From: Oscillospiraceae bacterium
Lineage (GTDB): Bacteria > Bacillota > Clostridia > Oscillospirales > Ruminococcaceae
Length of the DNA: 64,000 bases
Reading direction: 5' to 3'
Assembly: GCA_012520915.1 (NCBI GenBank)
Contig: JAAYNJ010000024.1
Location: 62,001 to 126,000, forward strand
A program made the position numbers and the translations under genes. Below, piece after piece: positions 1 through 64,000 of the stretch. A model generated the notes under the pieces. It made no database searches, had not been told where the DNA came from, and saw only the letters and a program-made list of their open reading frames with translations. The stretch's first letter is position 1. The number at the start of each line of letters is the position of its first letter.

Positions 1-2
1 AA

Positions 3-557
3 GTCGTATCCATCGCCGAATGGGAGCCTAAAAACGGCACCTATGCGATCTACAATGAAGACGGATTTTCTTTTGAGGAGTTGCAAAGCTATTTCCAAAA
101 GAATTCAAATCTTCTCGATTTCCCCGGATCCAAGGCCATCAGTCTTGATGAGTTCTGGGAGCTGGATGTTGATGTTATGGTCCCCGCGGCATTGGAAAAC
201 GCCGTAGATGTCAAACAGGCCGAGGTAATAAAAGCAGGCCTGATTATCGAAGCTGCGAACGGTCCTGTAACTCCTTCCGCAGACGAAGTGCTTGCCCGTC
301 GCGGCATAACCGTAACGCCTGACATTCTCTCCAATGCCGGTGGCGTAACGGTTTCATACTTCGAGTGGGTACAAAATCTTTATGGCTATTCCTGGACCGA
401 GGCTGAAGTTGAGCAGAGGCAGGAAGAAGCAATGGTCAACGCTTTTGATGCCATTTGGAAAATTAAAGAGCAGTACAACTGCACCATGCGTGAAGCGGCT
501 TATCTGGTATCGGTAAAAAAGGTTGCCGAGGTCATGAAGTTGCGCGGCTGGTATTAA
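3..557 (+). CDS. gdhA: Glutamate dehydrogenase, C-terminal part (5' end outside window)
   Basis: The reading frame is open from the first bases of the window, so this is the 3' part of a longer gene; the TTG at 81 is internal. The visible 184 codons are the C-terminal half of a hexameric Glu/Leu/Phe/Val dehydrogenase, which interconverts glutamate with 2-oxoglutarate and ammonia using NAD(P). Family marks include ANGPVTPSADEVL, then the very conserved DILSNAGGVTVSYFEWVQN, which follows the nucleotide-binding fold. The family is usually 415-450 residues, so more than half is missing here. It ends alone, followed by a strong terminator, and is not coupled to miaB. Coenzyme preference cannot be read from this fragment. 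Confidence 0.93.
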   Translation, partial: VVSIAEWEPKNGTYAIYNEDGFSFEELQSYFQKNSNLLDFPGSKAISLDEFWELDVDVMVPAALENAVDVKQAEVIKAGLIIEAANGPVTPSADEVLARRGITVTPDILSNAGGVTVSYFEWVQNLYGYSWTEAEVEQRQEEAMVNAFDAIWKIKEQYNCTMREAAYLVSVKKVAEVMKLRGWY

Positions 558-583
558 TAATTAAACGTTAAATGACGGTCCAA

Positions 584-624
584 GACCTGTTGCGGAGCAG
601 AATAAGTCCGCAACAGGTCTTTTT
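584..624 (+). terminator. Rho-independent terminator after gdhA
   Basis: Perfect 13-bp stem (GACCTGTTGCGGA at 584-596 with TCCGCAACAGGTC at 607-619), 10-nt loop and a run of T. It ends the glutamate dehydrogenase transcript. Confidence 0.93.
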
Positions 625-704
625 ACATTCGATAACGCGAAGCCGCTAATTAGCAAAAACAGCCTGTAATTATGCCAATCTATTGTCATTCCGGTTGTGC
701 TCGG

Positions 705-733
705 TTGTTAATGACAAACCGTGATGCTATAAT
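705..733 (+). promoter_or_regulatory. Sigma-A type promoter for the miaB-mutSL-miaA operon
   Basis: TTGTTA at 705-710, a 17-base spacer and a consensus TATAAT at 728-733. It lies 53 bases before the miaB start, in the only sizeable gap upstream of this operon. Confidence 0.65.
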
Positions 734-786
734 TAACTACGTATTTCAAATTGATGAAAGAGTGATAAACCATAGAGAACTGGACA

Positions 787-2106
787 TTGACAGAAGCAAA
801 AAAAGCCTACATAAAAACATACGGTTGCCAGCAAAATCTAAGTGACAGTGAAAAAATATCCGGAGTTCTTTCCGACATGGGATATCTTTTGACTCCTGAA
901 ACCGATGAAGCTGATATAATAATACTGAACACCTGTGCGGTAAGAGAATCGGCTGAGAAAAAAATCCTCGGTCATATCGGTGCATTGAAACCCCTTAAAC
1001 AGAAAAATCCCGACCTTATGATTGCAGTCGGCGGTTGTATGGTTCAACAACCTAATATCGCCGAAATAATTGAAAAGAAATATCCTTATGTGGATATTCT
1101 CTTCAGTACAAACTCTATCGATAAGCTGAGTTCGCTTATTGATTCTTTTCAGGAAACCGGTAAAAGACAATTTGATTCGCTGACTTCGGATATCTGTTTT
1201 GAAGGCATTCCGGTAAAGCGGGTTTCCGGTTACAGAGCGTTATTGCCGATAATGTACGGTTGTGATAATTTCTGCAGCTATTGTGCCGTTCCCAATGTCA
1301 GGGGCAGGGAGAGAAGCAGAACTGTGAAGAATGTTGTTTCCGAGTTCGAATCCATTGTCAACGCTGGTTACAAAGAGATAATGTTGCTCGGGCAGAATGT
1401 AAATTCCTATGGAAAGAATCTCGAGGAAGATGTTGACTTTTCCCATCTGTTAAGAAAATTAAATGATGTTGACGGTGATTTCAGAATTAGATTTATGACC
1501 TCTCATCCGAAAGATGCCGACATAAAACTTTTTGAGACTATAAGAGACTGTGAAAAGGTGAGCAGATGTATACATTTGCCGTTTCAATCCGGAAGCAGTC
1601 GGATACTTTCAAAAATGAACAGATCGTACAGTCGCGAAGATTATCTGAAACTCATTGATGATGCCAGAAGAATTATAGACGACGTAGTCTTTACAAGTGA
1701 TGTCATTGTAGGTTTTCCGGGAGAAACGGAAGAGGAATTTCTCGAGACGCTTGATCTGATAAAAAAAGTCGGCTTCTACTCGCTCTTTACCTTTATTTAT
1801 TCCAGAAGATACAATACCGAAGCAGCTCTCCTTCCCGATAATACCGATAGAAAAGGAAAGGTGGAAAGACTGGAAAGGTTGGTTGCTTTACAGAACGGCA
1901 TAACCGATAAATATAATGAAAAATTGGTCGGAACAATTCAAAGAGGCGTTGTCACCGAACAAATTTATACTGAAACCTACGAAGTAAGAATCGACAACAA
2001 TGCCGTGGTGGTTGCGGACGGCAAAGCTGAAATAGGGCAGTTCTGTAAGCTTGAAGTTGCGGAAATCAGAAAAAGACGAATATACGGCAGGATTTTGGAT
2101 TTTTAA
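787..2106 (+). CDS. miaB: tRNA-2-methylthio-N6-dimethylallyladenosine synthase MiaB
   Basis: Radical-SAM methylthiotransferase that adds a 2-methylthio group to i6A37 of tRNAs reading UNN codons. All six cluster cysteines are present: C14 (YGCQQNLSDSE), C50 (LNTCAVRE) and C84 (GGCMVQQ) in the N-terminal UPF0004 domain, and C159, C163, C166 (CDNFCSYC) for the radical-SAM cluster. A C-terminal TRAM domain follows from about residue 375. At 439 residues it has normal family length. TTG at 787 is the first start codon after an in-frame stop at 763, and no strong ribosome site precedes it. It is the first gene of an operon that also holds miaA, whose product makes its substrate. Confidence 0.96.
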   Translation: MTEAKKAYIKTYGCQQNLSDSEKISGVLSDMGYLLTPETDEADIIILNTCAVRESAEKKILGHIGALKPLKQKNPDLMIAVGGCMVQQPNIAEIIEKKYPYVDILFSTNSIDKLSSLIDSFQETGKRQFDSLTSDICFEGIPVKRVSGYRALLPIMYGCDNFCSYCAVPNVRGRERSRTVKNVVSEFESIVNAGYKEIMLLGQNVNSYGKNLEEDVDFSHLLRKLNDVDGDFRIRFMTSHPKDADIKLFETIRDCEKVSRCIHLPFQSGSSRILSKMNRSYSREDYLKLIDDARRIIDDVVFTSDVIVGFPGETEEEFLETLDLIKKVGFYSLFTFIYSRRYNTEAALLPDNTDRKGKVERLERLVALQNGITDKYNEKLVGTIQRGVVTEQIYTETYEVRIDNNAVVVADGKAEIGQFCKLEVAEIRKRRIYGRILDF

Positions 2107-2107
2107 T

Positions 2108-4729
2108 ATGATTCTTCCAAAAAATACGGAAAAACTTTCTCCAATGATGCGTCAATATGCGGAGATCAAAAAAAATCACCCCGACGAGATATTGTTTTAC
2201 AGACTCGGGGATTTTTATGAGATGTTTTTTGATGATGCGATACTGGCTTCCCGTGAACTTGGACTTGTTTTAACGGGGAGAGATTGCGGTTTGGATGAAA
2301 GAGCGCCGATGTGCGGTGTACCGCATCACAGCAGTGAGGGTTATATAGCCAAGCTCATAGAAAAGGGTTTTAAAGTAGCGGTATGTGAACAGGTTGAAGA
2401 TCCCGCACTGGCAAAAGGTATTGTTAAAAGAGAAACCTTGAGAATAATCACCCCGGGTACGGTCACGGAAAACAGTATGCTTGATGAGGGCATTAATAAT
2501 TATATTTGCTCTATGTATAAGTCAAAAAACATTTACGGATTGTGTTTTGCGGACATTTCCACCGGAAGCATTCATTTAACCGAAATCAAAGGCAACACGG
2601 AAGATGTGTTTTCCGAGTTTGCGAAATTTCGACCCAAAGAAGTTCTTCTCAACAAAGCAGCACAGTCAGATAATAAAGTGGTTTCCTTTCTTAACAGTTC
2701 ACAGGAACACCTCATATTTAATCTTTATGAAGAAAAGTTTCTTTCTAAAAGTTTTCAAGCACGAATAGATAATCTCATTAAAAAAAATAATAATGAATTC
2801 GAAATCGAAAAAAAATCCGCTGCGTACAAGGCATTGACCGCTTTAGCCTCATATGTTTCGGAGACGGCTTCTTTCGGCAATGAGAGGCTGACTTCCATAT
2901 CCTATTATAAATCCAACAAATACATGTCCATGTCGCTTCAATGTATAAGGAATTTGGAAATCACCGAAACAATCAGGGGAAGGGAAAAGCGGGGTAGTCT
3001 GCTTTGGGTAATTGATAAAACAGCCACTTCATCTGGGAAGAGGCTGCTCAGATTTTTTGTCGACAAGCCGCTTACCGATCCGGTTGAAATCAACGAAAGA
3101 CTCGACGCGGTAGAAGAACTGGTGAATAACAGTGTAAACGTATCAAAAATAAGAAGTATTCTGAGCGGTGTTTACGATACCGAGAGGATTATGACCAGGG
3201 TATTTTATAACAGCTGTACACCGCGTGATATTATTTCGCTGGCTCAAACCGCCGAAAAACTTAAGGAGCTGAAAAATGAGACAGATTGTTTTAATACAAA
3301 ACTTCTCAACCGGCTCCACCGTGAACTCGATCCCTTGGAAGATATAAAAGATTATATTTTTTCCGCACTCGTAGATGATCCGCCGGCAACCGCAAGAGAC
3401 GGGGGATTTATTAGAAAAGGGTATAACAGTGAAATTGATTCACTTAGAGAACTTCTTGAGCACAGCAAGGATTATCTGGCTGAAATGGAAAATTCTTTAC
3501 GGCTTGAAACGGGAATAAAAACTCTTAAAATCGGGTTTAACAAAATTTTCGGATATTACATAGAAGTATCGAGACTTAATTCCGAAAATCTGTCCGACAG
3601 ATTCGTCAGAAAACAGACGCTTGTAAATTCCGAACGTTTTATAACCGATGAACTTAAACAATTGGAAAACAAAATACTGAGTGCCGATGAAAAAATCTCT
3701 ATAATCGAAAAAGAGTTATTTGAAAATATCAAGGAGTATCTCAAAAACAACCTCAATCGAATACAAAAATCTTCGGAAGTTTCCTCTTACCTCGATGTGT
3801 TGTGTTCGTTTTCGCTGCTGGCACTCGAATCATCCTATGTGAGACCGATTGTCGATAATTCCAAAGAGATTCTGATTAAAGGCGGAAGACATCCCATGGT
3901 AGAGCTTTTCAAGGGTGATGAGCTCTTTATTCCTAATGACACATATCTCGACAACAAGTACAACATTGTAAATATAATAACCGGCCCCAACATGTCGGGT
4001 AAATCAACATATATGAGGCAGACCGCCTTAATAGTTCTTTTGGCGCAAATCGGATGTTATGTTCCGGCTGATGAAGCGAAAATCGGAGTGGTTGATTCGA
4101 TATTTACCAGAATAGGCGCATCCGACAACCTCTTCGAAGGCGATTCCACTTTTATGATTGAGATGAAGGAAATGGCGTATATCTTTAAAAACGCAACAAA
4201 GAACAGTCTTATTATTCTCGATGAGGTCGGCAGAGGAACTTCAACTTATGACGGAATGAGCATAGCAAGGGCGATAATTGAAGAAATCGCTAAAAAGGGA
4301 GGATTGAGAGCGAAAACGATGTTCGCAACCCACTATCATGAGCTGACAAGTATGGATTCCGAATTCGACTGTATAAAAAATTATAATATTGCCGCAAAAA
4401 AACATGGAGATGACATAATTTTCTTAAGAAAAATCGTTCACGGTCCTTCAGATGACAGTTACGGTATTGAAGTCGCAGCACTTGCCGGTGTGCCAAAACA
4501 GGTTGTCGAGCGATCAAAACAACTTCTTATCGATATGGAAATGAAAAGAGGATACTCCAGACCGACTTTCAGAAAGAATTATTCCGACGAATATCTTTCC
4601 GAGTTGGCGGTTAAACTCGGAAATATTGACCTTGAAAAAATTACACCGCTTGAGGCTACGACGATTCTTATCGAACTCGTCAATTCGGTAAACGAAAACG
4701 AACTCCCAGAGGAAGGTTATGGAAATTAA
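2108..4729 (+). CDS. mutS: DNA mismatch repair protein MutS
   Basis: Mismatch-recognition ATPase of methyl-independent mismatch repair. Starting at ATG 2108 gives 873 residues. The frame stays open upstream to 2051, but that would overlap miaB by 56 bases, and family N-termini fit the ATG (ILPKNTEKLSPMMRQYAEIKK). The mismatch-wedge Phe-x-Glu motif is F36-Y37-E38 (LGDFYEMF). The ATPase domain has Walker A GPNMSGKST at 626-634 and Walker B/signature LIILDEVGRGTSTYDG, then FATHYHEL. The gene begins 1 base after the miaB stop, and its last 11 bases overlap mutL, so MutS and MutL are translationally coupled. Confidence 0.97.
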   Translation: MILPKNTEKLSPMMRQYAEIKKNHPDEILFYRLGDFYEMFFDDAILASRELGLVLTGRDCGLDERAPMCGVPHHSSEGYIAKLIEKGFKVAVCEQVEDPALAKGIVKRETLRIITPGTVTENSMLDEGINNYICSMYKSKNIYGLCFADISTGSIHLTEIKGNTEDVFSEFAKFRPKEVLLNKAAQSDNKVVSFLNSSQEHLIFNLYEEKFLSKSFQARIDNLIKKNNNEFEIEKKSAAYKALTALASYVSETASFGNERLTSISYYKSNKYMSMSLQCIRNLEITETIRGREKRGSLLWVIDKTATSSGKRLLRFFVDKPLTDPVEINERLDAVEELVNNSVNVSKIRSILSGVYDTERIMTRVFYNSCTPRDIISLAQTAEKLKELKNETDCFNTKLLNRLHRELDPLEDIKDYIFSALVDDPPATARDGGFIRKGYNSEIDSLRELLEHSKDYLAEMENSLRLETGIKTLKIGFNKIFGYYIEVSRLNSENLSDRFVRKQTLVNSERFITDELKQLENKILSADEKISIIEKELFENIKEYLKNNLNRIQKSSEVSSYLDVLCSFSLLALESSYVRPIVDNSKEILIKGGRHPMVELFKGDELFIPNDTYLDNKYNIVNIITGPNMSGKSTYMRQTALIVLLAQIGCYVPADEAKIGVVDSIFTRIGASDNLFEGDSTFMIEMKEMAYIFKNATKNSLIILDEVGRGTSTYDGMSIARAIIEEIAKKGGLRAKTMFATHYHELTSMDSEFDCIKNYNIAAKKHGDDIIFLRKIVHGPSDDSYGIEVAALAGVPKQVVERSKQLLIDMEMKRGYSRPTFRKNYSDEYLSELAVKLGNIDLEKITPLEATTILIELVNSVNENELPEEGYGN

Positions 4730-6563
4730 AATACTGAGCAAAAATGTTGCCGAATTGATTGCCGCCGGTGAAGTTGTAGACAGACCTGCTTCCGTAGTAA
4801 AGGAGCTTATTGAAAACTCAATCGACGCTGGCGCCTCATCAATCGAGATAGAAATCAGGGGTAACGGTCTTTCGGAAATAAGAGTAACCGATGACGGAAC
4901 AGGAATACCGGAGGATGAAATTAAAACGGCTTTTCTCAGGCATGCCACCAGCAAAATTTCAAACGAATTCGATCTCGACAGTATTTCAACTCTCGGTTTC
5001 AGAGGGGAAGCGCTTCCTGCTATCTCCTCCGTTTCAAGAACCTCTATTATTTCGAAAACAAAAAGCGCCCCTCTGGCTACAAGATATTCGGTTGAAGGCG
5101 GAGAAGAAACATTTTTCGGTGACGCTGCCGGCAAAGAAGGCACAACCGTCTATGTCAGAGACCTCTTCTTTAACACACCAGCAAGAATGAAGTTTTTAAA
5201 GAAAGACACGAGTGAGGGAAATGCGGTACAAGCAACTGTATTGCAGATGGCTCTTTCAAATCCGGATATATCCTTTAAACTATTGAGAGAGTATAAACCT
5301 GTTGTGATTACTTACGGTGACGGTCTTTATTCCGCAATACATTCCGTACTGCCCGACGAGTTGTCAGACGGAATGATGGCAATTTCATTTAATGACGGTT
5401 ATTTTGAGGTAAGCGGATATTGCGGCCGACCCGAATCCGCCAGAAAAAGCAGAAGTTTTCAATATTCATTTGTAAACGGGAGGTACGTCAAATCTTCCGT
5501 CATATCTTCAGCCGTAGAACAAGCTTACCGTTCCTTCAATATGACCGGAAGATTTCCGGCATTTGTCATTAATGTTTCACTGCCTTTCGATTCGGTTGAC
5601 GTAAATGTCCACCCTGCAAAGACTCAGGTCAGATTTCAAAATGAAGGCAGGGTATTCAGTGCCGTACATAAAGCTGTGAGGTATACGCTACTTGAAAATT
5701 TGGCAGGTATATCAGGGTACGAGGGGAATTATGAAGAAGGTTCGCCGAATGAAATTGTTATATCCGATAAAAATTCCGAAATGCGTCTTGATGGTGCTAA
5801 TGTAGAGGAAATCGTTTTTGAAAGAAAAGCCGTTTCATACAGTCTTTTTGACTCGAACAGAACTTCACTTGTTCGCGAAAGTGTACCTGTGTATGAAACG
5901 AATGTATATGAGCCCGATAATGTCTGCGCAATAAATCAGGAAATATCCCCCGAAGCCCGGCAATTTGAAAACATTGACATTGCGGGTCCCGATATTTTTT
6001 TACGAATAGCCGGTGAGCTTTTTCTGACATATCTGATTTGCGAGCTTGGTGATCTGGTAATCGTAATTGACAAGCATGCGGCTCATGAACGGATGCTGTA
6101 TGAGCAGTTCGGAAAAGGAGAACGTTGCGTTGACAGACAGATAAAGCTTGTTCCGGAGACAATCCCCGTTTCCATCGACGAAAAGGATGCGATTTTGGAA
6201 AATTCGGAAAAGCTTAAAAAGCTCGGTTATCTTATTGAAGATTTCGGTCCCGGATATCTTATCGCCAGAGAGGTTCCTGTATTTTTCGGAAATTATCCGA
6301 TTGCCGACGCTGTTCTGGACATGGCTTCCCAACTGATTAAAGGAAATGAATTCCCCACATCAATTCAGTATGATTCTCTGATTCATTCAATTTCCTGCAG
6401 AAACGCAATAAAGGCGGGACATAAAACATCCAATGAAGAAATCCTATTTCTTATTGATAAGGTTATTAGAGGGGAGATTCCCTCCTACTGTCCTCATGGG
6501 CGTCCGATATATTTCGAGGTAAAGAGATCGGAATTTGAAAAGAGGTTCGGTCGTGTCCGCTGA
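4719..6563 (+). CDS. mutL: DNA mismatch repair protein MutL (endonuclease type)
   Basis: GHKL ATPase that links MutS to downstream strand removal. N-terminal motifs are present in order: ELIENSIDAGA (motif I), DDGTGI (II), RHATSKI and LGFRGEAL (III). The C-terminal domain keeps the metal-dependent nicking site seen in organisms without MutH: DKHAAHERMLYE at 451-462 (variant of DQHAxxExxxxE), SCRNAIKAGHK and CPHGRP. This copy should therefore nick DNA itself. Length is 614 residues, normal for Firmicutes. ATG 4719 lies inside the end of mutS. Confidence 0.96.
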   Translation: MEIKILSKNVAELIAAGEVVDRPASVVKELIENSIDAGASSIEIEIRGNGLSEIRVTDDGTGIPEDEIKTAFLRHATSKISNEFDLDSISTLGFRGEALPAISSVSRTSIISKTKSAPLATRYSVEGGEETFFGDAAGKEGTTVYVRDLFFNTPARMKFLKKDTSEGNAVQATVLQMALSNPDISFKLLREYKPVVITYGDGLYSAIHSVLPDELSDGMMAISFNDGYFEVSGYCGRPESARKSRSFQYSFVNGRYVKSSVISSAVEQAYRSFNMTGRFPAFVINVSLPFDSVDVNVHPAKTQVRFQNEGRVFSAVHKAVRYTLLENLAGISGYEGNYEEGSPNEIVISDKNSEMRLDGANVEEIVFERKAVSYSLFDSNRTSLVRESVPVYETNVYEPDNVCAINQEISPEARQFENIDIAGPDIFLRIAGELFLTYLICELGDLVIVIDKHAAHERMLYEQFGKGERCVDRQIKLVPETIPVSIDEKDAILENSEKLKKLGYLIEDFGPGYLIAREVPVFFGNYPIADAVLDMASQLIKGNEFPTSIQYDSLIHSISCRNAIKAGHKTSNEEILFLIDKVIRGEIPSYCPHGRPIYFEVKRSEFEKRFGRVR

Positions 6564-7482
6564 TTCTAAAACGATTCCGCTCGTGGTTATTGCCGGTCCT
6601 ACCGCAGTCGGAAAAAGCGGTGCAGCGGTAGATGTTTGCTTGAGAATAGGCGGTCAGGTGGTTTCTGCAGACTCTATGCAGGTTTACAAGAAACTTGATA
6701 TTGCCACTGCAAAAGTATCCCGCGAACAACAAAAGGGTGTAAAACATCACCTGATAGATGTTGTCGAGCCTGACATAAAGTTCGGTGTCTATGATTATGT
6801 CAACCTTGCGGATAAGGCTATTAAGGAAATTACTGAAAACAACGGCAGACCTGTGGTTTGCGGGGGTACCGGGTTCTACATAGATGTTCTGCTCAACAGA
6901 TCACAATATGCTGATTTGATATTGCAAAACGATATAGAAAGCGTCAATGCGGAATATGATGAGAGCAACGGAGAAAAACTTTTAGAAGAACTTAAATCCT
7001 CAAATTCAAAATATATTGCCAAGATTCATCAAAACGACAAAAAACGAATTGTAAGGGAAGTCGTCAGGTTGAGGAGTATGGGAAAAAACCAAAATCCGGA
7101 AGCCGAAAATCCCAATTACAAATCAATCGGGGTGCTCATAGGAACATCTAAGATGCACTCACTTTATAAAAGAATAGATGAACGTGTTGATAATATGATT
7201 AAAACGGGATTGGTTGACGAAGCCGAATATGTGTATAAAAATCGTCACCTTTTTGAAACTGCAACATATGCAATAGGTTATAAAGAATTTTTCCCGCTAT
7301 TCGACGGAGTTAATACACTCGCCGAATGCGTTGAAGACTTGAAGCGTTCGACAAGAAGATATGCGAAGAGACAAATGACCTGGTTCAGGAACAAATCAAA
7401 ATTTTCCTGTGGTTTTAAATGGTTTGATATGGAAAATATTGATATCCGCGAGATAGAGTCCTATATTTTTTCGTTTGAATAA
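6553..7482 (+). CDS. miaA: tRNA dimethylallyltransferase MiaA
   Basis: Transfers a dimethylallyl group to N6 of A37 in tRNA, producing the substrate of MiaB encoded at the head of the operon. P-loop GPTAVGKS is at residues 15-22, followed by SADSMQVYK and GGTGFYIDVLL. The chosen start is GTG 6553, with AGAGG eight bases before it and family N-termini beginning just before the P-loop; a TTG at 6535 would add six residues. Overlaps mutL by 11 bases. 309 residues, normal length. Confidence 0.94.
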   Translation: MSADSKTIPLVVIAGPTAVGKSGAAVDVCLRIGGQVVSADSMQVYKKLDIATAKVSREQQKGVKHHLIDVVEPDIKFGVYDYVNLADKAIKEITENNGRPVVCGGTGFYIDVLLNRSQYADLILQNDIESVNAEYDESNGEKLLEELKSSNSKYIAKIHQNDKKRIVREVVRLRSMGKNQNPEAENPNYKSIGVLIGTSKMHSLYKRIDERVDNMIKTGLVDEAEYVYKNRHLFETATYAIGYKEFFPLFDGVNTLAECVEDLKRSTRRYAKRQMTWFRNKSKFSCGFKWFDMENIDIREIESYIFSFE

Positions 7483-7502
7483 TAATTTAAATTTGTTAGA
7501 AT
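7475..7502 (+). promoter_or_regulatory. Possible promoter for hfq
   Basis: TTGAAT, a 16-base spacer and TAGAAT straddle the end of miaA, 30 bases before hfq. It is plausible as a separate start for hfq and the genes behind it, but the match is only moderate. Confidence 0.35.
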
Positions 7503-7531
7503 GAAGTCAACAAGCAAAGGGGGGAAGATAA

Positions 7532-7777
7532 TTGAAGATTCTCAATTTACAGGACAGTTTTTTAAACCAGGTTCGAAAAGAAAATCTGAAAGTTACTTTT
7601 TATCTTACAAATGGGTTCCAGTTCAGAGGGGTAGTGAAGGGTTTTGACAATTACGTCATTGTCCTTGAAAGCGAGGGAAGACAAAACCTGGTATACAAAC
7701 ATGCCATCTCCACCATAATACCTGAACGGGAAATCAACTTCATGGAAAAAGACACGGATGCTAAGGAAAATACTTAA
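7532..7777 (+). CDS. hfq: RNA chaperone Hfq
   Basis: Sm-like hexameric RNA chaperone that helps small RNAs pair with mRNAs. The Sm1 segment contains FYLTNGFQFRGVVKGFDNYV and the Sm2 segment contains the diagnostic YKHAIST. 81 residues with a short tail, as usual in Firmicutes. Starts with TTG 7532 behind an AAGGGGGG ribosome site at 7-base spacing. miaA-hfq is a widely conserved neighbour pair. The next gene overlaps its last 20 bases. Confidence 0.96.
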   Translation: MKILNLQDSFLNQVRKENLKVTFYLTNGFQFRGVVKGFDNYVIVLESEGRQNLVYKHAISTIIPEREINFMEKDTDAKENT

Positions 7778-8972
7778 ACTCTTCGCTTTTCTAATAGTCG
7801 CTGTCGTATTATTTTATTTCGGATATCAGCTTGTTAAACTGGTCAATCCTTCCTACAGTGTCGAAACAGCGGTGTTGTTCAATGATGTGGACAGTGTAAG
7901 TTGTATCGGAATTGCGGTAAGAGACGAAAAAGTGATAAATAATGAAGTCTCTGGCATATTGAAGTACAGGGTTACCGATGGAGAAAAGGTGGCTGCAGAT
8001 TCAATACTTGCTGATATTTATCCGAATAAAGCTTCTGCGAGAAATGCACAATCTTCGGAAATTCTTAAACGGAAACTGAACTCCTTTTTGTCGGCGTCCG
8101 ATAATATGGATTCCGAAGTTCTGAGTCTCAACACCACATCAAATAATATATATCGACAGGCAGAGATTATATCGGAAATTTTAAGCATGCGTAATTATTC
8201 CGAATTGGAAATCGAAAGACTCAAACTGTTTGAGTATTTAAGTGTTTTTATAAAGGGATCTTCCGAATCCGTTGATTTCGGACCGAAAATACATGAAATT
8301 GAAGATAAAATCGAGTCGCTTGAATCTTCAGATTACGAACCCACCGGTGTTATCACGGCACCGGGGGGAGGATATTTCATATCCCACACCGACGGATTTG
8401 AAGGCATTTTAAATTCTGAAAGCATTGATGATATTATCGATTTTGATATTGAAAAAATTTTAAAACTTAAAGCTCCCACAATAAATTACAATTCATGTAA
8501 GCTTGTTTCTCATTACTCCTGGTTTTTTGCAGCAATGACCGATATTAAAAACAAAGACAGATTTTATGTCGGTCAAAAGCTTGATCTTGATTTTAAATAC
8601 GGATCCGTCAAATCACTCCCTGTTACAATTTATGATGTCATAATTTCCCAGGACGGCGAAAAGCTGTTGATAATATTTTCGTGCGACTATCTGAATTCCG
8701 ATATCACCTCGTTAAGAATAGAGGAGGCGGATATCAGCTTTAGACGTTATAAAGGTATAAAAATAATGAGATCCTCTTTACGTGTAATAGATGAAGAGGT
8801 GGGAGTTTTTGTCAAATACGACAACAAAGTCAGATTTAAAAAGATAAAAACGAATTATGAAACTGACGAATATGTTCTTGTGGAACCTTCAAAGAACGAT
8901 GATTATTTAAAATTGTATGACGAAGTAATAGTTCAAGGAAAAGATTTATATGTCGGAAAATCCCTCGGATAA
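7758..8972 (+). CDS. HlyD-like membrane-anchored protein of unknown function
   Basis: 404 residues. An N-terminal transmembrane helix (about residues 5-27) is followed by a split barrel-sandwich (lipoyl-like) domain typical of HlyD/RND membrane-fusion proteins: first half near residues 50-90 (VSGILKYRVTDGEKVAADSIL), a helical stretch to about 190, and the second half near ITAPGGGYFISHTDGFEG. No transporter ATPase or permease lies next to it. It overlaps both hfq (20 bases) and yggS (23 bases), so it is produced together with the sepF-divIVA division genes. A role in envelope or division is suggested only by context. Confidence 0.7.
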   Translation: MLRKILKLFAFLIVAVVLFYFGYQLVKLVNPSYSVETAVLFNDVDSVSCIGIAVRDEKVINNEVSGILKYRVTDGEKVAADSILADIYPNKASARNAQSSEILKRKLNSFLSASDNMDSEVLSLNTTSNNIYRQAEIISEILSMRNYSELEIERLKLFEYLSVFIKGSSESVDFGPKIHEIEDKIESLESSDYEPTGVITAPGGGYFISHTDGFEGILNSESIDDIIDFDIEKILKLKAPTINYNSCKLVSHYSWFFAAMTDIKNKDRFYVGQKLDLDFKYGSVKSLPVTIYDVIISQDGEKLLIIFSCDYLNSDITSLRIEEADISFRRYKGIKIMRSSLRVIDEEVGVFVKYDNKVRFKKIKTNYETDEYVLVEPSKNDDYLKLYDEVIVQGKDLYVGKSLG

Positions 8973-9639
8973 AAGAGAATATAAATTAAAAAAAATGATT
9001 GAAGGGATATATTCCTTATCCGAAAGCTTAAATACGGATGATTTAAGGATTGTAGCTGTAACAAAAGGCAGAAGTGCGGAAGAGATAATTCCGGTGCTTG
9101 ATGCAGGTATTGTTGAGATAGGGGAAAACAGAGTTCAGGAATACCTGAAAAAAGAAAGCTTTTTTAAATCCCGTAATCTTAAGGAACATTTTATCGGCCA
9201 TCTTCAAAGCAATAAAGTATCTTCCGTAGTGGGTAAAGTGGAATATATCGATAGTGTGGATTCGGTAAAATTAGCCAAACTGATAGGCAAGAGGGCAGAA
9301 AAGCTCGGAACAGTGCAAAATATTTTAATACAGGTTAATTCCGGATACGATAAAAACAAATACGGATTTCTTCCCGAATCTCTTGACGAAGCGGTTCACG
9401 AGATTTCCCATATAGCCGGTATCAAGGTAATGGGTCTTATGAATATCCCGCCGTTCGGCGATGACGAAATCACCAAAAAGTCCTTTGAATTAACGGAAAA
9501 ACTGTTTGTTGACATAAAGAGAAAAAAAATAGATAATATGTTCATGTGTTTTCTATCGATGGGGATGTCGTCAGATTATGAAATTGCTTTGAGGTGCGGT
9601 TCAAATATGTTGCGTCTCGGTTCGATATTATTTGAATAA
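8950..9639 (+). CDS. yggS: PLP homeostasis protein, YggS/YlmE family
   Basis: Pyridoxal-phosphate-binding protein with an alanine-racemase-type barrel; the family controls PLP levels and has no known enzymatic activity. Marks: VTKGRSAEEI (the lysine carries PLP), EIGENRVQEY, FIGHLQSNKV, GLMNIPPFGDD and LSMGMSSDYEIALRCGSNMLRLGS. 229 residues, typical length. ATG 8950 has AAGGAAAAG in front. It sits directly before sepF, as in most Firmicutes. Confidence 0.93.
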   Translation: MSENPSDKREYKLKKMIEGIYSLSESLNTDDLRIVAVTKGRSAEEIIPVLDAGIVEIGENRVQEYLKKESFFKSRNLKEHFIGHLQSNKVSSVVGKVEYIDSVDSVKLAKLIGKRAEKLGTVQNILIQVNSGYDKNKYGFLPESLDEAVHEISHIAGIKVMGLMNIPPFGDDEITKKSFELTEKLFVDIKRKKIDNMFMCFLSMGMSSDYEIALRCGSNMLRLGSILFE

Positions 9640-9721
9640 AAAAATATAATGCATATACCCTAATATTTTTAGATGAGATAGTATTAAATCCTGTTACACC
9701 TGAATTCAAGGAGGGAAATCA

Positions 9722-10162
9722 ATGAGTTTGTGGGCAAAATTTAAAGAAGTAATAGGTTTCGGCGACGATGATGATGTTAGCGAACCCGGAGTCGGAGGCG
9801 CCGACATTGCGGAAGAGGATATACCCAGGCATAATCACGATCCAGAAGCGGCCAGAAGAAATAAAATCGTGAATATTAATGCGACCACACAACTCGAAGT
9901 CGTTTTAGTTAAACCTGAAAGATTTGATGATGCCAGCGGAATCGCGGATCATCTTAACAATAAAAGAACCGTCGTGCTAAACCTTGAATCGACGAATAAG
10001 GATGTTTCAAGGCGCCTTGTGGATTTTTTAAGCGGTGTAGCATATGCAAACAACGGTCAGATCAAGCGCGTGGCAAACAGCACATTCATTATCACCCCAT
10101 ATAATGTCGGGATTGTCGGTGATCTTTTGGATGAGCTCGAAAGCAGTGGAGTATATTTTTAA
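9722..10162 (+). CDS. sepF: Cell division protein SepF
   Basis: Cytoplasmic FtsZ-associated membrane anchor that aligns the division ring in Gram-positive bacteria. The N-terminus (MSLWAKFKEVIGF) is the amphipathic membrane-binding helix, an acidic linker follows, and the globular domain (about 55-146) holds VVLVKPERFDDA, VVLNLESTNKDVSRRLVDFL and SGVAYANNGQIKRVANSTF. 146 residues. A strong AAGGAGGG site precedes ATG 9722. The yggT and ylmH genes often found between sepF and divIVA are absent. Confidence 0.95.
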   Translation: MSLWAKFKEVIGFGDDDDVSEPGVGGADIAEEDIPRHNHDPEAARRNKIVNINATTQLEVVLVKPERFDDASGIADHLNNKRTVVLNLESTNKDVSRRLVDFLSGVAYANNGQIKRVANSTFIITPYNVGIVGDLLDELESSGVYF

Positions 10163-10201
10163 TATATAAGGAGCTTCTAAGATATTTTCGGAGGACTAAA
10201 T

Positions 10202-11008
10202 ATGTTTTCAAGTAATGAAATTCGCGGCATTGATTTTGAAGAAGTCAAAAGAGGCTATAACCCGACTGATGTTAAGGCATTTTTAAGAAAAATTGCTGAA
10301 CAGATCGAGGCAAGTGAAAGAGAAAAGAGCGCACTTATAAGTGAGAAATCCTCATTACAAGAGCAAATGCTTGTTTTAGCGGATAAAATCGAGGAGTACC
10401 GCAAAAACGAAAGCAGTTTGAGCTCCGTACTTTTGAGTGCACAAAAACTTGGCGACGATATTGTAAGGGAAGCGGAAGAGAATGCTGAGATAATTATCAA
10501 TGAAGCCAAGCTAAAAGGGGAAGACATTCTCAAAGAAGCAAATGACAAGGTTTTAATTGAACAGGCTGAACTTGAGAGAATGCAAAATGAAGTAAGCAAA
10601 TTCAGAAATGAAATGATTTCAATGTACAGATCACATCTCGAGCTTATTTCCATGATTCCCGAAAAAGAAGTAAAAGAAGAAGTTGTCGAAGACGAAACCT
10701 GTTCCTGCGATTCGGCTGAAAGCTGTGAAATTGAATTTGAGGAAAATGTAGATTTCGATGACAGCCAGGGTTACGTTGATGGCGGTGAGTCACCGGACTC
10801 TCAAGTTGACGATATATTTTTTACTGCTGAAAACGAAGTGGAATCAAATAATCCCTTTGCGGATTTCTCTGAGTCCGGTAAAGAATATGAAGAAAATAAT
10901 TCGGAAGCCGAATCGGTCGAAGCGGAAGAAAACTTTGATGGCGGAGAAACCAGCAGATTTGGTAAGCTTGATTTCGGCGACGGATTTTCTTTTGACTCGC
11001 AAAATTAA
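10202..11008 (+). CDS. divIVA: DivIVA domain protein
   Basis: Polar or septal scaffold that binds curved membrane and recruits other factors. The N-terminal signature is IRGIDFEEVKRGYNPTDVKAFLRKI, then a long heptad-type coiled coil runs to about residue 150. The C-terminal 115 residues are strongly acidic, low-complexity and probably disordered. 268 residues, at the long end for the family because of that tail. Ribosome site CGGAGG stands before ATG 10202. It is followed at once by ileS, the same order as in Bacillus. Confidence 0.9.
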   Translation: MFSSNEIRGIDFEEVKRGYNPTDVKAFLRKIAEQIEASEREKSALISEKSSLQEQMLVLADKIEEYRKNESSLSSVLLSAQKLGDDIVREAEENAEIIINEAKLKGEDILKEANDKVLIEQAELERMQNEVSKFRNEMISMYRSHLELISMIPEKEVKEEVVEDETCSCDSAESCEIEFEENVDFDDSQGYVDGGESPDSQVDDIFFTAENEVESNNPFADFSESGKEYEENNSEAESVEAEENFDGGETSRFGKLDFGDGFSFDSQN

Positions 11009-11026
11009 TTAATCGAGGTGAATGGT

Positions 11027-13801
11027 TTGCCCTTTGACTATAACAGTACCCTCAACCTGCCTAAAACCGATTTCCCAATGAGGGCTTCTCTTCCTGAAAA
11101 GGAGCCCTCCGTCGTAAAAGAGTGGGACGAGGGTAAGCTTTATGAGCGTTTAATCGAAAGAAACAAAAACAAAAAGAAGTTCATTCTCCATGACGGTCCT
11201 CCTTATGCAAACGGAAATATACATATAGGTACCGGCTCAAATAAAATACTCAAAGATATCATAGTCAGATATAAAAATATGACAGGGTATTTTTCGCCGT
11301 ATGTTCCCGGTTGGGATATGCATGGATTGCCCACCGAGCACCTTGCTTTAAAGAAACTCGGAGCGGATAAAGAAGATCTTACTCGTCTTGAGATAAGGTC
11401 TGTTTGTCGTGATTACGCCGAAGGTTTTGTAGAGAAGATGACCGAACAGTTTAAGAGGCTCGGTGTTATAGGTGATTGGAATAATCCTTATAAAACAATT
11501 AGCCCCAAGTATGAGGCAATTCAAATCGAAGTATTCGGCGATATGGCCGAAAAAGGATATATATACAAAGGATTGAAATCTGTTTACTGGTGCCCACAAT
11601 GCACAACCGCACTTGCTGAAGCCGAAATCGAATATTCGGATGATCCCGTCGAGTCAATTTATGTCAGGTTCAAACTGAAAAAAGACAACGGGATTTTCGG
11701 CAGACTCGGACTTGATTTGGACAAAGTTTATTTTACCATCTGGACCACAACCACCTGGACATTGCCTGCTAATGTTGCAGTTGCCCTCGGACCTGAGTTT
11801 GCATATGACATCGTCAAATCAAAAGACGAATATTATGTTGTGGCAAATTCCTTAACCGAAAAGGTAATGAATCTGGCCGGTATGTCTGATTACGAAGTTG
11901 TCGACACTTTTAGCGGTTCGGAATTTGAAGGCAATCTGCTTTATCATCCCTATCTCGACAGGGAATCACTTGTGGTTACAGCGGATTTTGTTACATTGGA
12001 TACAGGTACAGGCGCAGTTCACATCGCTCCCGGACACGGTATTGAGGACTTTGAGCTGATTGAGGACAAATATCCCGAACTGCCGGTCATAGTTCCGGTT
12101 GATTCAAACGGAATAATGACCGAAGAATCCGGCTTTTTAAAAGGGCTTTCAACAAAGCAGACAAATAAAGTTTTGCGTGATTATCTTCTCGAAAAGAAGG
12201 ATATCTTATATATAGAAAATCTTGTTCACCAGTATCCGCACTGTTGGCGTTGCAAAGAACCTATTCTGTTTCGCGCTACCGAACAGTGGTTCTGTTCCGT
12301 TGAAGATTTTAAAAAGCAGACTGTTGAAGCAATAGAAACCGTAAAGTGGACTCCTTCATGGGGAAAAGACAGAATTACCTCCATGGTGAATGACCGCAGA
12401 GATTGGTGTATATCAAGACAACGGTCCTGGGGCGTACCTATTCCGGTATTTTATTGCGCTTCTTGTGGAGAATATCATATTAATAAAGAGTCTATAAAGG
12501 CCGTATCTTCTCTATTTAGCGAGCACGGTTCCGATATTTGGTTCCGTTTGCCTGCAGATCAAATTTTGCCTGAGGGTACAAACTGCAAAAACTGCGGTTC
12601 TAATCAATTTACCAAAGAAACCGACATCATGGATGTGTGGTTTGACTCCGGAGTGAGTCACATGGCAGTACTCAACGAGAGAGATGAACTCGTTTGGCCT
12701 GCCGACATGTACCTTGAGGGCTCCGATCAGTATCGCGGATGGTTCCAATCATCGTTATTGACTGCCGTATCGAGTAAAGGCGCTTCCCCTTACAGGAATG
12801 TTTTGTCACATGGGTGGGTAGTTGACGGCGAAGGCAAAAAACAGTCAAAGTCGCTTGGCAATGTTACTGATCCTGTAGAGATTTCCGAGAAGTACGGTGC
12901 CGATATCTTAAGGCTTTGGGTTTCGTCGGTCGATTATCAAAGCGATATGAGATTATCGCCTGAAATTCTTAAACAACTCTCGGAAGCCTACAGAAAAATC
13001 CGCAACACCGCAAGATTTATCCTCGGCAATCTATATGATTTCAGTCCCGATGATGATTCTCTGGAAGAGGCGGACGAGCTGGACAGCTGGGCGTTAAACA
13101 GATTTAATCAGCTGTTGGACACCTGTAGAAGTTTTTATGAAAACTACGAGTTTCACGGTGTGTACCACGCGATTCACAACTTCTGTGTTGTTGATATGTC
13201 GAATTTTTATCTGGACATTCTTAAAGACCGCCTATACATCGAAAAACCCTCCAGTGCGACAAGAAGATCCGCTCAGACCGTGATATGGAAAATATTATCC
13301 GGGCTCACCTTGTTGATTGCTCCGATTCTGCCCTTTACATCCGAAGAGATCTGGTCTTATCTTCCCAGAAGTTCCGATTACAATTACGAGGCTGCAGTAT
13401 TTAATCAAATACCTGAGAGTTTCCCAAATAATTTTAATAATTCTATCGCCCAAAAATGGGACAACCTTCTCGGAATAAGAGATGAAGCTAAAAAGGTTCT
13501 GGAAGTTTCCCGAAAGGACAAGCTCATAGGTTCTTCTCTTGATGCCAAAGTTATCATCACAGCTTCTTCAGATGAAATAAACAGGTTAAAAGACTATGCG
13601 GATATTCTTCCCAAGATATTAATTGTGTCGGAAGTTGAATTGCTGTCTGACGATAACATAGAAGACGGTATCTCAATCTCTGTTGAAAAAGCATCAGGAC
13701 ATAAATGTGAGAGGTGTTGGAGTTTTTCAAAAACCGTTGGAAGTTTCGACGACCACCCTGGCATATGTGACAGATGTAGAGAGATTGTCACCAAACTATA
13801 A
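11027..13801 (+). CDS. ileS: Isoleucyl-tRNA synthetase
   Basis: Class I synthetase that charges tRNA-Ile. 924 residues, the bacterial form with a C-terminal zinc site (CERCWSFSK...CDRC). Start TTG 11027 is preferred because GAGGTG (11015-11020) sits six bases before it; the GTG at 11018 is part of that site. The ATP-binding motifs are altered: the HIGH motif reads HIGT at 66-69, and KMSKS reads KQSKS at 605-609. The rest of the catalytic and editing regions looks intact (PGWDMHGLP, TIWTTTTWTLPANVAV, DVWFDSGVSH). No T-box leader is present, because the gene follows divIVA directly. Confidence 0.96.
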   Translation: MPFDYNSTLNLPKTDFPMRASLPEKEPSVVKEWDEGKLYERLIERNKNKKKFILHDGPPYANGNIHIGTGSNKILKDIIVRYKNMTGYFSPYVPGWDMHGLPTEHLALKKLGADKEDLTRLEIRSVCRDYAEGFVEKMTEQFKRLGVIGDWNNPYKTISPKYEAIQIEVFGDMAEKGYIYKGLKSVYWCPQCTTALAEAEIEYSDDPVESIYVRFKLKKDNGIFGRLGLDLDKVYFTIWTTTTWTLPANVAVALGPEFAYDIVKSKDEYYVVANSLTEKVMNLAGMSDYEVVDTFSGSEFEGNLLYHPYLDRESLVVTADFVTLDTGTGAVHIAPGHGIEDFELIEDKYPELPVIVPVDSNGIMTEESGFLKGLSTKQTNKVLRDYLLEKKDILYIENLVHQYPHCWRCKEPILFRATEQWFCSVEDFKKQTVEAIETVKWTPSWGKDRITSMVNDRRDWCISRQRSWGVPIPVFYCASCGEYHINKESIKAVSSLFSEHGSDIWFRLPADQILPEGTNCKNCGSNQFTKETDIMDVWFDSGVSHMAVLNERDELVWPADMYLEGSDQYRGWFQSSLLTAVSSKGASPYRNVLSHGWVVDGEGKKQSKSLGNVTDPVEISEKYGADILRLWVSSVDYQSDMRLSPEILKQLSEAYRKIRNTARFILGNLYDFSPDDDSLEEADELDSWALNRFNQLLDTCRSFYENYEFHGVYHAIHNFCVVDMSNFYLDILKDRLYIEKPSSATRRSAQTVIWKILSGLTLLIAPILPFTSEEIWSYLPRSSDYNYEAAVFNQIPESFPNNFNNSIAQKWDNLLGIRDEAKKVLEVSRKDKLIGSSLDAKVIITASSDEINRLKDYADILPKILIVSEVELLSDDNIEDGISISVEKASGHKCERCWSFSKTVGSFDDHPGICDRCREIVTKL

Positions 13802-13808
13802 AAACTGG

Positions 13809-13833
13809 GGCGGTTGTCATTATTGACACCGCC
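13809..13833 (+). other. Hairpin between ileS and lspA
   Basis: GGCGGTTGTCA at 13809-13819 pairs with TGACACCGCC at 13824-13833, with one bulged base and a 4-base loop. It ends 6 bases before the lspA GTG start, with no clear T-run. It takes the place of an obvious ribosome site, so it may act on lspA translation or on message stability. Confidence 0.5.
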
Positions 13834-13839
13834 TTAATT

Positions 13840-14331
13840 GTGTTTTCGGGGGTTATTATTTTATATTTATTTATTTCCTTTCTTCTTGTCCTGGTTGACA
13901 GATTTTCAAAATCTTACGCAATTGCCCGTAAAACCGAGACATTTGATATTATTCCGGGTTTTATAAGATTTATCTATGTCGAGAACAGGGGAATAGCATT
14001 CGGCCTTTTTCAAGGAAAGACTTTTGTAATCATTGTACTGTCTTCTATTGCGGTTTTTTTATTGGTTTATCAACTTTTGTTTAATAAGTTTGATTCCCGA
14101 CTGGCAAATATTTCACTTTCATTTATCACAGCCGGCGGTATCGGAAACCTGTATGATCGGATAGTAAACGGATTTGTTGTAGATTTTATTGAGTTTTCTT
14201 TCTTTGAATTTCCTGTATTTAATGCAGCCGACATTTTTGTTAATATTGGCGCATTTCTTTTAATTCTCTATTTGATTACTAATAGGAAAAAAATCTTTTC
14301 CAGGGATACCGTTTCAGATAATAATGATTAG
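13840..14331 (+). CDS. lspA: Lipoprotein signal peptidase LspA
   Basis: Membrane aspartic protease that removes signal peptides of prolipoproteins, such as the BMP lipoprotein encoded at 54855. Four transmembrane segments are visible. The two catalytic aspartates lie in GNLYDRIVNGFVVDFIEF and FPVFNAADIFVNIG. 163 residues, normal. The GTG start at 13840 puts the first helix with VDRFSK in the expected place, but it has no clear ribosome site. Overlaps rluD by 8 bases, the usual partner in Firmicutes. Confidence 0.93.
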   Translation: MFSGVIILYLFISFLLVLVDRFSKSYAIARKTETFDIIPGFIRFIYVENRGIAFGLFQGKTFVIIVLSSIAVFLLVYQLLFNKFDSRLANISLSFITAGGIGNLYDRIVNGFVVDFIEFSFFEFPVFNAADIFVNIGAFLLILYLITNRKKIFSRDTVSDNND

Positions 14332-15274
14332 TACGTCAAAACACAAAGCTGAAAATTTATCCTTTTTGGTTACCGATGAAGCCGGTATGAGACTTGATGT
14401 TTTCTTATCCGATAAACTTAAACAAAAAGGCGTTTCACGTGCAGATGTACAAAGACTTATTATTGAAGACAATGTGAAGATCAACGGTATTTCAAAAAAA
14501 AAGAATTATGTTGTTGCCGGCGGCGACACCATATCTGTATTTCTGGATTTAAAAAAATCCGCCGAACCTCTTCCCGAGAGTATTCCGCTTGATATCATAT
14601 TTGAGGATGAACACATAATAGTATTAAACAAATCGAAAGGAATGGTTGTACATCCCGCTCCGGGAAATTATACCGGCACTCTCGTCTCGGCACTTATGTT
14701 CCACACAGACAGTTTATCCGATATAGGGGATAACGACAGACCGGGAATTGTTCACAGGCTTGACAAGGACACCAGCGGACTTATGGTTGTTGCGAAGAGC
14801 AACAAAGCATATATTGATTTAATAAGACAATTTTCAAATCGTGAAGTTAAAAGGATTTATCATGCCGTCGTGGAGGGCTTGTTATCACTTGATGAAGGTG
14901 TTATATCCACTCCCATTGGAAGAGATCCGAACAACAGAATAAAATTCAAATCCGGAGTTGATAATTCAAAAACAGCGGTTACCGAATATAAGGTTTTAGA
15001 GTATCTTAAGGGTCATACACACGTTAAAGTAAGACTTCATACGGGAAGAACCCATCAGATAAGAGTTCACATGGCCTCTATCGGACATGTTGTATACGGC
15101 GATAGGTTATACGGACCGAGAAAGAAAGCGAAAAGTATTATTTCGGGTCAATGTCTCCATTCAAAGGAACTCTGTTTCAACCACCCGTTTACAAATGAGT
15201 ATATGAGATTTAATTCAGAACTTCCGGATTATTTCATTGAAGTATTGGAATATTTTGGTAAAATGGAGGAATAA
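14324..15274 (+). CDS. rluD: 23S rRNA pseudouridine synthase, RluD family
   Basis: Isomerises specific uridines of 23S rRNA to pseudouridine. N-terminal S4 RNA-binding domain (RADVQRLIIEDNVKINGI) is followed by the RsuA/RluD catalytic domain with HRLDKDTSGLMVVAKS holding the catalytic aspartate, and RTHQIRVHMASIGHVVYGD. 316 residues, normal. ATG 14324 overlaps the lspA end, and the stop overlaps the next ATG by one base. RluC/RluD/RluA cannot be fully separated by eye, but the S4 domain and position after lspA favour RluD (YlyB type). Confidence 0.9.
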   Translation: MISTSKHKAENLSFLVTDEAGMRLDVFLSDKLKQKGVSRADVQRLIIEDNVKINGISKKKNYVVAGGDTISVFLDLKKSAEPLPESIPLDIIFEDEHIIVLNKSKGMVVHPAPGNYTGTLVSALMFHTDSLSDIGDNDRPGIVHRLDKDTSGLMVVAKSNKAYIDLIRQFSNREVKRIYHAVVEGLLSLDEGVISTPIGRDPNNRIKFKSGVDNSKTAVTEYKVLEYLKGHTHVKVRLHTGRTHQIRVHMASIGHVVYGDRLYGPRKKAKSIISGQCLHSKELCFNHPFTNEYMRFNSELPDYFIEVLEYFGKMEE

Positions 15275-16122
15275 TGACAACAGATATTGATAAAATTTTA
15301 GTTGTTTCCGATGTTGACGGAACAATTCTCCAGGCCGGTTACGGAATACCCGGAAAAAATATAGAAACCATAGAAAAATTCGTCGAGCTCGGCGGAAGAT
15401 TTACTCTAGCTACCGGAAGGGGAATAACCGCAACCGGAAAATATACCGACTTTATTCATCTCTCGGTTCCCGCGATACTCGTAAACGGCGGAATGATTTA
15501 CGATTACAACGAAAAAAAGGTATTGCGCGAACACACACTTGAGCCGGAAGCGAGATTCGTACTTCGCGAAATAATGGATGTTTTTCCTAAACTCGGCGTT
15601 GAAATCCTCATAAGAGGGCTTAATTGTGCCGTCAGAATGAATGAAGAGGTTTTAAATCATACTGCCGTTGAACATCTTCCCTTTATCTTAACCGATCTTG
15701 AAACGGTTGAAGACGGCTGGAACAAGGTATTGTTTGCAGACAAACCCGAAGAAATTTTGGTTGTAAAGGATTATGTCGAAAACCGCTGCAAACAGGATGA
15801 GCGTTTCCGCATGTTTGATTTTGTTCAAACCGCAAAAATATATTATGAGTTGATTCCAAAGGGGATTAATAAAGCCGATGCGCTGCACGAACTTGCTGAA
15901 ATTACCGATACCGAAATGGAAAACATTGTTGTTATCGGCGATTATTATAACGACGTTGAGCTTTTAGAGGCAGCGGGCATTTCCGCAGTCGTGGGAGATG
16001 CTCCTGACGATATTAAAGAAATTGCGGATATTGTTGTGAAGCCTTGTCTTGAAGGAGGTGTTGCGGAACTTCTGGAAATGATAATGAACAACGAACTCAG
16101 TAAAAATTTAATTTATAAATGA
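15274..16122 (+). CDS. Cof-type HAD-family phosphatase
   Basis: Haloacid-dehalogenase hydrolase acting on small phosphorylated metabolites; the exact substrate is unknown. Motif I is SDVDGTIL with the nucleophile aspartate, motif II lies near LATGRG, and motif IV is VIGDYYNDVELLEAAG. The cap region between residues 85 and 190 is of the C2 Cof type. 282 residues. Coupled to rluD by a TAATG junction and followed 14 bases later by the transketolase genes, so a sugar phosphate is possible, but this is inference. Confidence 0.85.
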   Translation: MTTDIDKILVVSDVDGTILQAGYGIPGKNIETIEKFVELGGRFTLATGRGITATGKYTDFIHLSVPAILVNGGMIYDYNEKKVLREHTLEPEARFVLREIMDVFPKLGVEILIRGLNCAVRMNEEVLNHTAVEHLPFILTDLETVEDGWNKVLFADKPEEILVVKDYVENRCKQDERFRMFDFVQTAKIYYELIPKGINKADALHELAEITDTEMENIVVIGDYYNDVELLEAAGISAVVGDAPDDIKEIADIVVKPCLEGGVAELLEMIMNNELSKNLIYK

Positions 16123-16136
16123 TAGGGGGATAAAAT

Positions 16137-16988
16137 ATGGAAAAAAGCGAATTAAAAGAATTGAAATTATTTGCTGCAAATCTCAGAAAAAACATTTTGA
16201 CTGCGGTTTACAGCGGCAAATCCGGTCATCCCGGCGGTTCACTTTCCATTGCCGACACACTGACCTATTTGTATAACAAGGTCATGAATATCGATCCGAA
16301 AAATCCGAACGATCCCGACAGAGACAGACTGGTATTATCAAAAGGTCATACAAGTCCGGCGCTCTATGGTATCTTGGCGGAACTGGGTTACTTTCCGAAA
16401 GAAGAGCTCACGAAATTCAGGCATATCGGAAGTTTTTTGCAGGGACATCCTGATATGAAGGGTGTTCCGGGGGTGGACATGAGTACCGGCTCACTCGGAC
16501 AGGGTTTGTCGGCGGCTTGCGGTATGGCAATTTCCGCAAAAGTTACAGGAAGCGATTTTAAAGTATACGCCATTCTTGGCGACGGCGAGATTCAGGAAGG
16601 ACAAATATGGGAAGCAGCCATGTTTGCGGCAGCAAAGAATCTCGACAACCTGGTCGCAATCATCGACAACAACGACCTTCAAATTGACGGAAGGTTAAGA
16701 GACGTAAACTCCCCCTATCCGATAAATGAAAAGTTTGAAGCTTTCGGTTGGCATGTTATAGACGCTGTGGCACATGATTTTGACTCGCTTGCTTCTGCAT
16801 TTGCCGAGGTAGAGGAAAATCGCGGTAAAGGAAAGCCGATAGCTATTGTTCAGTGCAGCATAAAGGGGAAATGTGTATCTTATATGGAAGATAGAGCTGA
16901 ATGGCACGGAAATGCCCCGAACAAAGAGCAGTATGAACAGGGAATCAGTGAGCTCGATCAGCTGATTAAAGAAATTGAGGAGGAATAA
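16137..16988 (+). CDS. Transketolase, N-terminal (TPP-binding) subunit
   Basis: First half of a split transketolase, which moves two-carbon units between sugar phosphates in the non-oxidative pentose phosphate pathway. Key parts are KSGHPGGSLSIAD, LSKGHTSPALYG and the thiamine-diphosphate/magnesium motif GDGEIQEGQIWEAAMFAAAKNLDN...IDNNDLQIDG. 283 residues, usual for the split form common in Clostridia and archaea. Ribosome site AGGGGGA precedes ATG 16137. The partner subunit starts 3 bases after the stop. Confidence 0.94.
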   Translation: MEKSELKELKLFAANLRKNILTAVYSGKSGHPGGSLSIADTLTYLYNKVMNIDPKNPNDPDRDRLVLSKGHTSPALYGILAELGYFPKEELTKFRHIGSFLQGHPDMKGVPGVDMSTGSLGQGLSAACGMAISAKVTGSDFKVYAILGDGEIQEGQIWEAAMFAAAKNLDNLVAIIDNNDLQIDGRLRDVNSPYPINEKFEAFGWHVIDAVAHDFDSLASAFAEVEENRGKGKPIAIVQCSIKGKCVSYMEDRAEWHGNAPNKEQYEQGISELDQLIKEIEEE

Positions 16989-16991
16989 TCT

Positions 16992-17936
16992 ATGGCCGAT
17001 GTTATTAAGAAAGCAACTCGAGAGAGCTATGGTGAAGCTCTGGCGGAGCTGGGCGCCGTCAACGACAAAATCATCGTTTTTGATGCGGACCTTTCAGGTT
17101 CTACAAAGACTTCAGTTTTCAAGAAAGCTTTTCCTGACAGATTTTTCAATGTCGGCATTGCTGAAGCAAATATGATGTCTATCGGTGCGGGAGCTGCTAC
17201 AACCGGATTGATACCTTTTTGCAGCACATTTGCCATGTTCGCAGCCGGAAGAGGTTTTGAGCAAATCAGAAATTCAATAGGATATCCCCACCTCAATGTC
17301 AAGATTGCCGCCACACATGCGGGTCTTTCCGTCGGCGAGGACGGAGCGTCGCACCAGTGCAATGAGGATATTTCACTGATGAGGGTAATACCCGGTATGA
17401 CGGTTATTTCACCATCTGACGACACTACCACAAAAGCGGCAATAAAAGCTGCAGCGGAATATTACGGACCGGTTTATATCAGACTCGGAAGAATGGCGGT
17501 TCCCGTCATTTATAATCCCGATGAACTGGACTACAAAATCGGAAAAGGCATAGTTGCGGCGGAAGGTGATGATGTCACCATAGTTGCAACGGGAATCATG
17601 GTTTCCTCAGCTTTGGAAGCTTCCAAGCAACTTAAGGAAGAAGGCATTTCAGCACGCGTGATTGATATTCACACAATCAAACCTCTTGACAAAGACCTCA
17701 TTTTAAAAGCCGCCAAAGAAACCGGAAAAATAGTAACTGTTGAAGAACACTCGATTATAGGCGGTTTGGGTTCAGCAATAAGTGAGTTCTTGAGTGAAGA
17801 GTATCCCATTCCCGTTATTAAAATCGGTGTTAACGATGTATTCGGCGAATCCGGACCGGGAGCTGAAGTATTGAAGAAATACGGATTGTCGGTTGAAAAC
17901 ATCATTGATAAAGTGAAGCTTGCTGTTGCTAAATAA
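16992..17936 (+). CDS. Transketolase, C-terminal subunit
   Basis: Second half of the split transketolase: the pyrimidine-binding domain (ATRESYGEALAELG, DLSGSTKTSVFKKAFPDRFFNVGIAEANM) and the C-terminal domain (VTIVATGIMVSSALEAS, VEEHSIIGGLGSAISEFL). 314 residues. Works as a complex with the preceding gene product. DXP synthase shares this layout, but the split into two subunits and the TPP motif of the partner argue for transketolase. Ends the operon with a terminator. Confidence 0.93.
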   Translation: MADVIKKATRESYGEALAELGAVNDKIIVFDADLSGSTKTSVFKKAFPDRFFNVGIAEANMMSIGAGAATTGLIPFCSTFAMFAAGRGFEQIRNSIGYPHLNVKIAATHAGLSVGEDGASHQCNEDISLMRVIPGMTVISPSDDTTTKAAIKAAAEYYGPVYIRLGRMAVPVIYNPDELDYKIGKGIVAAEGDDVTIVATGIMVSSALEASKQLKEEGISARVIDIHTIKPLDKDLILKAAKETGKIVTVEEHSIIGGLGSAISEFLSEEYPIPVIKIGVNDVFGESGPGAEVLKKYGLSVENIIDKVKLAVAK

Positions 17937-17954
17937 AAGTTAAACTGCCTTTGG

Positions 17955-17984
17955 AAAAGACCGGGGTGCTCCTCGGTCTTTTTT
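17955..17984 (+). terminator. Terminator after transketolase genes
   Basis: AAAAGACCG at about 17955-17963 pairs with CGGTCTTTT ending near 17982, with GGGTGCTCCT between them (further pairing possible inside). The T-rich 3' arm gives a clear intrinsic terminator. Confidence 0.88.
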
Positions 17985-18053
17985 ATTAATGTATAAAAAT
18001 TTTGAGAATTATGATATTCTTGTAAACAACCATTAATTTTTGTGAGGTGAGTG

Positions 18054-18638
18054 ATGAATTTTGATTTACAATCGATTGCAGATCGGTTAATAGGATTGAG
18101 AAAGCTTGAGGGGTATACTCAGGAAGATATGGCGGAAAAACTTGGAATTTCCGTAGAAGAATATAAAATAAGAGAATCAGGTGAGGGAGATTTTTCCGTT
18201 ACTTTTCTTTCAAATTGTGCGCAGGTTTTCGGAATTGATCTTATGGAAATCATGATTGGTGAAAAACCGAAACTAAGCGGTTATTCACTTGTTAAATCGG
18301 GAAAAGGATTGCCGTTTACCAGAAGAACAGGTTTTTCATACAGACATTTGGCTCCTGTTTTTAAAGATAAAGAAATTGAACCATTCCTGGTTACCTCCGT
18401 ATACAGCACGGAAAATGAAGACTGCACAATAGAGCTTTCAAGCCATAGCGGTCAGGAAATGGACTATGTTTTAAGCGGTAAGCTTAAGTTTGTAATAATG
18501 CAGGACGAGGGGCCGGAAGAATTCATTCTTGAAGAGGGCGATACTATATACTACGATTCCTTACTCCCTCACGGGATGATATCAGTGGGCGGAGAAGACT
18601 GTAAATTTCTTGCAATCCTTCACGTAAAAGATAAGTGA
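18054..18638 (+). CDS. XRE-type regulator with C-terminal cupin domain
   Basis: 194 residues. N-terminal helix-turn-helix of the XRE/Cro class (IADRLIGLRKLEGYTQEDMAEKLGISVEEYKIRESG) and a C-terminal cupin barrel (SSHSGQEMDYVLSGKLKFVIM...LEEGDTIYYDSLLPHG) that probably senses a small ligand. Family members regulate nearby metabolic genes. ATG 18054 is preferred over GTG 18051, which lies only one base from the GAGGTG ribosome site. Its stop overlaps the birA start by 4 bases. The target and ligand cannot be named. Confidence 0.85.
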   Translation: MNFDLQSIADRLIGLRKLEGYTQEDMAEKLGISVEEYKIRESGEGDFSVTFLSNCAQVFGIDLMEIMIGEKPKLSGYSLVKSGKGLPFTRRTGFSYRHLAPVFKDKEIEPFLVTSVYSTENEDCTIELSSHSGQEMDYVLSGKLKFVIMQDEGPEEFILEEGDTIYYDSLLPHGMISVGGEDCKFLAILHVKDK

Positions 18639-19399
18639 TTTCGGAAATATCGGAAAAATCGCTACGCAATATAATAGATGATGATGTAGAATTATTTCTG
18701 TTCGAAGAAGTCGATTCGACAAACGATTTTGCAGCAGATTTGGTTAAAAACAAAAATATCGGCACCGCCGTTGTAATTGCAAAATCTCAAACTTCCGGCA
18801 GAGGAACCCGGGGGCGGAGTTTTTATTCACCTAAAGGCAGCGGTTTGTATATGTCGGTAAAGATTGACACCGATAAATTTTTAAACGAAATTTTTCCTCC
18901 TACACCTGCCGCGGCGGTATCTGTAATTAAGTCTATTAAAAAATCAGCCGGATTGCTTGCCGGGATTAAATGGGTAAATGATATTCAAATCGAAGGAAAA
19001 AAAGTCTGCGGTATTCTTGCCGAAAGTAAAACCGACATAAATACGGGAATGGTTACCCTGATTGTCGGTATCGGAATAAATATTAATACATCATTTCCCG
19101 AACAGCTTTCCGATATCGCTTCGTCACTGTCAGACTTCACCGACACAATTGATGTGAATCGCCTCGCCGGGGAGATTGTCAATACTTTAGTTCGGTATGT
19201 TAGGAATAATCGGCCGGACGAGTATATGGACGATTATAGAAAGTATTGTGTCACTTTAGGAAAGCAGGTGAAGTTTAGATTTAATAACGAAACGATTTCG
19301 GGTGTTGCTGTTGACGTTACGGATGGAGGGCACCTCGTTGTCGATACAAAAAGCGGAGTCTTTACAGTAAATTCTGGAGATGTCACAACAGTTTTATAA
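18635..19399 (+). CDS. birA: Biotin--[acetyl-CoA-carboxylase] ligase
   Basis: Attaches biotin to carboxylase carrier domains through biotinyl-AMP. Marks: EEVDSTNDFAADL, the ATP/biotin loop SGRGTRGRSFYSPKGSGLYMSV, and KWVNDIQIEGKKVCGILAE, with a small C-terminal domain. 254 residues with no N-terminal helix-turn-helix, so it is the monofunctional class I form. The DNA-binding role may lie with the co-transcribed XRE-cupin protein, but this is speculation. GTG start 18635. Confidence 0.92.
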   Translation: MISEISEKSLRNIIDDDVELFLFEEVDSTNDFAADLVKNKNIGTAVVIAKSQTSGRGTRGRSFYSPKGSGLYMSVKIDTDKFLNEIFPPTPAAAVSVIKSIKKSAGLLAGIKWVNDIQIEGKKVCGILAESKTDINTGMVTLIVGIGININTSFPEQLSDIASSLSDFTDTIDVNRLAGEIVNTLVRYVRNNRPDEYMDDYRKYCVTLGKQVKFRFNNETISGVAVDVTDGGHLVVDTKSGVFTVNSGDVTTVL

Positions 19400-19418
19400 A
19401 ACAGCGGAGGTAGCTTCA

Positions 19419-20258
19419 GTGTATAAAATACTCGAAAAAAGAAGTTTGAATGAAAACACGGCATTGCTGAAAGTCAAGGCGCCGGATATCGCAAATAAAA
19501 TTCTTCCCGGTCAATTCGTAATAATAAGAATTGATGAGTTCGGCGAAAGAATCCCCCTCACTGTTGCGGAGACAGACAATACAGTAGGGTCTATAACCCT
19601 CATTGCGCAGATGATCGGCTTTACAACAATAAAACTGGGAAATATGGAAACCGGAGATTATATATCCGATGTCATAGGTCCCTTGGGCCACCCCACTCAA
19701 CTCGACGGTTACAACCGCGCGTGTGTTATAGGCGGCGGAGTCGGAGCCGCAATCGCTTATCCGCAGGCAAAATATCTTTACAGTAAAAGAGTTCCGGTTG
19801 ATATTATCGCAGGATTCAGGAATAGGGATATTGTAATTCTCGAGAAAGAAATGAAAAATGTTTCCGACAACCTCTATATCACGACGGATGACGGAAGCTA
19901 TTGTGAAAAGGGATTTGTAACCGACCGACTGATTAAAAACATAAAAGACGGGAAAAATTATGATGTAGTCCTTGCCATCGGACCTCTGATGATGATGAGG
20001 GCGGTCGCAAATGCAACCAGACCTTACGGAATCAAAACCATAGTCAGCTTAAATTCTATAATGATTGACGGTACAGGCATGTGTGGAAGCTGCAGAGTAA
20101 CCGTTGGAGGAGAAATGAAATTCGCATGTGTTGACGGGCCGGATTTTGATGCACACGAAGTCGACTTTGAATCGTTGATCAGAAGAAACAACGCATACAG
20201 AAAGCAGGAACTCGAAAAGCTTGACCACGCCTGCAGATTGTACGGAGGAAATCGATGA
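19419..20258 (+). CDS. nfnA: Electron-bifurcating transhydrogenase small subunit NfnA-like
   Basis: FAD and [2Fe-2S] protein related to the PyrK electron-transfer subunit. With the next gene product it forms NfnAB, which couples NADH and reduced ferredoxin oxidation to NADP reduction. The flavin fold shows ERIPLTVAE, the NAD part GGGVGAAIAYPQAKYL, and the cluster loop DGTGMCGSCRVTVGGEMKFACVDGP. Start GTG 19419 has GGAGG nine bases before it and fits family N-termini; the frame is open back to ATG 19380. 279 residues. Overlaps the nfnB start by 4 bases. Annotation as sulfide dehydrogenase subunit is the main alternative. Confidence 0.85.
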   Translation: MYKILEKRSLNENTALLKVKAPDIANKILPGQFVIIRIDEFGERIPLTVAETDNTVGSITLIAQMIGFTTIKLGNMETGDYISDVIGPLGHPTQLDGYNRACVIGGGVGAAIAYPQAKYLYSKRVPVDIIAGFRNRDIVILEKEMKNVSDNLYITTDDGSYCEKGFVTDRLIKNIKDGKNYDVVLAIGPLMMMRAVANATRPYGIKTIVSLNSIMIDGTGMCGSCRVTVGGEMKFACVDGPDFDAHEVDFESLIRRNNAYRKQELEKLDHACRLYGGNR

Positions 20259-21643
20259 TGGCAAATATGTCCCTTTTAAAAAATGAAATGCCGCATCAGG
20301 ACGCCGAAATTAGAAGAAACAATTGGGAGGAAGTTGCCCTCGGCTATTCATATGAGACGGCTATAGATGAAGCCAAAAGATGCCTCAACTGCAAACACAA
20401 ACCTTGCGTGGAGGGATGTCCTGTCAGCGTAGATATACCCGGATTTATCTCCAAACTCCTGGAAGATGATTTGGACGGGGCAAATGAAATAATCAAAAGA
20501 ACAAATACTCTTCCCGCCGTCTGCGGAAGAGTATGTCCCCAGGAAATTCAGTGTGAAGCGAAATGCGTTCGGGGCATAAAAGGGGAACCCGTTGCCATCG
20601 GAAGATTGGAGAGATTTGTTGCAGATAACGCCGGCGAGCCTTCCAAAGTGAATACGATTTCCGAAGAAACATTCAAAAAGCGTGTTGCCGTCATCGGTTC
20701 TGGTCCGGCAGGACTTACCTGTGCGGGCTCACTTTCAAATATGGGATATGATGTTACCATATTCGAAGCACTTCATACGCCCGGAGGGGTATTAGTATAC
20801 GGAATCCCTGAATTCAGACTTCCAAAATCAATTGTTAAGAAAGAGATTGATCTTTTAATTGAAAGCGGAGTCAATATTGAATTGAACAAAGTAATCGGAA
20901 GAATAAAGACACTTGATGAATTGTTTTCGGAAGGATACGCCGCTATATTCATCTCAACCGGTGCAGGACTTCCTCAATTCATGGGTATCGAGGGCGAAGA
21001 CGCCGTCGGAGTGTATTCCGCAAACGAATTTTTAACACGTGTCAATTTGATGAAAGCCTATGATGAAAGGTATATTACACCTGTAAACATCGGAAACAGA
21101 GTCGCGGTAATAGGTGGAGGAAACGTTGCAATGGATTCCGCCAGATGTGCAAAGAGATTCGGCGTGGATGAGGTAATGATAATCTACCGTCGTTCAGAGG
21201 ATGAAATGCCGGCAAGAAAGGAAGAGATAGAACACGCAAAAGAAGAAGGCATCAAATTTTTGGTGCTTACAAATCCGACAAAAATTATCACCGACACCAA
21301 CGGACTGATAACATCAATTGAATGCGTTCGAATGGAGTTGGGGGAAGCAGATGACTCCGGCAGGAGAAGACCTCATGTGGTTAAGGGGTCTGAATTCACC
21401 ATGAAGATGGATAATGTGATTATGGCAATCGGCACAAGTCCGAATCCGTTATTGTCTGAAATAACTCCCGGACTTGATGTCGACAGACGAGGTTGCATCG
21501 TAACCGAAGAAAATATGAGAACATCAATGGAAGGTGTATGGGCAGGCGGAGACGCGGTTACGGGCTCAGCTACTGTAATTCTTGCTATGGGAGCAGGACG
21601 AACCGCTGCAACGGATATAGACAGATATTTGAGATTAAAATGA
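20255..21643 (+). CDS. nfnB: NfnB-like / glutamate synthase small-subunit-like oxidoreductase
   Basis: FAD/NAD(P) protein with two N-terminal [4Fe-4S] clusters (CLNCKHKPCVEGCP and CGRVCPQEIQCEAKC), two Rossmann folds (AVIGSGPAGLTCAGSL and VAVIGGGNVAMDSARCAKRFG) and a C-terminal GGDAVTGSATVILAMGAGR. 462 residues. The sequence family is often labelled NADPH-dependent glutamate synthase GltA, but pairing with an NfnA-type gene and absence of a large GltB subunit support NfnB of a ferredoxin:NADP bifurcating complex. RBS GGAGG lies before ATG 20255. Confidence 0.87.
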   Translation: MMANMSLLKNEMPHQDAEIRRNNWEEVALGYSYETAIDEAKRCLNCKHKPCVEGCPVSVDIPGFISKLLEDDLDGANEIIKRTNTLPAVCGRVCPQEIQCEAKCVRGIKGEPVAIGRLERFVADNAGEPSKVNTISEETFKKRVAVIGSGPAGLTCAGSLSNMGYDVTIFEALHTPGGVLVYGIPEFRLPKSIVKKEIDLLIESGVNIELNKVIGRIKTLDELFSEGYAAIFISTGAGLPQFMGIEGEDAVGVYSANEFLTRVNLMKAYDERYITPVNIGNRVAVIGGGNVAMDSARCAKRFGVDEVMIIYRRSEDEMPARKEEIEHAKEEGIKFLVLTNPTKIITDTNGLITSIECVRMELGEADDSGRRRPHVVKGSEFTMKMDNVIMAIGTSPNPLLSEITPGLDVDRRGCIVTEENMRTSMEGVWAGGDAVTGSATVILAMGAGRTAATDIDRYLRLK

Positions 21644-23529
21644 ATAAAACAATCGATACCTCTGATATAAGCTTTGATAAAAGATTTGAAAGAATACTGA
21701 AAAATGTTCAAAAACCCGGCAGATACATAGGGAAAGAGGTTAATTCCGTAGTAAAGTCGAAAGAGAAAGTCGATTTGCGGTTCGCCTTCTGTTTCCCCGA
21801 TGTTTACGAAGTCGGAATGTCTCATCTGGGCATAAAAATTTTATACAGCATCTTGAACAAAAGGGATAATATTTGGTGTGAAAGGGTTTTTATGCCCTGG
21901 TTTGATATGCTTAAAGAAATGAAGGAAAATAAGCTTCCTCTATTCGGCATTGAAAGCAGAGATCCGCTTAATGTCTTCGACATTATCGGCTTTACCATGC
22001 AATATGAAATGTCCTATACAAATATTCTTCATATGCTTGATCTGTCAAGGATACCGATTCGCTCTGCAAGGAGAAGGGGGTTATTTCCGTTGATAGTAGC
22101 CGGCGGCCCGGCAGCATGCAATCCGGAGCCAATGGCTGAATTTATCGATATATTTTTAATCGGCGAAGGCGAAGAGTCCATTCTTGAACTCTGTGATTTG
22201 GTTATGGAGGCGAAGAAGGAAAATAAAAGCAAAGCCTGGCTTTTAAACAGAGCTGCAAAATCCGAAGGGTTTTATGTTCCCTCAAAGTATGTTGTTGAAT
22301 ACACCGATAGAGGCACCTTAAAAGAAATCAGGCCAAAGAGGGGAGCCAAGTTTCCCGTAAGAAAAAGAATTATTGAAAATTTTAACAGCTCCGAATATTT
22401 TATGAGTTTTCCCGTACCCAATATTGAAACCATTCACGACAGAACCACAGTGGAAGTTTTAAGAGGATGTATAAGAGGTTGCAGATTTTGTCAGGCGGGT
22501 TTTATCTACAGACCTTTCAGAGCAAAAGAACCCGTTACGTTAAATGCCCAGGCAAGAGAGATTTGCGACTCTTCAGGGTACGACGAAATTTCGCTTCTGT
22601 CTCTTTCCACGAGCGATTATCCTAAACTTGATGAACTGCTTGACGACATGCTTAAGTGGACGGAAGAGAGAAAGATTAACATTTCTCTGCCGTCTTTAAG
22701 AATTGATTCGGTAAGTGAATCAATTCTTAAAAAAATTGCAAAAGTAAAGAAAAGCGGTGTTACTTTTGCACCCGAAGCAGGAAGTCAAAGCTTGAGGGAT
22801 TCCATAAATAAAAATCTGGATGAAGAAACGATTATAAAAGGTTGCCGAACGGCATTTCTTCAACATCAGGAAAGAGTAAAGCTGTATTTTATCATCGGTC
22901 TGCCCGGAGAGACGGACGAGGATGTTGTCGCAATTGCAGAGCTTGCAGAAAAGATTGTCGAGGAATTCCATAAAACAAAAAAAGATCATGGATTAAAGCG
23001 CTTATTTATTACGTTGAGCGTAGCTTTCTTCATCCCAAAACCCTTTACTCCCTTTCAATTTGCAGCTCAAAATACGAAAGAAGAATTTGAAAGAAAAATT
23101 AAACTTATCAAATCAAATATTAAAAGCAGAAATATTACTCTCGACTACCATTCATCTGAAATGAGCCTCATAGAGGGTGTTCTTGCGAGGGGCGACAGAC
23201 GGCTTTCAAGAGTTATTGAGTCCGTTTTCAAAAAGGGCGGAATGTTTGAAAGTTGGGATGAGGGCTTTAGTTATTCCAACTGGACCGATTCTTTTATTAA
23301 GAGCGGCATTGAACCGGAATTTTATTCCCATAGGGAACGCGATGTTGATGAAATCAATCCGTGGGATATGCTGGACTTAGGAATAACTAAAGAATTCCTG
23401 CTTCGCGAATATAAAAAATCAAAACGCAGAGTTGTTACTCCGGATTGTATGTCTAAATGTTCCTCCTGCGGAATTACCGAGATGACCGAGAGGAGTTGTT
23501 TTGGAAAAACTACGAATTCAATTCAATAA
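21640..23529 (+). CDS. B12-binding-like radical SAM protein (TIGR03960 type)
   Basis: 629 residues from ATG 21640, which overlaps the nfnB stop; the frame stays open far upstream inside nfnB but that is not real coding. An N-terminal domain resembling cobalamin-binding folds (FAFCFPDVYEVGMSHLGIKILY, VAGGPAACNPEPMAEFIDIFLIGEGEESI) is followed by a radical-SAM core with CIRGCRFCQAG. A short cysteine motif (CMSKCSSCG) lies at the C-terminus. The family is always next to a DUF2344 protein, as here, and is thought to act on RNA or the ribosome, but its reaction is not known. Confidence 0.85.
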   Translation: MNKTIDTSDISFDKRFERILKNVQKPGRYIGKEVNSVVKSKEKVDLRFAFCFPDVYEVGMSHLGIKILYSILNKRDNIWCERVFMPWFDMLKEMKENKLPLFGIESRDPLNVFDIIGFTMQYEMSYTNILHMLDLSRIPIRSARRRGLFPLIVAGGPAACNPEPMAEFIDIFLIGEGEESILELCDLVMEAKKENKSKAWLLNRAAKSEGFYVPSKYVVEYTDRGTLKEIRPKRGAKFPVRKRIIENFNSSEYFMSFPVPNIETIHDRTTVEVLRGCIRGCRFCQAGFIYRPFRAKEPVTLNAQAREICDSSGYDEISLLSLSTSDYPKLDELLDDMLKWTEERKINISLPSLRIDSVSESILKKIAKVKKSGVTFAPEAGSQSLRDSINKNLDEETIIKGCRTAFLQHQERVKLYFIIGLPGETDEDVVAIAELAEKIVEEFHKTKKDHGLKRLFITLSVAFFIPKPFTPFQFAAQNTKEEFERKIKLIKSNIKSRNITLDYHSSEMSLIEGVLARGDRRLSRVIESVFKKGGMFESWDEGFSYSNWTDSFIKSGIEPEFYSHRERDVDEINPWDMLDLGITKEFLLREYKKSKRRVVTPDCMSKCSSCGITEMTERSCFGKTTNSIQ

Positions 23530-24163
23530 AACCGGAGACATCAGATTCATATCACATCTTGATGTAATGAGGTGTTTTTCACGCGCTTTTGCAAGGACTT
23601 CAATTCCCTTGAGATATACCGAAGGGTTTAATCCGAAGATAAAGATGAGATTTTCTCCCCCCCTCTCTCTCGGATATGAGAGTTGGTGTGAAGTGTTGGA
23701 TGTTGAATTTGTCGATAAATATGATACATCGTATCTTGAATACGAATTAAATGAAAAACTGCCCGCCGGCCTTAGAGTCAATGACGTCTCAAAACCCGAG
23801 TTCGGAATTGATTCGATATATTATTCCAGGTATCTATTAAAAGTCTACGGAAGTGACGACTTTTTAGATCGTTTCTTACATAAATCGAAAGAATTGCTTT
23901 CTCAAAATTCAATAATGGTCACCAAATCCGATAGGAGGGGCAGGCCGTTTGATTCTGATATCAGAAAACTGATAAGTTCATTTAATATTTTTCGTCATAA
24001 TGACGTATTAGTTTCGGACATAACCGTAGAAACAAGCAATTTTGCTTCCCTCAATCCGAAAGTATTTGTGGAAAAGGTTCTGTCTGAAATACCTATACAA
24101 GGTGAAGGGTGGGACGCGGTAAGGACTCAATTTATCAAAGCTGATTTTGATATTTTCCGTTAA
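23501..24163 (+). CDS. Radical SAM-associated DUF2344 protein (TIGR03936 type)
   Basis: 220 residues, starting with TTG 23501 inside the end of the preceding gene (29-base overlap) behind GAGAGGAG. N-terminal signature RIQFNKTGDIRFISHLDVMRCFSRA and PLRYTEGFNPKIKMRFSPPLSLGYES define the family. In many Firmicutes the pair lies before rng and the L21/L27 genes; here L19 follows. Function is unknown and it is presumed to partner the radical-SAM protein. Confidence 0.85.
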   Translation: MEKLRIQFNKTGDIRFISHLDVMRCFSRAFARTSIPLRYTEGFNPKIKMRFSPPLSLGYESWCEVLDVEFVDKYDTSYLEYELNEKLPAGLRVNDVSKPEFGIDSIYYSRYLLKVYGSDDFLDRFLHKSKELLSQNSIMVTKSDRRGRPFDSDIRKLISSFNIFRHNDVLVSDITVETSNFASLNPKVFVEKVLSEIPIQGEGWDAVRTQFIKADFDIFR

Positions 24164-24166
24164 CTC

Positions 24167-24195
24167 TTGATTTTTTCAAATCAATGATGTATCAT
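24167..24195 (+). promoter_or_regulatory. Promoter for rplS
   Basis: TTGATT at 24167-24172, a 17-base spacer and TATCAT at 24190-24195. It lies in the 102-base gap before rplS, the first real gap after nfnA. Confidence 0.6.
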
Positions 24196-24220
24196 ATTTC
24201 GGTACGTCAAATATTATTTC

Positions 24221-24243
24221 CCGAATAGTAACTTTATATTCGG
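24221..24243 (+). other. rplS leader hairpin
   Basis: CCGAATA at 24221-24227 pairs perfectly with TATTCGG at 24237-24243 and is followed by TTTTATT, then the GGAGG ribosome site. Firmicute L19 messages often carry a structured leader (L19 leader family), so this is a candidate autoregulatory element. Identity to the known motif was not shown. Confidence 0.45.
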
Positions 24244-24265
24244 TTTTATTGGAGGATAGATATAT

Positions 24266-24613
24266 ATGGATGCCATCAAATTAATGACTAAGGACATGTT
24301 GCGTGATAATCCGCACAAGTTCGATGTCGGAGATACCGTCAAAGTACACGTGCGTATTAAAGAAGGCGAAAGACAGAGAATACAGATATTTGAGGGCACG
24401 GTAATTGCAAAAAAGCATGGTGGAGTTTCTGAAACCTTTACTGTGCGCAGGACTTCTTATGGAGTAGGTGTAGAACGTGTTTTCCCTGTAAATTCCCCGA
24501 ACGTGGAAAGGGTTGAAATAGTCAGACGAGGCAGAGTACGTCGCGCTAAGCTCTACTATCTGCGTGACAGAGTCGGCAAAGCCGCCAGAGTAAAGAGTAA
24601 AGTAAACAGATAA
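24266..24613 (+). CDS. rplS: 50S ribosomal protein L19
   Basis: L19 sits at the interface of the 30S and 50S subunits. Marks: [78 protein letters not shown]. 115 residues, standard. Ribosome site TTGGAGGA before ATG 24266. It heads the rplS-lepB-rbgA-rnhB-yraN group found in Firmicutes and has its own leader and terminator. Confidence 0.98.
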
Positions 24614-24618
24614 AAGCA

Positions 24619-24653
24619 CGGGGATTGTCGTCAGGCGGTCCCCCGATTTTTTT
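24619..24653 (+). terminator. Terminator after rplS
   Basis: CGGGG at 24619-24623 pairs with CCCCG at 24641-24645, then a run of seven T. It sits 12 bases before lepB, so some read-through into lepB is likely. Confidence 0.75.
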
Positions 24654-24664
24654 GTTTTAGGTAT

Positions 24665-25201
24665 ATGCAGATGTCAAAAAATAAAAACTTTAAGTTATCG
24701 CTTTATGAGTGGTTGGAATCTATTGTTGTGGCATTGGTTGCCGTGGTATTGATTTTTATTTTTGTTTTCAGAACATATGTGGTCAGCGGCTCATCAATGG
24801 AGCCTACGCTTACAAACGGCAACAGAGTAGCCGTTTTGAGTCTTTTTTATGCTCCCGTTCAAAACGACGTCGTTGTCATCGACGGAAATGTTTTTAACGG
24901 AAACTCGCTTGTCAAGAGGGTTATTGCAGTCGAGGGGCAGCAAATATCAATTAACGGTTCCGGAGAAATTGAAGTTGACGGTGAGGTTTTCGGAAATATA
25001 GGTACATCAAATCAAAAACAATTTTTAAACGACTATATTGAATTACCCTCAGTGGTTCCTAAAAATAAAGTATTTGTTTTGGGCGACAACAGGTCTGCCT
25101 CACATGACAGCAGATTTTCTGATATCGGTTTTATTGACAATGACAATATTATTGGAAAAGTAATATTTGTACTTTCACCGTTCGGTTTTATCGGAGATTG
25201 A
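24665..25201 (+). CDS. lepB: Signal peptidase I
   Basis: Membrane serine protease that cleaves secreted-protein signal peptides. One N-terminal transmembrane helix (about residues 15-35), then the catalytic serine S44 (SGSSMEPTL) and the lysine base K84 (LVKRVIAVEG), and the conserved LGDNRSASHDSRF and GKVIFVLSPFG. 178 residues, the small Gram-positive type. ATG 24665 with weak AGG before it. Confidence 0.95.
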   Translation: MQMSKNKNFKLSLYEWLESIVVALVAVVLIFIFVFRTYVVSGSSMEPTLTNGNRVAVLSLFYAPVQNDVVVIDGNVFNGNSLVKRVIAVEGQQISINGSGEIEVDGEVFGNIGTSNQKQFLNDYIELPSVVPKNKVFVLGDNRSASHDSRFSDIGFIDNDNIIGKVIFVLSPFGFIGD

Positions 25202-25202
25202 T

Positions 25203-26084
25203 TTGAAACTTGATTATTCTCAAAATATACAGTGGTTTCCCGGTCATATGACAAAAGCGTTTCGTCTCATCGAGAAGGAAATTAAAAATGTCGATATGGT
25301 TGCAGAGCTGCTTGATGCACGCATACCCAAAAGCAGCAAAAACCCCGAATTGGCCCGATTGATTAATAATATTCCGCACCTTCTCATCCTGAATAAGGAA
25401 GATCTGGCAGATCCCGAAATAACTGCACAATGGCGCAGTTATTATGAAAATAAGGGATATCTCTCTATTTCACTGGACAGCAGAAAAAAGCAATCCCTTA
25501 ATCGCCTTATAAGACATATAACTTCGATATTTTCGGACAAGCTTTCAAATAACAATGAAATAACTCCTCGATATAAACCGCGTGTAATGGTCGTCGGAGT
25601 TCCGAATGTCGGGAAATCGACTCTGATTAATTCCATAAAAGGATATAGGGTCGCAAAGGTGGAAGACAGACCCGGAATAACACGGGGAAAGCAGTGGGTT
25701 TCAACACCCGCACTGGATCTTATGGATATTCCCGGTGTATTGTGGCCAAAATTTGAAGATGCAAAAATCGCAAACAATCTCGCTTTTACCGGTGCCGTTA
25801 GCGATAAAACTCTTGATATTCTAACGCTTTCTTTGGCATTAATAGATGAGATAAAAATAAGTTATAAAGTCAAAATCAATGAAAGATATAAAATCGACAT
25901 TAAGCCCTCGGATAATGCTGTTGACGTAATAAACATGATTGCAAAAAGCAGGGGAATGATAATCAAAGGAGGAGAGCCTGATTTGGAACGGGCGGCATTC
26001 GCTTTGGTTGATGATCTGAGAAAAGGTTCTTTGGGAAGAATAACCTTTGAAACACCCGAATCGGAGAATTTTAATGATAAATAG
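25203..26084 (+). CDS. rbgA: Ribosome biogenesis GTPase RbgA (YlqF)
   Basis: Circularly permuted GTPase required for late 50S assembly. The G motifs occur in permuted order: G4 NKED near residue 69, then G1 GVPNVGKST, then G3 DIPG. The family N-terminus QNIQWFPGHMTKA and the C-terminal RNA-binding region (RGGxxD-like, GGEPDLERAA) are present. TTG 25203 lies 2 bases after the lepB stop with GGAGA in front. 293 residues. Confidence 0.94.
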   Translation: MKLDYSQNIQWFPGHMTKAFRLIEKEIKNVDMVAELLDARIPKSSKNPELARLINNIPHLLILNKEDLADPEITAQWRSYYENKGYLSISLDSRKKQSLNRLIRHITSIFSDKLSNNNEITPRYKPRVMVVGVPNVGKSTLINSIKGYRVAKVEDRPGITRGKQWVSTPALDLMDIPGVLWPKFEDAKIANNLAFTGAVSDKTLDILTLSLALIDEIKISYKVKINERYKIDIKPSDNAVDVINMIAKSRGMIIKGGEPDLERAAFALVDDLRKGSLGRITFETPESENFNDK

Positions 26085-26679
26085 TGATTTGTTTCTGTAT
26101 GATCAGTCGATAAGGGATATTGAGGGAAAGCTGCTCTGCGGAGTTGACGAAGCAGGCAGAGGGCCTTTGGCAGGACCGGTTGTGGCTGCCGCAGTGATGT
26201 TGCCTCCCTACTGTGTGATAGAAGACCTGAACGATTCAAAAAAAATGACTGAAAAGTCTCGTATTAAAATATTTGAAATAATAAAGAAAATATCCCTATG
26301 CTACTCTGTAGCATTTGTTGACAACGAGGAAATTGATAAGATAAATATTTTAAATGCGACAATGCTCGCAATGAGTCAAGCCGTTGCTTCTCTCGATATT
26401 TCACCCGATTTTACGATAGTAGACGGAGACAAACTTCCGAAATTCGACAAAAAGGCGATAGCAATAATTAAAGGCGACACCAAATCCGCTTCAATCGCCG
26501 CCGCCTCTGTGGTTGCGAAAGTTACAAGAGATAATTACATGAAGGCAATGGACGAGGTATATCCGGACTTCGGATTTTCAAAGCACAAAGGTTATCCGAC
26601 AAAACTTCATTATGAAGCGATAGATAAGTTCGGTATTACGCCCATTCACCGCAAAAGTTTTTTAAAAGGTCGGCTCTAG
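26074..26679 (+). CDS. rnhB: Ribonuclease HII
   Basis: Removes ribonucleotides from RNA-DNA hybrids. Active-site blocks: GVDEAGRGPLAGPVVAAAV (Asp-Glu pair), VDGDKLP, KGDTKSASIAAASVVAKVTRD and the GYPTKLHYEAI region. ATG 26074 overlaps the rbgA end by 11 bases with GGAGA six bases upstream; an upstream ATG at 26047 lacks such a site. 201 residues. Confidence 0.95.
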   Translation: MINSDLFLYDQSIRDIEGKLLCGVDEAGRGPLAGPVVAAAVMLPPYCVIEDLNDSKKMTEKSRIKIFEIIKKISLCYSVAFVDNEEIDKINILNATMLAMSQAVASLDISPDFTIVDGDKLPKFDKKAIAIIKGDTKSASIAAASVVAKVTRDNYMKAMDEVYPDFGFSKHKGYPTKLHYEAIDKFGITPIHRKSFLKGRL

Positions 26680-26681
26680 AC

Positions 26682-27023
26682 ATGTCCGTAGGTAAAATGG
26701 GCGAAAAGACTGCTTGTAGATATTTAAAGAAGTGCGGTTATTCAATAGTTGACAAAAACCACACTACAAGGTTCGGCGAGATAGATATCATCGCTATATA
26801 CGGCGAATTTATTGTCTTTGTCGAGGTTAAAACAAGATCGCTTAATCCGATATCATCCGCCTTATCAAGTGTCGATACATATAAACAGAACAGAATCAGA
26901 AAGACCGCAATGAGTTACTTAAAAATCAAAGAATCGGACAGGCAACCGAGATTTGATGTGATTGAAGTTTTGTATGACAGTGGAAAATTTAGAGTTAAAG
27001 AACACATTATAGATGCATTTTAG
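26682..27023 (+). CDS. yraN: YraN family protein (UPF0102)
   Basis: 113 residues with a restriction-endonuclease-like fold. The core FGEIDIIAIYGEFIVFVEVKTRS carries the D...E-x-K pattern typical of nucleases of this fold, and the N-terminus has MGEKTACRYLKKCGY. The biological target is unknown. It follows rnhB by 2 bases, the usual arrangement. Confidence 0.9.
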   Translation: MSVGKMGEKTACRYLKKCGYSIVDKNHTTRFGEIDIIAIYGEFIVFVEVKTRSLNPISSALSSVDTYKQNRIRKTAMSYLKIKESDRQPRFDVIEVLYDSGKFRVKEHIIDAF

Positions 27024-27031
27024 GAGTTTCT

Positions 27032-28504
27032 ATGCAGTACATAAGCACCAGAGATTCAGGCGATAGGGTATCATCCGGACTTGCGATAGTAAAAGGGATT
27101 TCAAAATCCGGAGGACTTTATGCTCCGGAAAATCTTGAAGATATATTCAATTATGAATTATTTGAAATATTTAAAACCGGTTACAGTAAGCTTGCCGCTG
27201 CAATATTGAACAAATTGTTGACCGATTTCGATTCGGATCATCTTGTAAATTTTGCAAAAAAAACATATGCCGATTCCTTTGGCAGCGAACCGGCTAAGCT
27301 GCGAAAACTTGAAAAAAACAAATATGTCATGGAGCTTTGGAGCGGACCGACATTTGCCTTTAAAGATTATGCCCTCCAAATTTTGCCGTATCTGCTATCC
27401 GAAGCAAAAGAAATAAATAGAATAAACAGTAAAACATTGATTTTAGTGGCAACTTCAGGCGATACTGGCAAAGCCGCCCTTGAAGGATTCAAAAATTCGG
27501 ACGGTATCGGTGTAGCTGTATTATTCCCCAAAGACGGTGTAAGCGAGATTCAGAAACTTCAAATGCTGACTCAAAAAGGCAGGAATGTTGCAGTATTTCC
27601 ATACGAAGGCAATTTTGACGACACTCAGCGTATTGTGAAAAAACTCATGACTGATTCGGATCTCATTAAAACCGTAAACGATATGGACGTGAGCTTCGGA
27701 AGCGCCAATTCCATCAATTGGGGCAGACTTGCACCCCAGATTGTATATTATTTTTATTCCTATCTCGTTCTTGTTGATAAGAAGGAAATTAAATTCGGAG
27801 ATAAAGTGGATTTTTGTGTTCCAAGCGGAAACTTCGGAAATATACTTGCAGGATACTATGCAAAAAGAATGGGTCTTCCCATTTCAAAGCTTGTCTGCGC
27901 TTCAAATGCAAACAACGTTCTGACCGACTTTATCTCAAGCGGAATCTATTCTTCAGACAGAACTTTTTATAATACGATTTCACCTTCGATGGATATACTC
28001 GTATCGAGCAATGTGGAAAGGCTCATTTGGGATTTGACCGACAAAAACGATAAAAGGGTTTCTGAGTTGTACCGTTCTCTTGCGGAGAAAAAGGAATTTA
28101 GGTTGACACATGAAGAAAAACAAAGATTAAATGAAAATTTTGTTGCTTATTCTTGTGACGACACGGTAACCGAAAATATGATTTCAAAGGTTTTCAATTA
28201 TTCAGGCTATCTGATCGACCCGCACACTGCGGTCGCATTTGACGCAGCTGAAAAGAACGGCTTTAAAAATCCCACTATTATCATTTCGACCGCAAGCCCC
28301 TTTAAGTTTTCCGTCGATGTACTTAAAGCTTTAGGTATAAACAGTACGGGATTTGAATCAATAAGAGAGCTGGAAAAGGTTAGCGGATTAAAGGCTCCGA
28401 AAGCAATGGTTGATTTGGAACACTCTGCCATCAGATTCCGCGGCAGCTACAATAAGGAAAACATTCGAAGTTCAATTATAAATTTTTCATCGAGTTTAAT
28501 TTAA
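27032..28504 (+). CDS. thrC: Threonine synthase
   Basis: PLP enzyme converting O-phosphohomoserine to threonine. The PLP lysine is in SGPTFAFKDYALQ, phosphate-binding turns appear in ATSGDTGKAALEGF and VPSGNFGNILAGYYAKRMG, and the N-terminus YISTRDSGDRVSSGLAIVKGIS is typical of the long ThrC form. 490 residues. TAGGAG precedes ATG 27032. No homoserine kinase or dehydrogenase gene is adjacent. Confidence 0.95.
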   Translation: MQYISTRDSGDRVSSGLAIVKGISKSGGLYAPENLEDIFNYELFEIFKTGYSKLAAAILNKLLTDFDSDHLVNFAKKTYADSFGSEPAKLRKLEKNKYVMELWSGPTFAFKDYALQILPYLLSEAKEINRINSKTLILVATSGDTGKAALEGFKNSDGIGVAVLFPKDGVSEIQKLQMLTQKGRNVAVFPYEGNFDDTQRIVKKLMTDSDLIKTVNDMDVSFGSANSINWGRLAPQIVYYFYSYLVLVDKKEIKFGDKVDFCVPSGNFGNILAGYYAKRMGLPISKLVCASNANNVLTDFISSGIYSSDRTFYNTISPSMDILVSSNVERLIWDLTDKNDKRVSELYRSLAEKKEFRLTHEEKQRLNENFVAYSCDDTVTENMISKVFNYSGYLIDPHTAVAFDAAEKNGFKNPTIIISTASPFKFSVDVLKALGINSTGFESIRELEKVSGLKAPKAMVDLEHSAIRFRGSYNKENIRSSIINFSSSLI

Positions 28505-28505
28505 A

Positions 28506-29192
28506 ATGGCATTGTATGCAATTGGCGACACACATCTTTCTTTCGGTTGTGACAAACCAATGGATGTTTTTGATGGATGGTTTGATTATGTTTCGAGATT
28601 ATCATCCGAATGGCATAAAAACATCCTCGCCTCCGACACCGTTGTTATTGTCGGAGATTTTTCCTGGGCAATGAATATCGATGAGGCTCTTGAAGATTTC
28701 AAATTCATTGATTCTCTGCCCGGAAAAAAAATATTGGTAAAAGGCAATCACGACTATTGGTGGGGGAGCTTAAAAAAGATGCGGGAGTGGCTCAATGATA
28801 ACAGTATTGAGACTGTTAGTTTTCTTCATAACAACTTTTTTGTCTATGAAGACATTGCCATATGCGGAACGAGAGGGTGGATTACTCCCGAAAATGACGC
28901 CGATTTGAAGGTGTATAACAGAGAACTCAATCGATTAAAACTCTCATTGGATTCGGCAAAAAAATCCGGATTTGAAAGAATTTTCTCTTTTATACATTAT
29001 CCTCCGATTTATTTAAACTACAGGCAGGAGGAATTTATCGAGTTGTTGAAACAATACAATGTAGAACGGTGTTACTACGGTCACGTTCACGGAAAGAGTA
29101 TAAATTATTCGGTAAACACTGTTGTTGAAGATATTAAATTCAAACTCGTTTCCGCAGATTATCTTAATTTTTCACCGCTCTTCGTCTATTGA
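28506..29192 (+). CDS. Calcineurin-like metallophosphoesterase
   Basis: 228 residues with all five metal-binding blocks: GDTHL, GDFSWAMN, KGNHDYWW, FIHYPP and YGHVHG. Such proteins hydrolyse phosphoesters using two metals. The substrate is unknown. It starts one base after thrC and probably shares its message. This particular subfamily (WGSLKKM after GNHDYW) is widespread in Clostridia as a predicted phosphohydrolase. Confidence 0.88.
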   Translation: MALYAIGDTHLSFGCDKPMDVFDGWFDYVSRLSSEWHKNILASDTVVIVGDFSWAMNIDEALEDFKFIDSLPGKKILVKGNHDYWWGSLKKMREWLNDNSIETVSFLHNNFFVYEDIAICGTRGWITPENDADLKVYNRELNRLKLSLDSAKKSGFERIFSFIHYPPIYLNYRQEEFIELLKQYNVERCYYGHVHGKSINYSVNTVVEDIKFKLVSADYLNFSPLFVY

Positions 29193-29198
29193 TACTGA

Positions 29199-29227
29199 TA
29201 GATATAATTTGCTGTATATGATATAAT
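29199..29227 (+). promoter_or_regulatory. Promoter for tig-clpP-clpX
   Basis: TAGATA, a 17-base spacer and TATAAT at 29222-29227 with the extended -10 dinucleotide TG at 29219-29220. It stands 30 bases before the trigger factor start. Confidence 0.6.
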
Positions 29228-29256
29228 TATCCAGCATTTCATTTTGGAGGAATAAT

Positions 29257-30576
29257 ATGTTGTTGACCGAAATCAAACCCTTAGAAAACGGCGAATACGA
29301 ACTTAAAGTTAAGATTGAGGCCGAGGCTTTTAACAACTCGGTTGAGGCGGAATATAAAAAGAACCGGAGAAAAATAAATGTTCCGGGTTTCAGAAAAGGT
29401 AAGGCGCCAAGATCAATAATTGAAAAGATGTATGGCGAAAGCTTTTTTTATGATGATGCATTGAATAATATGCTCGGTGAAGTATATGAGAATGCAGTTA
29501 GCGAAGCAAAATTAAGAACTATCGGAAAACCCAATGTTGAAGTGGAGAGTATAGACAAAAAAGACGGTGTGATATTGACTTTTGTCGTTACAAAAAGGCC
29601 CGAACTCGGCATAGGGAATTACAAAGGTCTCAATGCCAAAAAGCATCTTCATCCCGTTGAAGAATCCGATATCGATTCCGAAATCGAAAGGATGAGAGAA
29701 CGCGCCTCAAGGCTTATTACCGTCGAAGACAGAGCAGCCAAAGACGGTGATATTGCTTCTATCGATTTTGAAGGATTTGTAGACGGTGTTCCATTTGAGG
29801 GGGGAAAAGCCGAAAATTACAGTCTGATTCTCGGTTCCGGGCAGTTTATACCCGGTTTTGAGGATAAGATTGTCGGGCATGAAATAGGCGAAGAATTTGA
29901 TATCGAAGTTACATTTCCCGAAGACTATAATGCGGAGGAACTTGCAGGTAAGGATTCCGTCTTTAAGATTAAATTGAACGAACTCAAGTATAAAGAGCTT
30001 CCCGAACTTGATGACGAGTTCGTAAAAGATGTAAGTGAATTTGACACCATTGCCGAGTTAAGAGAGGACATTTCAAACAAACTGAAGGAAACAAGAGAAA
30101 AAGCAGCTGAAACAGGCGTGGAAAATCAATTGGGAGAACTGTTGTCCGATTTGCTTATAGGAGAAATCCCGGATGTTATGATAGAAGACCGCATTGATGA
30201 TATGGCAAGAGACTTTTCCTATCGTCTCGGTGCACAGGGACTTGATGTTGACAACTATTTGAAGTATACCAACCAAGACTCTGCGGCTTTTCGTGACGGT
30301 TTTAGAGAAAGCGCAAAAAAGCAGGTATCATTGAGATTGGCGCTTGAAGCTGTTGCTCGTGCGGAGAATATTGAAATCACTGAGGAAGATATTGATTCGG
30401 AGTTTGTAAAACTCTCCGAACAATACAAAATGGATGTTGATAAAATTAAAAGCTTCATCCACCCCGACGATCTTTCGGAAGACTTAAAGGCCAATAAGGC
30501 ACTTGATATTGTCAGAAAAAACGCAATCGTTGTCGATGATATTCATAATGAAGAAGAGTGTGAAGTTTCAAATTAA
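29257..30576 (+). CDS. tig: Trigger factor
   Basis: Ribosome-bound chaperone with peptidyl-prolyl isomerase activity. Three domains in order: ribosome-binding N-domain with VPGFRKGKAPRSIIEKM (signature loop at about 45-60), FKBP-type domain about 150-245 (DGDIASIDFEGFVDGVPFEGG, LGSGQFIPGFEDKIVG), and a helical C-domain to 439. TTGGAGGA precedes ATG 29257. First gene of the conserved tig-clpP-clpX-lon-engB order. Confidence 0.97.
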   Translation: MLLTEIKPLENGEYELKVKIEAEAFNNSVEAEYKKNRRKINVPGFRKGKAPRSIIEKMYGESFFYDDALNNMLGEVYENAVSEAKLRTIGKPNVEVESIDKKDGVILTFVVTKRPELGIGNYKGLNAKKHLHPVEESDIDSEIERMRERASRLITVEDRAAKDGDIASIDFEGFVDGVPFEGGKAENYSLILGSGQFIPGFEDKIVGHEIGEEFDIEVTFPEDYNAEELAGKDSVFKIKLNELKYKELPELDDEFVKDVSEFDTIAELREDISNKLKETREKAAETGVENQLGELLSDLLIGEIPDVMIEDRIDDMARDFSYRLGAQGLDVDNYLKYTNQDSAAFRDGFRESAKKQVSLRLALEAVARAENIEITEEDIDSEFVKLSEQYKMDVDKIKSFIHPDDLSEDLKANKALDIVRKNAIVVDDIHNEEECEVSN

Positions 30577-30594
30577 CGATTTTTAGGAGATATA

Positions 30595-31206
30595 ATGGAT
30601 AAGAAGCATTATCAAAAACCTAATATGAACCTTGTTCCCATGGTTGTTGAGCAAACCAGCAGGGGAGAGCGTTCCTATGATATTTTTTCCAGGCTTTTAA
30701 ATGACAGGATTATTATGTTGTTCGATGAGATTAATGATACAACCGCCAGTCTTGTCGTATCTCAGCTTTTATATCTCGAAGGCCAGGATCCCACAAAAGA
30801 TATAAATCTATACATAAATTCACCCGGCGGCTCAATTTCATCGGGATTTGCAATATACGATACGATGAACTATATAAAATGTGATGTAGCGACCATTTGT
30901 GTCGGCATGGCTGCATCTATGGGTGCATTTTTACTCGCTGCAGGAGCTAAAGGTAAAAGATTTGCCCTCCCTAACAGTGAAATCATGATTCACCAGCCCG
31001 CAGGCGGCACCAGAGGACAGGCAACGGATATAAAAATTCATGCTGAGAGAATTATCAAACTTAAGGAAAAATTAAATTTTATCCTTTCCGAGAAAACATC
31101 TCAGTCTATTGAAGTTATTGAAAGGGATACCGAAAGAGATACATTCCTTTCTGCTGATGAAGCAAAAGACTACGGTCTCATAGACCTTGTAATTGAAAAT
31201 CACTAA
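30595..31206 (+). CDS. clpP: ATP-dependent Clp protease proteolytic subunit
   Basis: Tetradecameric serine protease. The nucleophile serine is S108 ([11 protein letters not shown]), the histidine is H133 (IMIHQPAGG), and the aspartate falls in the [11 protein letters not shown] region. 203 residues. The N-terminus [23 protein letters not shown] is typical. TAGGAG before ATG 30595. Works with ClpX encoded 14 bases downstream. Confidence 0.97.
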
Positions 31207-31220
31207 TTATGGAGCTGTAA

Positions 31221-32471
31221 ATGTCTGATAACAAGACGCTTTATTGCGCATTTTGCGGAAAAAATCAGGATCAGGTTTCCAGAATGCTTGTAGGTCCGAA
31301 TGTATATATATGTAATGAATGTGTAACTCTTTGTCACTCGTTGCTGGACGAAGAAGACTTGTTTTTAGCACGAAGTGCGAATTCTGAAAAAGATTCAAGG
31401 TACGAAAGAAAGAAGCCGCTTTTGCGACCTAAAGAAATAAAATCCATACTTGATGAATATGTAATCGGACAGGACGAAGCAAAGATAGTCCTCTCCGTCT
31501 CGGTTTACAACCACTACAAGAGGATAGAGCGGGGTATAAAAGATGAAGTAGAACTTCAAAAAAGCAATATTCTTTTGCTCGGTCCGTCCGGTGTCGGCAA
31601 AACCTACCTGGCACAAACGCTGGCAAAGATTCTTGATGTACCCTTCGCAATTGCAGACGCAACTACATTGACGGAAGCAGGTTATGTCGGAGAAGATGTC
31701 GAAAACATTCTGTTAAAGCTCATTCAGGCTGCGGACTACGATATAGAGAGAGCTGAGAAGGGCATAATATATGTAGATGAAATTGATAAAATTACAAGAA
31801 AAAGTGAAAACCCCTCAATTACAAGAGATGTGGGAGGCGAAGGGGTTCAACAGGCACTTTTAAAAATAATTGAAGGCACCGTAGCAAATGTGCCCCCTCA
31901 AGGCGGCCGCAAGCATCCGCAACAACAATTCATAGAAGTGGACACATCAAATATTCTGTTTATCTGCGGCGGCTCTTTCGACGGAATAGATAAAATAATT
32001 GAAAGAAGAGTAGCTACTTCGTCAATCGGATTCGGTTCCGAAGTAAAAAGCGTGGGTTCAAAAGCCAGAGAAGAGCTTTTAAAGAAAGTCGAGTCTCACG
32101 ACCTCATCAAATTCGGTTTAATTCCGGAATTGGTAGGCAGAATTCCCGTTATTTCGGTATTGGATGATTTGGACAGGGACATGCTTGTCAGAATACTCAA
32201 GGAACCGAAAAATTCACTGATTAAACAATATGACCTTTTATTTTCCCTTGACGGCGTGGAAATTGAATTTGAAGATGAGGCTCTGAAGAGTGTAGCATCC
32301 AAAGCCATCGAACGTCAGGGCGGCGCAAGAGCCTTGCGTTCAATTCTCGAGACAATGCTCATCCCCATAATGTACGAAGTGTCATCAAGAGACGATATTA
32401 AAAAAGTCATAATAGATAAAAATTGTATAGGTAGCGGGGAACCGGAGATTGTTTTACGCAAAACAGTATAA
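31221..32471 (+). CDS. clpX: ATP-dependent Clp protease ATP-binding subunit ClpX
   Basis: AAA+ unfoldase feeding ClpP. N-terminal zinc-binding domain ([14 protein letters not shown]...YICNECV), Walker [13 protein letters not shown], Walker [11 protein letters not shown], and the ClpP-binding/pore elements in the usual places ([19 protein letters not shown]). 416 residues, normal. GGAG before ATG 31221. Confidence 0.97.
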
Positions 32472-32495
32472 TTGAATATAAATCTCATTTAACAG

Positions 32496-32541
32496 CACCG
32501 AATAATGTAATAATCTCAGGGCAGAACTTCGGTGTTCTGCC
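32496..32541 (+). promoter_or_regulatory. lon leader with two competing hairpins
   Basis: GGCAGAAC (32520-32527) and GTTCTGCC (32534-32541) form an 8-bp stem around TTCGGT, followed by TATTT. The segment CACCGAA at 32496-32502 is the exact complement of TTCGGTG at 32528-32534, which is inside that hairpin. The two pairings exclude each other, as in attenuators. The T-tail is short, so termination strength is uncertain. Confidence 0.45.
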
Positions 32542-32563
32542 TATTTAAGTAAATGGGGTATTG

Positions 32564-34969
32564 ATGAATAAAGACGATAAAGAAAAAATCGAAGTTTCGG
32601 TTGAGAATAGCAATACAAAGAATTTGCCATTAGTTCCAATGCGTGGATTAGTGGTATTTCCGAATACCGTAAATCATTTTGATGTCGGAAGAAAAAAGAC
32701 TTTCGGCGCCATAGAATGGGCACTTTCTTCCGGATCACAAATATTTGTGGCAACTCAAAAGGATGTTGCCGTTGAAGAACCGACTATGGAGGACCTGCAC
32801 ACTTATGGTGTTGTCGGTGAAATCAGACAGGTGCTGAGATTTACCGATAACATTGCAAAAGTACTTGTCGAGTGTAAACAGAGAGCTAAAATTTTACAGC
32901 TTCATGATGATGAAGAATATTACACCGTCGATATTGAAGATGCTCCCGTAGAGCCTCTTAAACCCAAAGACAAGGATAAAAGCGAGGCGCTGACAAGATC
33001 GATAAGAGAACAACTTGATATTTTCCTTGACTACTATCCGAAACTGTCGGGTGACATAATACTCAACGCACATAGCAATAACGACCCGCATTCTTTTGTC
33101 GAAAATCTTGCATTCAATCTGCCCTTTGATTATTTAAAAAAGCAGGAAATATTGGATGAGTCGGAAGTAATAAAACGCATGCAGTTACTGCTTGCCGCAA
33201 TAACCCATGAAAACAAAATCTTGAGTATTGAAAGAGATATTACCGAACGTGTTAGGGGTCAAATCGACAAAAACCAAAGGGAGTATTACCTTAGAGAGCA
33301 GATGAGAGCCATATCCTCGGAGCTCAGTGAAGACGACTCTCAGGACGAGATAGAAGAATACCTTACAAAAATCTCCAATCTCCCAATAGAAGAAACGCAT
33401 AAAATAAAGCTTCAGAAAGAAGTCTCCAGACTACAGGGTATGCCCGGAAACTCACAGGAAGCCTCGGTGATAAGAACCTACCTCGATACAGTCATCGAAC
33501 TCCCCTGGGACAATTATTCGACGGATAATTTCGATATAGAGCACGCTAAGGAAATTCTGGATAAAGATCATTTCGGTTTGGATGACGTGAAAGACAGAAT
33601 GCTTGAATTTATCGCTGTCAGGAGTCTTACCGATTCGATAAACGCGCAGATTATATGCCTTATCGGCCCCCCGGGAGTCGGAAAGACTTCCATTGCTAAA
33701 GCAGTTGCCGAAAGTATGGGCAGAAAGTTTGTTAGGATATCCCTTGGCGGGGTTAGAGATGAAGCTGAAATCCGCGGACATAGAAGGACATATATAGGTT
33801 CCATGCCCGGAAGAATAATCTCAGCAATTCAGCAGGCAGGTACAAAAAATCCTCTTATTCTGCTTGACGAAGTGGATAAGCTCGGAAGCGACTATAGGGG
33901 AGACCCCTCATCCGCATTGCTTGAAGTACTGGATCCCGAACAAAACAACAACTTCAGAGACCACTATCTTGACATGCCGTTCGATCTGAGCAAAGTTCTT
34001 TTTATCACCACTGCAAACAATCGCTCCACCATACCCGCCCCGCTCTACGACAGAATGGATGTCGTTGAAGTAAGCAGTTATACCAGAATTGAGAAGTTCA
34101 ATATAGCAAAAAAACATCTTCTGAAAAAACAGCTTGACAGACACGGGGTTACTAAAAAGCAGTTCAGAATTAGCGATGCGGCGATAATGAGTCTTATCGA
34201 TAATTATACGCGTGAGGCGGGGGTAAGAAACCTTGAAAGAACTCTAGCAAAACTGATTCGAAAATCCGCACGCATAATAGTGTCTAAAAAGGCGGAGACA
34301 ATTAATGTTACCGTAAAGAATCTTGAGGACTTCCTTGGACCGAAGATAGTAAGATCCAGCCTGGCAAGCAGGCAAAACCAGATAGGGGTCGTCAACGGAC
34401 TGGCCTGGACATCTTTTGGAGGTGAATTATTGCCTATCGAGGCTTCGGTTTTCAGGGGAAGCGGAAAGCTTGAACTTACCGGCCGCCTTGGCGAAGTAAT
34501 GAAAGAATCTGCAAAGATAGCAATTTCATTTATAAGAACGATTCCTCTCGTCTACGGTATTCCTAAAGAACTGCTTACGGAATACGATATTCATATTCAC
34601 GCACCCGAAGGTGCCGTGCCAAAAGACGGACCGTCCGCCGGCGTAACATTGACGACTGCACTGGTATCTTCCATTTCCGGGTTTGCAGCGCGCAAAGATG
34701 TTGCGATGACCGGCGAAATAACGCTTAAAGGCGATATTCTTCCCATTGGAGGCTTAAAAGAGAAACTGATAGCCGCTTATAAAGAAAAAATTAACCTCGT
34801 CCTGATTCCCAAAGACAACATGCCGGACTTATATGATGTACCCGAAGAAGTAAAATCCGGGCTGAGAATAGAACCCGTAACCAACATGATTGAAGTACTA
34901 AAAAAGTCCTTAATCGTCCCCGAGAAACAGTCAAAAAAGGACAACGAACCTTCACCGGAAATAGAATAA
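32564..34969 (+). CDS. lon: ATP-dependent protease Lon
   Basis: AAA+ serine protease degrading damaged and regulatory proteins. N-terminal substrate domain (LPLVPMRGLVVFPNTV), ATPase core with GPPGVGKTSIAKAVA and LILLDEVDKLG, and protease domain with catalytic serine S691 in PKDGPSAGVTL and a lysine in IGGLKEKLIAA. 801 residues from ATG 32564, which has GGGG five bases upstream; the TTG at 32561 is three bases earlier. It is separated from clpX by a structured 92-base leader. Confidence 0.97.
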   Translation: MNKDDKEKIEVSVENSNTKNLPLVPMRGLVVFPNTVNHFDVGRKKTFGAIEWALSSGSQIFVATQKDVAVEEPTMEDLHTYGVVGEIRQVLRFTDNIAKVLVECKQRAKILQLHDDEEYYTVDIEDAPVEPLKPKDKDKSEALTRSIREQLDIFLDYYPKLSGDIILNAHSNNDPHSFVENLAFNLPFDYLKKQEILDESEVIKRMQLLLAAITHENKILSIERDITERVRGQIDKNQREYYLREQMRAISSELSEDDSQDEIEEYLTKISNLPIEETHKIKLQKEVSRLQGMPGNSQEASVIRTYLDTVIELPWDNYSTDNFDIEHAKEILDKDHFGLDDVKDRMLEFIAVRSLTDSINAQIICLIGPPGVGKTSIAKAVAESMGRKFVRISLGGVRDEAEIRGHRRTYIGSMPGRIISAIQQAGTKNPLILLDEVDKLGSDYRGDPSSALLEVLDPEQNNNFRDHYLDMPFDLSKVLFITTANNRSTIPAPLYDRMDVVEVSSYTRIEKFNIAKKHLLKKQLDRHGVTKKQFRISDAAIMSLIDNYTREAGVRNLERTLAKLIRKSARIIVSKKAETINVTVKNLEDFLGPKIVRSSLASRQNQIGVVNGLAWTSFGGELLPIEASVFRGSGKLELTGRLGEVMKESAKIAISFIRTIPLVYGIPKELLTEYDIHIHAPEGAVPKDGPSAGVTLTTALVSSISGFAARKDVAMTGEITLKGDILPIGGLKEKLIAAYKEKINLVLIPKDNMPDLYDVPEEVKSGLRIEPVTNMIEVLKKSLIVPEKQSKKDNEPSPEIE

Positions 34970-34981
34970 AGAGCTTATATA

Positions 34982-35572
34982 ATGATCAATTTTTCGAAAA
35001 CCGAATTTTTAAAATCCGCAGCACTGCCGAAAGATATTTATATAGGTGAAGCAGGGGAAATAGCGATGTGCGGACGTTCCAATGTAGGTAAATCCACACT
35101 GATAAACAAGCTTTGTAACAGAAAATCTCTGGCAAGAACCAGCTCCACACCCGGCAAGACCACAACCATTAACTATTACCGAATTAAAAAGGATTTTTAT
35201 ATTACCGATCTTCCCGGATACGGTTTTGCACGACGCTCGCAGTCCGAACGCAGGAGATGGGCAGATTTAATGGAGAGTTATTTTAGAAATGCGTTGAATA
35301 TCAGACTGGCACTTCTCCTGTTGGATGTAAGACATGAACCCTCATCGGACGATATCACAATGATAAACTTTCTTGTCGGATCAAATCTTCCTTTTATGGC
35401 GGTCATGACTAAATCGGATAAACCCAAAAAATCCGAACTTTCTGAAAAAATCAATTTTTTAAACGAATATATGGAAAAGTATTCGCCAATCGATTCAATT
35501 GCTGTTTCCATAAAGGACAGCAAAGCTATTGACAAACTGAGAAACTCTATATCTGATTATTTGGAGATATAA
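34982..35572 (+). CDS. engB: Ribosome biogenesis GTPase EngB (YsxC)
   Basis: Small GTPase needed for 50S assembly. G1 CGRSNVGKSTLINKL, G2 STPGKTTTINYY, G3 DLPGYGFARR, G4 TKSDK. 196 residues. It follows lon by 12 bases, as in other Firmicutes. ATG 34982; ribosome site weak (AAAGAG). Confidence 0.96.
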   Translation: MINFSKTEFLKSAALPKDIYIGEAGEIAMCGRSNVGKSTLINKLCNRKSLARTSSTPGKTTTINYYRIKKDFYITDLPGYGFARRSQSERRRWADLMESYFRNALNIRLALLLLDVRHEPSSDDITMINFLVGSNLPFMAVMTKSDKPKKSELSEKINFLNEYMEKYSPIDSIAVSIKDSKAIDKLRNSISDYLEI

Positions 35573-35573
35573 T

Positions 35574-36878
35574 ATGGATTTAAAAAAAGCAAATGAATTT
35601 CTTTCGGTAAATGATAACGGGCATTTGACATTTGAGGAACTTGATACGGTAGAATTGGCAAAAAAATACGGAACCCCTCTTTATTTGATGAGCGAAAACA
35701 GCATAAAATCAAATATAAAAAACTATCTCGATGCGATTGAGGAATCTTTTGGTAAAAGGGGACATGTAGCTTATGCATGTAAAGCATTCTGTTGCAAAGA
35801 AATGGCCAGGCTTGCGGATAATCAAGGTCTTTGGCTGGATGTAGTTTCTTCAGGCGAGCTTTACACAGCACTTTCGGCGGATTTTCCTGCGGAAAGAATA
35901 ATTTTTCACGGCAATAATAAATCAAACGATGAATTGAAGTTGGCAGTAGATAATTCAGTCGGCAGGATAGTGGTAGATAATGAATACGAACTTGAAAGAT
36001 TAATAAATATTGCCGAAACAACCGGAAAAGTTCAGAAAATTCAGATTCGATTAAAACCCGGTGTTGATCCCGATACCCATCAATATGTAAGAACCGGCGG
36101 AATAAATTCAAAATTCGGTATTTCATTGAGTGACGGCACAATTGACAGAATAGTTAGAACCGCTAATCAGTGTAAGGCCGTTAAGCTTGTCGGGATTCAT
36201 TGTCATATAGGCTCCCAAATACTCGATTATTCCGTATATTTTGATGCCGTTGATGTTATGGTTAAAATAATTTCCGACATTAATCAAAATCATAACTTGT
36301 CGTTGGAAGAGCTGAATTTAGGCGGCGGTTTAGGTATATATTATAAAAACGACGAGACACCGAACATTCGCGACTTTGTTAACGATATCCACTCTTCGCT
36401 TGTGAAATCTGAACAAAAGTATGGAATTAAGATTCCCGCTATCTACTTTGAACCCGGAAGGTCGATAGTGGGAAATGCCGGAATAACTTTATATAAAGTA
36501 GGTGCAATAAAAAAGGAGGAAGGTCTTACTTCTTATTTATCCGTCGACGGAGGTATGGCCGATAATCCGAGATATGCGCTCTACAAATCAAAATATTCCA
36601 TCATCCTGGCTAATAAAGCTGATAAAACCGAAATGGAAAAATTTACTGTTGCAGGCAAATGCTGTGAGAGCGGCGATCTTTTGCAGGAAGATGTTTTAAT
36701 CGCTGACGCCGTTCCGGGAGATATCCTCGCGGTTTTATCTACCGGAGCTTACAACTATTCCATGTCCTCAAATTACAATAGAATTCCTCGTCCGCCGGTT
36801 GTGATGATAAATAAAGACACATCACGCATCATCGTTAAACGCGAAAGTCTCGAAGACATTATTCGAAATGATATTTGA
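35574..36878 (+). CDS. lysA: Diaminopimelate decarboxylase
   Basis: PLP enzyme of fold type III that makes lysine from meso-diaminopimelate. PLP lysine in HVAYACKAFCCKEMARL, then VVSSGELYTAL, phosphate-binding LNLGGGLGIYY, EPGRSIVGNAG, and CCESGDLLQED with the cross-subunit cysteine. 434 residues. GGAG before ATG 35574. No lysine riboswitch lies upstream because the gene starts one base after engB. Confidence 0.95.
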   Translation: MDLKKANEFLSVNDNGHLTFEELDTVELAKKYGTPLYLMSENSIKSNIKNYLDAIEESFGKRGHVAYACKAFCCKEMARLADNQGLWLDVVSSGELYTALSADFPAERIIFHGNNKSNDELKLAVDNSVGRIVVDNEYELERLINIAETTGKVQKIQIRLKPGVDPDTHQYVRTGGINSKFGISLSDGTIDRIVRTANQCKAVKLVGIHCHIGSQILDYSVYFDAVDVMVKIISDINQNHNLSLEELNLGGGLGIYYKNDETPNIRDFVNDIHSSLVKSEQKYGIKIPAIYFEPGRSIVGNAGITLYKVGAIKKEEGLTSYLSVDGGMADNPRYALYKSKYSIILANKADKTEMEKFTVAGKCCESGDLLQEDVLIADAVPGDILAVLSTGAYNYSMSSNYNRIPRPPVVMINKDTSRIIVKRESLEDIIRNDI

Positions 36879-37642
36879 GGCAACGATTTTCCGATATGTT
36901 TAATGAAAATGTCTACAGTTCAATTTACAGCTTTCTCTCTATACATTATGACGAATTCACTCAAAATGTAGACTATCTCCGTTATGCTGAATTTTTAAAT
37001 GAAAAGCTCAAAAACACCTCTGGAAAGCTCATACTTGATGCCGGTTGCGGAACCGCAAATATATCTATGCTTTTAAAAGAGTACGGATATGAATTGATTT
37101 GCGTAGATGCCAGCGAAGAGATGCTTTCTATTGCAGATTCAAAGTCCGGCGGCGGATTATTGCTTCTCAACCAAAACCTCGAGGATTTGGATCTCTATGG
37201 CACCGTAAATGCCGCAATCTCCACTTTAGATACGTTAAATCATCTTGACAGTAAGAGTTTGGATAAGTTTTTGGCCAGGTTAAGTCTGTTTATCGAGCCA
37301 AACGGTGTCTTTATATTTGACTTGAACACGGAATATAAACACAATAAGATTCTTGGCGACAACATTTTTGTTTTAGAGTCGGAAAACACCATAATATTAT
37401 GGCAAAACCAATTACTTGAAAGCTGCGATATCGAAATTAAGATGGACATCTTCAGCCGTCAACCTAATAGCCTTTACAGTCGAAAGCGCGGAGTTTTAAA
37501 AGAATATTATCACAGTGCTGAAAATATCGGTTTATTTCTGTCAAAGCACGGATTTAAAATAATTGAGTTCCTTGATGGAGATAGCTTTGAAAATCTTACT
37601 GAAACTTCCGAGCGTGTGATAATCATATCTGAAAAAATCTGA
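36875..37642 (+). CDS. Class I SAM-dependent methyltransferase
   Basis: 255 residues. SAM motif I is LILDAGCGTANISMLL, followed by an acidic residue in LICVDASEEML and motif at AAISTLDTLNHLDSKSLDKFL. Similar proteins are common in Firmicutes and often sit near ribosome-silencing or late competence genes; the substrate is unknown. TTG 36875 overlaps the lysA stop by four bases; ATG 36896 is an alternative start. Followed 10 bases later by hslO. Confidence 0.82.
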   Translation: MRQRFSDMFNENVYSSIYSFLSIHYDEFTQNVDYLRYAEFLNEKLKNTSGKLILDAGCGTANISMLLKEYGYELICVDASEEMLSIADSKSGGGLLLLNQNLEDLDLYGTVNAAISTLDTLNHLDSKSLDKFLARLSLFIEPNGVFIFDLNTEYKHNKILGDNIFVLESENTIILWQNQLLESCDIEIKMDIFSRQPNSLYSRKRGVLKEYYHSAENIGLFLSKHGFKIIEFLDGDSFENLTETSERVIIISEKI

Positions 37643-37652
37643 GGAATTATAT

Positions 37653-38531
37653 ATGGGAAGGATGTTAAAAGCTATAACAAATAAGGGCGGGGTATCTATA
37701 ACCGTTCTTGACTCTACTGATATCGTTTCCAAGGCAAGAGAGCTTCACTCAACCTCTATGACGGCAACAGCTGCTTTCGGCAGAGTTTTAACAGCAGCTT
37801 CTCTGCTTGGTTCAAACTTAAAAACCGAAAAAGAGAGTATTACTTTAAGAGTTATGGGCGACGGACCCATAGGCGATATCATTGCTGTTTCCGATAATCT
37901 CGGGAATGTCCGGGGAGTTTGCAGTAATCCTAATGCGGATTTGCCTTTAAACGAGAAAGGGAAGTTCGATGTATCCGGTTTGGTGGGAAAGGGGATACTG
38001 GCAGTATCAAAAGATTTAGGACTTAAAGAACCATATATAGGGCAGGTGGATTTGGTTTCAGGAGAAATTGCCGAAGACATAGCTTTTTACCTTCTTTCAA
38101 GTGAACAGCAGCCTTCCGCATGTGCCTTAGGTGTAAGAATAGGTAAAGATCTGTCTGTTGAAGCCGCTGCCGGTTATATCACGAGAATCCTTCCCGATGC
38201 AACGGATTATGAAATTGATACAATTGAAAATAATCTAAAAACCATCATTCCGGTGTCCTCAATGGTTAAATCGGATTATGAGTTAACTGATATAGTAAAA
38301 GCGGTGTTTAACAGCCTTGAATTTACTGTTTTGGAAGAGACAAACCCTGATTATCTTTGCACATGCAGTAAAACGAGGATGGAGAAAGCGCTTATAAGTA
38401 TCGGCAAAAATGAGCTGAACGAGATTATTAATGTTGACGGAAAAGCAGAGATTGTCTGTAGATTTTGCAACAGTGTTTATTCCTTTTCTAAAATCGAACT
38501 CGAAAAACTTTTGGAATCCGCCGTTTCATAA
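37653..38531 (+). CDS. hslO: Redox-regulated chaperone Hsp33
   Basis: Holdase chaperone switched on by oxidation of a C-terminal zinc centre. The N-terminal domain has MLKAITNKGGVSITVLDST and RVMGDGPIGDIIAVSDNLGNVRG; the C-terminus holds the four zinc cysteines, CTC in PDYLCTCSK and CRFC in IVCRFCNS. 292 residues, complete. TGAGGAA before ATG 37653. A decayed copy of the last 190 bases of this gene lies at about 41516-41665. Confidence 0.95.
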   Translation: MGRMLKAITNKGGVSITVLDSTDIVSKARELHSTSMTATAAFGRVLTAASLLGSNLKTEKESITLRVMGDGPIGDIIAVSDNLGNVRGVCSNPNADLPLNEKGKFDVSGLVGKGILAVSKDLGLKEPYIGQVDLVSGEIAEDIAFYLLSSEQQPSACALGVRIGKDLSVEAAAGYITRILPDATDYEIDTIENNLKTIIPVSSMVKSDYELTDIVKAVFNSLEFTVLEETNPDYLCTCSKTRMEKALISIGKNELNEIINVDGKAEIVCRFCNSVYSFSKIELEKLLESAVS

Positions 38532-38536
38532 AATCA

Positions 38537-38565
38537 TTGACACAACTTAAAATTCTAAGTATCAT
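38537..38565 (+). promoter_or_regulatory. Promoter for tRNA-Val(CAC)
   Basis: Consensus TTGACA at 38537-38542, 17-base spacer and TATCAT at 38560-38565, ending 10 bases before the tRNA. The five-tRNA operon at 63074 has the same hexamers. Confidence 0.85.
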
Positions 38566-38575
38566 TTTCTAAAAG

Positions 38576-38652
38576 GGGAGCATAGCTCAGCTGGTTAGAG
38601 CGCCTGCTTCACACGCAGGAGGTCGCAGGTTCGAGTCCTGTTGCGCCCACCA
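38576..38652 (+). tRNA. tRNA-Val, anticodon CAC
   Basis: Cloverleaf of 77 bases with encoded CCA at 38650-38652. Anticodon stem CCTGC/GCAGG around TTCACAC gives CAC (valine, GUG). T loop TTCGAGT. The acceptor arm GGGAGCA pairs with TGCGCCC except for an A4-G69 mismatch, which the sister tRNA-Val(TAC) at 63074 does not have. Own promoter and terminator. Confidence 0.93.
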
Positions 38653-38657
38653 AAATT

Positions 38658-38705
38658 GAACGCAGTTATTGATACAATTTCTTGTATTGGTAACTGCGTT
38701 CTTTT
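38658..38705 (+). terminator. Terminator after tRNA-Val(CAC)
   Basis: GAACGCAGTTA at 38658-38668 pairs with TAACTGCGTTC at 38691-38701, with inner pairing of GATACAA/TTGTATT, then TTTT. Strong intrinsic terminator. Confidence 0.92.
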
Positions 38706-38830
38706 GTTTTGAGTCTATATTTTGTCCGGAACGGATAGCGGGACTTCGCTGCCGTCTTTTAGGTGGTAAAGCGCGGTGCTGTCGTTTCAAATTGCTGCCG
38801 GTTTCAGTGATGTAACAGTAGACATATAGT

Positions 38831-39532
38831 TTAAACTTTTAGCCGCATTCTGCCTAACTCGTTACACCTGCGACACAGGTACTCCGCCACACGCTTGCGA
38901 GGTTCCTTGTTGCGCAACAACTCTGAAATCAGGATGGGTTTGTCTACGATATATCTGTGCTCATACTTGCAATAATATGCCAGATAAAGCGGCAAATCCA
39001 TACCCTCTTCGAGCGTTTTCTTCGCCAGCAAAACAAATCCGCTGTGAAACATCTTTAATTCATCAAAATAGCCGTTCTTAGAAAATTCAGGAAAGATAAC
39101 CACGCTCTGTCTTTCGCGCAGGGTTTTGAGGGTTTCACTCAAGGTTTTTCTAAAGCGTATATCAGGGTAAGTAGAAATTAGATTTAGACCACGATAGAAT
39201 AGATAGGTCAGCGGTGCTACGATAACGGATAAACACCGTGCCACGAACAGATTCATGTGCTTCTTTTGATGGAAATAGACATTGGATAGGTACTTATATA
39301 CTTCTATGAGACCACCGTTCATCTCGTATGTGCCCCAGAAGCGGAAGGGGTGATTACCGTACAATTCCAAAACTAGCGGTGCAGATGCACCCACATGGTT
39401 ACTTAAAAAGAATATCTGCTGCCCCTCCATACTTTTGCCTAGAAATACAAAGCGGGGCTTTCTGATAAACAGACGTAACACGCTTTTGACGTTCCGGAAC
39501 CATGGCCTGCGATTGTCTTTATATTTACTCAT
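38831..39532 (-). CDS. PlsC-like acyltransferase homologue
   Basis: 233 residues, reading from ATG at 39532 with AAGGAGA on the minus strand before it; the frame is open to 39562 but that would include the ribosome site. Resembles 1-acyl-glycerol-3-phosphate acyltransferases: FFLSNHVGASAP corresponds to the NHx4D block and VVIFPEFSKNGYFDELKMFHSGF to the FPEG block. The NHx4D aspartate is replaced by alanine and FPEG reads FPEF, so activity or substrate may differ. A hydrophobic stretch lies near CLSVIVAPLTYLFY. It is transcribed against the housekeeping block and stands alone. Confidence 0.65.
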   Translation of the reverse strand: MSKYKDNRRPWFRNVKSVLRLFIRKPRFVFLGKSMEGQQIFFLSNHVGASAPLVLELYGNHPFRFWGTYEMNGGLIEVYKYLSNVYFHQKKHMNLFVARCLSVIVAPLTYLFYRGLNLISTYPDIRFRKTLSETLKTLRERQSVVIFPEFSKNGYFDELKMFHSGFVLLAKKTLEEGMDLPLYLAYYCKYEHRYIVDKPILISELLRNKEPRKRVAEYLCRRCNELGRMRLKV

Positions 39533-39955
39533 AATCCCTTCTCCTTTTTCATCGCACGACACTTCGTAAAGTGTAACAGAGTAAACTGCTCTTTGTCCAA
39601 TATTTTACCTTTGCCAATGTTGCTGTTTTGCTCACAAACAACGACAAGTCTATATGCATGAATGATTATTTAGAGCAACTCGATTGCATCTTAATTTCCG
39701 GCGGCAGAGCCGAGTATATATTAACATATTTCTGCTCTTCGGAGGGTTTTCGAGTAATATTCTAACAGTTTCAGGTAACTTTGCAATAAGTATTTTTGTA
39801 TCAAGCACTCAGTCCTTAACCAATATTTAACAGCCGTTGATTGAATCTCATTTCAACGGCTGTTTTTATAAATCTTTTAATCCAAAATGACGGAAATCAA
39901 TCCGTACCGTATTTGAAGCAATAATGCCACATTACTGTAAATTATCCGATTGATA
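39533..39955. other. Intergenic 423 bases with orphan small ORF and a plus-strand terminator
   Basis: Lies between two minus-strand genes. It holds a 35-codon plus-strand ORF (39658-39765, MNDYLEQLDC...), with no good ribosome site, and a hairpin terminator at 39829-39868 oriented for plus-strand transcription. No other feature is recognisable. Confidence 0.5.
39829..39868 (+). terminator. Intrinsic terminator with no clear upstream gene
   Basis: AACAGCCGTTGA at 39829-39840 pairs with TCAACGGCTGTT at 39853-39864, followed by TTTT. It could end transcription from the orphan ORF at 39658 or from an unseen small RNA; on the minus strand it could also serve the PepSY gene. Confidence 0.75.
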
Positions 39956-40432
39956 TTAGGTTTTTAACTTAAATTGCAGTAATTTTCCGTTTTGGGCATC
40001 AAGATTTACCTTATACATATTTGCCCCACGTTCATCTGTAATTTCCAATTCCCACAAGGTACGAATTTTCTTCCTCTTTAATTTCCACCTTATGGGTGTC
40101 GATGCAGGGACAGCATCTAAGGCGATAGTATTAATCTCACTGAACGATATCATATTTTCCAGGTTTATTTTTTTTCCATCCCGTCTTGCAGGAGATCTGT
40201 CTTTGCGTTTTAGAATCCTTGTTTTACTCTTAATGGTATCTCCCGTCTGTGCGTTCAGTTTGAGTGAATGACGATTTTTGCCGTCATTTCCTATAAATGA
40301 ATACTTATAAAACGGACCCTTGTGAGTTATCTTTAATTTTGTCAGAATATCATCGGGATAATACTTAAAATACTTATCAACAGCATCTTTAACGGAAATG
40401 ATACCCAATCTCATCTCTAAAGTATCTGTCAT
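39956..40432 (-). CDS. PepSY-domain protein
   Basis: 158 residues, two PepSY-like repeats: about 10-70 (GIISVKDAVDKYFKYYPDDILTKLKI...YKYSFIGNDGKNRHSLKLNAQTGDTI) and about 95-158 (ISFSEINTIALDAVPASTPIRWKL...WELEITDERGANMYKVNLDAQNGKLLQF). PepSY domains are usually extracytoplasmic and can inhibit peptidases, but no signal peptide or membrane helix is present here, so this one appears cytoplasmic. GGAAGG precedes ATG 40432 on the minus strand. Function unknown. Confidence 0.75.
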   Translation of the reverse strand: MTDTLEMRLGIISVKDAVDKYFKYYPDDILTKLKITHKGPFYKYSFIGNDGKNRHSLKLNAQTGDTIKSKTRILKRKDRSPARRDGKKINLENMISFSEINTIALDAVPASTPIRWKLKRKKIRTLWELEITDERGANMYKVNLDAQNGKLLQFKLKT

Positions 40433-40644
40433 TCAACCCTTCCTTTCTCTTGATTAGTGTTGCTTTATTATCATTATACAATGAATTCGCTTTTTATTTA
40501 ATATCGGTTCCTTTAATGGTTTTGATAATACTTCTACTTTTATGTTGGCAAATCTACTTTTTTTGAAAACAAATTAAATTTTTAAATTTAAGCTCTTATG
40601 TTAAAATTTAAAATATTGTGAAGTTGATTAGAATTGAGGCTATC

Positions 40645-41517
40645 TTGAAAAACAACATTTTCGATACTGCACTGATATTTGAAGGCGGCGGGATGCGCGT
40701 TGCACATTCTGCCGGAGTTACAAATGCCATGCTTGATTGCGGACTTCATTTTAACTACGTTTGCGGTGTCTCTGCCGGATCGAGCAACGCGGTTAATTAC
40801 CTTTCACGTGACAGAGAGCGCACAAAACGCAGCTTTGTCGACTTTGTCGAGATGGACGATGTAATCGGCCTGCGACACTGGATAAAAGGGGAAGGGTATT
40901 TTACCGCGGAATATCTTTATGGAGCGGCATCGCTGCCCGGAGGACCTCTGCCTCTGGATTTTACGCGATTTCAGGAGAATCCTGCGGAACTGCGTATAGC
41001 TGCTTTTGATTGTGAGACGGGTGAGACAGTCTATTGGAAACGGAAGGACATCGAAACAATTCAGGATTTGCTGCAAATGGTACGATGTTCTTCCACAATT
41101 CCTTTGATGATGCCTAAAGCGGAATTTCGCGGAAAGATATATGTCGACGGCGGTATCAAAGACGGCATACCACTCGACATTGCCCTGCGCGATGGGTACG
41201 AAAAGTTTTTTATCGTCTTAACGCGTGAAAAGGGATATCGAAAAAAACCGAGTAAAATACAGCGGCTGCTCGATTGCAAATTCAGGGACGAGCCTGTCTT
41301 AGCCGATAGCCTTCACAATCGCTGGGTTAGGTACAATAAACAGATGGAACTTATAGAAAGACTGGAAACTCAAGGTGCAGCTATTGTCGTTCGTCCTGAC
41401 CGTATGCGCGTTAGGAGCACAACTTCCAATCGAGTCAAACTGGAGGAGAGTTACTATGACGGATACCTTCTCGCAATGAGTAATATGGACAAGTGGAAAA
41501 TATTTTTAAATATTTAG
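40645..41517 (+). CDS. Patatin-like phospholipase
   Basis: Serine-aspartate acyl hydrolase, YjjU-like. The oxyanion loop is FEGGGMRVAHSAG, the nucleophile elbow VCGVSAGSSNA, and the catalytic aspartate lies in VDGGIKDGIPLDIAL. 290 residues from TTG 40645, which has GAGG five bases upstream; a GTG at 40618 would add nine residues. No signal peptide, so probably intracellular lipid hydrolysis. Its stop codon coincides with the left edge of the hslO remnant. Confidence 0.85.
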   Translation: MKNNIFDTALIFEGGGMRVAHSAGVTNAMLDCGLHFNYVCGVSAGSSNAVNYLSRDRERTKRSFVDFVEMDDVIGLRHWIKGEGYFTAEYLYGAASLPGGPLPLDFTRFQENPAELRIAAFDCETGETVYWKRKDIETIQDLLQMVRCSSTIPLMMPKAEFRGKIYVDGGIKDGIPLDIALRDGYEKFFIVLTREKGYRKKPSKIQRLLDCKFRDEPVLADSLHNRWVRYNKQMELIERLETQGAAIVVRPDRMRVRSTTSNRVKLEESYYDGYLLAMSNMDKWKIFLNI

Positions 41518-41665
41518 ACGAACCCTAATTGGCTTTGCACATGCAATAAAAACGAGAATGAAAAATCACTTATAAATGTTTGCACGAGATTATTAATGTT
41601 GACTAAAAACAGAGATTGCCTGCAGAATATGCAATTATGCAAGATTAGAAATTGAAAAAATGAAA
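41516..41665 (+). pseudogene. hslO: Decayed copy of the hslO (Hsp33) 3' end
   Basis: This stretch aligns with bases about 38337-38510 of the intact hslO. Shared runs include CTTTGCACATGCA, CTTATAA and GAGATTATTAATGTTGAC, then CAGAGATTG and TGCAA. It carries small deletions (one of about 15 bases), frameshifts and stops, so it encodes nothing. It would have specified the CTC half of the Hsp33 zinc site. The right edge fades near 41665. Confidence 0.85.
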
Positions 41666-41819
41666 CGTGATGGCAGCTTGTAAAATGTCTATCAAACTGG
41701 AAGAGGAGGTCAGCAATTGATTACCTTTGTTTTTTTGGTATAATACAAACTGGAAAACATTTAATGTAAATAGCATGCCTGTATCAACAATGAACCTATA
41801 GTTTGGAAGAGAATGAGAG
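41518..41819. other. 302-base intergenic region: hslO remnant plus promoter
   Basis: The left half is the hslO 3' remnant. The right half is AT-rich and holds the promoter at 41717-41744. A GAGGAGG at about 41703-41709 has no gene behind it (an ATT-GATT follows), which may be a relic ribosome site. Confidence 0.6.
41717..41744 (+). promoter_or_regulatory. Promoter for the glycosylation gene pair
   Basis: TTGATT at 41717-41722, a 16-base spacer with a T-run, and consensus TATAAT at 41739-41744. A 75-base leader precedes the start at 41820. Confidence 0.65.
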
Positions 41820-43610
41820 ATGTTCGACTATATTGCACTTATTATTATTTTTCTTATGGCATTGGGTTGTGCGAGTATTTTTGATTGCAAAATCGGAAAG
41901 ACTATGCCTCTAGTTGTGTCGATTATTATTTGTGTTGAGCTTATATGCGGATTTTTGAATCATCTTGAGTGGGGATTATATATACTAATTGCTTTTTTAA
42001 TTGTATGTATCGGCTTAATTGTGAAAGATTTTAGGAAGATATCTTCTCGAATCAATTTTAATGTCATTTTCGTATTAATAGTATCTCTCATTCTTCTTAA
42101 GATTCATCATGCTAATACGATTGCTCATACGTGGGATGAATTAGCTCAATGGGCGGTTACAGTAAGATATTCATATTTCACAAATTGGTTTGCAGCGCAT
42201 AGCGGCACTAATTCGATTTATCCTGATTATCCTCCTGCTACCGCTATGTTTCACTATTTCTGGATGAAGATTGGCAATAATTGGCAGGACAATCGTTTAT
42301 ATATCAGTATGGGGATAATGACAATATCTTACCTTGTACCCGTGCTGGATGAAATAAAATTAAAGCGAAAATTCCGTTTTTTTATCTTAACAATAGATTT
42401 TGTTTTAGTTTTTATTATTCTTGCTATTTTTCCGAAAGCATATTCACGTTTGACGGTTGACTGTATTATGGGCATTATCTTTGCTTGGCTATTGTATAAT
42501 GTGGTCCTGGAAGAAAATAGATATTTGAAAGTAGCGTCCCTTACAGTCGGAAGTTTTGTACTAATTATGGTAAAAAAATCAGCTATTATTTTTGTGATTT
42601 TCGTTTTAATTATGTGGGCTACAAATATTATTATTGAAAAAAATAAACAGTGGCTATATTTATTAGGAACCTCGTTAATTGCATTTATCGAAAGAGGTTT
42701 ATGGAGTATATATGTTAAAAATCAGGGTATAGCTACTACTTTTGGCATAAGTATGAAGTACAGAGAACCTCATGATTGGCAAAAAACAGCATTTGCTAAT
42801 TATTTCAAGGCTTTGTTTGACTATTCCGCTGTTGGTAATACGTCACAAACGGTTTTTTGGATTAATAAAATAAAAGTACCTACGATTATTGTAATTATTG
42901 CATTGGTTTTGTGTGGAATTACAATTGTGAATAAAAATAGAAGATATAAAGTATATAATATTATCTTGTTTTTTGAACTGTTACTTTATGTTTTTTTAGT
43001 ATCCTATTTGTACCTTCGTTCGTTTGGTGAAGGGGAAGTTGCTATTCTGTCATCCATGAGCAGATATTTAGGTACTTTCTTGTTAGGAAATATTTTGTTT
43101 TTCATCTATATATTTATTCATGACAATTGCTTTAAAGATATAAAACAACTTTTACCATTTATTTTGTTATGTTTTGTCCCTAACCTTGATCCGAAGTATC
43201 TTTTTACAAATTCGTTAATACCTAGATATCAACAAGAGACACAATTGGTAGCCGAAAGATATTCTAAATATGAAAAAAAGGCATTGTTTATACAAACTAA
43301 TGTGGATGAAGGTAGTAGAATCCATGTTTTTAACGGTAGTATCGCTGATATGAATTACATATTAACACCAATGAAAGTTACATCGCCATTGTGGCAAAGT
43401 GGTGAATTCGGCTGGTTTGAATCATACAGTCACCGTTATGACTATGTGTTTTTTGATAATGTATATGGGACCGTTGAAACGGATTCGTTTAGCGAGCAGT
43501 ATGTCCATTTGTTTTACCCTGATTCACCTATTTTGGATTATGGTCTTTATAAGGTTATGTATGTTGATGAACATCCAAAATTATATTATCTTTGCAAGTT
43601 TGACGAGTAA
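41820..43610 (+). CDS. Multi-pass membrane protein, GT-C-like glycosyltransferase candidate
   Basis: 596 residues, about a dozen transmembrane helices over residues 1-460, and a soluble C-terminal domain that should lie outside the cell. The first extracellular loop contains HTWDELAQWAVTVRYSYFTNWF and YPDYPPATAMFHYFW, which look like the acidic active-site loop of GT-C enzymes that use polyprenyl-linked sugars. No closer family is recognised. The gene is strikingly AT-rich, unlike the housekeeping genes. It is followed 13 bases later by a GT2-GtrA protein, so the pair probably loads a sugar on undecaprenyl phosphate and transfers it to a surface polymer. Confidence 0.7.
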   Translation: MFDYIALIIIFLMALGCASIFDCKIGKTMPLVVSIIICVELICGFLNHLEWGLYILIAFLIVCIGLIVKDFRKISSRINFNVIFVLIVSLILLKIHHANTIAHTWDELAQWAVTVRYSYFTNWFAAHSGTNSIYPDYPPATAMFHYFWMKIGNNWQDNRLYISMGIMTISYLVPVLDEIKLKRKFRFFILTIDFVLVFIILAIFPKAYSRLTVDCIMGIIFAWLLYNVVLEENRYLKVASLTVGSFVLIMVKKSAIIFVIFVLIMWATNIIIEKNKQWLYLLGTSLIAFIERGLWSIYVKNQGIATTFGISMKYREPHDWQKTAFANYFKALFDYSAVGNTSQTVFWINKIKVPTIIVIIALVLCGITIVNKNRRYKVYNIILFFELLLYVFLVSYLYLRSFGEGEVAILSSMSRYLGTFLLGNILFFIYIFIHDNCFKDIKQLLPFILLCFVPNLDPKYLFTNSLIPRYQQETQLVAERYSKYEKKALFIQTNVDEGSRIHVFNGSIADMNYILTPMKVTSPLWQSGEFGWFESYSHRYDYVFFDNVYGTVETDSFSEQYVHLFYPDSPILDYGLYKVMYVDEHPKLYYLCKFDE

Positions 43611-43623
43611 AGGGGAGTGATAG

Positions 43624-44739
43624 ATGATCTACGATAATATGTTAATACCTATTATAATACCATCATTAGAACCGGATGAGAGATTGCTTACGCTATTAAG
43701 AGAATTGACTATAGCCGGCTACAAAAATATTGTGATTGTTAATGATGGAAGTAGCAGTGATTATGATTGTTTTTTTCAAAGTGCCGAACACGACTACGGA
43801 TGCGTTGTGCTTGTCCATGATGAAAATATGGGAAAAGGTCGCGCTTTAAAGAATGCTTTTAATTATTGTCTTGATACAATGCCGAATATTATTGGGTGCA
43901 TTACTGCTGACTCCGATGGTCAGCATTCCGTAGAGTGTATAAGTAAATGTATGGATGCGCTTATGGCAAACACAGATAAACTTGTGTTAGGTGTTCGTAA
44001 TTTTTCTGGAGGTAATATTCCTCGTAAAAGCATGATGGGGAATAAAATTACATGTAAAGTATGTAAATATCTTTGTGGATTAAGTATTAGTGATACGCAA
44101 ACCGGTTTACGGGGTATTCCTAAAAGTTTTATGGAAGAATTGTTAGATGTTCCGGGAGAGCGTTTTGAATTTGAGACTCAAATGTTAGTGGCATCTATAA
44201 ATAGGTACGATATTTATGAGGTCGAAATAAAAACAATATACGATAGCGTAGATAATCATGTTACACATTTTGATCCAATAAAAGATTCTTTTAGAATATA
44301 TAAAATTTTTGTAAAAATATTTGCGAGATACACATTCTCATCATTATCTTCCTGGGGAGTTGATTTGGCATTCTTTGCACTTTTTGAGTGGATTCTGATA
44401 AAAAGCGCATCTACTTTCAGAGCATATATAGCTTTGGCAACTGTTTTGGCGCGAATTCTTTCTGCAACATATAATTATTTGATGAATTACGTTTTTGTTT
44501 TTAAAAGCATAGAAAAACATTCAAAAGCTGGATACAAGTATTTTCTTCTTGCGTTCATTCAAATGGGATTTAGCGCCTTATTTACTACGCTATTGAGTAT
44601 GGGAAGTTGGATGTCTGATATTACTGCAAAAATAATAGTGGATGGAACATTGTTCTTTATTAGTTATTACATTCAACGCCGTTTTATTTTTTACAAAAGC
44701 AAAAAAGATGTAATGATAACAAACGGCAGTGTTTTATAA
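43624..44739 (+). CDS. GT2 glycosyltransferase fused to GtrA membrane domain
   Basis: 371 residues. The N-terminal GT-A domain (1-230) has IPIIIPSLEPDERL, IVNDGSSSDY, the metal-binding TADSDGQHS, and TQTGLRGIPKSF, as in polyprenyl-phosphate sugar synthases (DPM1-like). The C-terminal GtrA domain (about 240-360) has four transmembrane helices, with SSWGVDLAFFALFEW and SATYNYLMNYVFVFKS. Such fusions make and flip lipid-linked sugars for surface modification. GGGGAGTGATAG precedes ATG 43624. AT-rich, like its upstream partner. Ends before a perfect palindrome terminator. Confidence 0.88.
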   Translation: MIYDNMLIPIIIPSLEPDERLLTLLRELTIAGYKNIVIVNDGSSSDYDCFFQSAEHDYGCVVLVHDENMGKGRALKNAFNYCLDTMPNIIGCITADSDGQHSVECISKCMDALMANTDKLVLGVRNFSGGNIPRKSMMGNKITCKVCKYLCGLSISDTQTGLRGIPKSFMEELLDVPGERFEFETQMLVASINRYDIYEVEIKTIYDSVDNHVTHFDPIKDSFRIYKIFVKIFARYTFSSLSSWGVDLAFFALFEWILIKSASTFRAYIALATVLARILSATYNYLMNYVFVFKSIEKHSKAGYKYFLLAFIQMGFSALFTTLLSMGSWMSDITAKIIVDGTLFFISYYIQRRFIFYKSKKDVMITNGSVL

Positions 44740-44834
44740 AGATACGATGTTATTAATTTTTGGTTTTTATAAGTGTAAGACAAGTTTGCATAAAAACAAT
44801 ATTATGCCATTTGCAATAATAGAGGAAACCAATT

Positions 44835-44876
44835 AAAAGAACCGTCAATACCGATATCGGTATTGACGGTTCTTTT
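44835..44876. terminator. Perfect 42-base palindrome, bidirectional terminator
   Basis: Two 21-base arms, each the exact reverse complement of the other, centred on GATATC. A-rich and T-rich outer ends make it an intrinsic terminator in both directions. It closes the GT-C/GtrA operon. Confidence 0.88.
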
Positions 44877-45126
44877 ATTCTCAACTTTTACTTTCTTCTT
44901 GAAACGGTAGGTGCGTCTTCAAAGCAATTGATTTTTAAAATTAAATATTCTTTTCTTCATTTCCCGGACAACAGAAAAATAGGTTTAAGTGATTTAATAT
45001 ATTTTCCGATAAAAATAAACAATTTGTGATATTATAGTTAGAAGCGGGTAACTACCTGCCTTAATGCTTTCAAAATGTATATATCAGTTTAATGTTTCTA
45101 AAGTTGATTAAATCCGCGACATGATG

Positions 45127-45178
45127 ACAATTTATTAAATAATGTTAACAATTTATTAAATAAACCAACAATTTGTTA
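45127..45178 (+). repeat. Three phased AT-rich direct repeats upstream of the EAL gene
   Basis: ACAATTTATTAAATAA occurs at 45127-45142 and 45148-45163, and a partial ACAATTTGTTA at 45168-45178. Starts are 21 and 20 bases apart, close to two helical turns, so a protein could bind all three on one face of the DNA. Confidence 0.65.
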
Positions 45179-45378
45179 CAGTGTAATGGCATCTTATAGT
45201 ATAATAGTATTATTACCGGAAAATATTCGTTATGTTGCGTAATCTTTAAATAATGAGTTTTTTATCATCAATTCCGTCTTTAATCGGATTAAAAGCATTT
45301 AAACCGTTTGAAAATAGCAAATAAATTTAGCAACCTGCAGAAAACTTAAGTTAAATTACTACTCCGGAGGTTGAAATC

Positions 45379-48300
45379 GTGAATTATGGTCTTCTCCTGT
45401 CAATGATATTGTACATTTGCGGTTGTTTCTATATGATTTTCGGTGCAGGTATAGTAACTTATAACGCAAAAAGTAAAGTCAACAAACTCTTTCTTATTCT
45501 GACAATTTCATTGTCAGTTTGGTCATTTTCATATTCCATTTCAGCTTCAGCGCCCACATCGGAAGTTAGCGCTTTTTGGAGATCTTTTTCTGTTTTAGGC
45601 TGGGGTGTCTTTAACAGCATTTTGCTTCACTTTTTGTTGGTTTTGACAAAATCTGAAAACCGATTAAATAAGCGAATCATGTTAATCGCTCTGTATTTAC
45701 CCGCCTTCATAAATATAATACTATTCGGTCCTTTTGGATACTTTGTAGAGAAACAATATGAAATGGTGCAAACCGACTTCGGTTGGATGAACATGGCACC
45801 CATGTATTCTGCCGGAATTTGGATTGTCTTTTACTATATCATTTTTTCTATAATCAGCCTTATATTGCTCTTCAGCTGGTGGAAAAAAGTTAAATCCAAT
45901 ACCCTTTTAAAAGCTTATGCAAAATATTTTATTATATCTATAATTCTTCTTTTTTTGATATTAGGTGTTATAGATATAATTCCCGATCTCCTAAATGAAA
46001 AGTTTTTTCCGAAAATCCCGGTATTATTGTTGTTAATACCAACAATAATGTTGTATGTTGTATTAAAAAAATTCGGGCTGATCACCGAAAGAAGAAGAAA
46101 AACACATTCCTTTCCGGAACTGAAAAAGAACTTGGCTCAAGATCGTTATCGCTTATTCCGAATGGCAACAACTGTTTTACTGTTAGCCACTGCACTGTCC
46201 TTTTTAGTGGGATATTTTGCTATGGGAGGAAGTTTGGAAGACGAACTTCTAATCGCCTCGGTTCTGTTGTTAATTGCTTTATCTGTTAGATTGATACCGT
46301 ATATAACAAAGAATCATATTATTCAGAATACAATCTTCCTGTTAGTAAGTACTACAGGTACTTTGTATTTTATGTTGGTAAATGCCTACAAAGGCGCATT
46401 GACGATATGGTCGGTTTATATTTTGTTTCTTTTGTTTACTGTTCTTCTTGATAACAAAATCTACGCCGTTGTCTTTACCATATTTTCTATAGCTTCCCAA
46501 ATTGTTTTTTGGTTCGTTTATCCGGAAATTTCCGTTACTATCGACGGAAATGAGTACCTGCTCAGAATTATCATTATTATGATTTCCTATTTCGCAGTTC
46601 AGTATCTGACAAATGAATATACCTTAAAGGTGAGTGATTATAAAAAGTTTGCAAGAGAGCAGGAGATACTTGAAAGAGTTTCCAACAGTTTTATTTCAAT
46701 TAGCAGCGAAAATGTTAATGAAAGAATCGGCGAAATGTTGGAAGCGATTATTGAAATACTTGAATTTAACCATGCCTATTTTCTTGAATTCAGTGAGGAT
46801 TATGAGAGCGCAACAGTTTTAAATTCTTATGCGAGAGATATCGAAAATGAGTTTTCTCTATTTCAGCCCGGTATGAAAGTCCATACTGCTTCTTTGCCCA
46901 TGTTTAAGTCTTTAATTGACCAAAGCATGCCGATGATATATGAAGACATTGAAGATATTTCCGTCGAGGAGGAAGAAGAAAAGAATTTTTTCATATCGAG
47001 AGGCATAAAGTCTTATTTCGCACTGCCGATAGAAACTGATGGAAAAATAGACGGTATCCTGGTTGTTGAATATAATGAGCGGATTGATATAAGTGTTGCG
47101 GAAAGCCGATTATACTTTTTGAAAATTATTGCAATAACTTTGGGAGAGGCCAAGAAAAAGACATTATACGAAAAAAGGTTATTTAATTTTGCTTATTTTG
47201 ATGAAGCCACAAAATTGGCGAACAGAAATATGCTGGTTAAGAGTCTCAATCAAAGCATACTGGAAAGCAGCGAATCAGAAAAAATAGCAGTATTGGATAT
47301 TAAAATTTTGAACCTAAGGATGATTAAGGATACTTTCGGTTATGCTGTAGGGGAACAGATAATAATCAAATCTGCGGCAATTCTCATCGATTTATTCAAA
47401 GAATGTTGCGAAATAGCAAGGACGGGCGATGGAGATTTTGTCGTTGTTATGCCTAATATTAAAAGTGATGATCAGATACAAGAATCTGCAAATCGAATAC
47501 TTGATTCTTTTTCCGAACCGGTATCAATCGAGACAGGTATAGATGAGCTATTTGTCGTAGTCGGCGTAGGCGTAGCGGTGTATCCGGAAGACGGACTTGA
47601 TGCGGATACTCTTTTGAAGAATGCCGATTTGGCGGGTTACGAAGCCAGAATTGCTGACAAAAAGATTATCTTCTATAATACTCAACTTGAAAATGATATA
47701 GCGGAAAATACACTACTCACAAATAAGCTCTTCCGGTCGTTGCAAAATAATGAGTTTTCTCTGGAGTTTCAACCACAGATAAGCTGTAAAACCGGAAAGA
47801 CCGCAGGTGTCGAGGCTCTTCTCAGATGGACAACTGATGACCGCAGAAGAATACCACCTAACAGGTTTGTTCCGATGCTTGAGCAAACGGGATTGATTTA
47901 TGATGTTGGTCTCTGGGTACTTGAACAAGCACTTGAAGAGCACAAAAAGTTTGTTGAAAAAGGATTTCCGCCTCTTCGCATTTCGGTAAACTTATCGATT
48001 GTACAATTCAAAGAAGAAGCATTTATTCCCGATTTTACAAAGATTATAAAGGAAAGCAGTGTTGATCCTAAATATATCGAACTTGAAATAACGGAAAGCC
48101 TGTTCTCTGAAAACCCCAAAGCTGTAATAATAAAACTTAACAAATTAAAAGAGTTGGGGCTAAAGGTAGCAATAGATGATTTCGGAAGAGGTTATTCATC
48201 GCTAAACCGTTTAAATTTTGTTCCTTTTGACAGAATAAAAATTGACAAAGATATAGTGGATTATATAGATTTACAGAAAAAAAGCGCTCCTTTAATGAAA

Positions 48301-48495
48301 GTTATTATTCTTCTCGCCAGAGCGTACAATGCGAGTGTTACGGCCGAGGGCGTTGAAACTAAAAATCAGGCGGAATTTCTTAAAAGCATATCTTGTGACG
48401 AAATACAGGGATTCTATTTTTCGAAACCGCTAACTGCGGAGGCGCTGGAAGAATTCCTTAAAAAAGAGCGAAATAACGGAGCAATCACTTGCTGA
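45379..48495 (+). CDS. 7TM-GAF-GGDEF(degenerate)-EAL membrane protein, c-di-GMP phosphodiesterase
   Basis: 1038 residues. Two membrane blocks come first: a 7TM sensor like that of HisK_7TM kinases (1-235), and five or so further helices (255-405). A GAF domain (about 430-590) follows, then a GGDEF domain whose signature reads GDGDF (682-686), so cyclase activity is unlikely. The EAL domain (about 775-1030) keeps EALLRW near 812, NLS, ELEITESLF, AIDDFGRGYSS, DRIKID and AEGVETKNQ, all needed for c-di-GMP hydrolysis. CGGAGG precedes GTG 45379. Monocistronic, between terminators. Confidence 0.9.
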   Translation: MNYGLLLSMILYICGCFYMIFGAGIVTYNAKSKVNKLFLILTISLSVWSFSYSISASAPTSEVSAFWRSFSVLGWGVFNSILLHFLLVLTKSENRLNKRIMLIALYLPAFINIILFGPFGYFVEKQYEMVQTDFGWMNMAPMYSAGIWIVFYYIIFSIISLILLFSWWKKVKSNTLLKAYAKYFIISIILLFLILGVIDIIPDLLNEKFFPKIPVLLLLIPTIMLYVVLKKFGLITERRRKTHSFPELKKNLAQDRYRLFRMATTVLLLATALSFLVGYFAMGGSLEDELLIASVLLLIALSVRLIPYITKNHIIQNTIFLLVSTTGTLYFMLVNAYKGALTIWSVYILFLLFTVLLDNKIYAVVFTIFSIASQIVFWFVYPEISVTIDGNEYLLRIIIIMISYFAVQYLTNEYTLKVSDYKKFAREQEILERVSNSFISISSENVNERIGEMLEAIIEILEFNHAYFLEFSEDYESATVLNSYARDIENEFSLFQPGMKVHTASLPMFKSLIDQSMPMIYEDIEDISVEEEEEKNFFISRGIKSYFALPIETDGKIDGILVVEYNERIDISVAESRLYFLKIIAITLGEAKKKTLYEKRLFNFAYFDEATKLANRNMLVKSLNQSILESSESEKIAVLDIKILNLRMIKDTFGYAVGEQIIIKSAAILIDLFKECCEIARTGDGDFVVVMPNIKSDDQIQESANRILDSFSEPVSIETGIDELFVVVGVGVAVYPEDGLDADTLLKNADLAGYEARIADKKIIFYNTQLENDIAENTLLTNKLFRSLQNNEFSLEFQPQISCKTGKTAGVEALLRWTTDDRRRIPPNRFVPMLEQTGLIYDVGLWVLEQALEEHKKFVEKGFPPLRISVNLSIVQFKEEAFIPDFTKIIKESSVDPKYIELEITESLFSENPKAVIIKLNKLKELGLKVAIDDFGRGYSSLNRLNFVPFDRIKIDKDIVDYIDLQKKSAPLMKVIILLARAYNASVTAEGVETKNQAEFLKSISCDEIQGFYFSKPLTAEALEEFLKKERNNGAITC

Positions 48496-48572
48496 TTAAA
48501 ACTGTTTCAACACATTTTTAATAGAACCGCTCTTTATTCTTCCGTAAATAAATTATAGGGTGAATAAGCGTT

Positions 48573-48607
48573 AAAGGAGCTTGATAAATAACCTCGAGCT
48601 CCTTTTT
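48573..48607 (+). terminator. Terminator after the EAL gene
   Basis: AAAGGAGCT at 48573-48581 pairs with AGCTCCTTT at 48597-48605, with further T residues in the tail. Confidence 0.82.
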
Positions 48608-48676
48608 AATATATTTTTGCTTTCTAAATAATAATTTAATTAAGGAGTCTATCTTCATAAACTTATATTCCGCCTG

Positions 48677-48718
48677 AAAAAATGTCCGAACGAATACAGT
48701 TTCGGACGTTTTCTTTTG
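48677..48718 (+). terminator. Second terminator
   Basis: GTCCGAA at 48684-48690 pairs with TTCGGAC at 48701-48707, flanked by an A-run and GTTTTCTTTTG. Either a back-up to the first one or the end of a small transcript between them. Confidence 0.78.
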
Positions 48719-49020
48719 TATTAAAAATTTAATTCGGTTAACCTTTCTGATTCACCGGTTTTCAAAGAAGGGGTATTTTGTTAATATATGTATCTTTGTG
48801 AATTTCGATATTTAGCAATTACTATAAAAGTTTACGGTTTAAATAATTAGTTCCGGCATTTAAAAGTATATAAAATTATTATTTAAAACTTTTCTTAAAG
48901 ATAACAAAAAGTTTACATCTTTGCATTATTGTTTCTTTAGTTAGACACAAGCTGACATTTTGAAATCCAAAACTGTTTGCAGACACTAAATAACATATAA
49001 ATTAGAGGTTTATCAGCGTT

Positions 49021-50100
49021 ATGAGCATTAGGCTTTTGGGCTTTCTGTTATCGATATTCATATTTGTTTTTCTTGCATTTCAAAAAAAGATTAGAAAATG
49101 GAAGAAGGCTTTGCTTGTATTAACTTCCTTTCTTTTGGTTCTTTTAACTGCATTTTTGTATCTATTCCCGTTCAATCCGGCGCCAAAGCCGAGCGGGGAA
49201 ATGCCTGTCTTGACTGATAGGGTATTCTACAGCTACAAATCGGATGTCAGTAAAATGCTGACCAATAAAGACGAAAGAGAAATACCCGTTAAAATTTGGT
49301 GTCCTGAGGATTTACAGGAAAACCATCATCCTTTACTCATCTTTTCTCCCGGCTCCTTTGGAACCGCTGATTCGAATGAAACAATGTTTTTAGAACTGGC
49401 TTCCCGAGGATATATCGTGATGGGTTTAAGTCATCCATATCATTCCTTTGTATGCGATATGTCTGACGGCAGCAGGATTATGATAGATTTCGATTTTATG
49501 AAAAGCGTAATAAGCTCACCGGGATCTAAAAACGTCAAAGCCACTTTAGGGCCATTGAGGGAATGGACACAAATCAGGAGCGACGATATTGATTATGTAC
49601 TTTCTAAAATTTTGGATTCAAGTACAGACAATGTCTATGAAAAATATATCAATGATAAAAGAATAGTACTGTCGGGTCATTCACTTGGCGGTTCGGCAGC
49701 TTTAGCTATAGGCAGGCAAAGAAGTGAGGACGTTCGGGCTTTAGTGATATTAGAATCGCCGTTTGTCGCCGACATTATAGGAATAGATGGCAATAGTTTT
49801 GTGTTTACGGAAGAAGAATATCCTTTACCCGTTTTACACATATATTCAGACTCTCTCTTTTCAAAGATAGACGAAATAACAAACTATGGAATGAACGTAA
49901 AATTGATAAAAAGTGATAATCCCATGTATGTCAATAAACACATATCCGGTGTGAGACATATCGGTCTGACAGATATGATTCTGATATCGCCGATAATAAC
50001 CAATATGATTGATTTAGGAGTTAATACACGTCAGCCGCTGGAAACTTTACTGGAATTAAACGAATATGTACTAAATTTTTTAGATGAATATAACGACTAA
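49021..50100 (+). CDS. Membrane-anchored alpha/beta hydrolase, PAF-acetylhydrolase-like
   Basis: 359 residues. Two N-terminal transmembrane segments (about 3-20 and 28-50) are followed by an alpha/beta hydrolase domain: oxyanion loop LLIFSPGSFGTADSNETMFLELASRGYIVMGLSHPYHS, nucleophile elbow LSGHSLGGSAAL, and a late RHIGLTD with the candidate histidine. The layout is closest to platelet-activating-factor acetylhydrolase and dienelactone-hydrolase relatives, so a lipid or ester substrate at the membrane is possible. ATG 49021 has only a distant GAGG. It converges on the TetR-controlled hydrolase operon. Confidence 0.75.
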   Translation: MSIRLLGFLLSIFIFVFLAFQKKIRKWKKALLVLTSFLLVLLTAFLYLFPFNPAPKPSGEMPVLTDRVFYSYKSDVSKMLTNKDEREIPVKIWCPEDLQENHHPLLIFSPGSFGTADSNETMFLELASRGYIVMGLSHPYHSFVCDMSDGSRIMIDFDFMKSVISSPGSKNVKATLGPLREWTQIRSDDIDYVLSKILDSSTDNVYEKYINDKRIVLSGHSLGGSAALAIGRQRSEDVRALVILESPFVADIIGIDGNSFVFTEEEYPLPVLHIYSDSLFSKIDEITNYGMNVKLIKSDNPMYVNKHISGVRHIGLTDMILISPIITNMIDLGVNTRQPLETLLELNEYVLNFLDEYND

Positions 50101-50238
50101 AGGACAGCTCAAATTTATCTGAATACAATCCGTTGAACCGACATCATCGCTCCCGGTTTTGTTTTTCAGCATAATTTCGAATGCTTTTATATATTTTCCG
50201 CTAAAGTGTAAGCATAAAGCTTTTACTGAAATTTGATT

Positions 50239-51378
50239 TTAATCTTTTTCCATTTGATTTTTTAAACCAAATAAAACCTCAATATATTCGTCTGGCAGGT
50301 CTGCATGTATGTCGTGTGCGGATTTAAAACCTCCGATATATTTACTATTCGGCACTAAATCGACAACCTTCTGTGCGTCTGTTTCGTCCATCGCTGCAAG
50401 TAATATTCCGTTCTCATCGTAATATCCGGGGGCGGTCATTTCGCTTGGTGCAACATGCATCACTATGGTAGGGGATTCAATACTTTTCAAAATTTCTTCC
50501 AGGTTAAATCCTGTAAACCAGGAAAAGTCATAAAATGTAGCCCCGAACCTCAAATCATAATTGCTCGTTCCGTCCTGCATACTGGCATTCAATGCATATA
50601 TGGAATTGACCCCCAGCTTAGGTGGATAAAACCATATTTTTGGTACTTGACCGGGGTGTTTATCCAAATATTTCAAAGCCGGTTCCTTTACAATTTTGTT
50701 CCAAGCCTGAGGATCTTTGACATTAAAAACTTCCTGCATATAGTCATTTTCCAATGAATACTCCATAAAAGTTTTTACCTCATTTTGATTGAGGTAATCG
50801 TGCATATTTTTAAATCCCAACCATGAGATGGTTTTTTCAGCTCTTCCGGAAAGGGTGGAAAAGAAAGGTCCGTCTTCCAAAATGGTGGCTATGATGTTCT
50901 CCGGAGTCTTAGCGGCAACATAAGCGGCAAGTAATGCTCCTGACGAATGACCTGATATATATGCTTTTTCTTTCATAATATTTTTGATAAACCAAATAAT
51001 ATCATTTCCTATTTCCACCGCACTATATTTGTCCGGGTTTTTAGATGAGTTGCCGTGACCGTAGTAATCAAGAGCATAAACATGAAACTCTTCCGATAAT
51101 CTGGGGAGTACTTTTGCGTAATCTAAACAGCTTGCTTGTTGACCGTGAAGTAAAAGAAGGTTCGGACCGTTGTCAGGTCCTTCCAGATAATAAATTTCCG
51201 ACCCGTCATCCAATTCAGCAATATTTTCAGTGAAACCCAGCTTAAATCCTTTCTTTTCTAAAAACTTATCATTGAAAAAATCGTAATTCATATTTCTGTA
51301 TGCAAAGACAGCAACGGATGTCGCTGCAGTCAAAAAAACTATCCCTACCGATATAATAATCTTAAACTTTCTCTCCAT
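50239..51378 (-). CDS. Membrane-anchored alpha/beta hydrolase, last gene of the TetR operon
   Basis: 379 residues from ATG at 51378, which has AGGAG six bases before it on the minus strand; a further in-frame start at 51444 has none. An N-terminal transmembrane helix (about 4-25) is followed by the hydrolase: LLLHGQQASCLDYAKVLPRL, LDYYGHGNSS, nucleophile elbow ISGHSSGALLAAYVAA, and KSAHDIHADLPDEY near the end with the histidine. Substrate unknown. It is 113 bases behind the second gene, with a hairpin between them (51453-51486). Confidence 0.75.
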   Translation of the reverse strand: MERKFKIIISVGIVFLTAATSVAVFAYRNMNYDFFNDKFLEKKGFKLGFTENIAELDDGSEIYYLEGPDNGPNLLLLHGQQASCLDYAKVLPRLSEEFHVYALDYYGHGNSSKNPDKYSAVEIGNDIIWFIKNIMKEKAYISGHSSGALLAAYVAAKTPENIIATILEDGPFFSTLSGRAEKTISWLGFKNMHDYLNQNEVKTFMEYSLENDYMQEVFNVKDPQAWNKIVKEPALKYLDKHPGQVPKIWFYPPKLGVNSIYALNASMQDGTSNYDLRFGATFYDFSWFTGFNLEEILKSIESPTIVMHVAPSEMTAPGYYDENGILLAAMDETDAQKVVDLVPNSKYIGGFKSAHDIHADLPDEYIEVLFGLKNQMEKD

Positions 51379-51452
51379 GTTTAACTCCTGTTGTCGTGTT
51401 AGATGAGGCACATTTTTTATATTATAAAATGCCTTTATTGACACATTGTAAC

Positions 51453-51486
51453 GAACAGGAAAATTTTAATGAAAATCTTCCTGTTC
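51453..51486 (-). other. Intergenic hairpin inside the hydrolase operon
   Basis: On the minus strand GAACAGGAA...TTCCTGTTC forms a 9-bp outer stem that continues through a G-T pair and ATTTT/AAAAT to about 15 bp. There is no T-run, so it may protect or process the message rather than stop it. Confidence 0.55.
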
Positions 51487-51491
51487 AAATA

Positions 51492-52412
51492 CTATTTATA
51501 TCGGTTTATAAAATCATCAACTGCTTTATCAATTTCTTCCGCATGTCCCGTCATCATATGCCCGCCGTCCGGAAAAGAAACAAGTGTGAGGTTGGGAAAA
51601 CGGTGTTGCACATCTTTTACCTTTTTAAAACTTGCGACAGGGTCGTCTTCGGAATGCAAAATCAAAACCGGCAATTTTAATTCCTCGATAGGGTACTGTT
51701 CAAAGTTTCTCTCCATATCCGGATTTGTTAAACTGCCATCAAGGATAACTCCCGCCTTTCTTTCAGAAACGGGTTGGATACTGTTTACCGTCGACGCCGG
51801 CATACCCATAAGTGAAGGCATAAGAGGACTGATTAAATACATTGCATAATCGGATAATAAAAGTTCGGGCGGTGCTTGATATTCAATGAAGCTTTCCGGT
51901 TTTTCATTTACCGGCATCGCCGAACAAAATAAAATAAGACCTTTGACACGTTCCGGGTAGTCCAGTGCAAAACGAATTGCCGGAGTGCCTCCGGCTGATG
52001 TCGCCAAGACAAATACCTTTTCGATTTTTAAATAATCGAGCAATTCATTAAAAGCAGCTGCCTGTTCCTTAGGAGTGCCTTCATCCTTTACAGCGGAACC
52101 GAGGTATCCGAATCGCGAAGGTGCCAGCAACCGATTTTTTGATTCTCTATTTTTAACATTATCATACGCCTGGTCATAACCGCCGAAAATACCGTGAACC
52201 GATAAAATTACTTCTCCTTTTCCCGAATCAACATAAATCATCGGACCGTACGACAGGAATGCTGTGCTGGTCTTACACGAATTCAATTTGTTTCGGGCTT
52301 TATGTAATCCGTCGATACAGCGTATTCCTTGAATTATGAAATATAAAACTACTGTCAGTAAAAGACCATATAATATCCACTTCATTTTTCTATTTCCGAC
52401 CTTTTTATTCAT
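51492..52412 (-). CDS. Membrane-anchored alpha/beta hydrolase
   Basis: 306 residues. An N-terminal transmembrane helix (about 12-30) is followed by a hydrolase fold: ILSVHGIFGGYDQAYDN, SRFGYLGS, nucleophile motif LATSAGGTPAIRFALDYPERV (A-x-S-x-G instead of G-x-S-x-G), acid in LILHSEDDP, and histidine in FPDGGHMMTGH. The triad is complete. It is 70 bases behind tetR and likely co-transcribed with it. Substrate unknown; the fold also covers haloperoxidase-like esterases. Confidence 0.8.
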   Translation of the reverse strand: MNKKVGNRKMKWILYGLLLTVVLYFIIQGIRCIDGLHKARNKLNSCKTSTAFLSYGPMIYVDSGKGEVILSVHGIFGGYDQAYDNVKNRESKNRLLAPSRFGYLGSAVKDEGTPKEQAAAFNELLDYLKIEKVFVLATSAGGTPAIRFALDYPERVKGLILFCSAMPVNEKPESFIEYQAPPELLLSDYAMYLISPLMPSLMGMPASTVNSIQPVSERKAGVILDGSLTNPDMERNFEQYPIEELKLPVLILHSEDDPVASFKKVKDVQHRFPNLTLVSFPDGGHMMTGHAEEIDKAVDDFINRYK

Positions 52413-52482
52413 CTTTGTCGTCTAATCCTTTCTCAACTTTAAAAACTTAATTATTCACTTAAATTTTTATTAATCACATTAT

Positions 52483-53079
52483 TTAAATGTTTAGAATGTC
52501 TGTTACGAATCTAAAAAAAAGATAATAATCTTCCTCCAGGCTTAGGTTAAAACCAAACAGTTCATTGCCAACTTCGCGATTTAAAAAAGCGGATTGAATT
52601 GCGGATAAGAGCATAAAAGCCTTTATCTTACCGGTATTTCCCGGCTCTTTTTGCGAAATCGCTCTAAAGATAGCTCTGTAGCTTACAGATGAATTGCTTT
52701 CAAGATTCGGCTGTGATAGGTCACCCAGCATGGATATTTTTGATATTTCAGGATTGTTTATTAGAAATGTAAAAACCCTTGTAGTAAATGATGCCATGTC
52801 TTCATTTTCCTCTTCGGAAGCATCTTTTTTATCCGACGAATTATTTATTTCTGAAAAAGTCTTCATAACATGAGAAATAATTCGCTGTACACAGATTTCT
52901 ATGAGTTTCTTCTTTGATCCGAAATGATAGTTGATTAGTCCTACGGCAACACCGGCTTCGTTTGCAATTTCCCTAACGGTTATATTTTCCGCCAAACCGT
53001 CCGAACCTTTGATTAAAGTAATTGTTGTATTGATTATTATTTCCTTTATATTCGTAAATTCCTGAATTTCTGTTTTCAT
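52483..53079 (-). CDS. TetR-family transcriptional repressor
   Basis: 198 residues. N-terminal helix-turn-helix ENITVREIANEAGVAVGLINYHFGSKKKLIEIC is of the TetR class; the C-terminal ligand domain (60-198) is not further recognised. ATG 53079 has AGGAGG before it on the minus strand. Two palindromes in its own promoter strongly suggest autorepression and control of the hydrolase genes behind it. Confidence 0.92.
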   Translation of the reverse strand: MKTEIQEFTNIKEIIINTTITLIKGSDGLAENITVREIANEAGVAVGLINYHFGSKKKLIEICVQRIISHVMKTFSEINNSSDKKDASEEENEDMASFTTRVFTFLINNPEISKISMLGDLSQPNLESNSSVSYRAIFRAISQKEPGNTGKIKAFMLLSAIQSAFLNREVGNELFGFNLSLEEDYYLFFRFVTDILNI

Positions 53080-53092
53080 ACATTCCTCCTGT

Positions 53093-53131
53093 TTGAACGC
53101 CGTTCAATATTATTATGCTGAACACTGTTCA
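53093..53131. promoter_or_regulatory. Twin TetR operators TGAACnnnGTTCA
   Basis: TGAACGCCGTTCA at 53094-53106 and TGAACACTGTTCA at 53119-53131 are two copies of the same palindrome, 25 bases centre to centre. The second fills the spacer between -35 and -10 of the tetR promoter, and the first covers the region just after the -10. Confidence 0.88.
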
Positions 53132-53140
53132 ATATGTCAA
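53112..53140 (-). promoter_or_regulatory. Promoter of the tetR-hydrolase operon
   Basis: On the minus strand, consensus TTGACA (53140-53135), a 17-base spacer and CATAAT (53117-53112). Strong promoter fully covered by the twin operators. Confidence 0.85.
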
Positions 53141-53356
53141 GGCATCTTTTTCATTTGCAATATAAATCAGTGATTACCACGAAACAGACATTAAATGTTC
53201 TCTTAAAATGTTTTTGAAAGCTATCCGTCATTGCGGTTATTTGTTTTTGTGTTGTATTGGATATTATGCTAATATTTAAGTGGAGATTAAAGTATATTTA
53301 ACTACTTTAATACTGTAGATATTCGCTTTAACATTTTTATAGTTTAAGGAGAATTT

Positions 53357-54754
53357 ATGAAGCATGCATGGGAAATAAACAGAGAAATACTTTTAAATAC
53401 TGTACCTGAGGTGCAGCACAATGTTTCAGGTGCATGGGAAGAACAGCTTCCTGATTTTGCCGCTGTGGATATTGCAGATGTGCGCATGAAGTGTAAATCA
53501 AGGGTTCCCGGAAGTTTAGCTCAAGAGCGTGTATTGGTAGGCGGAATTCAGGCAGTTGGAAATATGGGCTATGATGTCAGTGAAGCTGAAGCTATGATTC
53601 CGGCTTTTTTTGACGCTTATGACAATAATGACAATATTGCTCTCCTGCAAATGGTTCCGAAAATCTACGAAACTTTAGGAAGGGCTCCAAAAATCGAAGG
53701 TCATCCCTATTGGTCATTTACTCAGTACGATTCATTTGAACAGTACGAAAAGAACGTAACCTTCCCAAAATACGATATTCCGAAATTTGATGATAAAATT
53801 CTGTTTGAAAAACTTCATGCCGCCTGGCTGGCTCAAATCGCAGGAGCTGCCGTCGGGACAATGATTGAAGGTTACTGTACAGACAGACTTCGTGAACATT
53901 TCGGTGAAATTCGTGGCTATCTGAGGGAACCATCCACACTTAACGACGATGTCCTGTTTGAATTGGCATTTCTTGAGGCTTTTGCCGATAAAGGATACGA
54001 TGTAACTTCAGAAGATATAGCGATGAACTGGCTTGGAAAAATAGAATTTGCTTGGAGCGCCGAAGAAGTTGCAATGAAAAATTTAAAACGGGGAGTATTC
54101 CCGCCAAAGTCCGCTTCACTGAACAATCCATGGAGAGAATGGATTGGCGCCCAAATGAGGGGAGCGATATGTGGACTTGTTGCCCCCGGAGATCCTTATA
54201 CCGCAGCAAGATTGGCGTGGATTGACGGTTGCATCTCACATGTCAATAACGGAATTATAGGTGAAATATTTAATGCGGTAATGACCTCTCTAGCATTTGT
54301 TGAAACCGACATTAGGACAATTGTGGAAAAATCCATTGAAATGATTCCAGTTGACAGCGAATACTATTCGGTAGTCAAGTTCGCACTTGACGAATGTAAA
54401 AAGCATAATACATGGGAGCCCGCATGGAGAGCATGTGAAGAAAAGCTTTATAAATACAATTGGATTCATTCTTATCCTAATGCAGCTTCAGAAGTTGTTT
54501 CACTCTGGTTTGCCCGGAATGATTTTGACGAGTGTATGCATATATGTGCTATGTGTGGACAGGATGTCGACTGTAACGCCGCTCAAATCGCCACCCTATA
54601 CGGCGTGATATGGGGATACGACGCAATATCCGAATCCTGGACAAAACCTTTTGACGACAAGTTTGAGAGCGTTTACAGAGGGTTTGAGGATACTACTATT
54701 ACGAGGATAGCCAAACTGACATTTGATTCCATAAAAAAGCACATGGTTTTGTAA
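53357..54754 (+). CDS. ADP-ribosylglycohydrolase family protein, copy A
   Basis: 465 residues. An N-terminal extension of about 150 residues (GNMGYDVSEAEAM, HPYWSFTQYDSFEQY) precedes an ADP-ribosylglycohydrolase fold. Core motifs: AGAAVGTMIEGY, the metal pair LNDDV (N196-D197-D198, where classical enzymes have TDDT), SHVNNGIIGE, and the second metal site DVDCN (403-407). The family removes ADP-ribose from proteins or small molecules; this subgroup may act on nucleosides. AAGGAG before ATG 53357. A full-length paralogue lies at 59834-61246, and a nucleoside ABC transporter lies between the two. Confidence 0.85.
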   Translation: MKHAWEINREILLNTVPEVQHNVSGAWEEQLPDFAAVDIADVRMKCKSRVPGSLAQERVLVGGIQAVGNMGYDVSEAEAMIPAFFDAYDNNDNIALLQMVPKIYETLGRAPKIEGHPYWSFTQYDSFEQYEKNVTFPKYDIPKFDDKILFEKLHAAWLAQIAGAAVGTMIEGYCTDRLREHFGEIRGYLREPSTLNDDVLFELAFLEAFADKGYDVTSEDIAMNWLGKIEFAWSAEEVAMKNLKRGVFPPKSASLNNPWREWIGAQMRGAICGLVAPGDPYTAARLAWIDGCISHVNNGIIGEIFNAVMTSLAFVETDIRTIVEKSIEMIPVDSEYYSVVKFALDECKKHNTWEPAWRACEEKLYKYNWIHSYPNAASEVVSLWFARNDFDECMHICAMCGQDVDCNAAQIATLYGVIWGYDAISESWTKPFDDKFESVYRGFEDTTITRIAKLTFDSIKKHMVL

Positions 54755-54776
54755 CCGTTTGTAAGATTTGATTTTA

Positions 54777-54804
54777 TTGACTTATCATTGTATTAAGTTA
54801 TAGA
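54777..54804 (+). promoter_or_regulatory. Promoter for the BMP transporter operon
   Basis: TTGACT at 54777-54782, 16-base spacer, TATAGA at 54799-54804, about 50 bases before the lipoprotein gene. It allows transporter expression separate from copy A. Confidence 0.55.
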
Positions 54805-54854
54805 ATGTAAATATAGTTAATGGTTTTCATCAAATAAAAATAATTGGAGGAATT

Positions 54855-56024
54855 ATGAAAAAATTATTAGCAATTCTCTTGTCGCTGATGCTTATAATCG
54901 GATTGGCTGCATGTGGCGGAGAAAAGGCTCCTGAAGCCGGTACCGATTCCGGTAAAACCGACGGAGAAAAAGAAACCGTTGCGGAAGGCAAAGAAGTCCT
55001 TAAGGTTGTCAACCTGATAAACGGAAACCTTGGAGACAAGTCTTTCCACGACTCCTGTGAGGCAGGATTGTCGGCACTTAAAGAAGAAGGTTATATCGAA
55101 TATAAAACCATCCAGATGGGTGCAACAGAAGCCGACAGACCCAAGTGGAAAAGCACTCTCGAGGAAGTATCTGAGCAAGGTGAATACGATGTAATCGTTG
55201 TTGGAACCTACAACATGCAAGAGTATTTGATTGAAGTCGCGGAGCAGTATCCCGATCAGAAATACATTTCTTACGACGCCGCTGTCGATTTGCCGAACGT
55301 TGCAAGTATAACCTACAAGCAAAACGAACTCGGCTACCTGATAGGAATACTCGCTGCAACATTTACTACCGATACATCGATTGAAAATGTAAATGCCGAC
55401 AAGGTAATAGGATTTATCGGTGGTGGAGACATTCCCGTAATCAACGACTTCCTGGTCGGATACATTGAAGGCGCAAAATTTGTCGATCCCGACATCAAAG
55501 TCGACGCACAGTATGTCGGAGGAACAAGCGGGTGGAGTGATCCCGCAACTGCAAAAGAACTCTCAAACGTTATGATTACCCAGTACAAAGTTGATGCTAT
55601 CTGGAACGTAGCCGGCGGTTCCGGTAACGGAATGGCGGAAGCTTGTGCAGAGCTCGGCGCATGGTTTATCGGCGTTGACTCCGACCAGGAGCAGGCCTTC
55701 TCAGAAGCTCAGCCTGAGTTGGCAGCGGTCACCATAACAAGCGGACTCAAGAGAGTTGACAATTCGCTTATCGCGGTCTTCAAAGACATAATTGACAACG
55801 GCGCAAGTCCCTGGGGTACAACTACTGAACTCGGTCTTGCCGAGGGTGGTGTAGGTGTCGCAACCGAAGGAAATTACTCAAAGTTCTTCGGTGATGAAAT
55901 CAACAAAGTCATTGAAAAAGCAAAAGCGGGTATTGATGATGGAAGTATCGTTGTCAGCAGCGCATTCGGAATGGAAACTGCCGAAGTCGAAGCTCTGAGA
56001 AACGAAGTATCTCCCAGAAAGTAA
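54855..56024 (+). CDS. BMP-family nucleoside-binding lipoprotein
   Basis: 389 residues. Lipoprotein signal peptide with lipobox LAAC, cysteine C20, then a linker rich in G, E, T and K, and a BmpA/PnrA-like periplasmic-binding fold: NLINGNLGDKSFHDSCEAGL, VVGTYNMQEYLIEVAEQYPDQKY, YLIGILAATFT, GFIGGGDIPVINDFLVGYIEGAKF, and VAGGSGNGMAEACAELG. BMP proteins bind purine or pyrimidine nucleosides outside the cell and deliver them to an ABC importer. TTGGAGGAATT before ATG 54855. Confidence 0.92.
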   Translation: MKKLLAILLSLMLIIGLAACGGEKAPEAGTDSGKTDGEKETVAEGKEVLKVVNLINGNLGDKSFHDSCEAGLSALKEEGYIEYKTIQMGATEADRPKWKSTLEEVSEQGEYDVIVVGTYNMQEYLIEVAEQYPDQKYISYDAAVDLPNVASITYKQNELGYLIGILAATFTTDTSIENVNADKVIGFIGGGDIPVINDFLVGYIEGAKFVDPDIKVDAQYVGGTSGWSDPATAKELSNVMITQYKVDAIWNVAGGSGNGMAEACAELGAWFIGVDSDQEQAFSEAQPELAAVTITSGLKRVDNSLIAVFKDIIDNGASPWGTTTELGLAEGGVGVATEGNYSKFFGDEINKVIEKAKAGIDDGSIVVSSAFGMETAEVEALRNEVSPRK

Positions 56025-56038
56025 TATCTGAAATGCTT

Positions 56039-56090
56039 TAAAGCCTATCGGCTTTAATCGCAAAGGGGAGTTTTACTCCCCTTTGTTTTA
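56039..56090 (+). terminator. Tandem hairpins after the BMP gene (partial terminator)
   Basis: First hairpin TAAAGCC/GGCTTTA (56039-56056). The second is CAAAGGGGAG/CTCCCCTTTG (56061-56085), then TTTTA. Placed between the binding-protein and ATPase genes, it likely lets binding protein be made in excess over the membrane parts. Confidence 0.78.
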
Positions 56091-56114
56091 TAAAAAAGTA
56101 TACAGGGAGGCAAG

Positions 56115-57710
56115 ATGGTAAATTCCGATATTATCGACGGCAAGATTAATGAAAATGATTATGCCGTTAAGATGAGCGGTATAACAAAGGTCTATCCGAA
56201 CGGAATTGCGGCAAATAAAGATGTTGATTTCTTTGTTAGAAAAGGCGAAATTCACGCGCTTATGGGCGAGAACGGAGCCGGAAAATCAACCTTGGTTAAA
56301 ATTCTTTTCGGCATAGAACAACCCACAAGTGGTAAAATTGAGATAAACGGCGAGGAAATTTCAATAACCTCTCCGCAGGTAGCTATCGGCAAGGGAATCG
56401 GCATGGTGCATCAGCACTTTATGTTGGTTCCTTCATTAACTGTTGCTGAAAATGTCGTTTTGGGTATAGAGCCCCGCAAGGCAAAAACTTTTATTGATTA
56501 TAAGGAAGCCGTCAAACTGACGGAGGAAATTTCAAAAAAATATAATCTTCATGTCGATCCATATGCTAAAGTTATGGACATTCCTGTTGGAATGAAACAA
56601 AAGGTTGAAATTCTAAAAGCGCTAATTAGAGGTGCAAATATTCTGATACTCGACGAGCCTACCGCCGTACTGACAACACAGGAAACAGAAGAACTCTTTA
56701 AAGAGTTGAAGGCTCTGAAAGAAATCGGGTTTACAATAATATTTATCTCCCACAAATTGAACGAGATAAAGGAAATAACGGACAGATTGACGATTCTGAG
56801 AAACGGACGATATATGGGTGTCTATAACACCGACGAAGTTTCAAAGCAGGATATATCCCGTTTGATGGTCGGCAGAGACGTAATATTAAGCGTCGAAAAA
56901 GATAAGGCTGCACCAAAAGAACCCATTTTAAAAATTGAAAACCTGAGATTCAGGAATCAATGGGGAAAGGAAGTTCTTAGAGGTGTTTCTCTTAACGTTC
57001 GCAGAGGTGAAATACTGGGAATTGCCGGCGTCGAGGGTAATGGACAGCGCGAGTTGGTTGATATTCTCTTTAACATTGATAAGCCTAATTCAGGAGATAT
57101 AAGGTTAAACGATAAGAGTCTGATAAACTGCAGTGAATCTGAACTAAGGGAGCTTGGAATTTCATACATTCCTGAAGACCGAATGACTTATGGTGTTGCT
57201 GATTCAGCAACCATCGAAGAAAACCTGATATCGGACAGAATATATGAGAAACGTTTCAGCGGCAAATTAATGCTTAATTCCGCAGAGATTGCAAAAGAAA
57301 GCGAAAAGCTTATCGAGGATTATCAGATTCTTTGTCGTTCTAGAAAACAGCAGGTTCGCATGCTTTCAGGAGGAAATATCCAAAAGGTTGTTGTTGCAAG
57401 AGAATTCTCAAGCAACCCGGATTTGATAATAGCCGACCAGCCCACAAGGGGAATAGATGTCGGTGCAACCGAATTTATCAGAAAAAAACTTGTAAGCCTG
57501 TCAAGAGAGGGAGCTGCGGTCCTGCTCGTTTCCGCTGACCTTAACGAAGTTATGGAATTGTCCGACAGTTTGGTTGTGTTTTATGAAGGACAGATAGTTG
57601 CATATTTTGAAGATACCTCCACTCTTACCGACATTGAGATGGGGGAATATATGCTGGGTTTAAAGCGCCAAACTGATGAAGAGATAAGGAAGGTGACACA
57701 CATTGATTAG
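56115..57710 (+). CDS. Nucleoside ABC transporter, double ATPase subunit
   Basis: 531 residues with two ABC domains, as in sugar and nucleoside importers (RbsA/NupO/YufO type). First domain: GENGAGKSTLVK, Q-loop HQHFMLVPSLT, LDEPTAVLT. Second domain: GVEGNGQRELVDIL in place of a full Walker A, SGGNIQKVV signature and ADQPTRGIDVGA. So, as usual, only one site may be fully active. GGGAGG before ATG 56115. Energises the two permeases downstream. Confidence 0.94.
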   Translation: MVNSDIIDGKINENDYAVKMSGITKVYPNGIAANKDVDFFVRKGEIHALMGENGAGKSTLVKILFGIEQPTSGKIEINGEEISITSPQVAIGKGIGMVHQHFMLVPSLTVAENVVLGIEPRKAKTFIDYKEAVKLTEEISKKYNLHVDPYAKVMDIPVGMKQKVEILKALIRGANILILDEPTAVLTTQETEELFKELKALKEIGFTIIFISHKLNEIKEITDRLTILRNGRYMGVYNTDEVSKQDISRLMVGRDVILSVEKDKAAPKEPILKIENLRFRNQWGKEVLRGVSLNVRRGEILGIAGVEGNGQRELVDILFNIDKPNSGDIRLNDKSLINCSESELRELGISYIPEDRMTYGVADSATIEENLISDRIYEKRFSGKLMLNSAEIAKESEKLIEDYQILCRSRKQQVRMLSGGNIQKVVVAREFSSNPDLIIADQPTRGIDVGATEFIRKKLVSLSREGAAVLLVSADLNEVMELSDSLVVFYEGQIVAYFEDTSTLTDIEMGEYMLGLKRQTDEEIRKVTHID

Positions 57711-58782
57711 TAAAAGGGAGAAGTTTTTTGATATTGCAAGAAGCGCTTCAGCCATAGCCCTTGCCATGGGTGTCGCATTTGCATTAATTTTATTGACATC
57801 AAAAATGCCCGGAGAGGCGATTAAGAGCTTGATAGTAACTCCTTTCTCAACTAAAAGGTATGTTTGGAGAATTTTAGAAAGGATGGTACCGCTTGTATTT
57901 ACCGGATTAGCGGTATGTATCATGTTTTCTTCAAACCAGTTTAACCTTGCCGGAGAAGGAGCATTTTTTGCGGGCGGTATGACCGGGGCATCAGTTGCCA
58001 TATATATGAATCTTCCATTCGGACTGCATCCCGTAGTCGCTGTCATATTTGCCGGACTTGTCGGCGCAATAATAATGCTTTTGGTTTCTATTTTAAGCGT
58101 AAAGCTCGGCGCAAATATGCTGGTAATATCGCTGATGGTAAACTATGTTATTCTTCAGTTTGGAACCCACATTAATACCTATGTAATCAGGGACCCGCAA
58201 TGGGGCGGCAACGGTTCTTATTTAATGCAGAAATCCGCCCTGATTCCACCCATTAAGTACACCACCAGTTATGGACTTATATTTGCCGTCTTGATGATAG
58301 TTGTTGTAGGTCTATATATCTACCACACAAAATGGGGTTATTCGGTAAGAATGATTGGAGCAAATATTTCGTTTGCTCAATATTCCGGAATCAAAGTGGA
58401 CAGTGTCATAATCTCAAGCCAACTCATCGGCGGCGCAATTGCCGCAATGGGGGGCGCCGTCGAAGTATTGGGATTTTATAAAAGATTCGAATGGAATGCT
58501 CTTCCCGGATACGGTTGGACAGGTGTTACGATTGCAATATTGGCAGGCAACAATCCGTGGAAGGTACCTCTGGCAGCGTTTTTTCTTGCCTACCTGGAGG
58601 TGGGTAGCGGACTTATGCAGATTAATGCAGATATTCAGCCTGAAATGCTTGATATTATAAAGGCGATAATCTTCCTGTTCTTTGCGGCAAAGAATTTCCT
58701 TGCGCCGTTGAGGCAGAAGCTGGTCGTTAAAGCCGCTCTCTCTGAACTGAACGAAAACAAATCGGTCGAGGCGGAGGTTTAA
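57703..58782 (+). CDS. Nucleoside ABC transporter permease 1
   Basis: 359 residues, eight or more transmembrane helices, BPD_transp_2 family (NupP/YufP type). Characteristic parts: FTGLAVCIMFSSNQFNLAGEGAFFAGG, VRMIGANISFAQYSGIKVDS, and GYGWTGVTIAILAGNNPWKVPLAAFFLA. The TTG start at 57703 overlaps the ATPase gene by 8 bases; AAGGTG lies upstream. Forms the channel with permease 2. Confidence 0.93.
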   Translation: MISKREKFFDIARSASAIALAMGVAFALILLTSKMPGEAIKSLIVTPFSTKRYVWRILERMVPLVFTGLAVCIMFSSNQFNLAGEGAFFAGGMTGASVAIYMNLPFGLHPVVAVIFAGLVGAIIMLLVSILSVKLGANMLVISLMVNYVILQFGTHINTYVIRDPQWGGNGSYLMQKSALIPPIKYTTSYGLIFAVLMIVVVGLYIYHTKWGYSVRMIGANISFAQYSGIKVDSVIISSQLIGGAIAAMGGAVEVLGFYKRFEWNALPGYGWTGVTIAILAGNNPWKVPLAAFFLAYLEVGSGLMQINADIQPEMLDIIKAIIFLFFAAKNFLAPLRQKLVVKAALSELNENKSVEAEV

Positions 58783-58784
58783 AT

Positions 58785-59753
58785 ATGCAAAATGTATTGA
58801 ATGCAATGATGACACCGAGCTTCGGCTATGCCATACTTCGAATGACCACCCCGATTCTCTTTGCCACGTTGGCAGCAGTAATAGCATCAAAAGCCGGCGT
58901 TTCCAATATCGGTATTGAAGGCATTATGATGTTTTCAGCGCTTGCCGGAGTTATTTTCAGCGGCATGACTAAAAGCTGGGTTGTAGGTTTGCTGTCTGCG
59001 TTGGTTGTCGGCGTTTTCTTGGGTCTGATGATTGGTTTCTTTGCATTGAAGTTAAATACCGACATAGTATTGGCTGGTATCGCAGTAAATACACTTGGGG
59101 GTGGGGGAACCATATTCTTTCTCTTTCTCGCTTCCGGAGACAGAGGCGCATCAAACAGCATAACCAGTGAGATTGTTCCGAAAATTAATATTCCCCTTAT
59201 AAAAGATATTCCTATATTAGGCGAGGTTTTGTCAGGACATAGCGGATTAACATATTTTGCATTTGTCTGTGTTATCCTGGTTTATGTACTGCTCTACAAG
59301 ACGCCTCTTGGACTTAAAATGAGGGCAGTAGGGGAGAACAGAGATGCTGCCGATTCCGTCGGTGTGAGTGTAAATAAAATAAGCTATATTGCACTTGCAC
59401 TATCAGGTCTTCTTGCCGGACTCGCCGGAGCTTTCATGTCCATGGGATATATGAAGGGATTTACCGTCAACATGGCCGCGGGAAGAGGCTTTATCGGTCT
59501 TGCAGCCCAGGCAATGGGTCAGGGCGAGCCGATAGGCGGAATGCTCGCCTCACTCCTCTTCGGATTCGCAAACGCAATTGCAATCAACCTCCAGGGCGCT
59601 ATAAGCCTCTCACCTCAAATCATCCAATCATTCCCATATATTCTGGTGATAGTTAGCTTGGTATTCTATTCGTTATCTACAAGAAACCGGCTAAAAAGGA
59701 TAAAAAGAGCGGCAATCGAGTCGGATAAAACTGAAGCAAAAGATAATAGCTGA
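58785..59753 (+). CDS. Nucleoside ABC transporter permease 2
   Basis: 322 residues, BPD_transp_2 family (NupQ/YufQ type). Shared marks with its partner: ASKAGVSNIGIEGIMMFSALAG, KMRAVGENRDAADSVGVSVNKI, and AAGRGFIGLAAQAMGQGEPIGGMLASLLFG. GGAGG before ATG 58785, two bases after permease 1. Last gene of the operon. Confidence 0.93.
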   Translation: MQNVLNAMMTPSFGYAILRMTTPILFATLAAVIASKAGVSNIGIEGIMMFSALAGVIFSGMTKSWVVGLLSALVVGVFLGLMIGFFALKLNTDIVLAGIAVNTLGGGGTIFFLFLASGDRGASNSITSEIVPKINIPLIKDIPILGEVLSGHSGLTYFAFVCVILVYVLLYKTPLGLKMRAVGENRDAADSVGVSVNKISYIALALSGLLAGLAGAFMSMGYMKGFTVNMAAGRGFIGLAAQAMGQGEPIGGMLASLLFGFANAIAINLQGAISLSPQIIQSFPYILVIVSLVFYSLSTRNRLKRIKRAAIESDKTEAKDNS

Positions 59754-59779
59754 TTGATTTAAAACTAATCTATCAAAAC

Positions 59780-59819
59780 TATAAATCCCCCGCCCGAATA
59801 ATCGAGCGGGGGATTTATA
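59780..59819. terminator. Bidirectional terminator between convergent operons
   Basis: TATAAATCCCCCGC at 59780-59793 pairs exactly with GCGGGGGATTTATA at 59806-59819. It closes the transporter operon on + and ARH copy B on -. Confidence 0.92.
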
Positions 59820-59833
59820 GTTGCAATTTATTT

Positions 59834-61246
59834 TTAGATTATCTCGACATTTCCAGCCTTAATGATTGCCGATACTGTTTCTTCAGCGAGGTCGTCATAC
59901 CTTATCTTTTCCATTCCTCTGAGATAAGTTTCCATATATTCGCCAAACGGTTTCCAGAGTTTTTCATCGATTATTTTCATTCCATGATATACTGCCGGAA
60001 TATTTGCAACTTGAGCTGCGTTGCAGTCGACATCAAGACCGCACATTGCCGTTATCGAAACCAGTTTGTTAAAGTCGTTTTCACAGAAATAAAGTGCGAT
60101 GACCTCTATTGCCGCATTGGGGTAGGCATGTATCCAACAATACTCTTTATATTTATCGTCGCAATCGATCCATGCATCACGCCAATTTCCATATTTTTCA
60201 CATGCTTTCCACGCATATTCGACAACATTGCGATATTCGGAATCCTTGGGCATCATATCAATTGCCATTCTGCAAATCTTTTTAAGATCGCTTTCAACAA
60301 AGCCCAAAGATACCATAACAGCATTAAAGACTTCTCCGAGAATTCCGTTATTTGCATGAGAAATTGTGGCATCTCTCCATGCAAGTTCAGCAGCAAGTTC
60401 AGGATTTGCGGGGGCAACCATTCCACATACTCCGCCTCTCATCTGTGCGCCGATAAACTCGCTGAAAGGATTTTTATATGTACCGCTCTCGGGTGGATAG
60501 ATCCCATTTTTAATGTTGTTTAACGCAATAAGCTCAGCGGTATATCCGCTCGGTATTCTTGCAGCCCACATCTCTGCAATGTCATCTGCCTTTACATCAT
60601 TACCCGCCTTGATAAACTCTTCGAGAAATACCAATTCAAATGTCAGGTCATCGTTATACATCTCAGGCATCTTTGTATAGCCGTCTACCCAGCCGTACAC
60701 GTTTTCTATGTTAATCGTATGATAACCTTCCAGCGGGGTTCCGACCGCGCCTGCACATACCTGAGCCATCCAGCCGGCATATATTCTGTCATACAGTTCT
60801 TCTCTGGATATTTTCAGCTTATCGTATTTCGGGAACTCTACGCTGTTTTTATACTGTTCAAAAGATTCATATTGAGTATATGACCAATAGGGGTGTGAGG
60901 GGATTTTAGGGGCATTATGAAGAGCTCTGAACAGTCTGCATGTTATTCTATATAAACCTATTTCATTGTTTCTGGCAAGGTCGTAGAGTCCTTCCGCAAG
61001 GAGTTTCTCCGCTTCGGAAACATCATATCCCATATTGCCTTTATCCTGGACCATGTAAGCAAGATTAAACAGATTGGTCCTTGCTTCTTCATGAAGGCTA
61101 TGCCAAAGTGCCTTCATTTTATCCAAGTCCCGGGCACCTTCATCTATAATTGCATCAAAAGGCACTCTTTTTGCTCTCTCAGGAAAAGGAATCATTTTTT
61201 CGACTATTTCTCTGGTGTATTCCCATGCTTTTTTGTATTCCTGCAT
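59834..61246 (-). CDS. ADP-ribosylglycohydrolase family protein, copy B
   Basis: 470 residues, paralogous to copy A over the full length, including the N-terminal extension (GNMGYDVSEAE, HPYWSYTQYESFEQY). Motifs: CAGAVGTPLEGY, metal pair YNDDL (N198-D199-D200), SHANNGILGE, and DVDCN at 405-409. So both copies share the NDD and DVDCN variants and are likely active on similar substrates. GGAGG before ATG 61246 on the minus strand, with its own promoter. Confidence 0.85.
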   Translation of the reverse strand: MQEYKKAWEYTREIVEKMIPFPERAKRVPFDAIIDEGARDLDKMKALWHSLHEEARTNLFNLAYMVQDKGNMGYDVSEAEKLLAEGLYDLARNNEIGLYRITCRLFRALHNAPKIPSHPYWSYTQYESFEQYKNSVEFPKYDKLKISREELYDRIYAGWMAQVCAGAVGTPLEGYHTINIENVYGWVDGYTKMPEMYNDDLTFELVFLEEFIKAGNDVKADDIAEMWAARIPSGYTAELIALNNIKNGIYPPESGTYKNPFSEFIGAQMRGGVCGMVAPANPELAAELAWRDATISHANNGILGEVFNAVMVSLGFVESDLKKICRMAIDMMPKDSEYRNVVEYAWKACEKYGNWRDAWIDCDDKYKEYCWIHAYPNAAIEVIALYFCENDFNKLVSITAMCGLDVDCNAAQVANIPAVYHGMKIIDEKLWKPFGEYMETYLRGMEKIRYDDLAEETVSAIIKAGNVEII

Positions 61247-61281
61247 AAAAGACCTCCATAAAAATTTTTTATATTAAATAT

Positions 61282-61310
61282 ATTTTAACATAGAGTTTTT
61301 ACTTATCCAA
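61282..61310 (-). promoter_or_regulatory. Promoter for ARH copy B
   Basis: On the minus strand TTGGAT (61310-61305), 17-base spacer, TAAAAT (61287-61282). It is 35 bases upstream of the gene and directly behind the udp terminator hairpin. Confidence 0.6.
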
Positions 61311-61317
61311 CTTATAA

Positions 61318-61352
61318 ACAGGCAACTGTTGTTTCATAAAACAGTTGCCTGT
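61318..61352 (-). terminator. Terminator after the deoC-udp operon
   Basis: 13-bp stem ACAGGCAACTGTT/AACAGTTGCCTGT with a 9-base loop. The minus-strand tail has only a short T-run (TTTATAAG), so its strength is moderate. Confidence 0.6.
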
Positions 61353-61436
61353 AGCTTGTAGAAAAGGAAGTTACTATTTGTCCATAAACCTCTTTCATTT
61401 TCGGCAGGGAGGGTGTTAATTTAATTCAAATATACA

Positions 61437-62192
61437 TTATTTCAGTTTTTCGAACTCAATTTGATTCGTCACATCGTGTTTTATGAGCAATTTTACTGCA
61501 TCACAAGCTGTCATTATCGTTTCTTCCATCGACTTATAATTCATTATACCCCCGGCTCTGACACCCCTTATTGATGAAATTACATAAAGTGCCGCACACT
61601 CCATTTCAGAACACGCTACATTTCCCTTAATCCATGCATTCCATCGATTTTTTAAATATTCCGAATTCGGCATATTTTCCGGTTCGTGTTGTCCATAAAA
61701 AGAATCTTTTGACTGCGTTATTCCGACTAAATAATTCAGTCCTCTTCTCTTTGCAGCAAATTCAAGAGCCGCCGTTACATTTCGATCTGCAACTGCGGGA
61801 TATTCTATCGGTATATACTGTATAGTAGTTCCTTCATCTCTAACTGCTGCGGAACAGATTACCCCGTCCAATGACTCGTCAAACGATTCTTTACTCACCC
61901 TTCCCGCCGTTCCTATTCTTATAAAAGTATCAGCTCCAATTTTTATTAATTCCTCCAGAGCTATAGCGGTCGAAGGACATCCCATTCCCGTAGAGGTAAC
62001 CGAGACCTTCTCACCCTCCAAATAGCCTGTCCATGTTTTGTGTTCTCTGTTATGAGCGACAACAACAGCATCATCAAGAAATGACGCTATCAGGTCGGTT
62101 CTGAATGGATCTCCGGGTAAGAATACATATCTCCCTACATCGCCTGCCTTCATTCTAATATGATATTGCAACCCATTCACGGTCAGTTCCAT
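61437..62192 (-). CDS. udp: Uridine phosphorylase-like nucleoside phosphorylase
   Basis: 251 residues from ATG 62192, behind AGGAGG at 7-base spacing; the frame is open to 62216, which would include the ribosome site. Splits pyrimidine nucleosides with phosphate into base and ribose-1-phosphate. NP-I family marks: LPGDPFRTDLIASFLDDA, TSTGMGCPSTAIALEEL, IRIGTAGRV, the uridine-phosphorylase segment GITQSKDSFYGQHEPENMP, and SEMECAALYVISSIRGVRAG. Paired with deoC and near the nucleoside importer, so it probably handles imported nucleosides. Confidence 0.88.
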   Translation of the reverse strand: MELTVNGLQYHIRMKAGDVGRYVFLPGDPFRTDLIASFLDDAVVVAHNREHKTWTGYLEGEKVSVTSTGMGCPSTAIALEELIKIGADTFIRIGTAGRVSKESFDESLDGVICSAAVRDEGTTIQYIPIEYPAVADRNVTAALEFAAKRRGLNYLVGITQSKDSFYGQHEPENMPNSEYLKNRWNAWIKGNVACSEMECAALYVISSIRGVRAGGIMNYKSMEETIMTACDAVKLLIKHDVTNQIEFEKLK

Positions 62193-62220
62193 TAATAAAC
62201 CTCCTTTCAAAATCAAATCC

Positions 62221-62877
62221 CTACTTGACTTCGCTTCTAAGTATCTTTATAGCAGAGCTTGTTCCCAAACGTTCACATCCTAACTCTATATACTTAATCA
62301 TATCTTCACGTGTGCGTATACCGCCGGATGCCTTTATTTTCAGTTCGGCTCTTATATTATTTCTAATCATTTCTACCGCTTCAAAGGTAGCCCCGTATTC
62401 TGCAAACCCTGTAGATGTTTTAATAAAGTCTGCATCGGAATCGGATACATATTTGCAGACTTCAACAAGCTCCTGTTCGGAAAGATTGCAGGTTTCAACA
62501 ATAACCTTCAGAATTTTGCCGTTACATGCTTTCTTAACAGCATTTATTTCATCAGTTAGATCTTCATACTTTTTATCTTTTACAAAACACTGATTTATAA
62601 CCATATCAATCTCATCTGCAGATTTTTTAATTGCATCCGCAGTCTCAAAAATCTTTGTTTCTTTAGAGGAATATCCGTTCGGGAAACCGATAACTGTGCA
62701 AATATTTAGTTTGCTTCCAAATTTCTTTCTTGCTTCACCAACAAAGCACGGGGGAATACAAACGCTGGCTGTATTGAATTTTATAGCTTCTTCGCATAAA
62801 TTAAAAATATCATCTCTTTTACAGGTTGTTTTTAATAATGTGTGATCAACATATCTCATAATTTCCAAAGCAGTCAT
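62221..62877 (-). CDS. deoC: Deoxyribose-phosphate aldolase
   Basis: Cleaves 2-deoxyribose-5-phosphate to glyceraldehyde-3-phosphate and acetaldehyde, the last step of deoxynucleoside catabolism. VDHTLLKTTC, VIGFPNGYSSKETK, Schiff-base lysine in FIKTSTGF, and KASGGIRTREDM are present. 218 residues, normal. It is 28 bases ahead of udp. No phosphopentomutase gene (deoB) is seen nearby, although it would be needed to link the two steps. Confidence 0.95.
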   Translation of the reverse strand: MTALEIMRYVDHTLLKTTCKRDDIFNLCEEAIKFNTASVCIPPCFVGEARKKFGSKLNICTVIGFPNGYSSKETKIFETADAIKKSADEIDMVINQCFVKDKKYEDLTDEINAVKKACNGKILKVIVETCNLSEQELVEVCKYVSDSDADFIKTSTGFAEYGATFEAVEMIRNNIRAELKIKASGGIRTREDMIKYIELGCERLGTSSAIKILRSEVK

Positions 62878-63025
62878 TAGCAGCCTCTTTTCTATATTCT
62901 ATATTTACCATTAATAATTAATAATATCTAAAATATTAACATTTATAACTAATTAAATCCATTTTTATAGGTTTTAAAATCAAGTATTTTAAAAAAACAA
63001 TATATTTCAGTATCAATTTTTCAAG

Positions 63026-63055
63026 TTGACAATTGTCGTTATCTTGTAGTATCAT
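63026..63055 (+). promoter_or_regulatory. Promoter of the five-tRNA operon
   Basis: Consensus TTGACA at 63026-63031, 18-base spacer, TATCAT at 63050-63055, about 18 bases before the first tRNA. Confidence 0.82.
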
Positions 63056-63073
63056 ATTCTTTGCATCCTATTT

Positions 63074-63149
63074 GGGAGCATAGCTCAGCTGGGAGAGCAC
63101 CTGCCTTACAAGCAGGGGGTCACAGGTTCAAGCCCTGTTGTTCCCACCA
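63074..63149 (+). tRNA. tRNA-Val, anticodon TAC
   Basis: 76-base cloverleaf with encoded CCA. Anticodon arm CCTGC/GCAGG around CTTACAA gives TAC (valine). Acceptor GGGAGCA/TGTTCCC is fully paired with one G-T. The first 19 bases match tRNA-Val(CAC) at 38576, so the two are recent relatives. Confidence 0.95.
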
Positions 63150-63158
63150 TTATTTTTT

Positions 63159-63235
63159 GGCCCGGTAGTTCAGTTGGTTAGAACGCTAGCCTGTCACGCT
63201 AGAGGCCGTGGGTTCGAGTCCCATCCGGGTCGCCA
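63159..63235 (+). tRNA. tRNA-Asp, anticodon GTC
   Basis: 77-base cloverleaf with encoded CCA; anticodon loop CTGTCAC gives GTC. Acceptor GGCCCGG/CCGGGTC, discriminator G. Confidence 0.96.
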
Positions 63236-63239
63236 TTTT

Positions 63240-63315
<76 letters not shown>

Positions 63316-63320
63316 TGTAC

Positions 63321-63338
63321 GGTCGCTTAATGCGACCG
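63321..63338 (+). other. Spacer hairpin between tRNA-Phe and tRNA-Gly
   Basis: GGTCGC and GCGACC pair around a 6-base loop, with possible outer CATG/CATG pairing. Probably a processing element of the tRNA precursor. Confidence 0.5.
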
Positions 63339-63347
63339 GCATGTTAA

Positions 63348-63423
63348 GCGGGTTTAGCTCATCTGGTAGAGCGCCACCTTGCCAAGGTGGAGGTAGCGAG
63401 TTCGAGCCTCGTAACCCGCTCCA
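63348..63423 (+). tRNA. tRNA-Gly, anticodon GCC
   Basis: 76-base cloverleaf with encoded CCA; anticodon arm CCACC/GGTGG around TTGCCAA gives GCC. Acceptor GCGGGTT/AACCCGC. Confidence 0.96.
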
Positions 63424-63430
63424 TTTATTT

Positions 63431-63505
63431 GGCGCCATAGCCAAGCGGTAAGGCAGAGGTCTGCAAAACCTCTATTCTCCGGTTCAAATCCGGATGGCGC
63501 CTCCA
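63431..63505 (+). tRNA. tRNA-Cys, anticodon GCA
   Basis: 75-base cloverleaf with encoded CCA; anticodon loop CTGCAAA gives GCA. Acceptor GGCGCCA/TGGCGCC, discriminator T as typical of tRNA-Cys. Confidence 0.96.
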
Positions 63506-63507
63506 TT

Positions 63508-63547
63508 AAAAAGACTACAAGAATGATTTTTCTTGTAGTCTTTTGTT
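63508..63547 (+). terminator. Terminator of the tRNA operon
   Basis: AAAAGACTACAAGAA pairs with TTCTTGTAGTCTTTT (15 bp, short loop), followed by GTTGTTTTT. Confidence 0.93.
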
Positions 63548-63718
63548 GTTTTTATTGTGTATATCTTTCATTTTTGTATTTGTATGATAAGATGTTTAAA
63601 ATACAATTGATTAAAGAAATATTTTGGAAAATTAAAGCCAAATATATTATTGGATACTTTATTAAATTCAAAGGTGGGTATAGGCTACTTGGTTAGGCAA
63701 ACCGATAGGGAAGTTATT

Positions 63719-64000
63719 ATGGGTAATGCGAGCGGAACTACCGTTAAAAACCGTGTTGAATTGTATGACTGGGTTAGAATAATTGCAACCCTCTTTGTAG
63801 TTATCGGTCATAGTTCATATTTGAATATCCAGACAACCTATGGTGCAGTCGGATATCGACTGCCGGCAGAATTAGCTCCTGCATACGGCGGAACATTGCT
63901 GTCATTTTTCAGATTTTTGTCTGAGTGGGTTGATGGGTTTCAGATACCGCTTTTCTTTTTCTTATCCGGTGCTGTTCTTGGCCTTAAGTCCCTTATGAGT
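63719..64000 (+). CDS. Membrane acyltransferase family 3 protein, N-terminal part (runs off window)
   Basis: ATG 63719 opens a frame that is still open at the window end (94 codons). The visible part reads MGNASGTTVKNRVELYDWVRII, then ATLFVVIGHSSYLNIQ, and later SEWVDGFQIPLFFFLSGAVLG. The R-x-x-x-x-D-W-V-R start, the GH motif and the IPLFFFLSG segment are those of OafA/YrhL-type O-acyltransferases, which acetylate surface sugars using about ten membrane helices. AGGGAA precedes the start. The 3' part is outside the window, so completeness cannot be judged. Confidence 0.8.
   Translation, partial: MGNASGTTVKNRVELYDWVRIIATLFVVIGHSSYLNIQTTYGAVGYRLPAELAPAYGGTLLSFFRFLSEWVDGFQIPLFFFLSGAVLGLKSLMS

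Follow-up and report, generated by a model that had tools for sequence, protein, structure and literature searches.

What do ADP-ribosylglycohydrolases (ARHs) do when they flank a nucleoside importer? We know of no ADP-ribosyltransferase partner and no job for many bacterial ARH genes. The 64,000-nucleotide stretch of an Oscillospiraceae genome analyzed here (the window) encodes two ARH paralogs, copies A and B, on either side of a BMP-type ABC importer, followed by a udp-like gene and deoC (Table 1). The reading frames, coordinates, and strands of the cluster agree with those of an earlier sequence-only reading, which had proposed that the pair acts in nucleoside salvage. The genome has five ARHs in all, each no more than 5 kb from one of its two BMP genes. 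We refer to the N-terminally extended subfamily containing A and B as ARHx.

Table 1 Features of the ARHx–importer cluster in window coordinates.
Feature	Coordinates	Strand	Remarks
TetR-type regulator, divergent from copy A	52483..53079	-	Pfam; candidate link to cluster only
ARHx copy A	53357..54754	+	Helical N-terminal extension (1-~145) and ARH-fold domain (~146-465)
Copy A N-terminal extension, residues 1-145	53357..53791	+	Predicted helical; no Pfam match or convincing structural match
BMP/PnrA-type nucleoside-binding lipoprotein (predicted)	54855..56024	+	Pfam Bmp
Importer double ABC ATPase	56115..57710	+	Pfam ABC_tran
ABC permease 1	57703..58782	+	Pfam BPD_transp_2
ABC permease 2	58785..59753	+	Pfam BPD_transp_2
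ARHx copy B	59834..61246	-	Pfam ADP_ribosyl_GH; member of B clade
Uridine-phosphorylase-like protein	61437..62216	-	PNP_UDP_1; under equivalog cut-off
deoC, deoxyribose-phosphate aldolase	62221..62877	-	Exceeds TIGR00126 cut-off

Copies A and B share 44% identity over 460 residues, bearing out their proposed paralogy. Both match the ADP_ribosyl_GH domain (PF03747) over residues ~155–428 (E = 8.1e-43 and 1.2e-37), scoring 147.6 and 130.6 bits against a superfamily cut-off of 26.2, and residues ~1–150 of each, previously described as an N-terminal extension, have no Pfam match. The structural comparison suggested earlier was run for copy A. Its AlphaFold model (pLDDT 83.9) predicts an ARH fold, with residues 142–465 resembling ARH3, MJ1187, and DraG (Z 26.7–29.5 over 279–297 residues). 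No known domain matched the extension convincingly: Foldseek reached E 2.0 at best, and the top VIA hit (Z 6.1) aligned 60 residues of a helical bundle. These results do not prove a new fold either. Neither copy matches the IU-type nucleoside hydrolase family PF01156 at E ≤0.1, so any resemblance to those enzymes, which A and B may have in their mode of action, would lie outside that family.

The putative active site combines retained and altered features. As in ARH1/ARH3, DraG, and MJ1187, the four metal-binding aspartates are present: Asp77, Asp78, Asp314, and Asp316 of ARH3 correspond to Asp197, Asp198, Asp403, and Asp405 in all 21 aligned sequences. Glu171, the equivalent of ARH3 Glu41, is likewise kept. 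ARHx proteins differ from these enzymes in the ~145-residue extension, in replacing both metal-binding threonines (Thr76 by Asn196, Thr317 by Cys406; ARH3 ligands as listed in an excerpt of PMC8141533), in reading IGAQMR where canonical ARHs have NGA-x-M-R/K, and in their catabolic neighborhood. The NDD(V/L) and DVDCN motifs noted earlier are present in both copies, and N196-D197-D198 and D403-D405-C406 are invariant across the 21 sequences, A and B included. NDDI occurs in 16 of the 17 other ARHx sequences, and the next residue is Thr in all 17; at that last position the A clade has Leu. Because both threonine ligands are replaced, we do not claim classical catalytic ARH membership, with an ARH3-like metal site, for either copy.

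In a phylogenetic tree, A and B fall into separate clades, each with 100/100 support, which rules out a recent duplication and points to an old split. B was found only together with A; the five remaining B-clade members are each arranged in tandem with an A copy, in loci of Lachnospiraceae.

The importer's predicted binding protein scores 161.6 bits against the Bmp profile. With BmpA numbering transferred through an alignment to PnrA, the equivalents of Phe27, Asp98, Asp225, and Lys242 are kept, while Phe176 becomes Trp and Asn28 becomes His. As judged from this alignment, the protein keeps the ribose-contacting Asp/Asp/Lys set and the aromatic cradle of nucleoside-binding BMPs. BmpA, itself of the BMP type, has a deeply buried pocket for nucleosides, according to an excerpt of PMC13325309.

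The sequence-only reading had proposed surveying the extended subfamily in other genomes and held that a lack of linkage to nucleoside transporters would sink the salvage idea. The survey instead shows strong linkage to BMP importers across several families of bacteria. Across 18 genomes, a BMP gene lies within 10 kb of 15 of 20 ARHx genes against 0.59 expected (A and B of the window counting as two genes though one locus, and four BMP rows under cut-off excluded), and of 7 of the 39 other ARHs against 1.5 expected. In a locus survey, BMP genes lie within 9 kb at 20/26 core ARHx loci and at 0/29 distant ARH loci. Together these counts exclude chance adjacency. Loci count as core when profile A1 matches at full length with a score of roughly 500 bits or higher; L132, distant in our 25-locus counts, is core in the 26-locus counts after the tree grouped it with L125 and L127. 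L040, a duplicate of L003, was excluded, and 12 weaker loci (L048–L059), which have no BMP label, fall outside the 29. The linkage recurs with changed gene order in at least seven survey families (f1, f18, f93, f119, f123, f124, and f151). Sampling is uneven: L001–L007 were retrieved with copy A as query and are biased to near relatives (L004–L007 being mutually close), L043 and L045 represent one genus, and L118–L120 one family. Six core loci lack a BMP gene out to 9 kb. Two of them, L003 and L132, are at contig ends, L124 stops inside permease genes, and L041 has, in place of BMP, six IU-type hydrolase (IunH) genes preceding ARHx; neither contig ends nor IunH genes account for L044 and L047. 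At L042, the BMP gene is 8 kb away on the opposite strand, and no permease was seen in the fetched locus, which stops just beyond BMP.

The salvage proposal had paired the importer with Udp and DeoC. Its link to BMP importers stands, but Udp and DeoC are local neighbors: PNP/UDP-type and DeoC genes each occur at 2/25 ARHx loci, the window included both times, and they cannot serve as general defining partners. Their identities also fared unequally, since DeoC clears TIGR00126 (237.9 bits; cut-off 117.3) while the udp product matches PNP_UDP_1 but falls short of the uridine phosphorylase equivalog TIGR01718 (239.6 of 280.3 bits). The recurring partner is instead a ribokinase-type kinase. PfkB/ribokinase genes occur at 16/26 core loci versus 5/29 distant loci, counted on the kinase half alone to avoid LacI regulators (L046 and L047 are weak, at 42 and 53 bits). 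Five of nine kinases scored pass the ribokinase cut-off TIGR02152 (L004 2762, those of L121, L122, and L123, and L001 13576, which sits in a neighboring IunH operon); the L004 fusion and the kinases of L043, L118, and L039 do not. The cluster in the window lacks a kinase gene, although 24 PfkB matches occur in the genome.

Nucleoside hydrolases also recur. IU-type genes are present at 5/26 core loci, and at L121, L122, and L123 they share BMP operons with ARHx. The adjoining operon at L001 runs in parallel (ribokinase-IunH-IunH-BMP-ATPase-permease-permease), and its order gives the ARHx pair a counterpart in a nucleoside-hydrolase pair. In L118–L120, ARHx and BMP are accompanied by a PfkB kinase and a PsuG-type protein; the L118 kinase is similar to pseudouridine kinase (211.3 of 540 bits). 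Among the core loci, some have genes for a DeoD-type phosphorylase, a PsuG-type protein, or a deaminase-type amidohydrolase. The recurrence of ribokinase-type kinases, with IunH in some loci, points to hydrolysis to free ribose.

We therefore consider it reasonably probable that A and B hydrolyze BMP-imported ribonucleosides to base and ribose, which a kinase then phosphorylates. The adjoining importer would bring ribonucleosides into the cytoplasm, where A and B, as metal-dependent ribosyl hydrolases, would convert nucleoside and water to base and D-ribose. A ribokinase-type PfkB kinase, encoded close to ARHx in most of the relatives surveyed and outside the cluster in this genome, would phosphorylate the ribose, and Udp and DeoC would offer a parallel phosphorolytic and deoxyribose route. 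We infer both the reaction and a free, probably non-standard nucleoside substrate; the two copies may differ in substrate or work together. Several observations count against this reading: six of the 26 core loci lack a nearby BMP gene, the BMP gene of L042 lies apart on the other strand, the window's cluster lacks a kinase, and, with 21 IU-type hydrolase matches in the genome, an extra hydrolase is not obviously needed.

ARHx probably split imported nucleosides rather than repair ADP-ribose-tagged proteins. Classical de-ADP-ribosylation of protein or DNA, in which the pair would undo a regulatory modification of a salvage enzyme or of the importer, much as DraG acts on dinitrogenase reductase, draws on the ARH fold, the four aspartates, and Glu171. 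Yet ARHx departs from the canonical sequence at both threonine ligands and in the NGA-x-M-R stretch, recurrent partners are catabolic, and copy A scores far under the DraG (TIGR02662, 17.4 of 337.05 bits) and Tri1 (11.8 of 490) cut-offs, with no match for B. The sequence-only reading had held that a consistently adjacent ADP-ribosyltransferase would tell against salvage; none is among the 25 neighbor families listed by member count (125 of 136 catalogued neighbor proteins used; 143 further families lie beyond). We rate this role as improbable. Breakdown of an imported small molecule, be it ADP-ribose, an NAD fragment, or some other ADP-ribosyl compound, appears no better placed and is less likely than a nucleoside substrate, given the buried nucleoside pocket of BmpA and the changes in ARHx at stretches that are canonical in the genome's C16 copies.

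Other ribosides deserve slightly more weight, though they too are unlikely. The imported compound might be something other than a nucleobase riboside, such as an imidazole or amino-acid riboside, as the joining of distant relatives (L130, L131, and L133) to histidine ammonia-lyase and urocanase genes would suggest; against this stand the IunH, DeoD-type, PsuG-type, and deaminase-type genes of some core loci. A small chance likewise attaches to α-ribonucleosides. IU-type hydrolases handle β-nucleosides, and a BMP operon with IunH and ARHx would then use both anomers, A and B being two α-specific enzymes or a heteromer. Candidate substrates would include α-ribosides freed from corrinoids, such as α-ribazole and α-adenosine. 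A cobalamin riboswitch would have favored such substrates, but neither it nor riboswitch control in general gained support: searches of 14 ARHx loci, L039, and the window at gathering thresholds returned only tRNA, TwoAYGGAY, glmS, and fluoride matches. The literature search, including excerpts of PMC13389410 and PMC9503650, yielded no α-ribazole hydrolase of this kind. Least likely, in our estimate, is hitchhiking, by which catabolic genes cluster without a common compound: full-length ARHx genes are patchily distributed (8/297 family genomes), but BMP linkage persists across families despite changed gene order.

Known systems offer partial parallels to the preferred nucleoside-hydrolase reading. 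In Escherichia coli yegTUV, an ARH gene stands together with genes for a putative transporter and a sugar kinase, although its transporter is of the MFS type rather than BMP-ABC. YegU is a short ARH (334 residues) with 29% identity to a C16 copy of the window's genome. An excerpt of PMC10819704 connects the operon with glycogen, gives nucleoside:H+ symport as the predicted role of YegT, and calls the yegTUV functions unknown. BMP/PnrA systems with IU-type hydrolases and ribokinase share the importer type and operon logic of ARHx loci, both hydrolase types meeting in single operons as described above, but there the hydrolase belongs to PF01156 rather than having an ARH fold. No ARH was described as a nucleoside-catabolism enzyme in the titles and abstract openings searched or in excerpts of PMC10819704 and PMC10434189. 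Separately, both 'ADP-ribosylglycohydrolase' and 'ribokinase' occur in three staphylococcal papers, on cassette islands and MRSA.

Linkage with nucleoside importers and ribokinase, and in some loci with nucleoside hydrolases, gives ARHx genes a concrete catabolic role to test. If that role is true, 'ADP-ribosylglycohydrolase' would be a misleading annotation for them, and some members of a family associated with the reversal of ADP-ribosylation would move into carbon and nucleoside metabolism. It could also show how Firmicutes use unusual nucleosides.

Copies A and B, the two ADP-ribosylglycohydrolase (ARH, PF03747) paralogues of the window, occupy the open reading frames assigned to them by the sequence-only reading, and its description of both as full-length paralogues (44% identity over 460 residues) with a common N-terminal extension holds. 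Pfam places an ADP_ribosyl_GH match at residues ~155-428 of each protein and finds nothing at residues 1 to ~150. On the plus strand, copy A is followed by the BMP gene (a PnrA-type nucleoside-binding lipoprotein), a double ATPase and two permeases. A minus-strand row of deoC, udp and B converges on it.

ARHx, the N-extended subfamily holding A and B, is strongly linked to BMP importers. In the 18 genomes that encode a full-length ARHx, BMP coverage predicts that 0.59 of the 20 ARHx genes should have a BMP gene within 10 kb. The observed number is 15, which none of 200,000 draws reached; the other ARHs of these genomes reach 7 of 39 at the same distance (1.5 expected). We also counted partner genes within 9 kb at 26 core loci (ARHx) and 29 loci of more distant ARHs. 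BMP genes occur at 20/26 versus 0/29, matching permeases at 17/26 versus 3/29, PfkB-type kinases at 16/26 versus 5/29, LacI-like proteins at 10/26 versus 3/29, and IU-type nucleoside hydrolases at 5/26 versus 1/29. At L124, which has no BMP gene, the contig edge falls inside the permease genes. Three loci run against the pattern: no BMP-type importer was found at L044 or L047, and at L042 the BMP gene is 8 kb off. The subfamily is rare, being full-length in 8/297 genomes of its own family and 4/394 drawn from its order, and scoring >500 bits in 8/398 drawn from its phylum (the last two draws include the window's genome, G000).

The operons vary in their partners. Five loci from Hungatella and other Lachnospiraceae (L001, L004-L007) read kinase, BMP, ATPase, permease, permease, B, A; a YczE-like gene scoring below the NCBIfam cut-off lies upstream of BMP in L001 and downstream of A in L004. 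A second operon adjoining that of L001 encodes two IU-type hydrolases, a ribokinase and a BMP importer. L121 and L122 combine BMP, ATPase, permeases, two IU-type hydrolases, a deaminase-type amidohydrolase, ARHx and ribokinase, and L123 carries a LacI-like gene, ribokinase, BMP, ATPase, permeases, an IU-type hydrolase and ARHx. Elsewhere ARHx is accompanied by a DeoD-type phosphorylase and the importer (L046), by an importer and a divergent PucR-type regulator (L043, L045), or by a PfkB kinase, a PsuG-type protein and BMP (L118-L120), where no matching permeases were found within 9 kb. Downstream of the ARHx operon, L004, L006 and L007 encode a fusion of LacI-type regulator and ribokinase domain, possibly a ribose-sensing regulator; L005 ends at a contig edge. 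Three TwoAYGGAY RNA matches also surround the L004 operon.

Coordinates of the window copies and of features at related loci
Feature	Locus	Positions	Strand	Basis or content
Copy A	window	53357-54754	+	
Copy B	window	59834-61246	-	
Second BMP importer locus	L039 (G000 contig C16)	8907-18027		ARH (-), BMP, ATPase, permease, permease, ARH, ARH, PfkB kinase
LacI-ribokinase fusion	L004	12164-14065		Pfam
LacI-ribokinase fusion	L006	12094-14058		similarity to L004
LacI-ribokinase fusion	L007	12267-14168		similarity to L004
TwoAYGGAY RNA	L004	732-896	-	Rfam, gathering level
TwoAYGGAY RNA	L004	2233-2395	-	Rfam, gathering level
TwoAYGGAY RNA	L004	14040-14187	-	Rfam, gathering level

In a tree of 38 rows, window A and seven A-type genes form one clade (100/100), as do window B and five B-type genes (100/100); the two are distinct, with L043/L045 joining B (95/94). 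B was found in six loci, each of which also has A. L002 has A but no B, as does L003, which lies close to a contig end. Gene order differs between the window and the Lachnospiraceae loci, yet both copies remain in the cluster. All four Asp residues and Glu171 are kept in both clades, and on these residues neither clade looks inactive.

A model of copy A built from a 14-sequence alignment (pLDDT 83.9, pTM 0.88) matches ARH3, MJ1187 and DraG over residues 142-465 (Z 26.7-29.5, rmsd 2.7-3.1). The extension modeled by itself is weaker (pLDDT 74, pTM 0.59), and a structural search with it gave no convincing match. ARH3 is described as binding two metals through T76, D77, D78, D314, D316 and T317, with D314 contacting the ribose 3''-OH (PMC8141533). 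Mapped via a C16 copy and ARH3, the corresponding ARHx residues are N196-D197-D198 and D403-D405-C406; two further residues of the C16 copies, the 'GDA' Asp and the 'NGA-x-M' Asn, are missing from ARHx. We infer that the ribose-metal site is kept and its surroundings changed for the partner joined to the ribose. On the importer side, we aligned the window BMP protein to T. pallidum PnrA, transferring the numbering ourselves and taking residue roles as described in PMC13325309. The protein retains three ribose-contacting residues (Asp98, Asp225, Lys242) and the aromatic residue Phe27, with Trp for Phe176 and His for Asn28, a set that fits a nucleoside ligand and a base site that differs somewhat. 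BmpD and BmpA are reported to bind nucleosides and not ribose (PMC7093131, PMC13325309).

Alongside the observed fold, motifs, linkage, partners and clades of ARHx stands the most likely mechanism, its reaction and substrate inferred: a nucleoside would be imported, ARHx would split it by hydrolysis into base and ribose, and ribokinase would turn the ribose into ribose 5-phosphate. Because IU-type hydrolases occur within some ARHx operons, their presence suggests that ARHx takes nucleosides that these enzymes do not. A bolder option follows from the alpha-specificity reported for ARH1 and ARH3, which cleave alpha-NAD+ and not beta-NAD+ (PMC9738213): ARHx could act on alpha-ribosides, although the window offers this no direct support. 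At gathering thresholds, a search of the window, L039 and 14 ARHx loci found no cobalamin riboswitch.

A precedent for the ARHx system is E. coli yegTUV, in which the genes of a putative transporter, an ARH and a sugar kinase stand together and whose regulator a 2024 paper ties to glycogen (PMC10819704). The ARHx system differs from it in importer type, N-terminal extension, altered motifs and paralogue pair. Among distant ARHs, three of the four loci of family f92 (L130, L131, L133) adjoin histidine ammonia-lyase and urocanase genes, while the fourth (L135) is truncated by the end of its contig. L130 additionally encodes LacI-like and ribokinase-like proteins and an ABC permease. The ARH substrate at these three loci could be an imidazole or histidine riboside. 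At L155, a distant ARH clusters with a ribokinase-like gene, NAGidase, DUF4127 and FAD_oxidored, and L156 shows genes of matching length and order.

G000 (1.9 Mb, 96% complete) has five PF03747 genes. The three outside the window share one unlinked locus on C16, and since the window and C16 hold all five, every ARH of the genome lies <5 kb from its only two BMP matches. The C16 ARHs are short and keep canonical TDD, NGA-x-M-K and DTDT motifs. With its BMP importer and PfkB kinase, this locus parallels the window cluster, but its ARHs lack the extension. G000 also has deoB and 24 PfkB matches, with kinase arrays of five on C3 and six on C14 (L170, L171). Its IU-type nucleoside hydrolase matches number 21, many in tandem, on C2, C4, C10, C11, C16, C21, C25 and C29 (partly L167-L169, L172-L174, L176). 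Forty other genomes drawn from the family have at most three each; G050, which belongs to the family but was not drawn, carries at least six, at L041. The abundance of these hydrolases in G000 suggests a nucleoside specialist.
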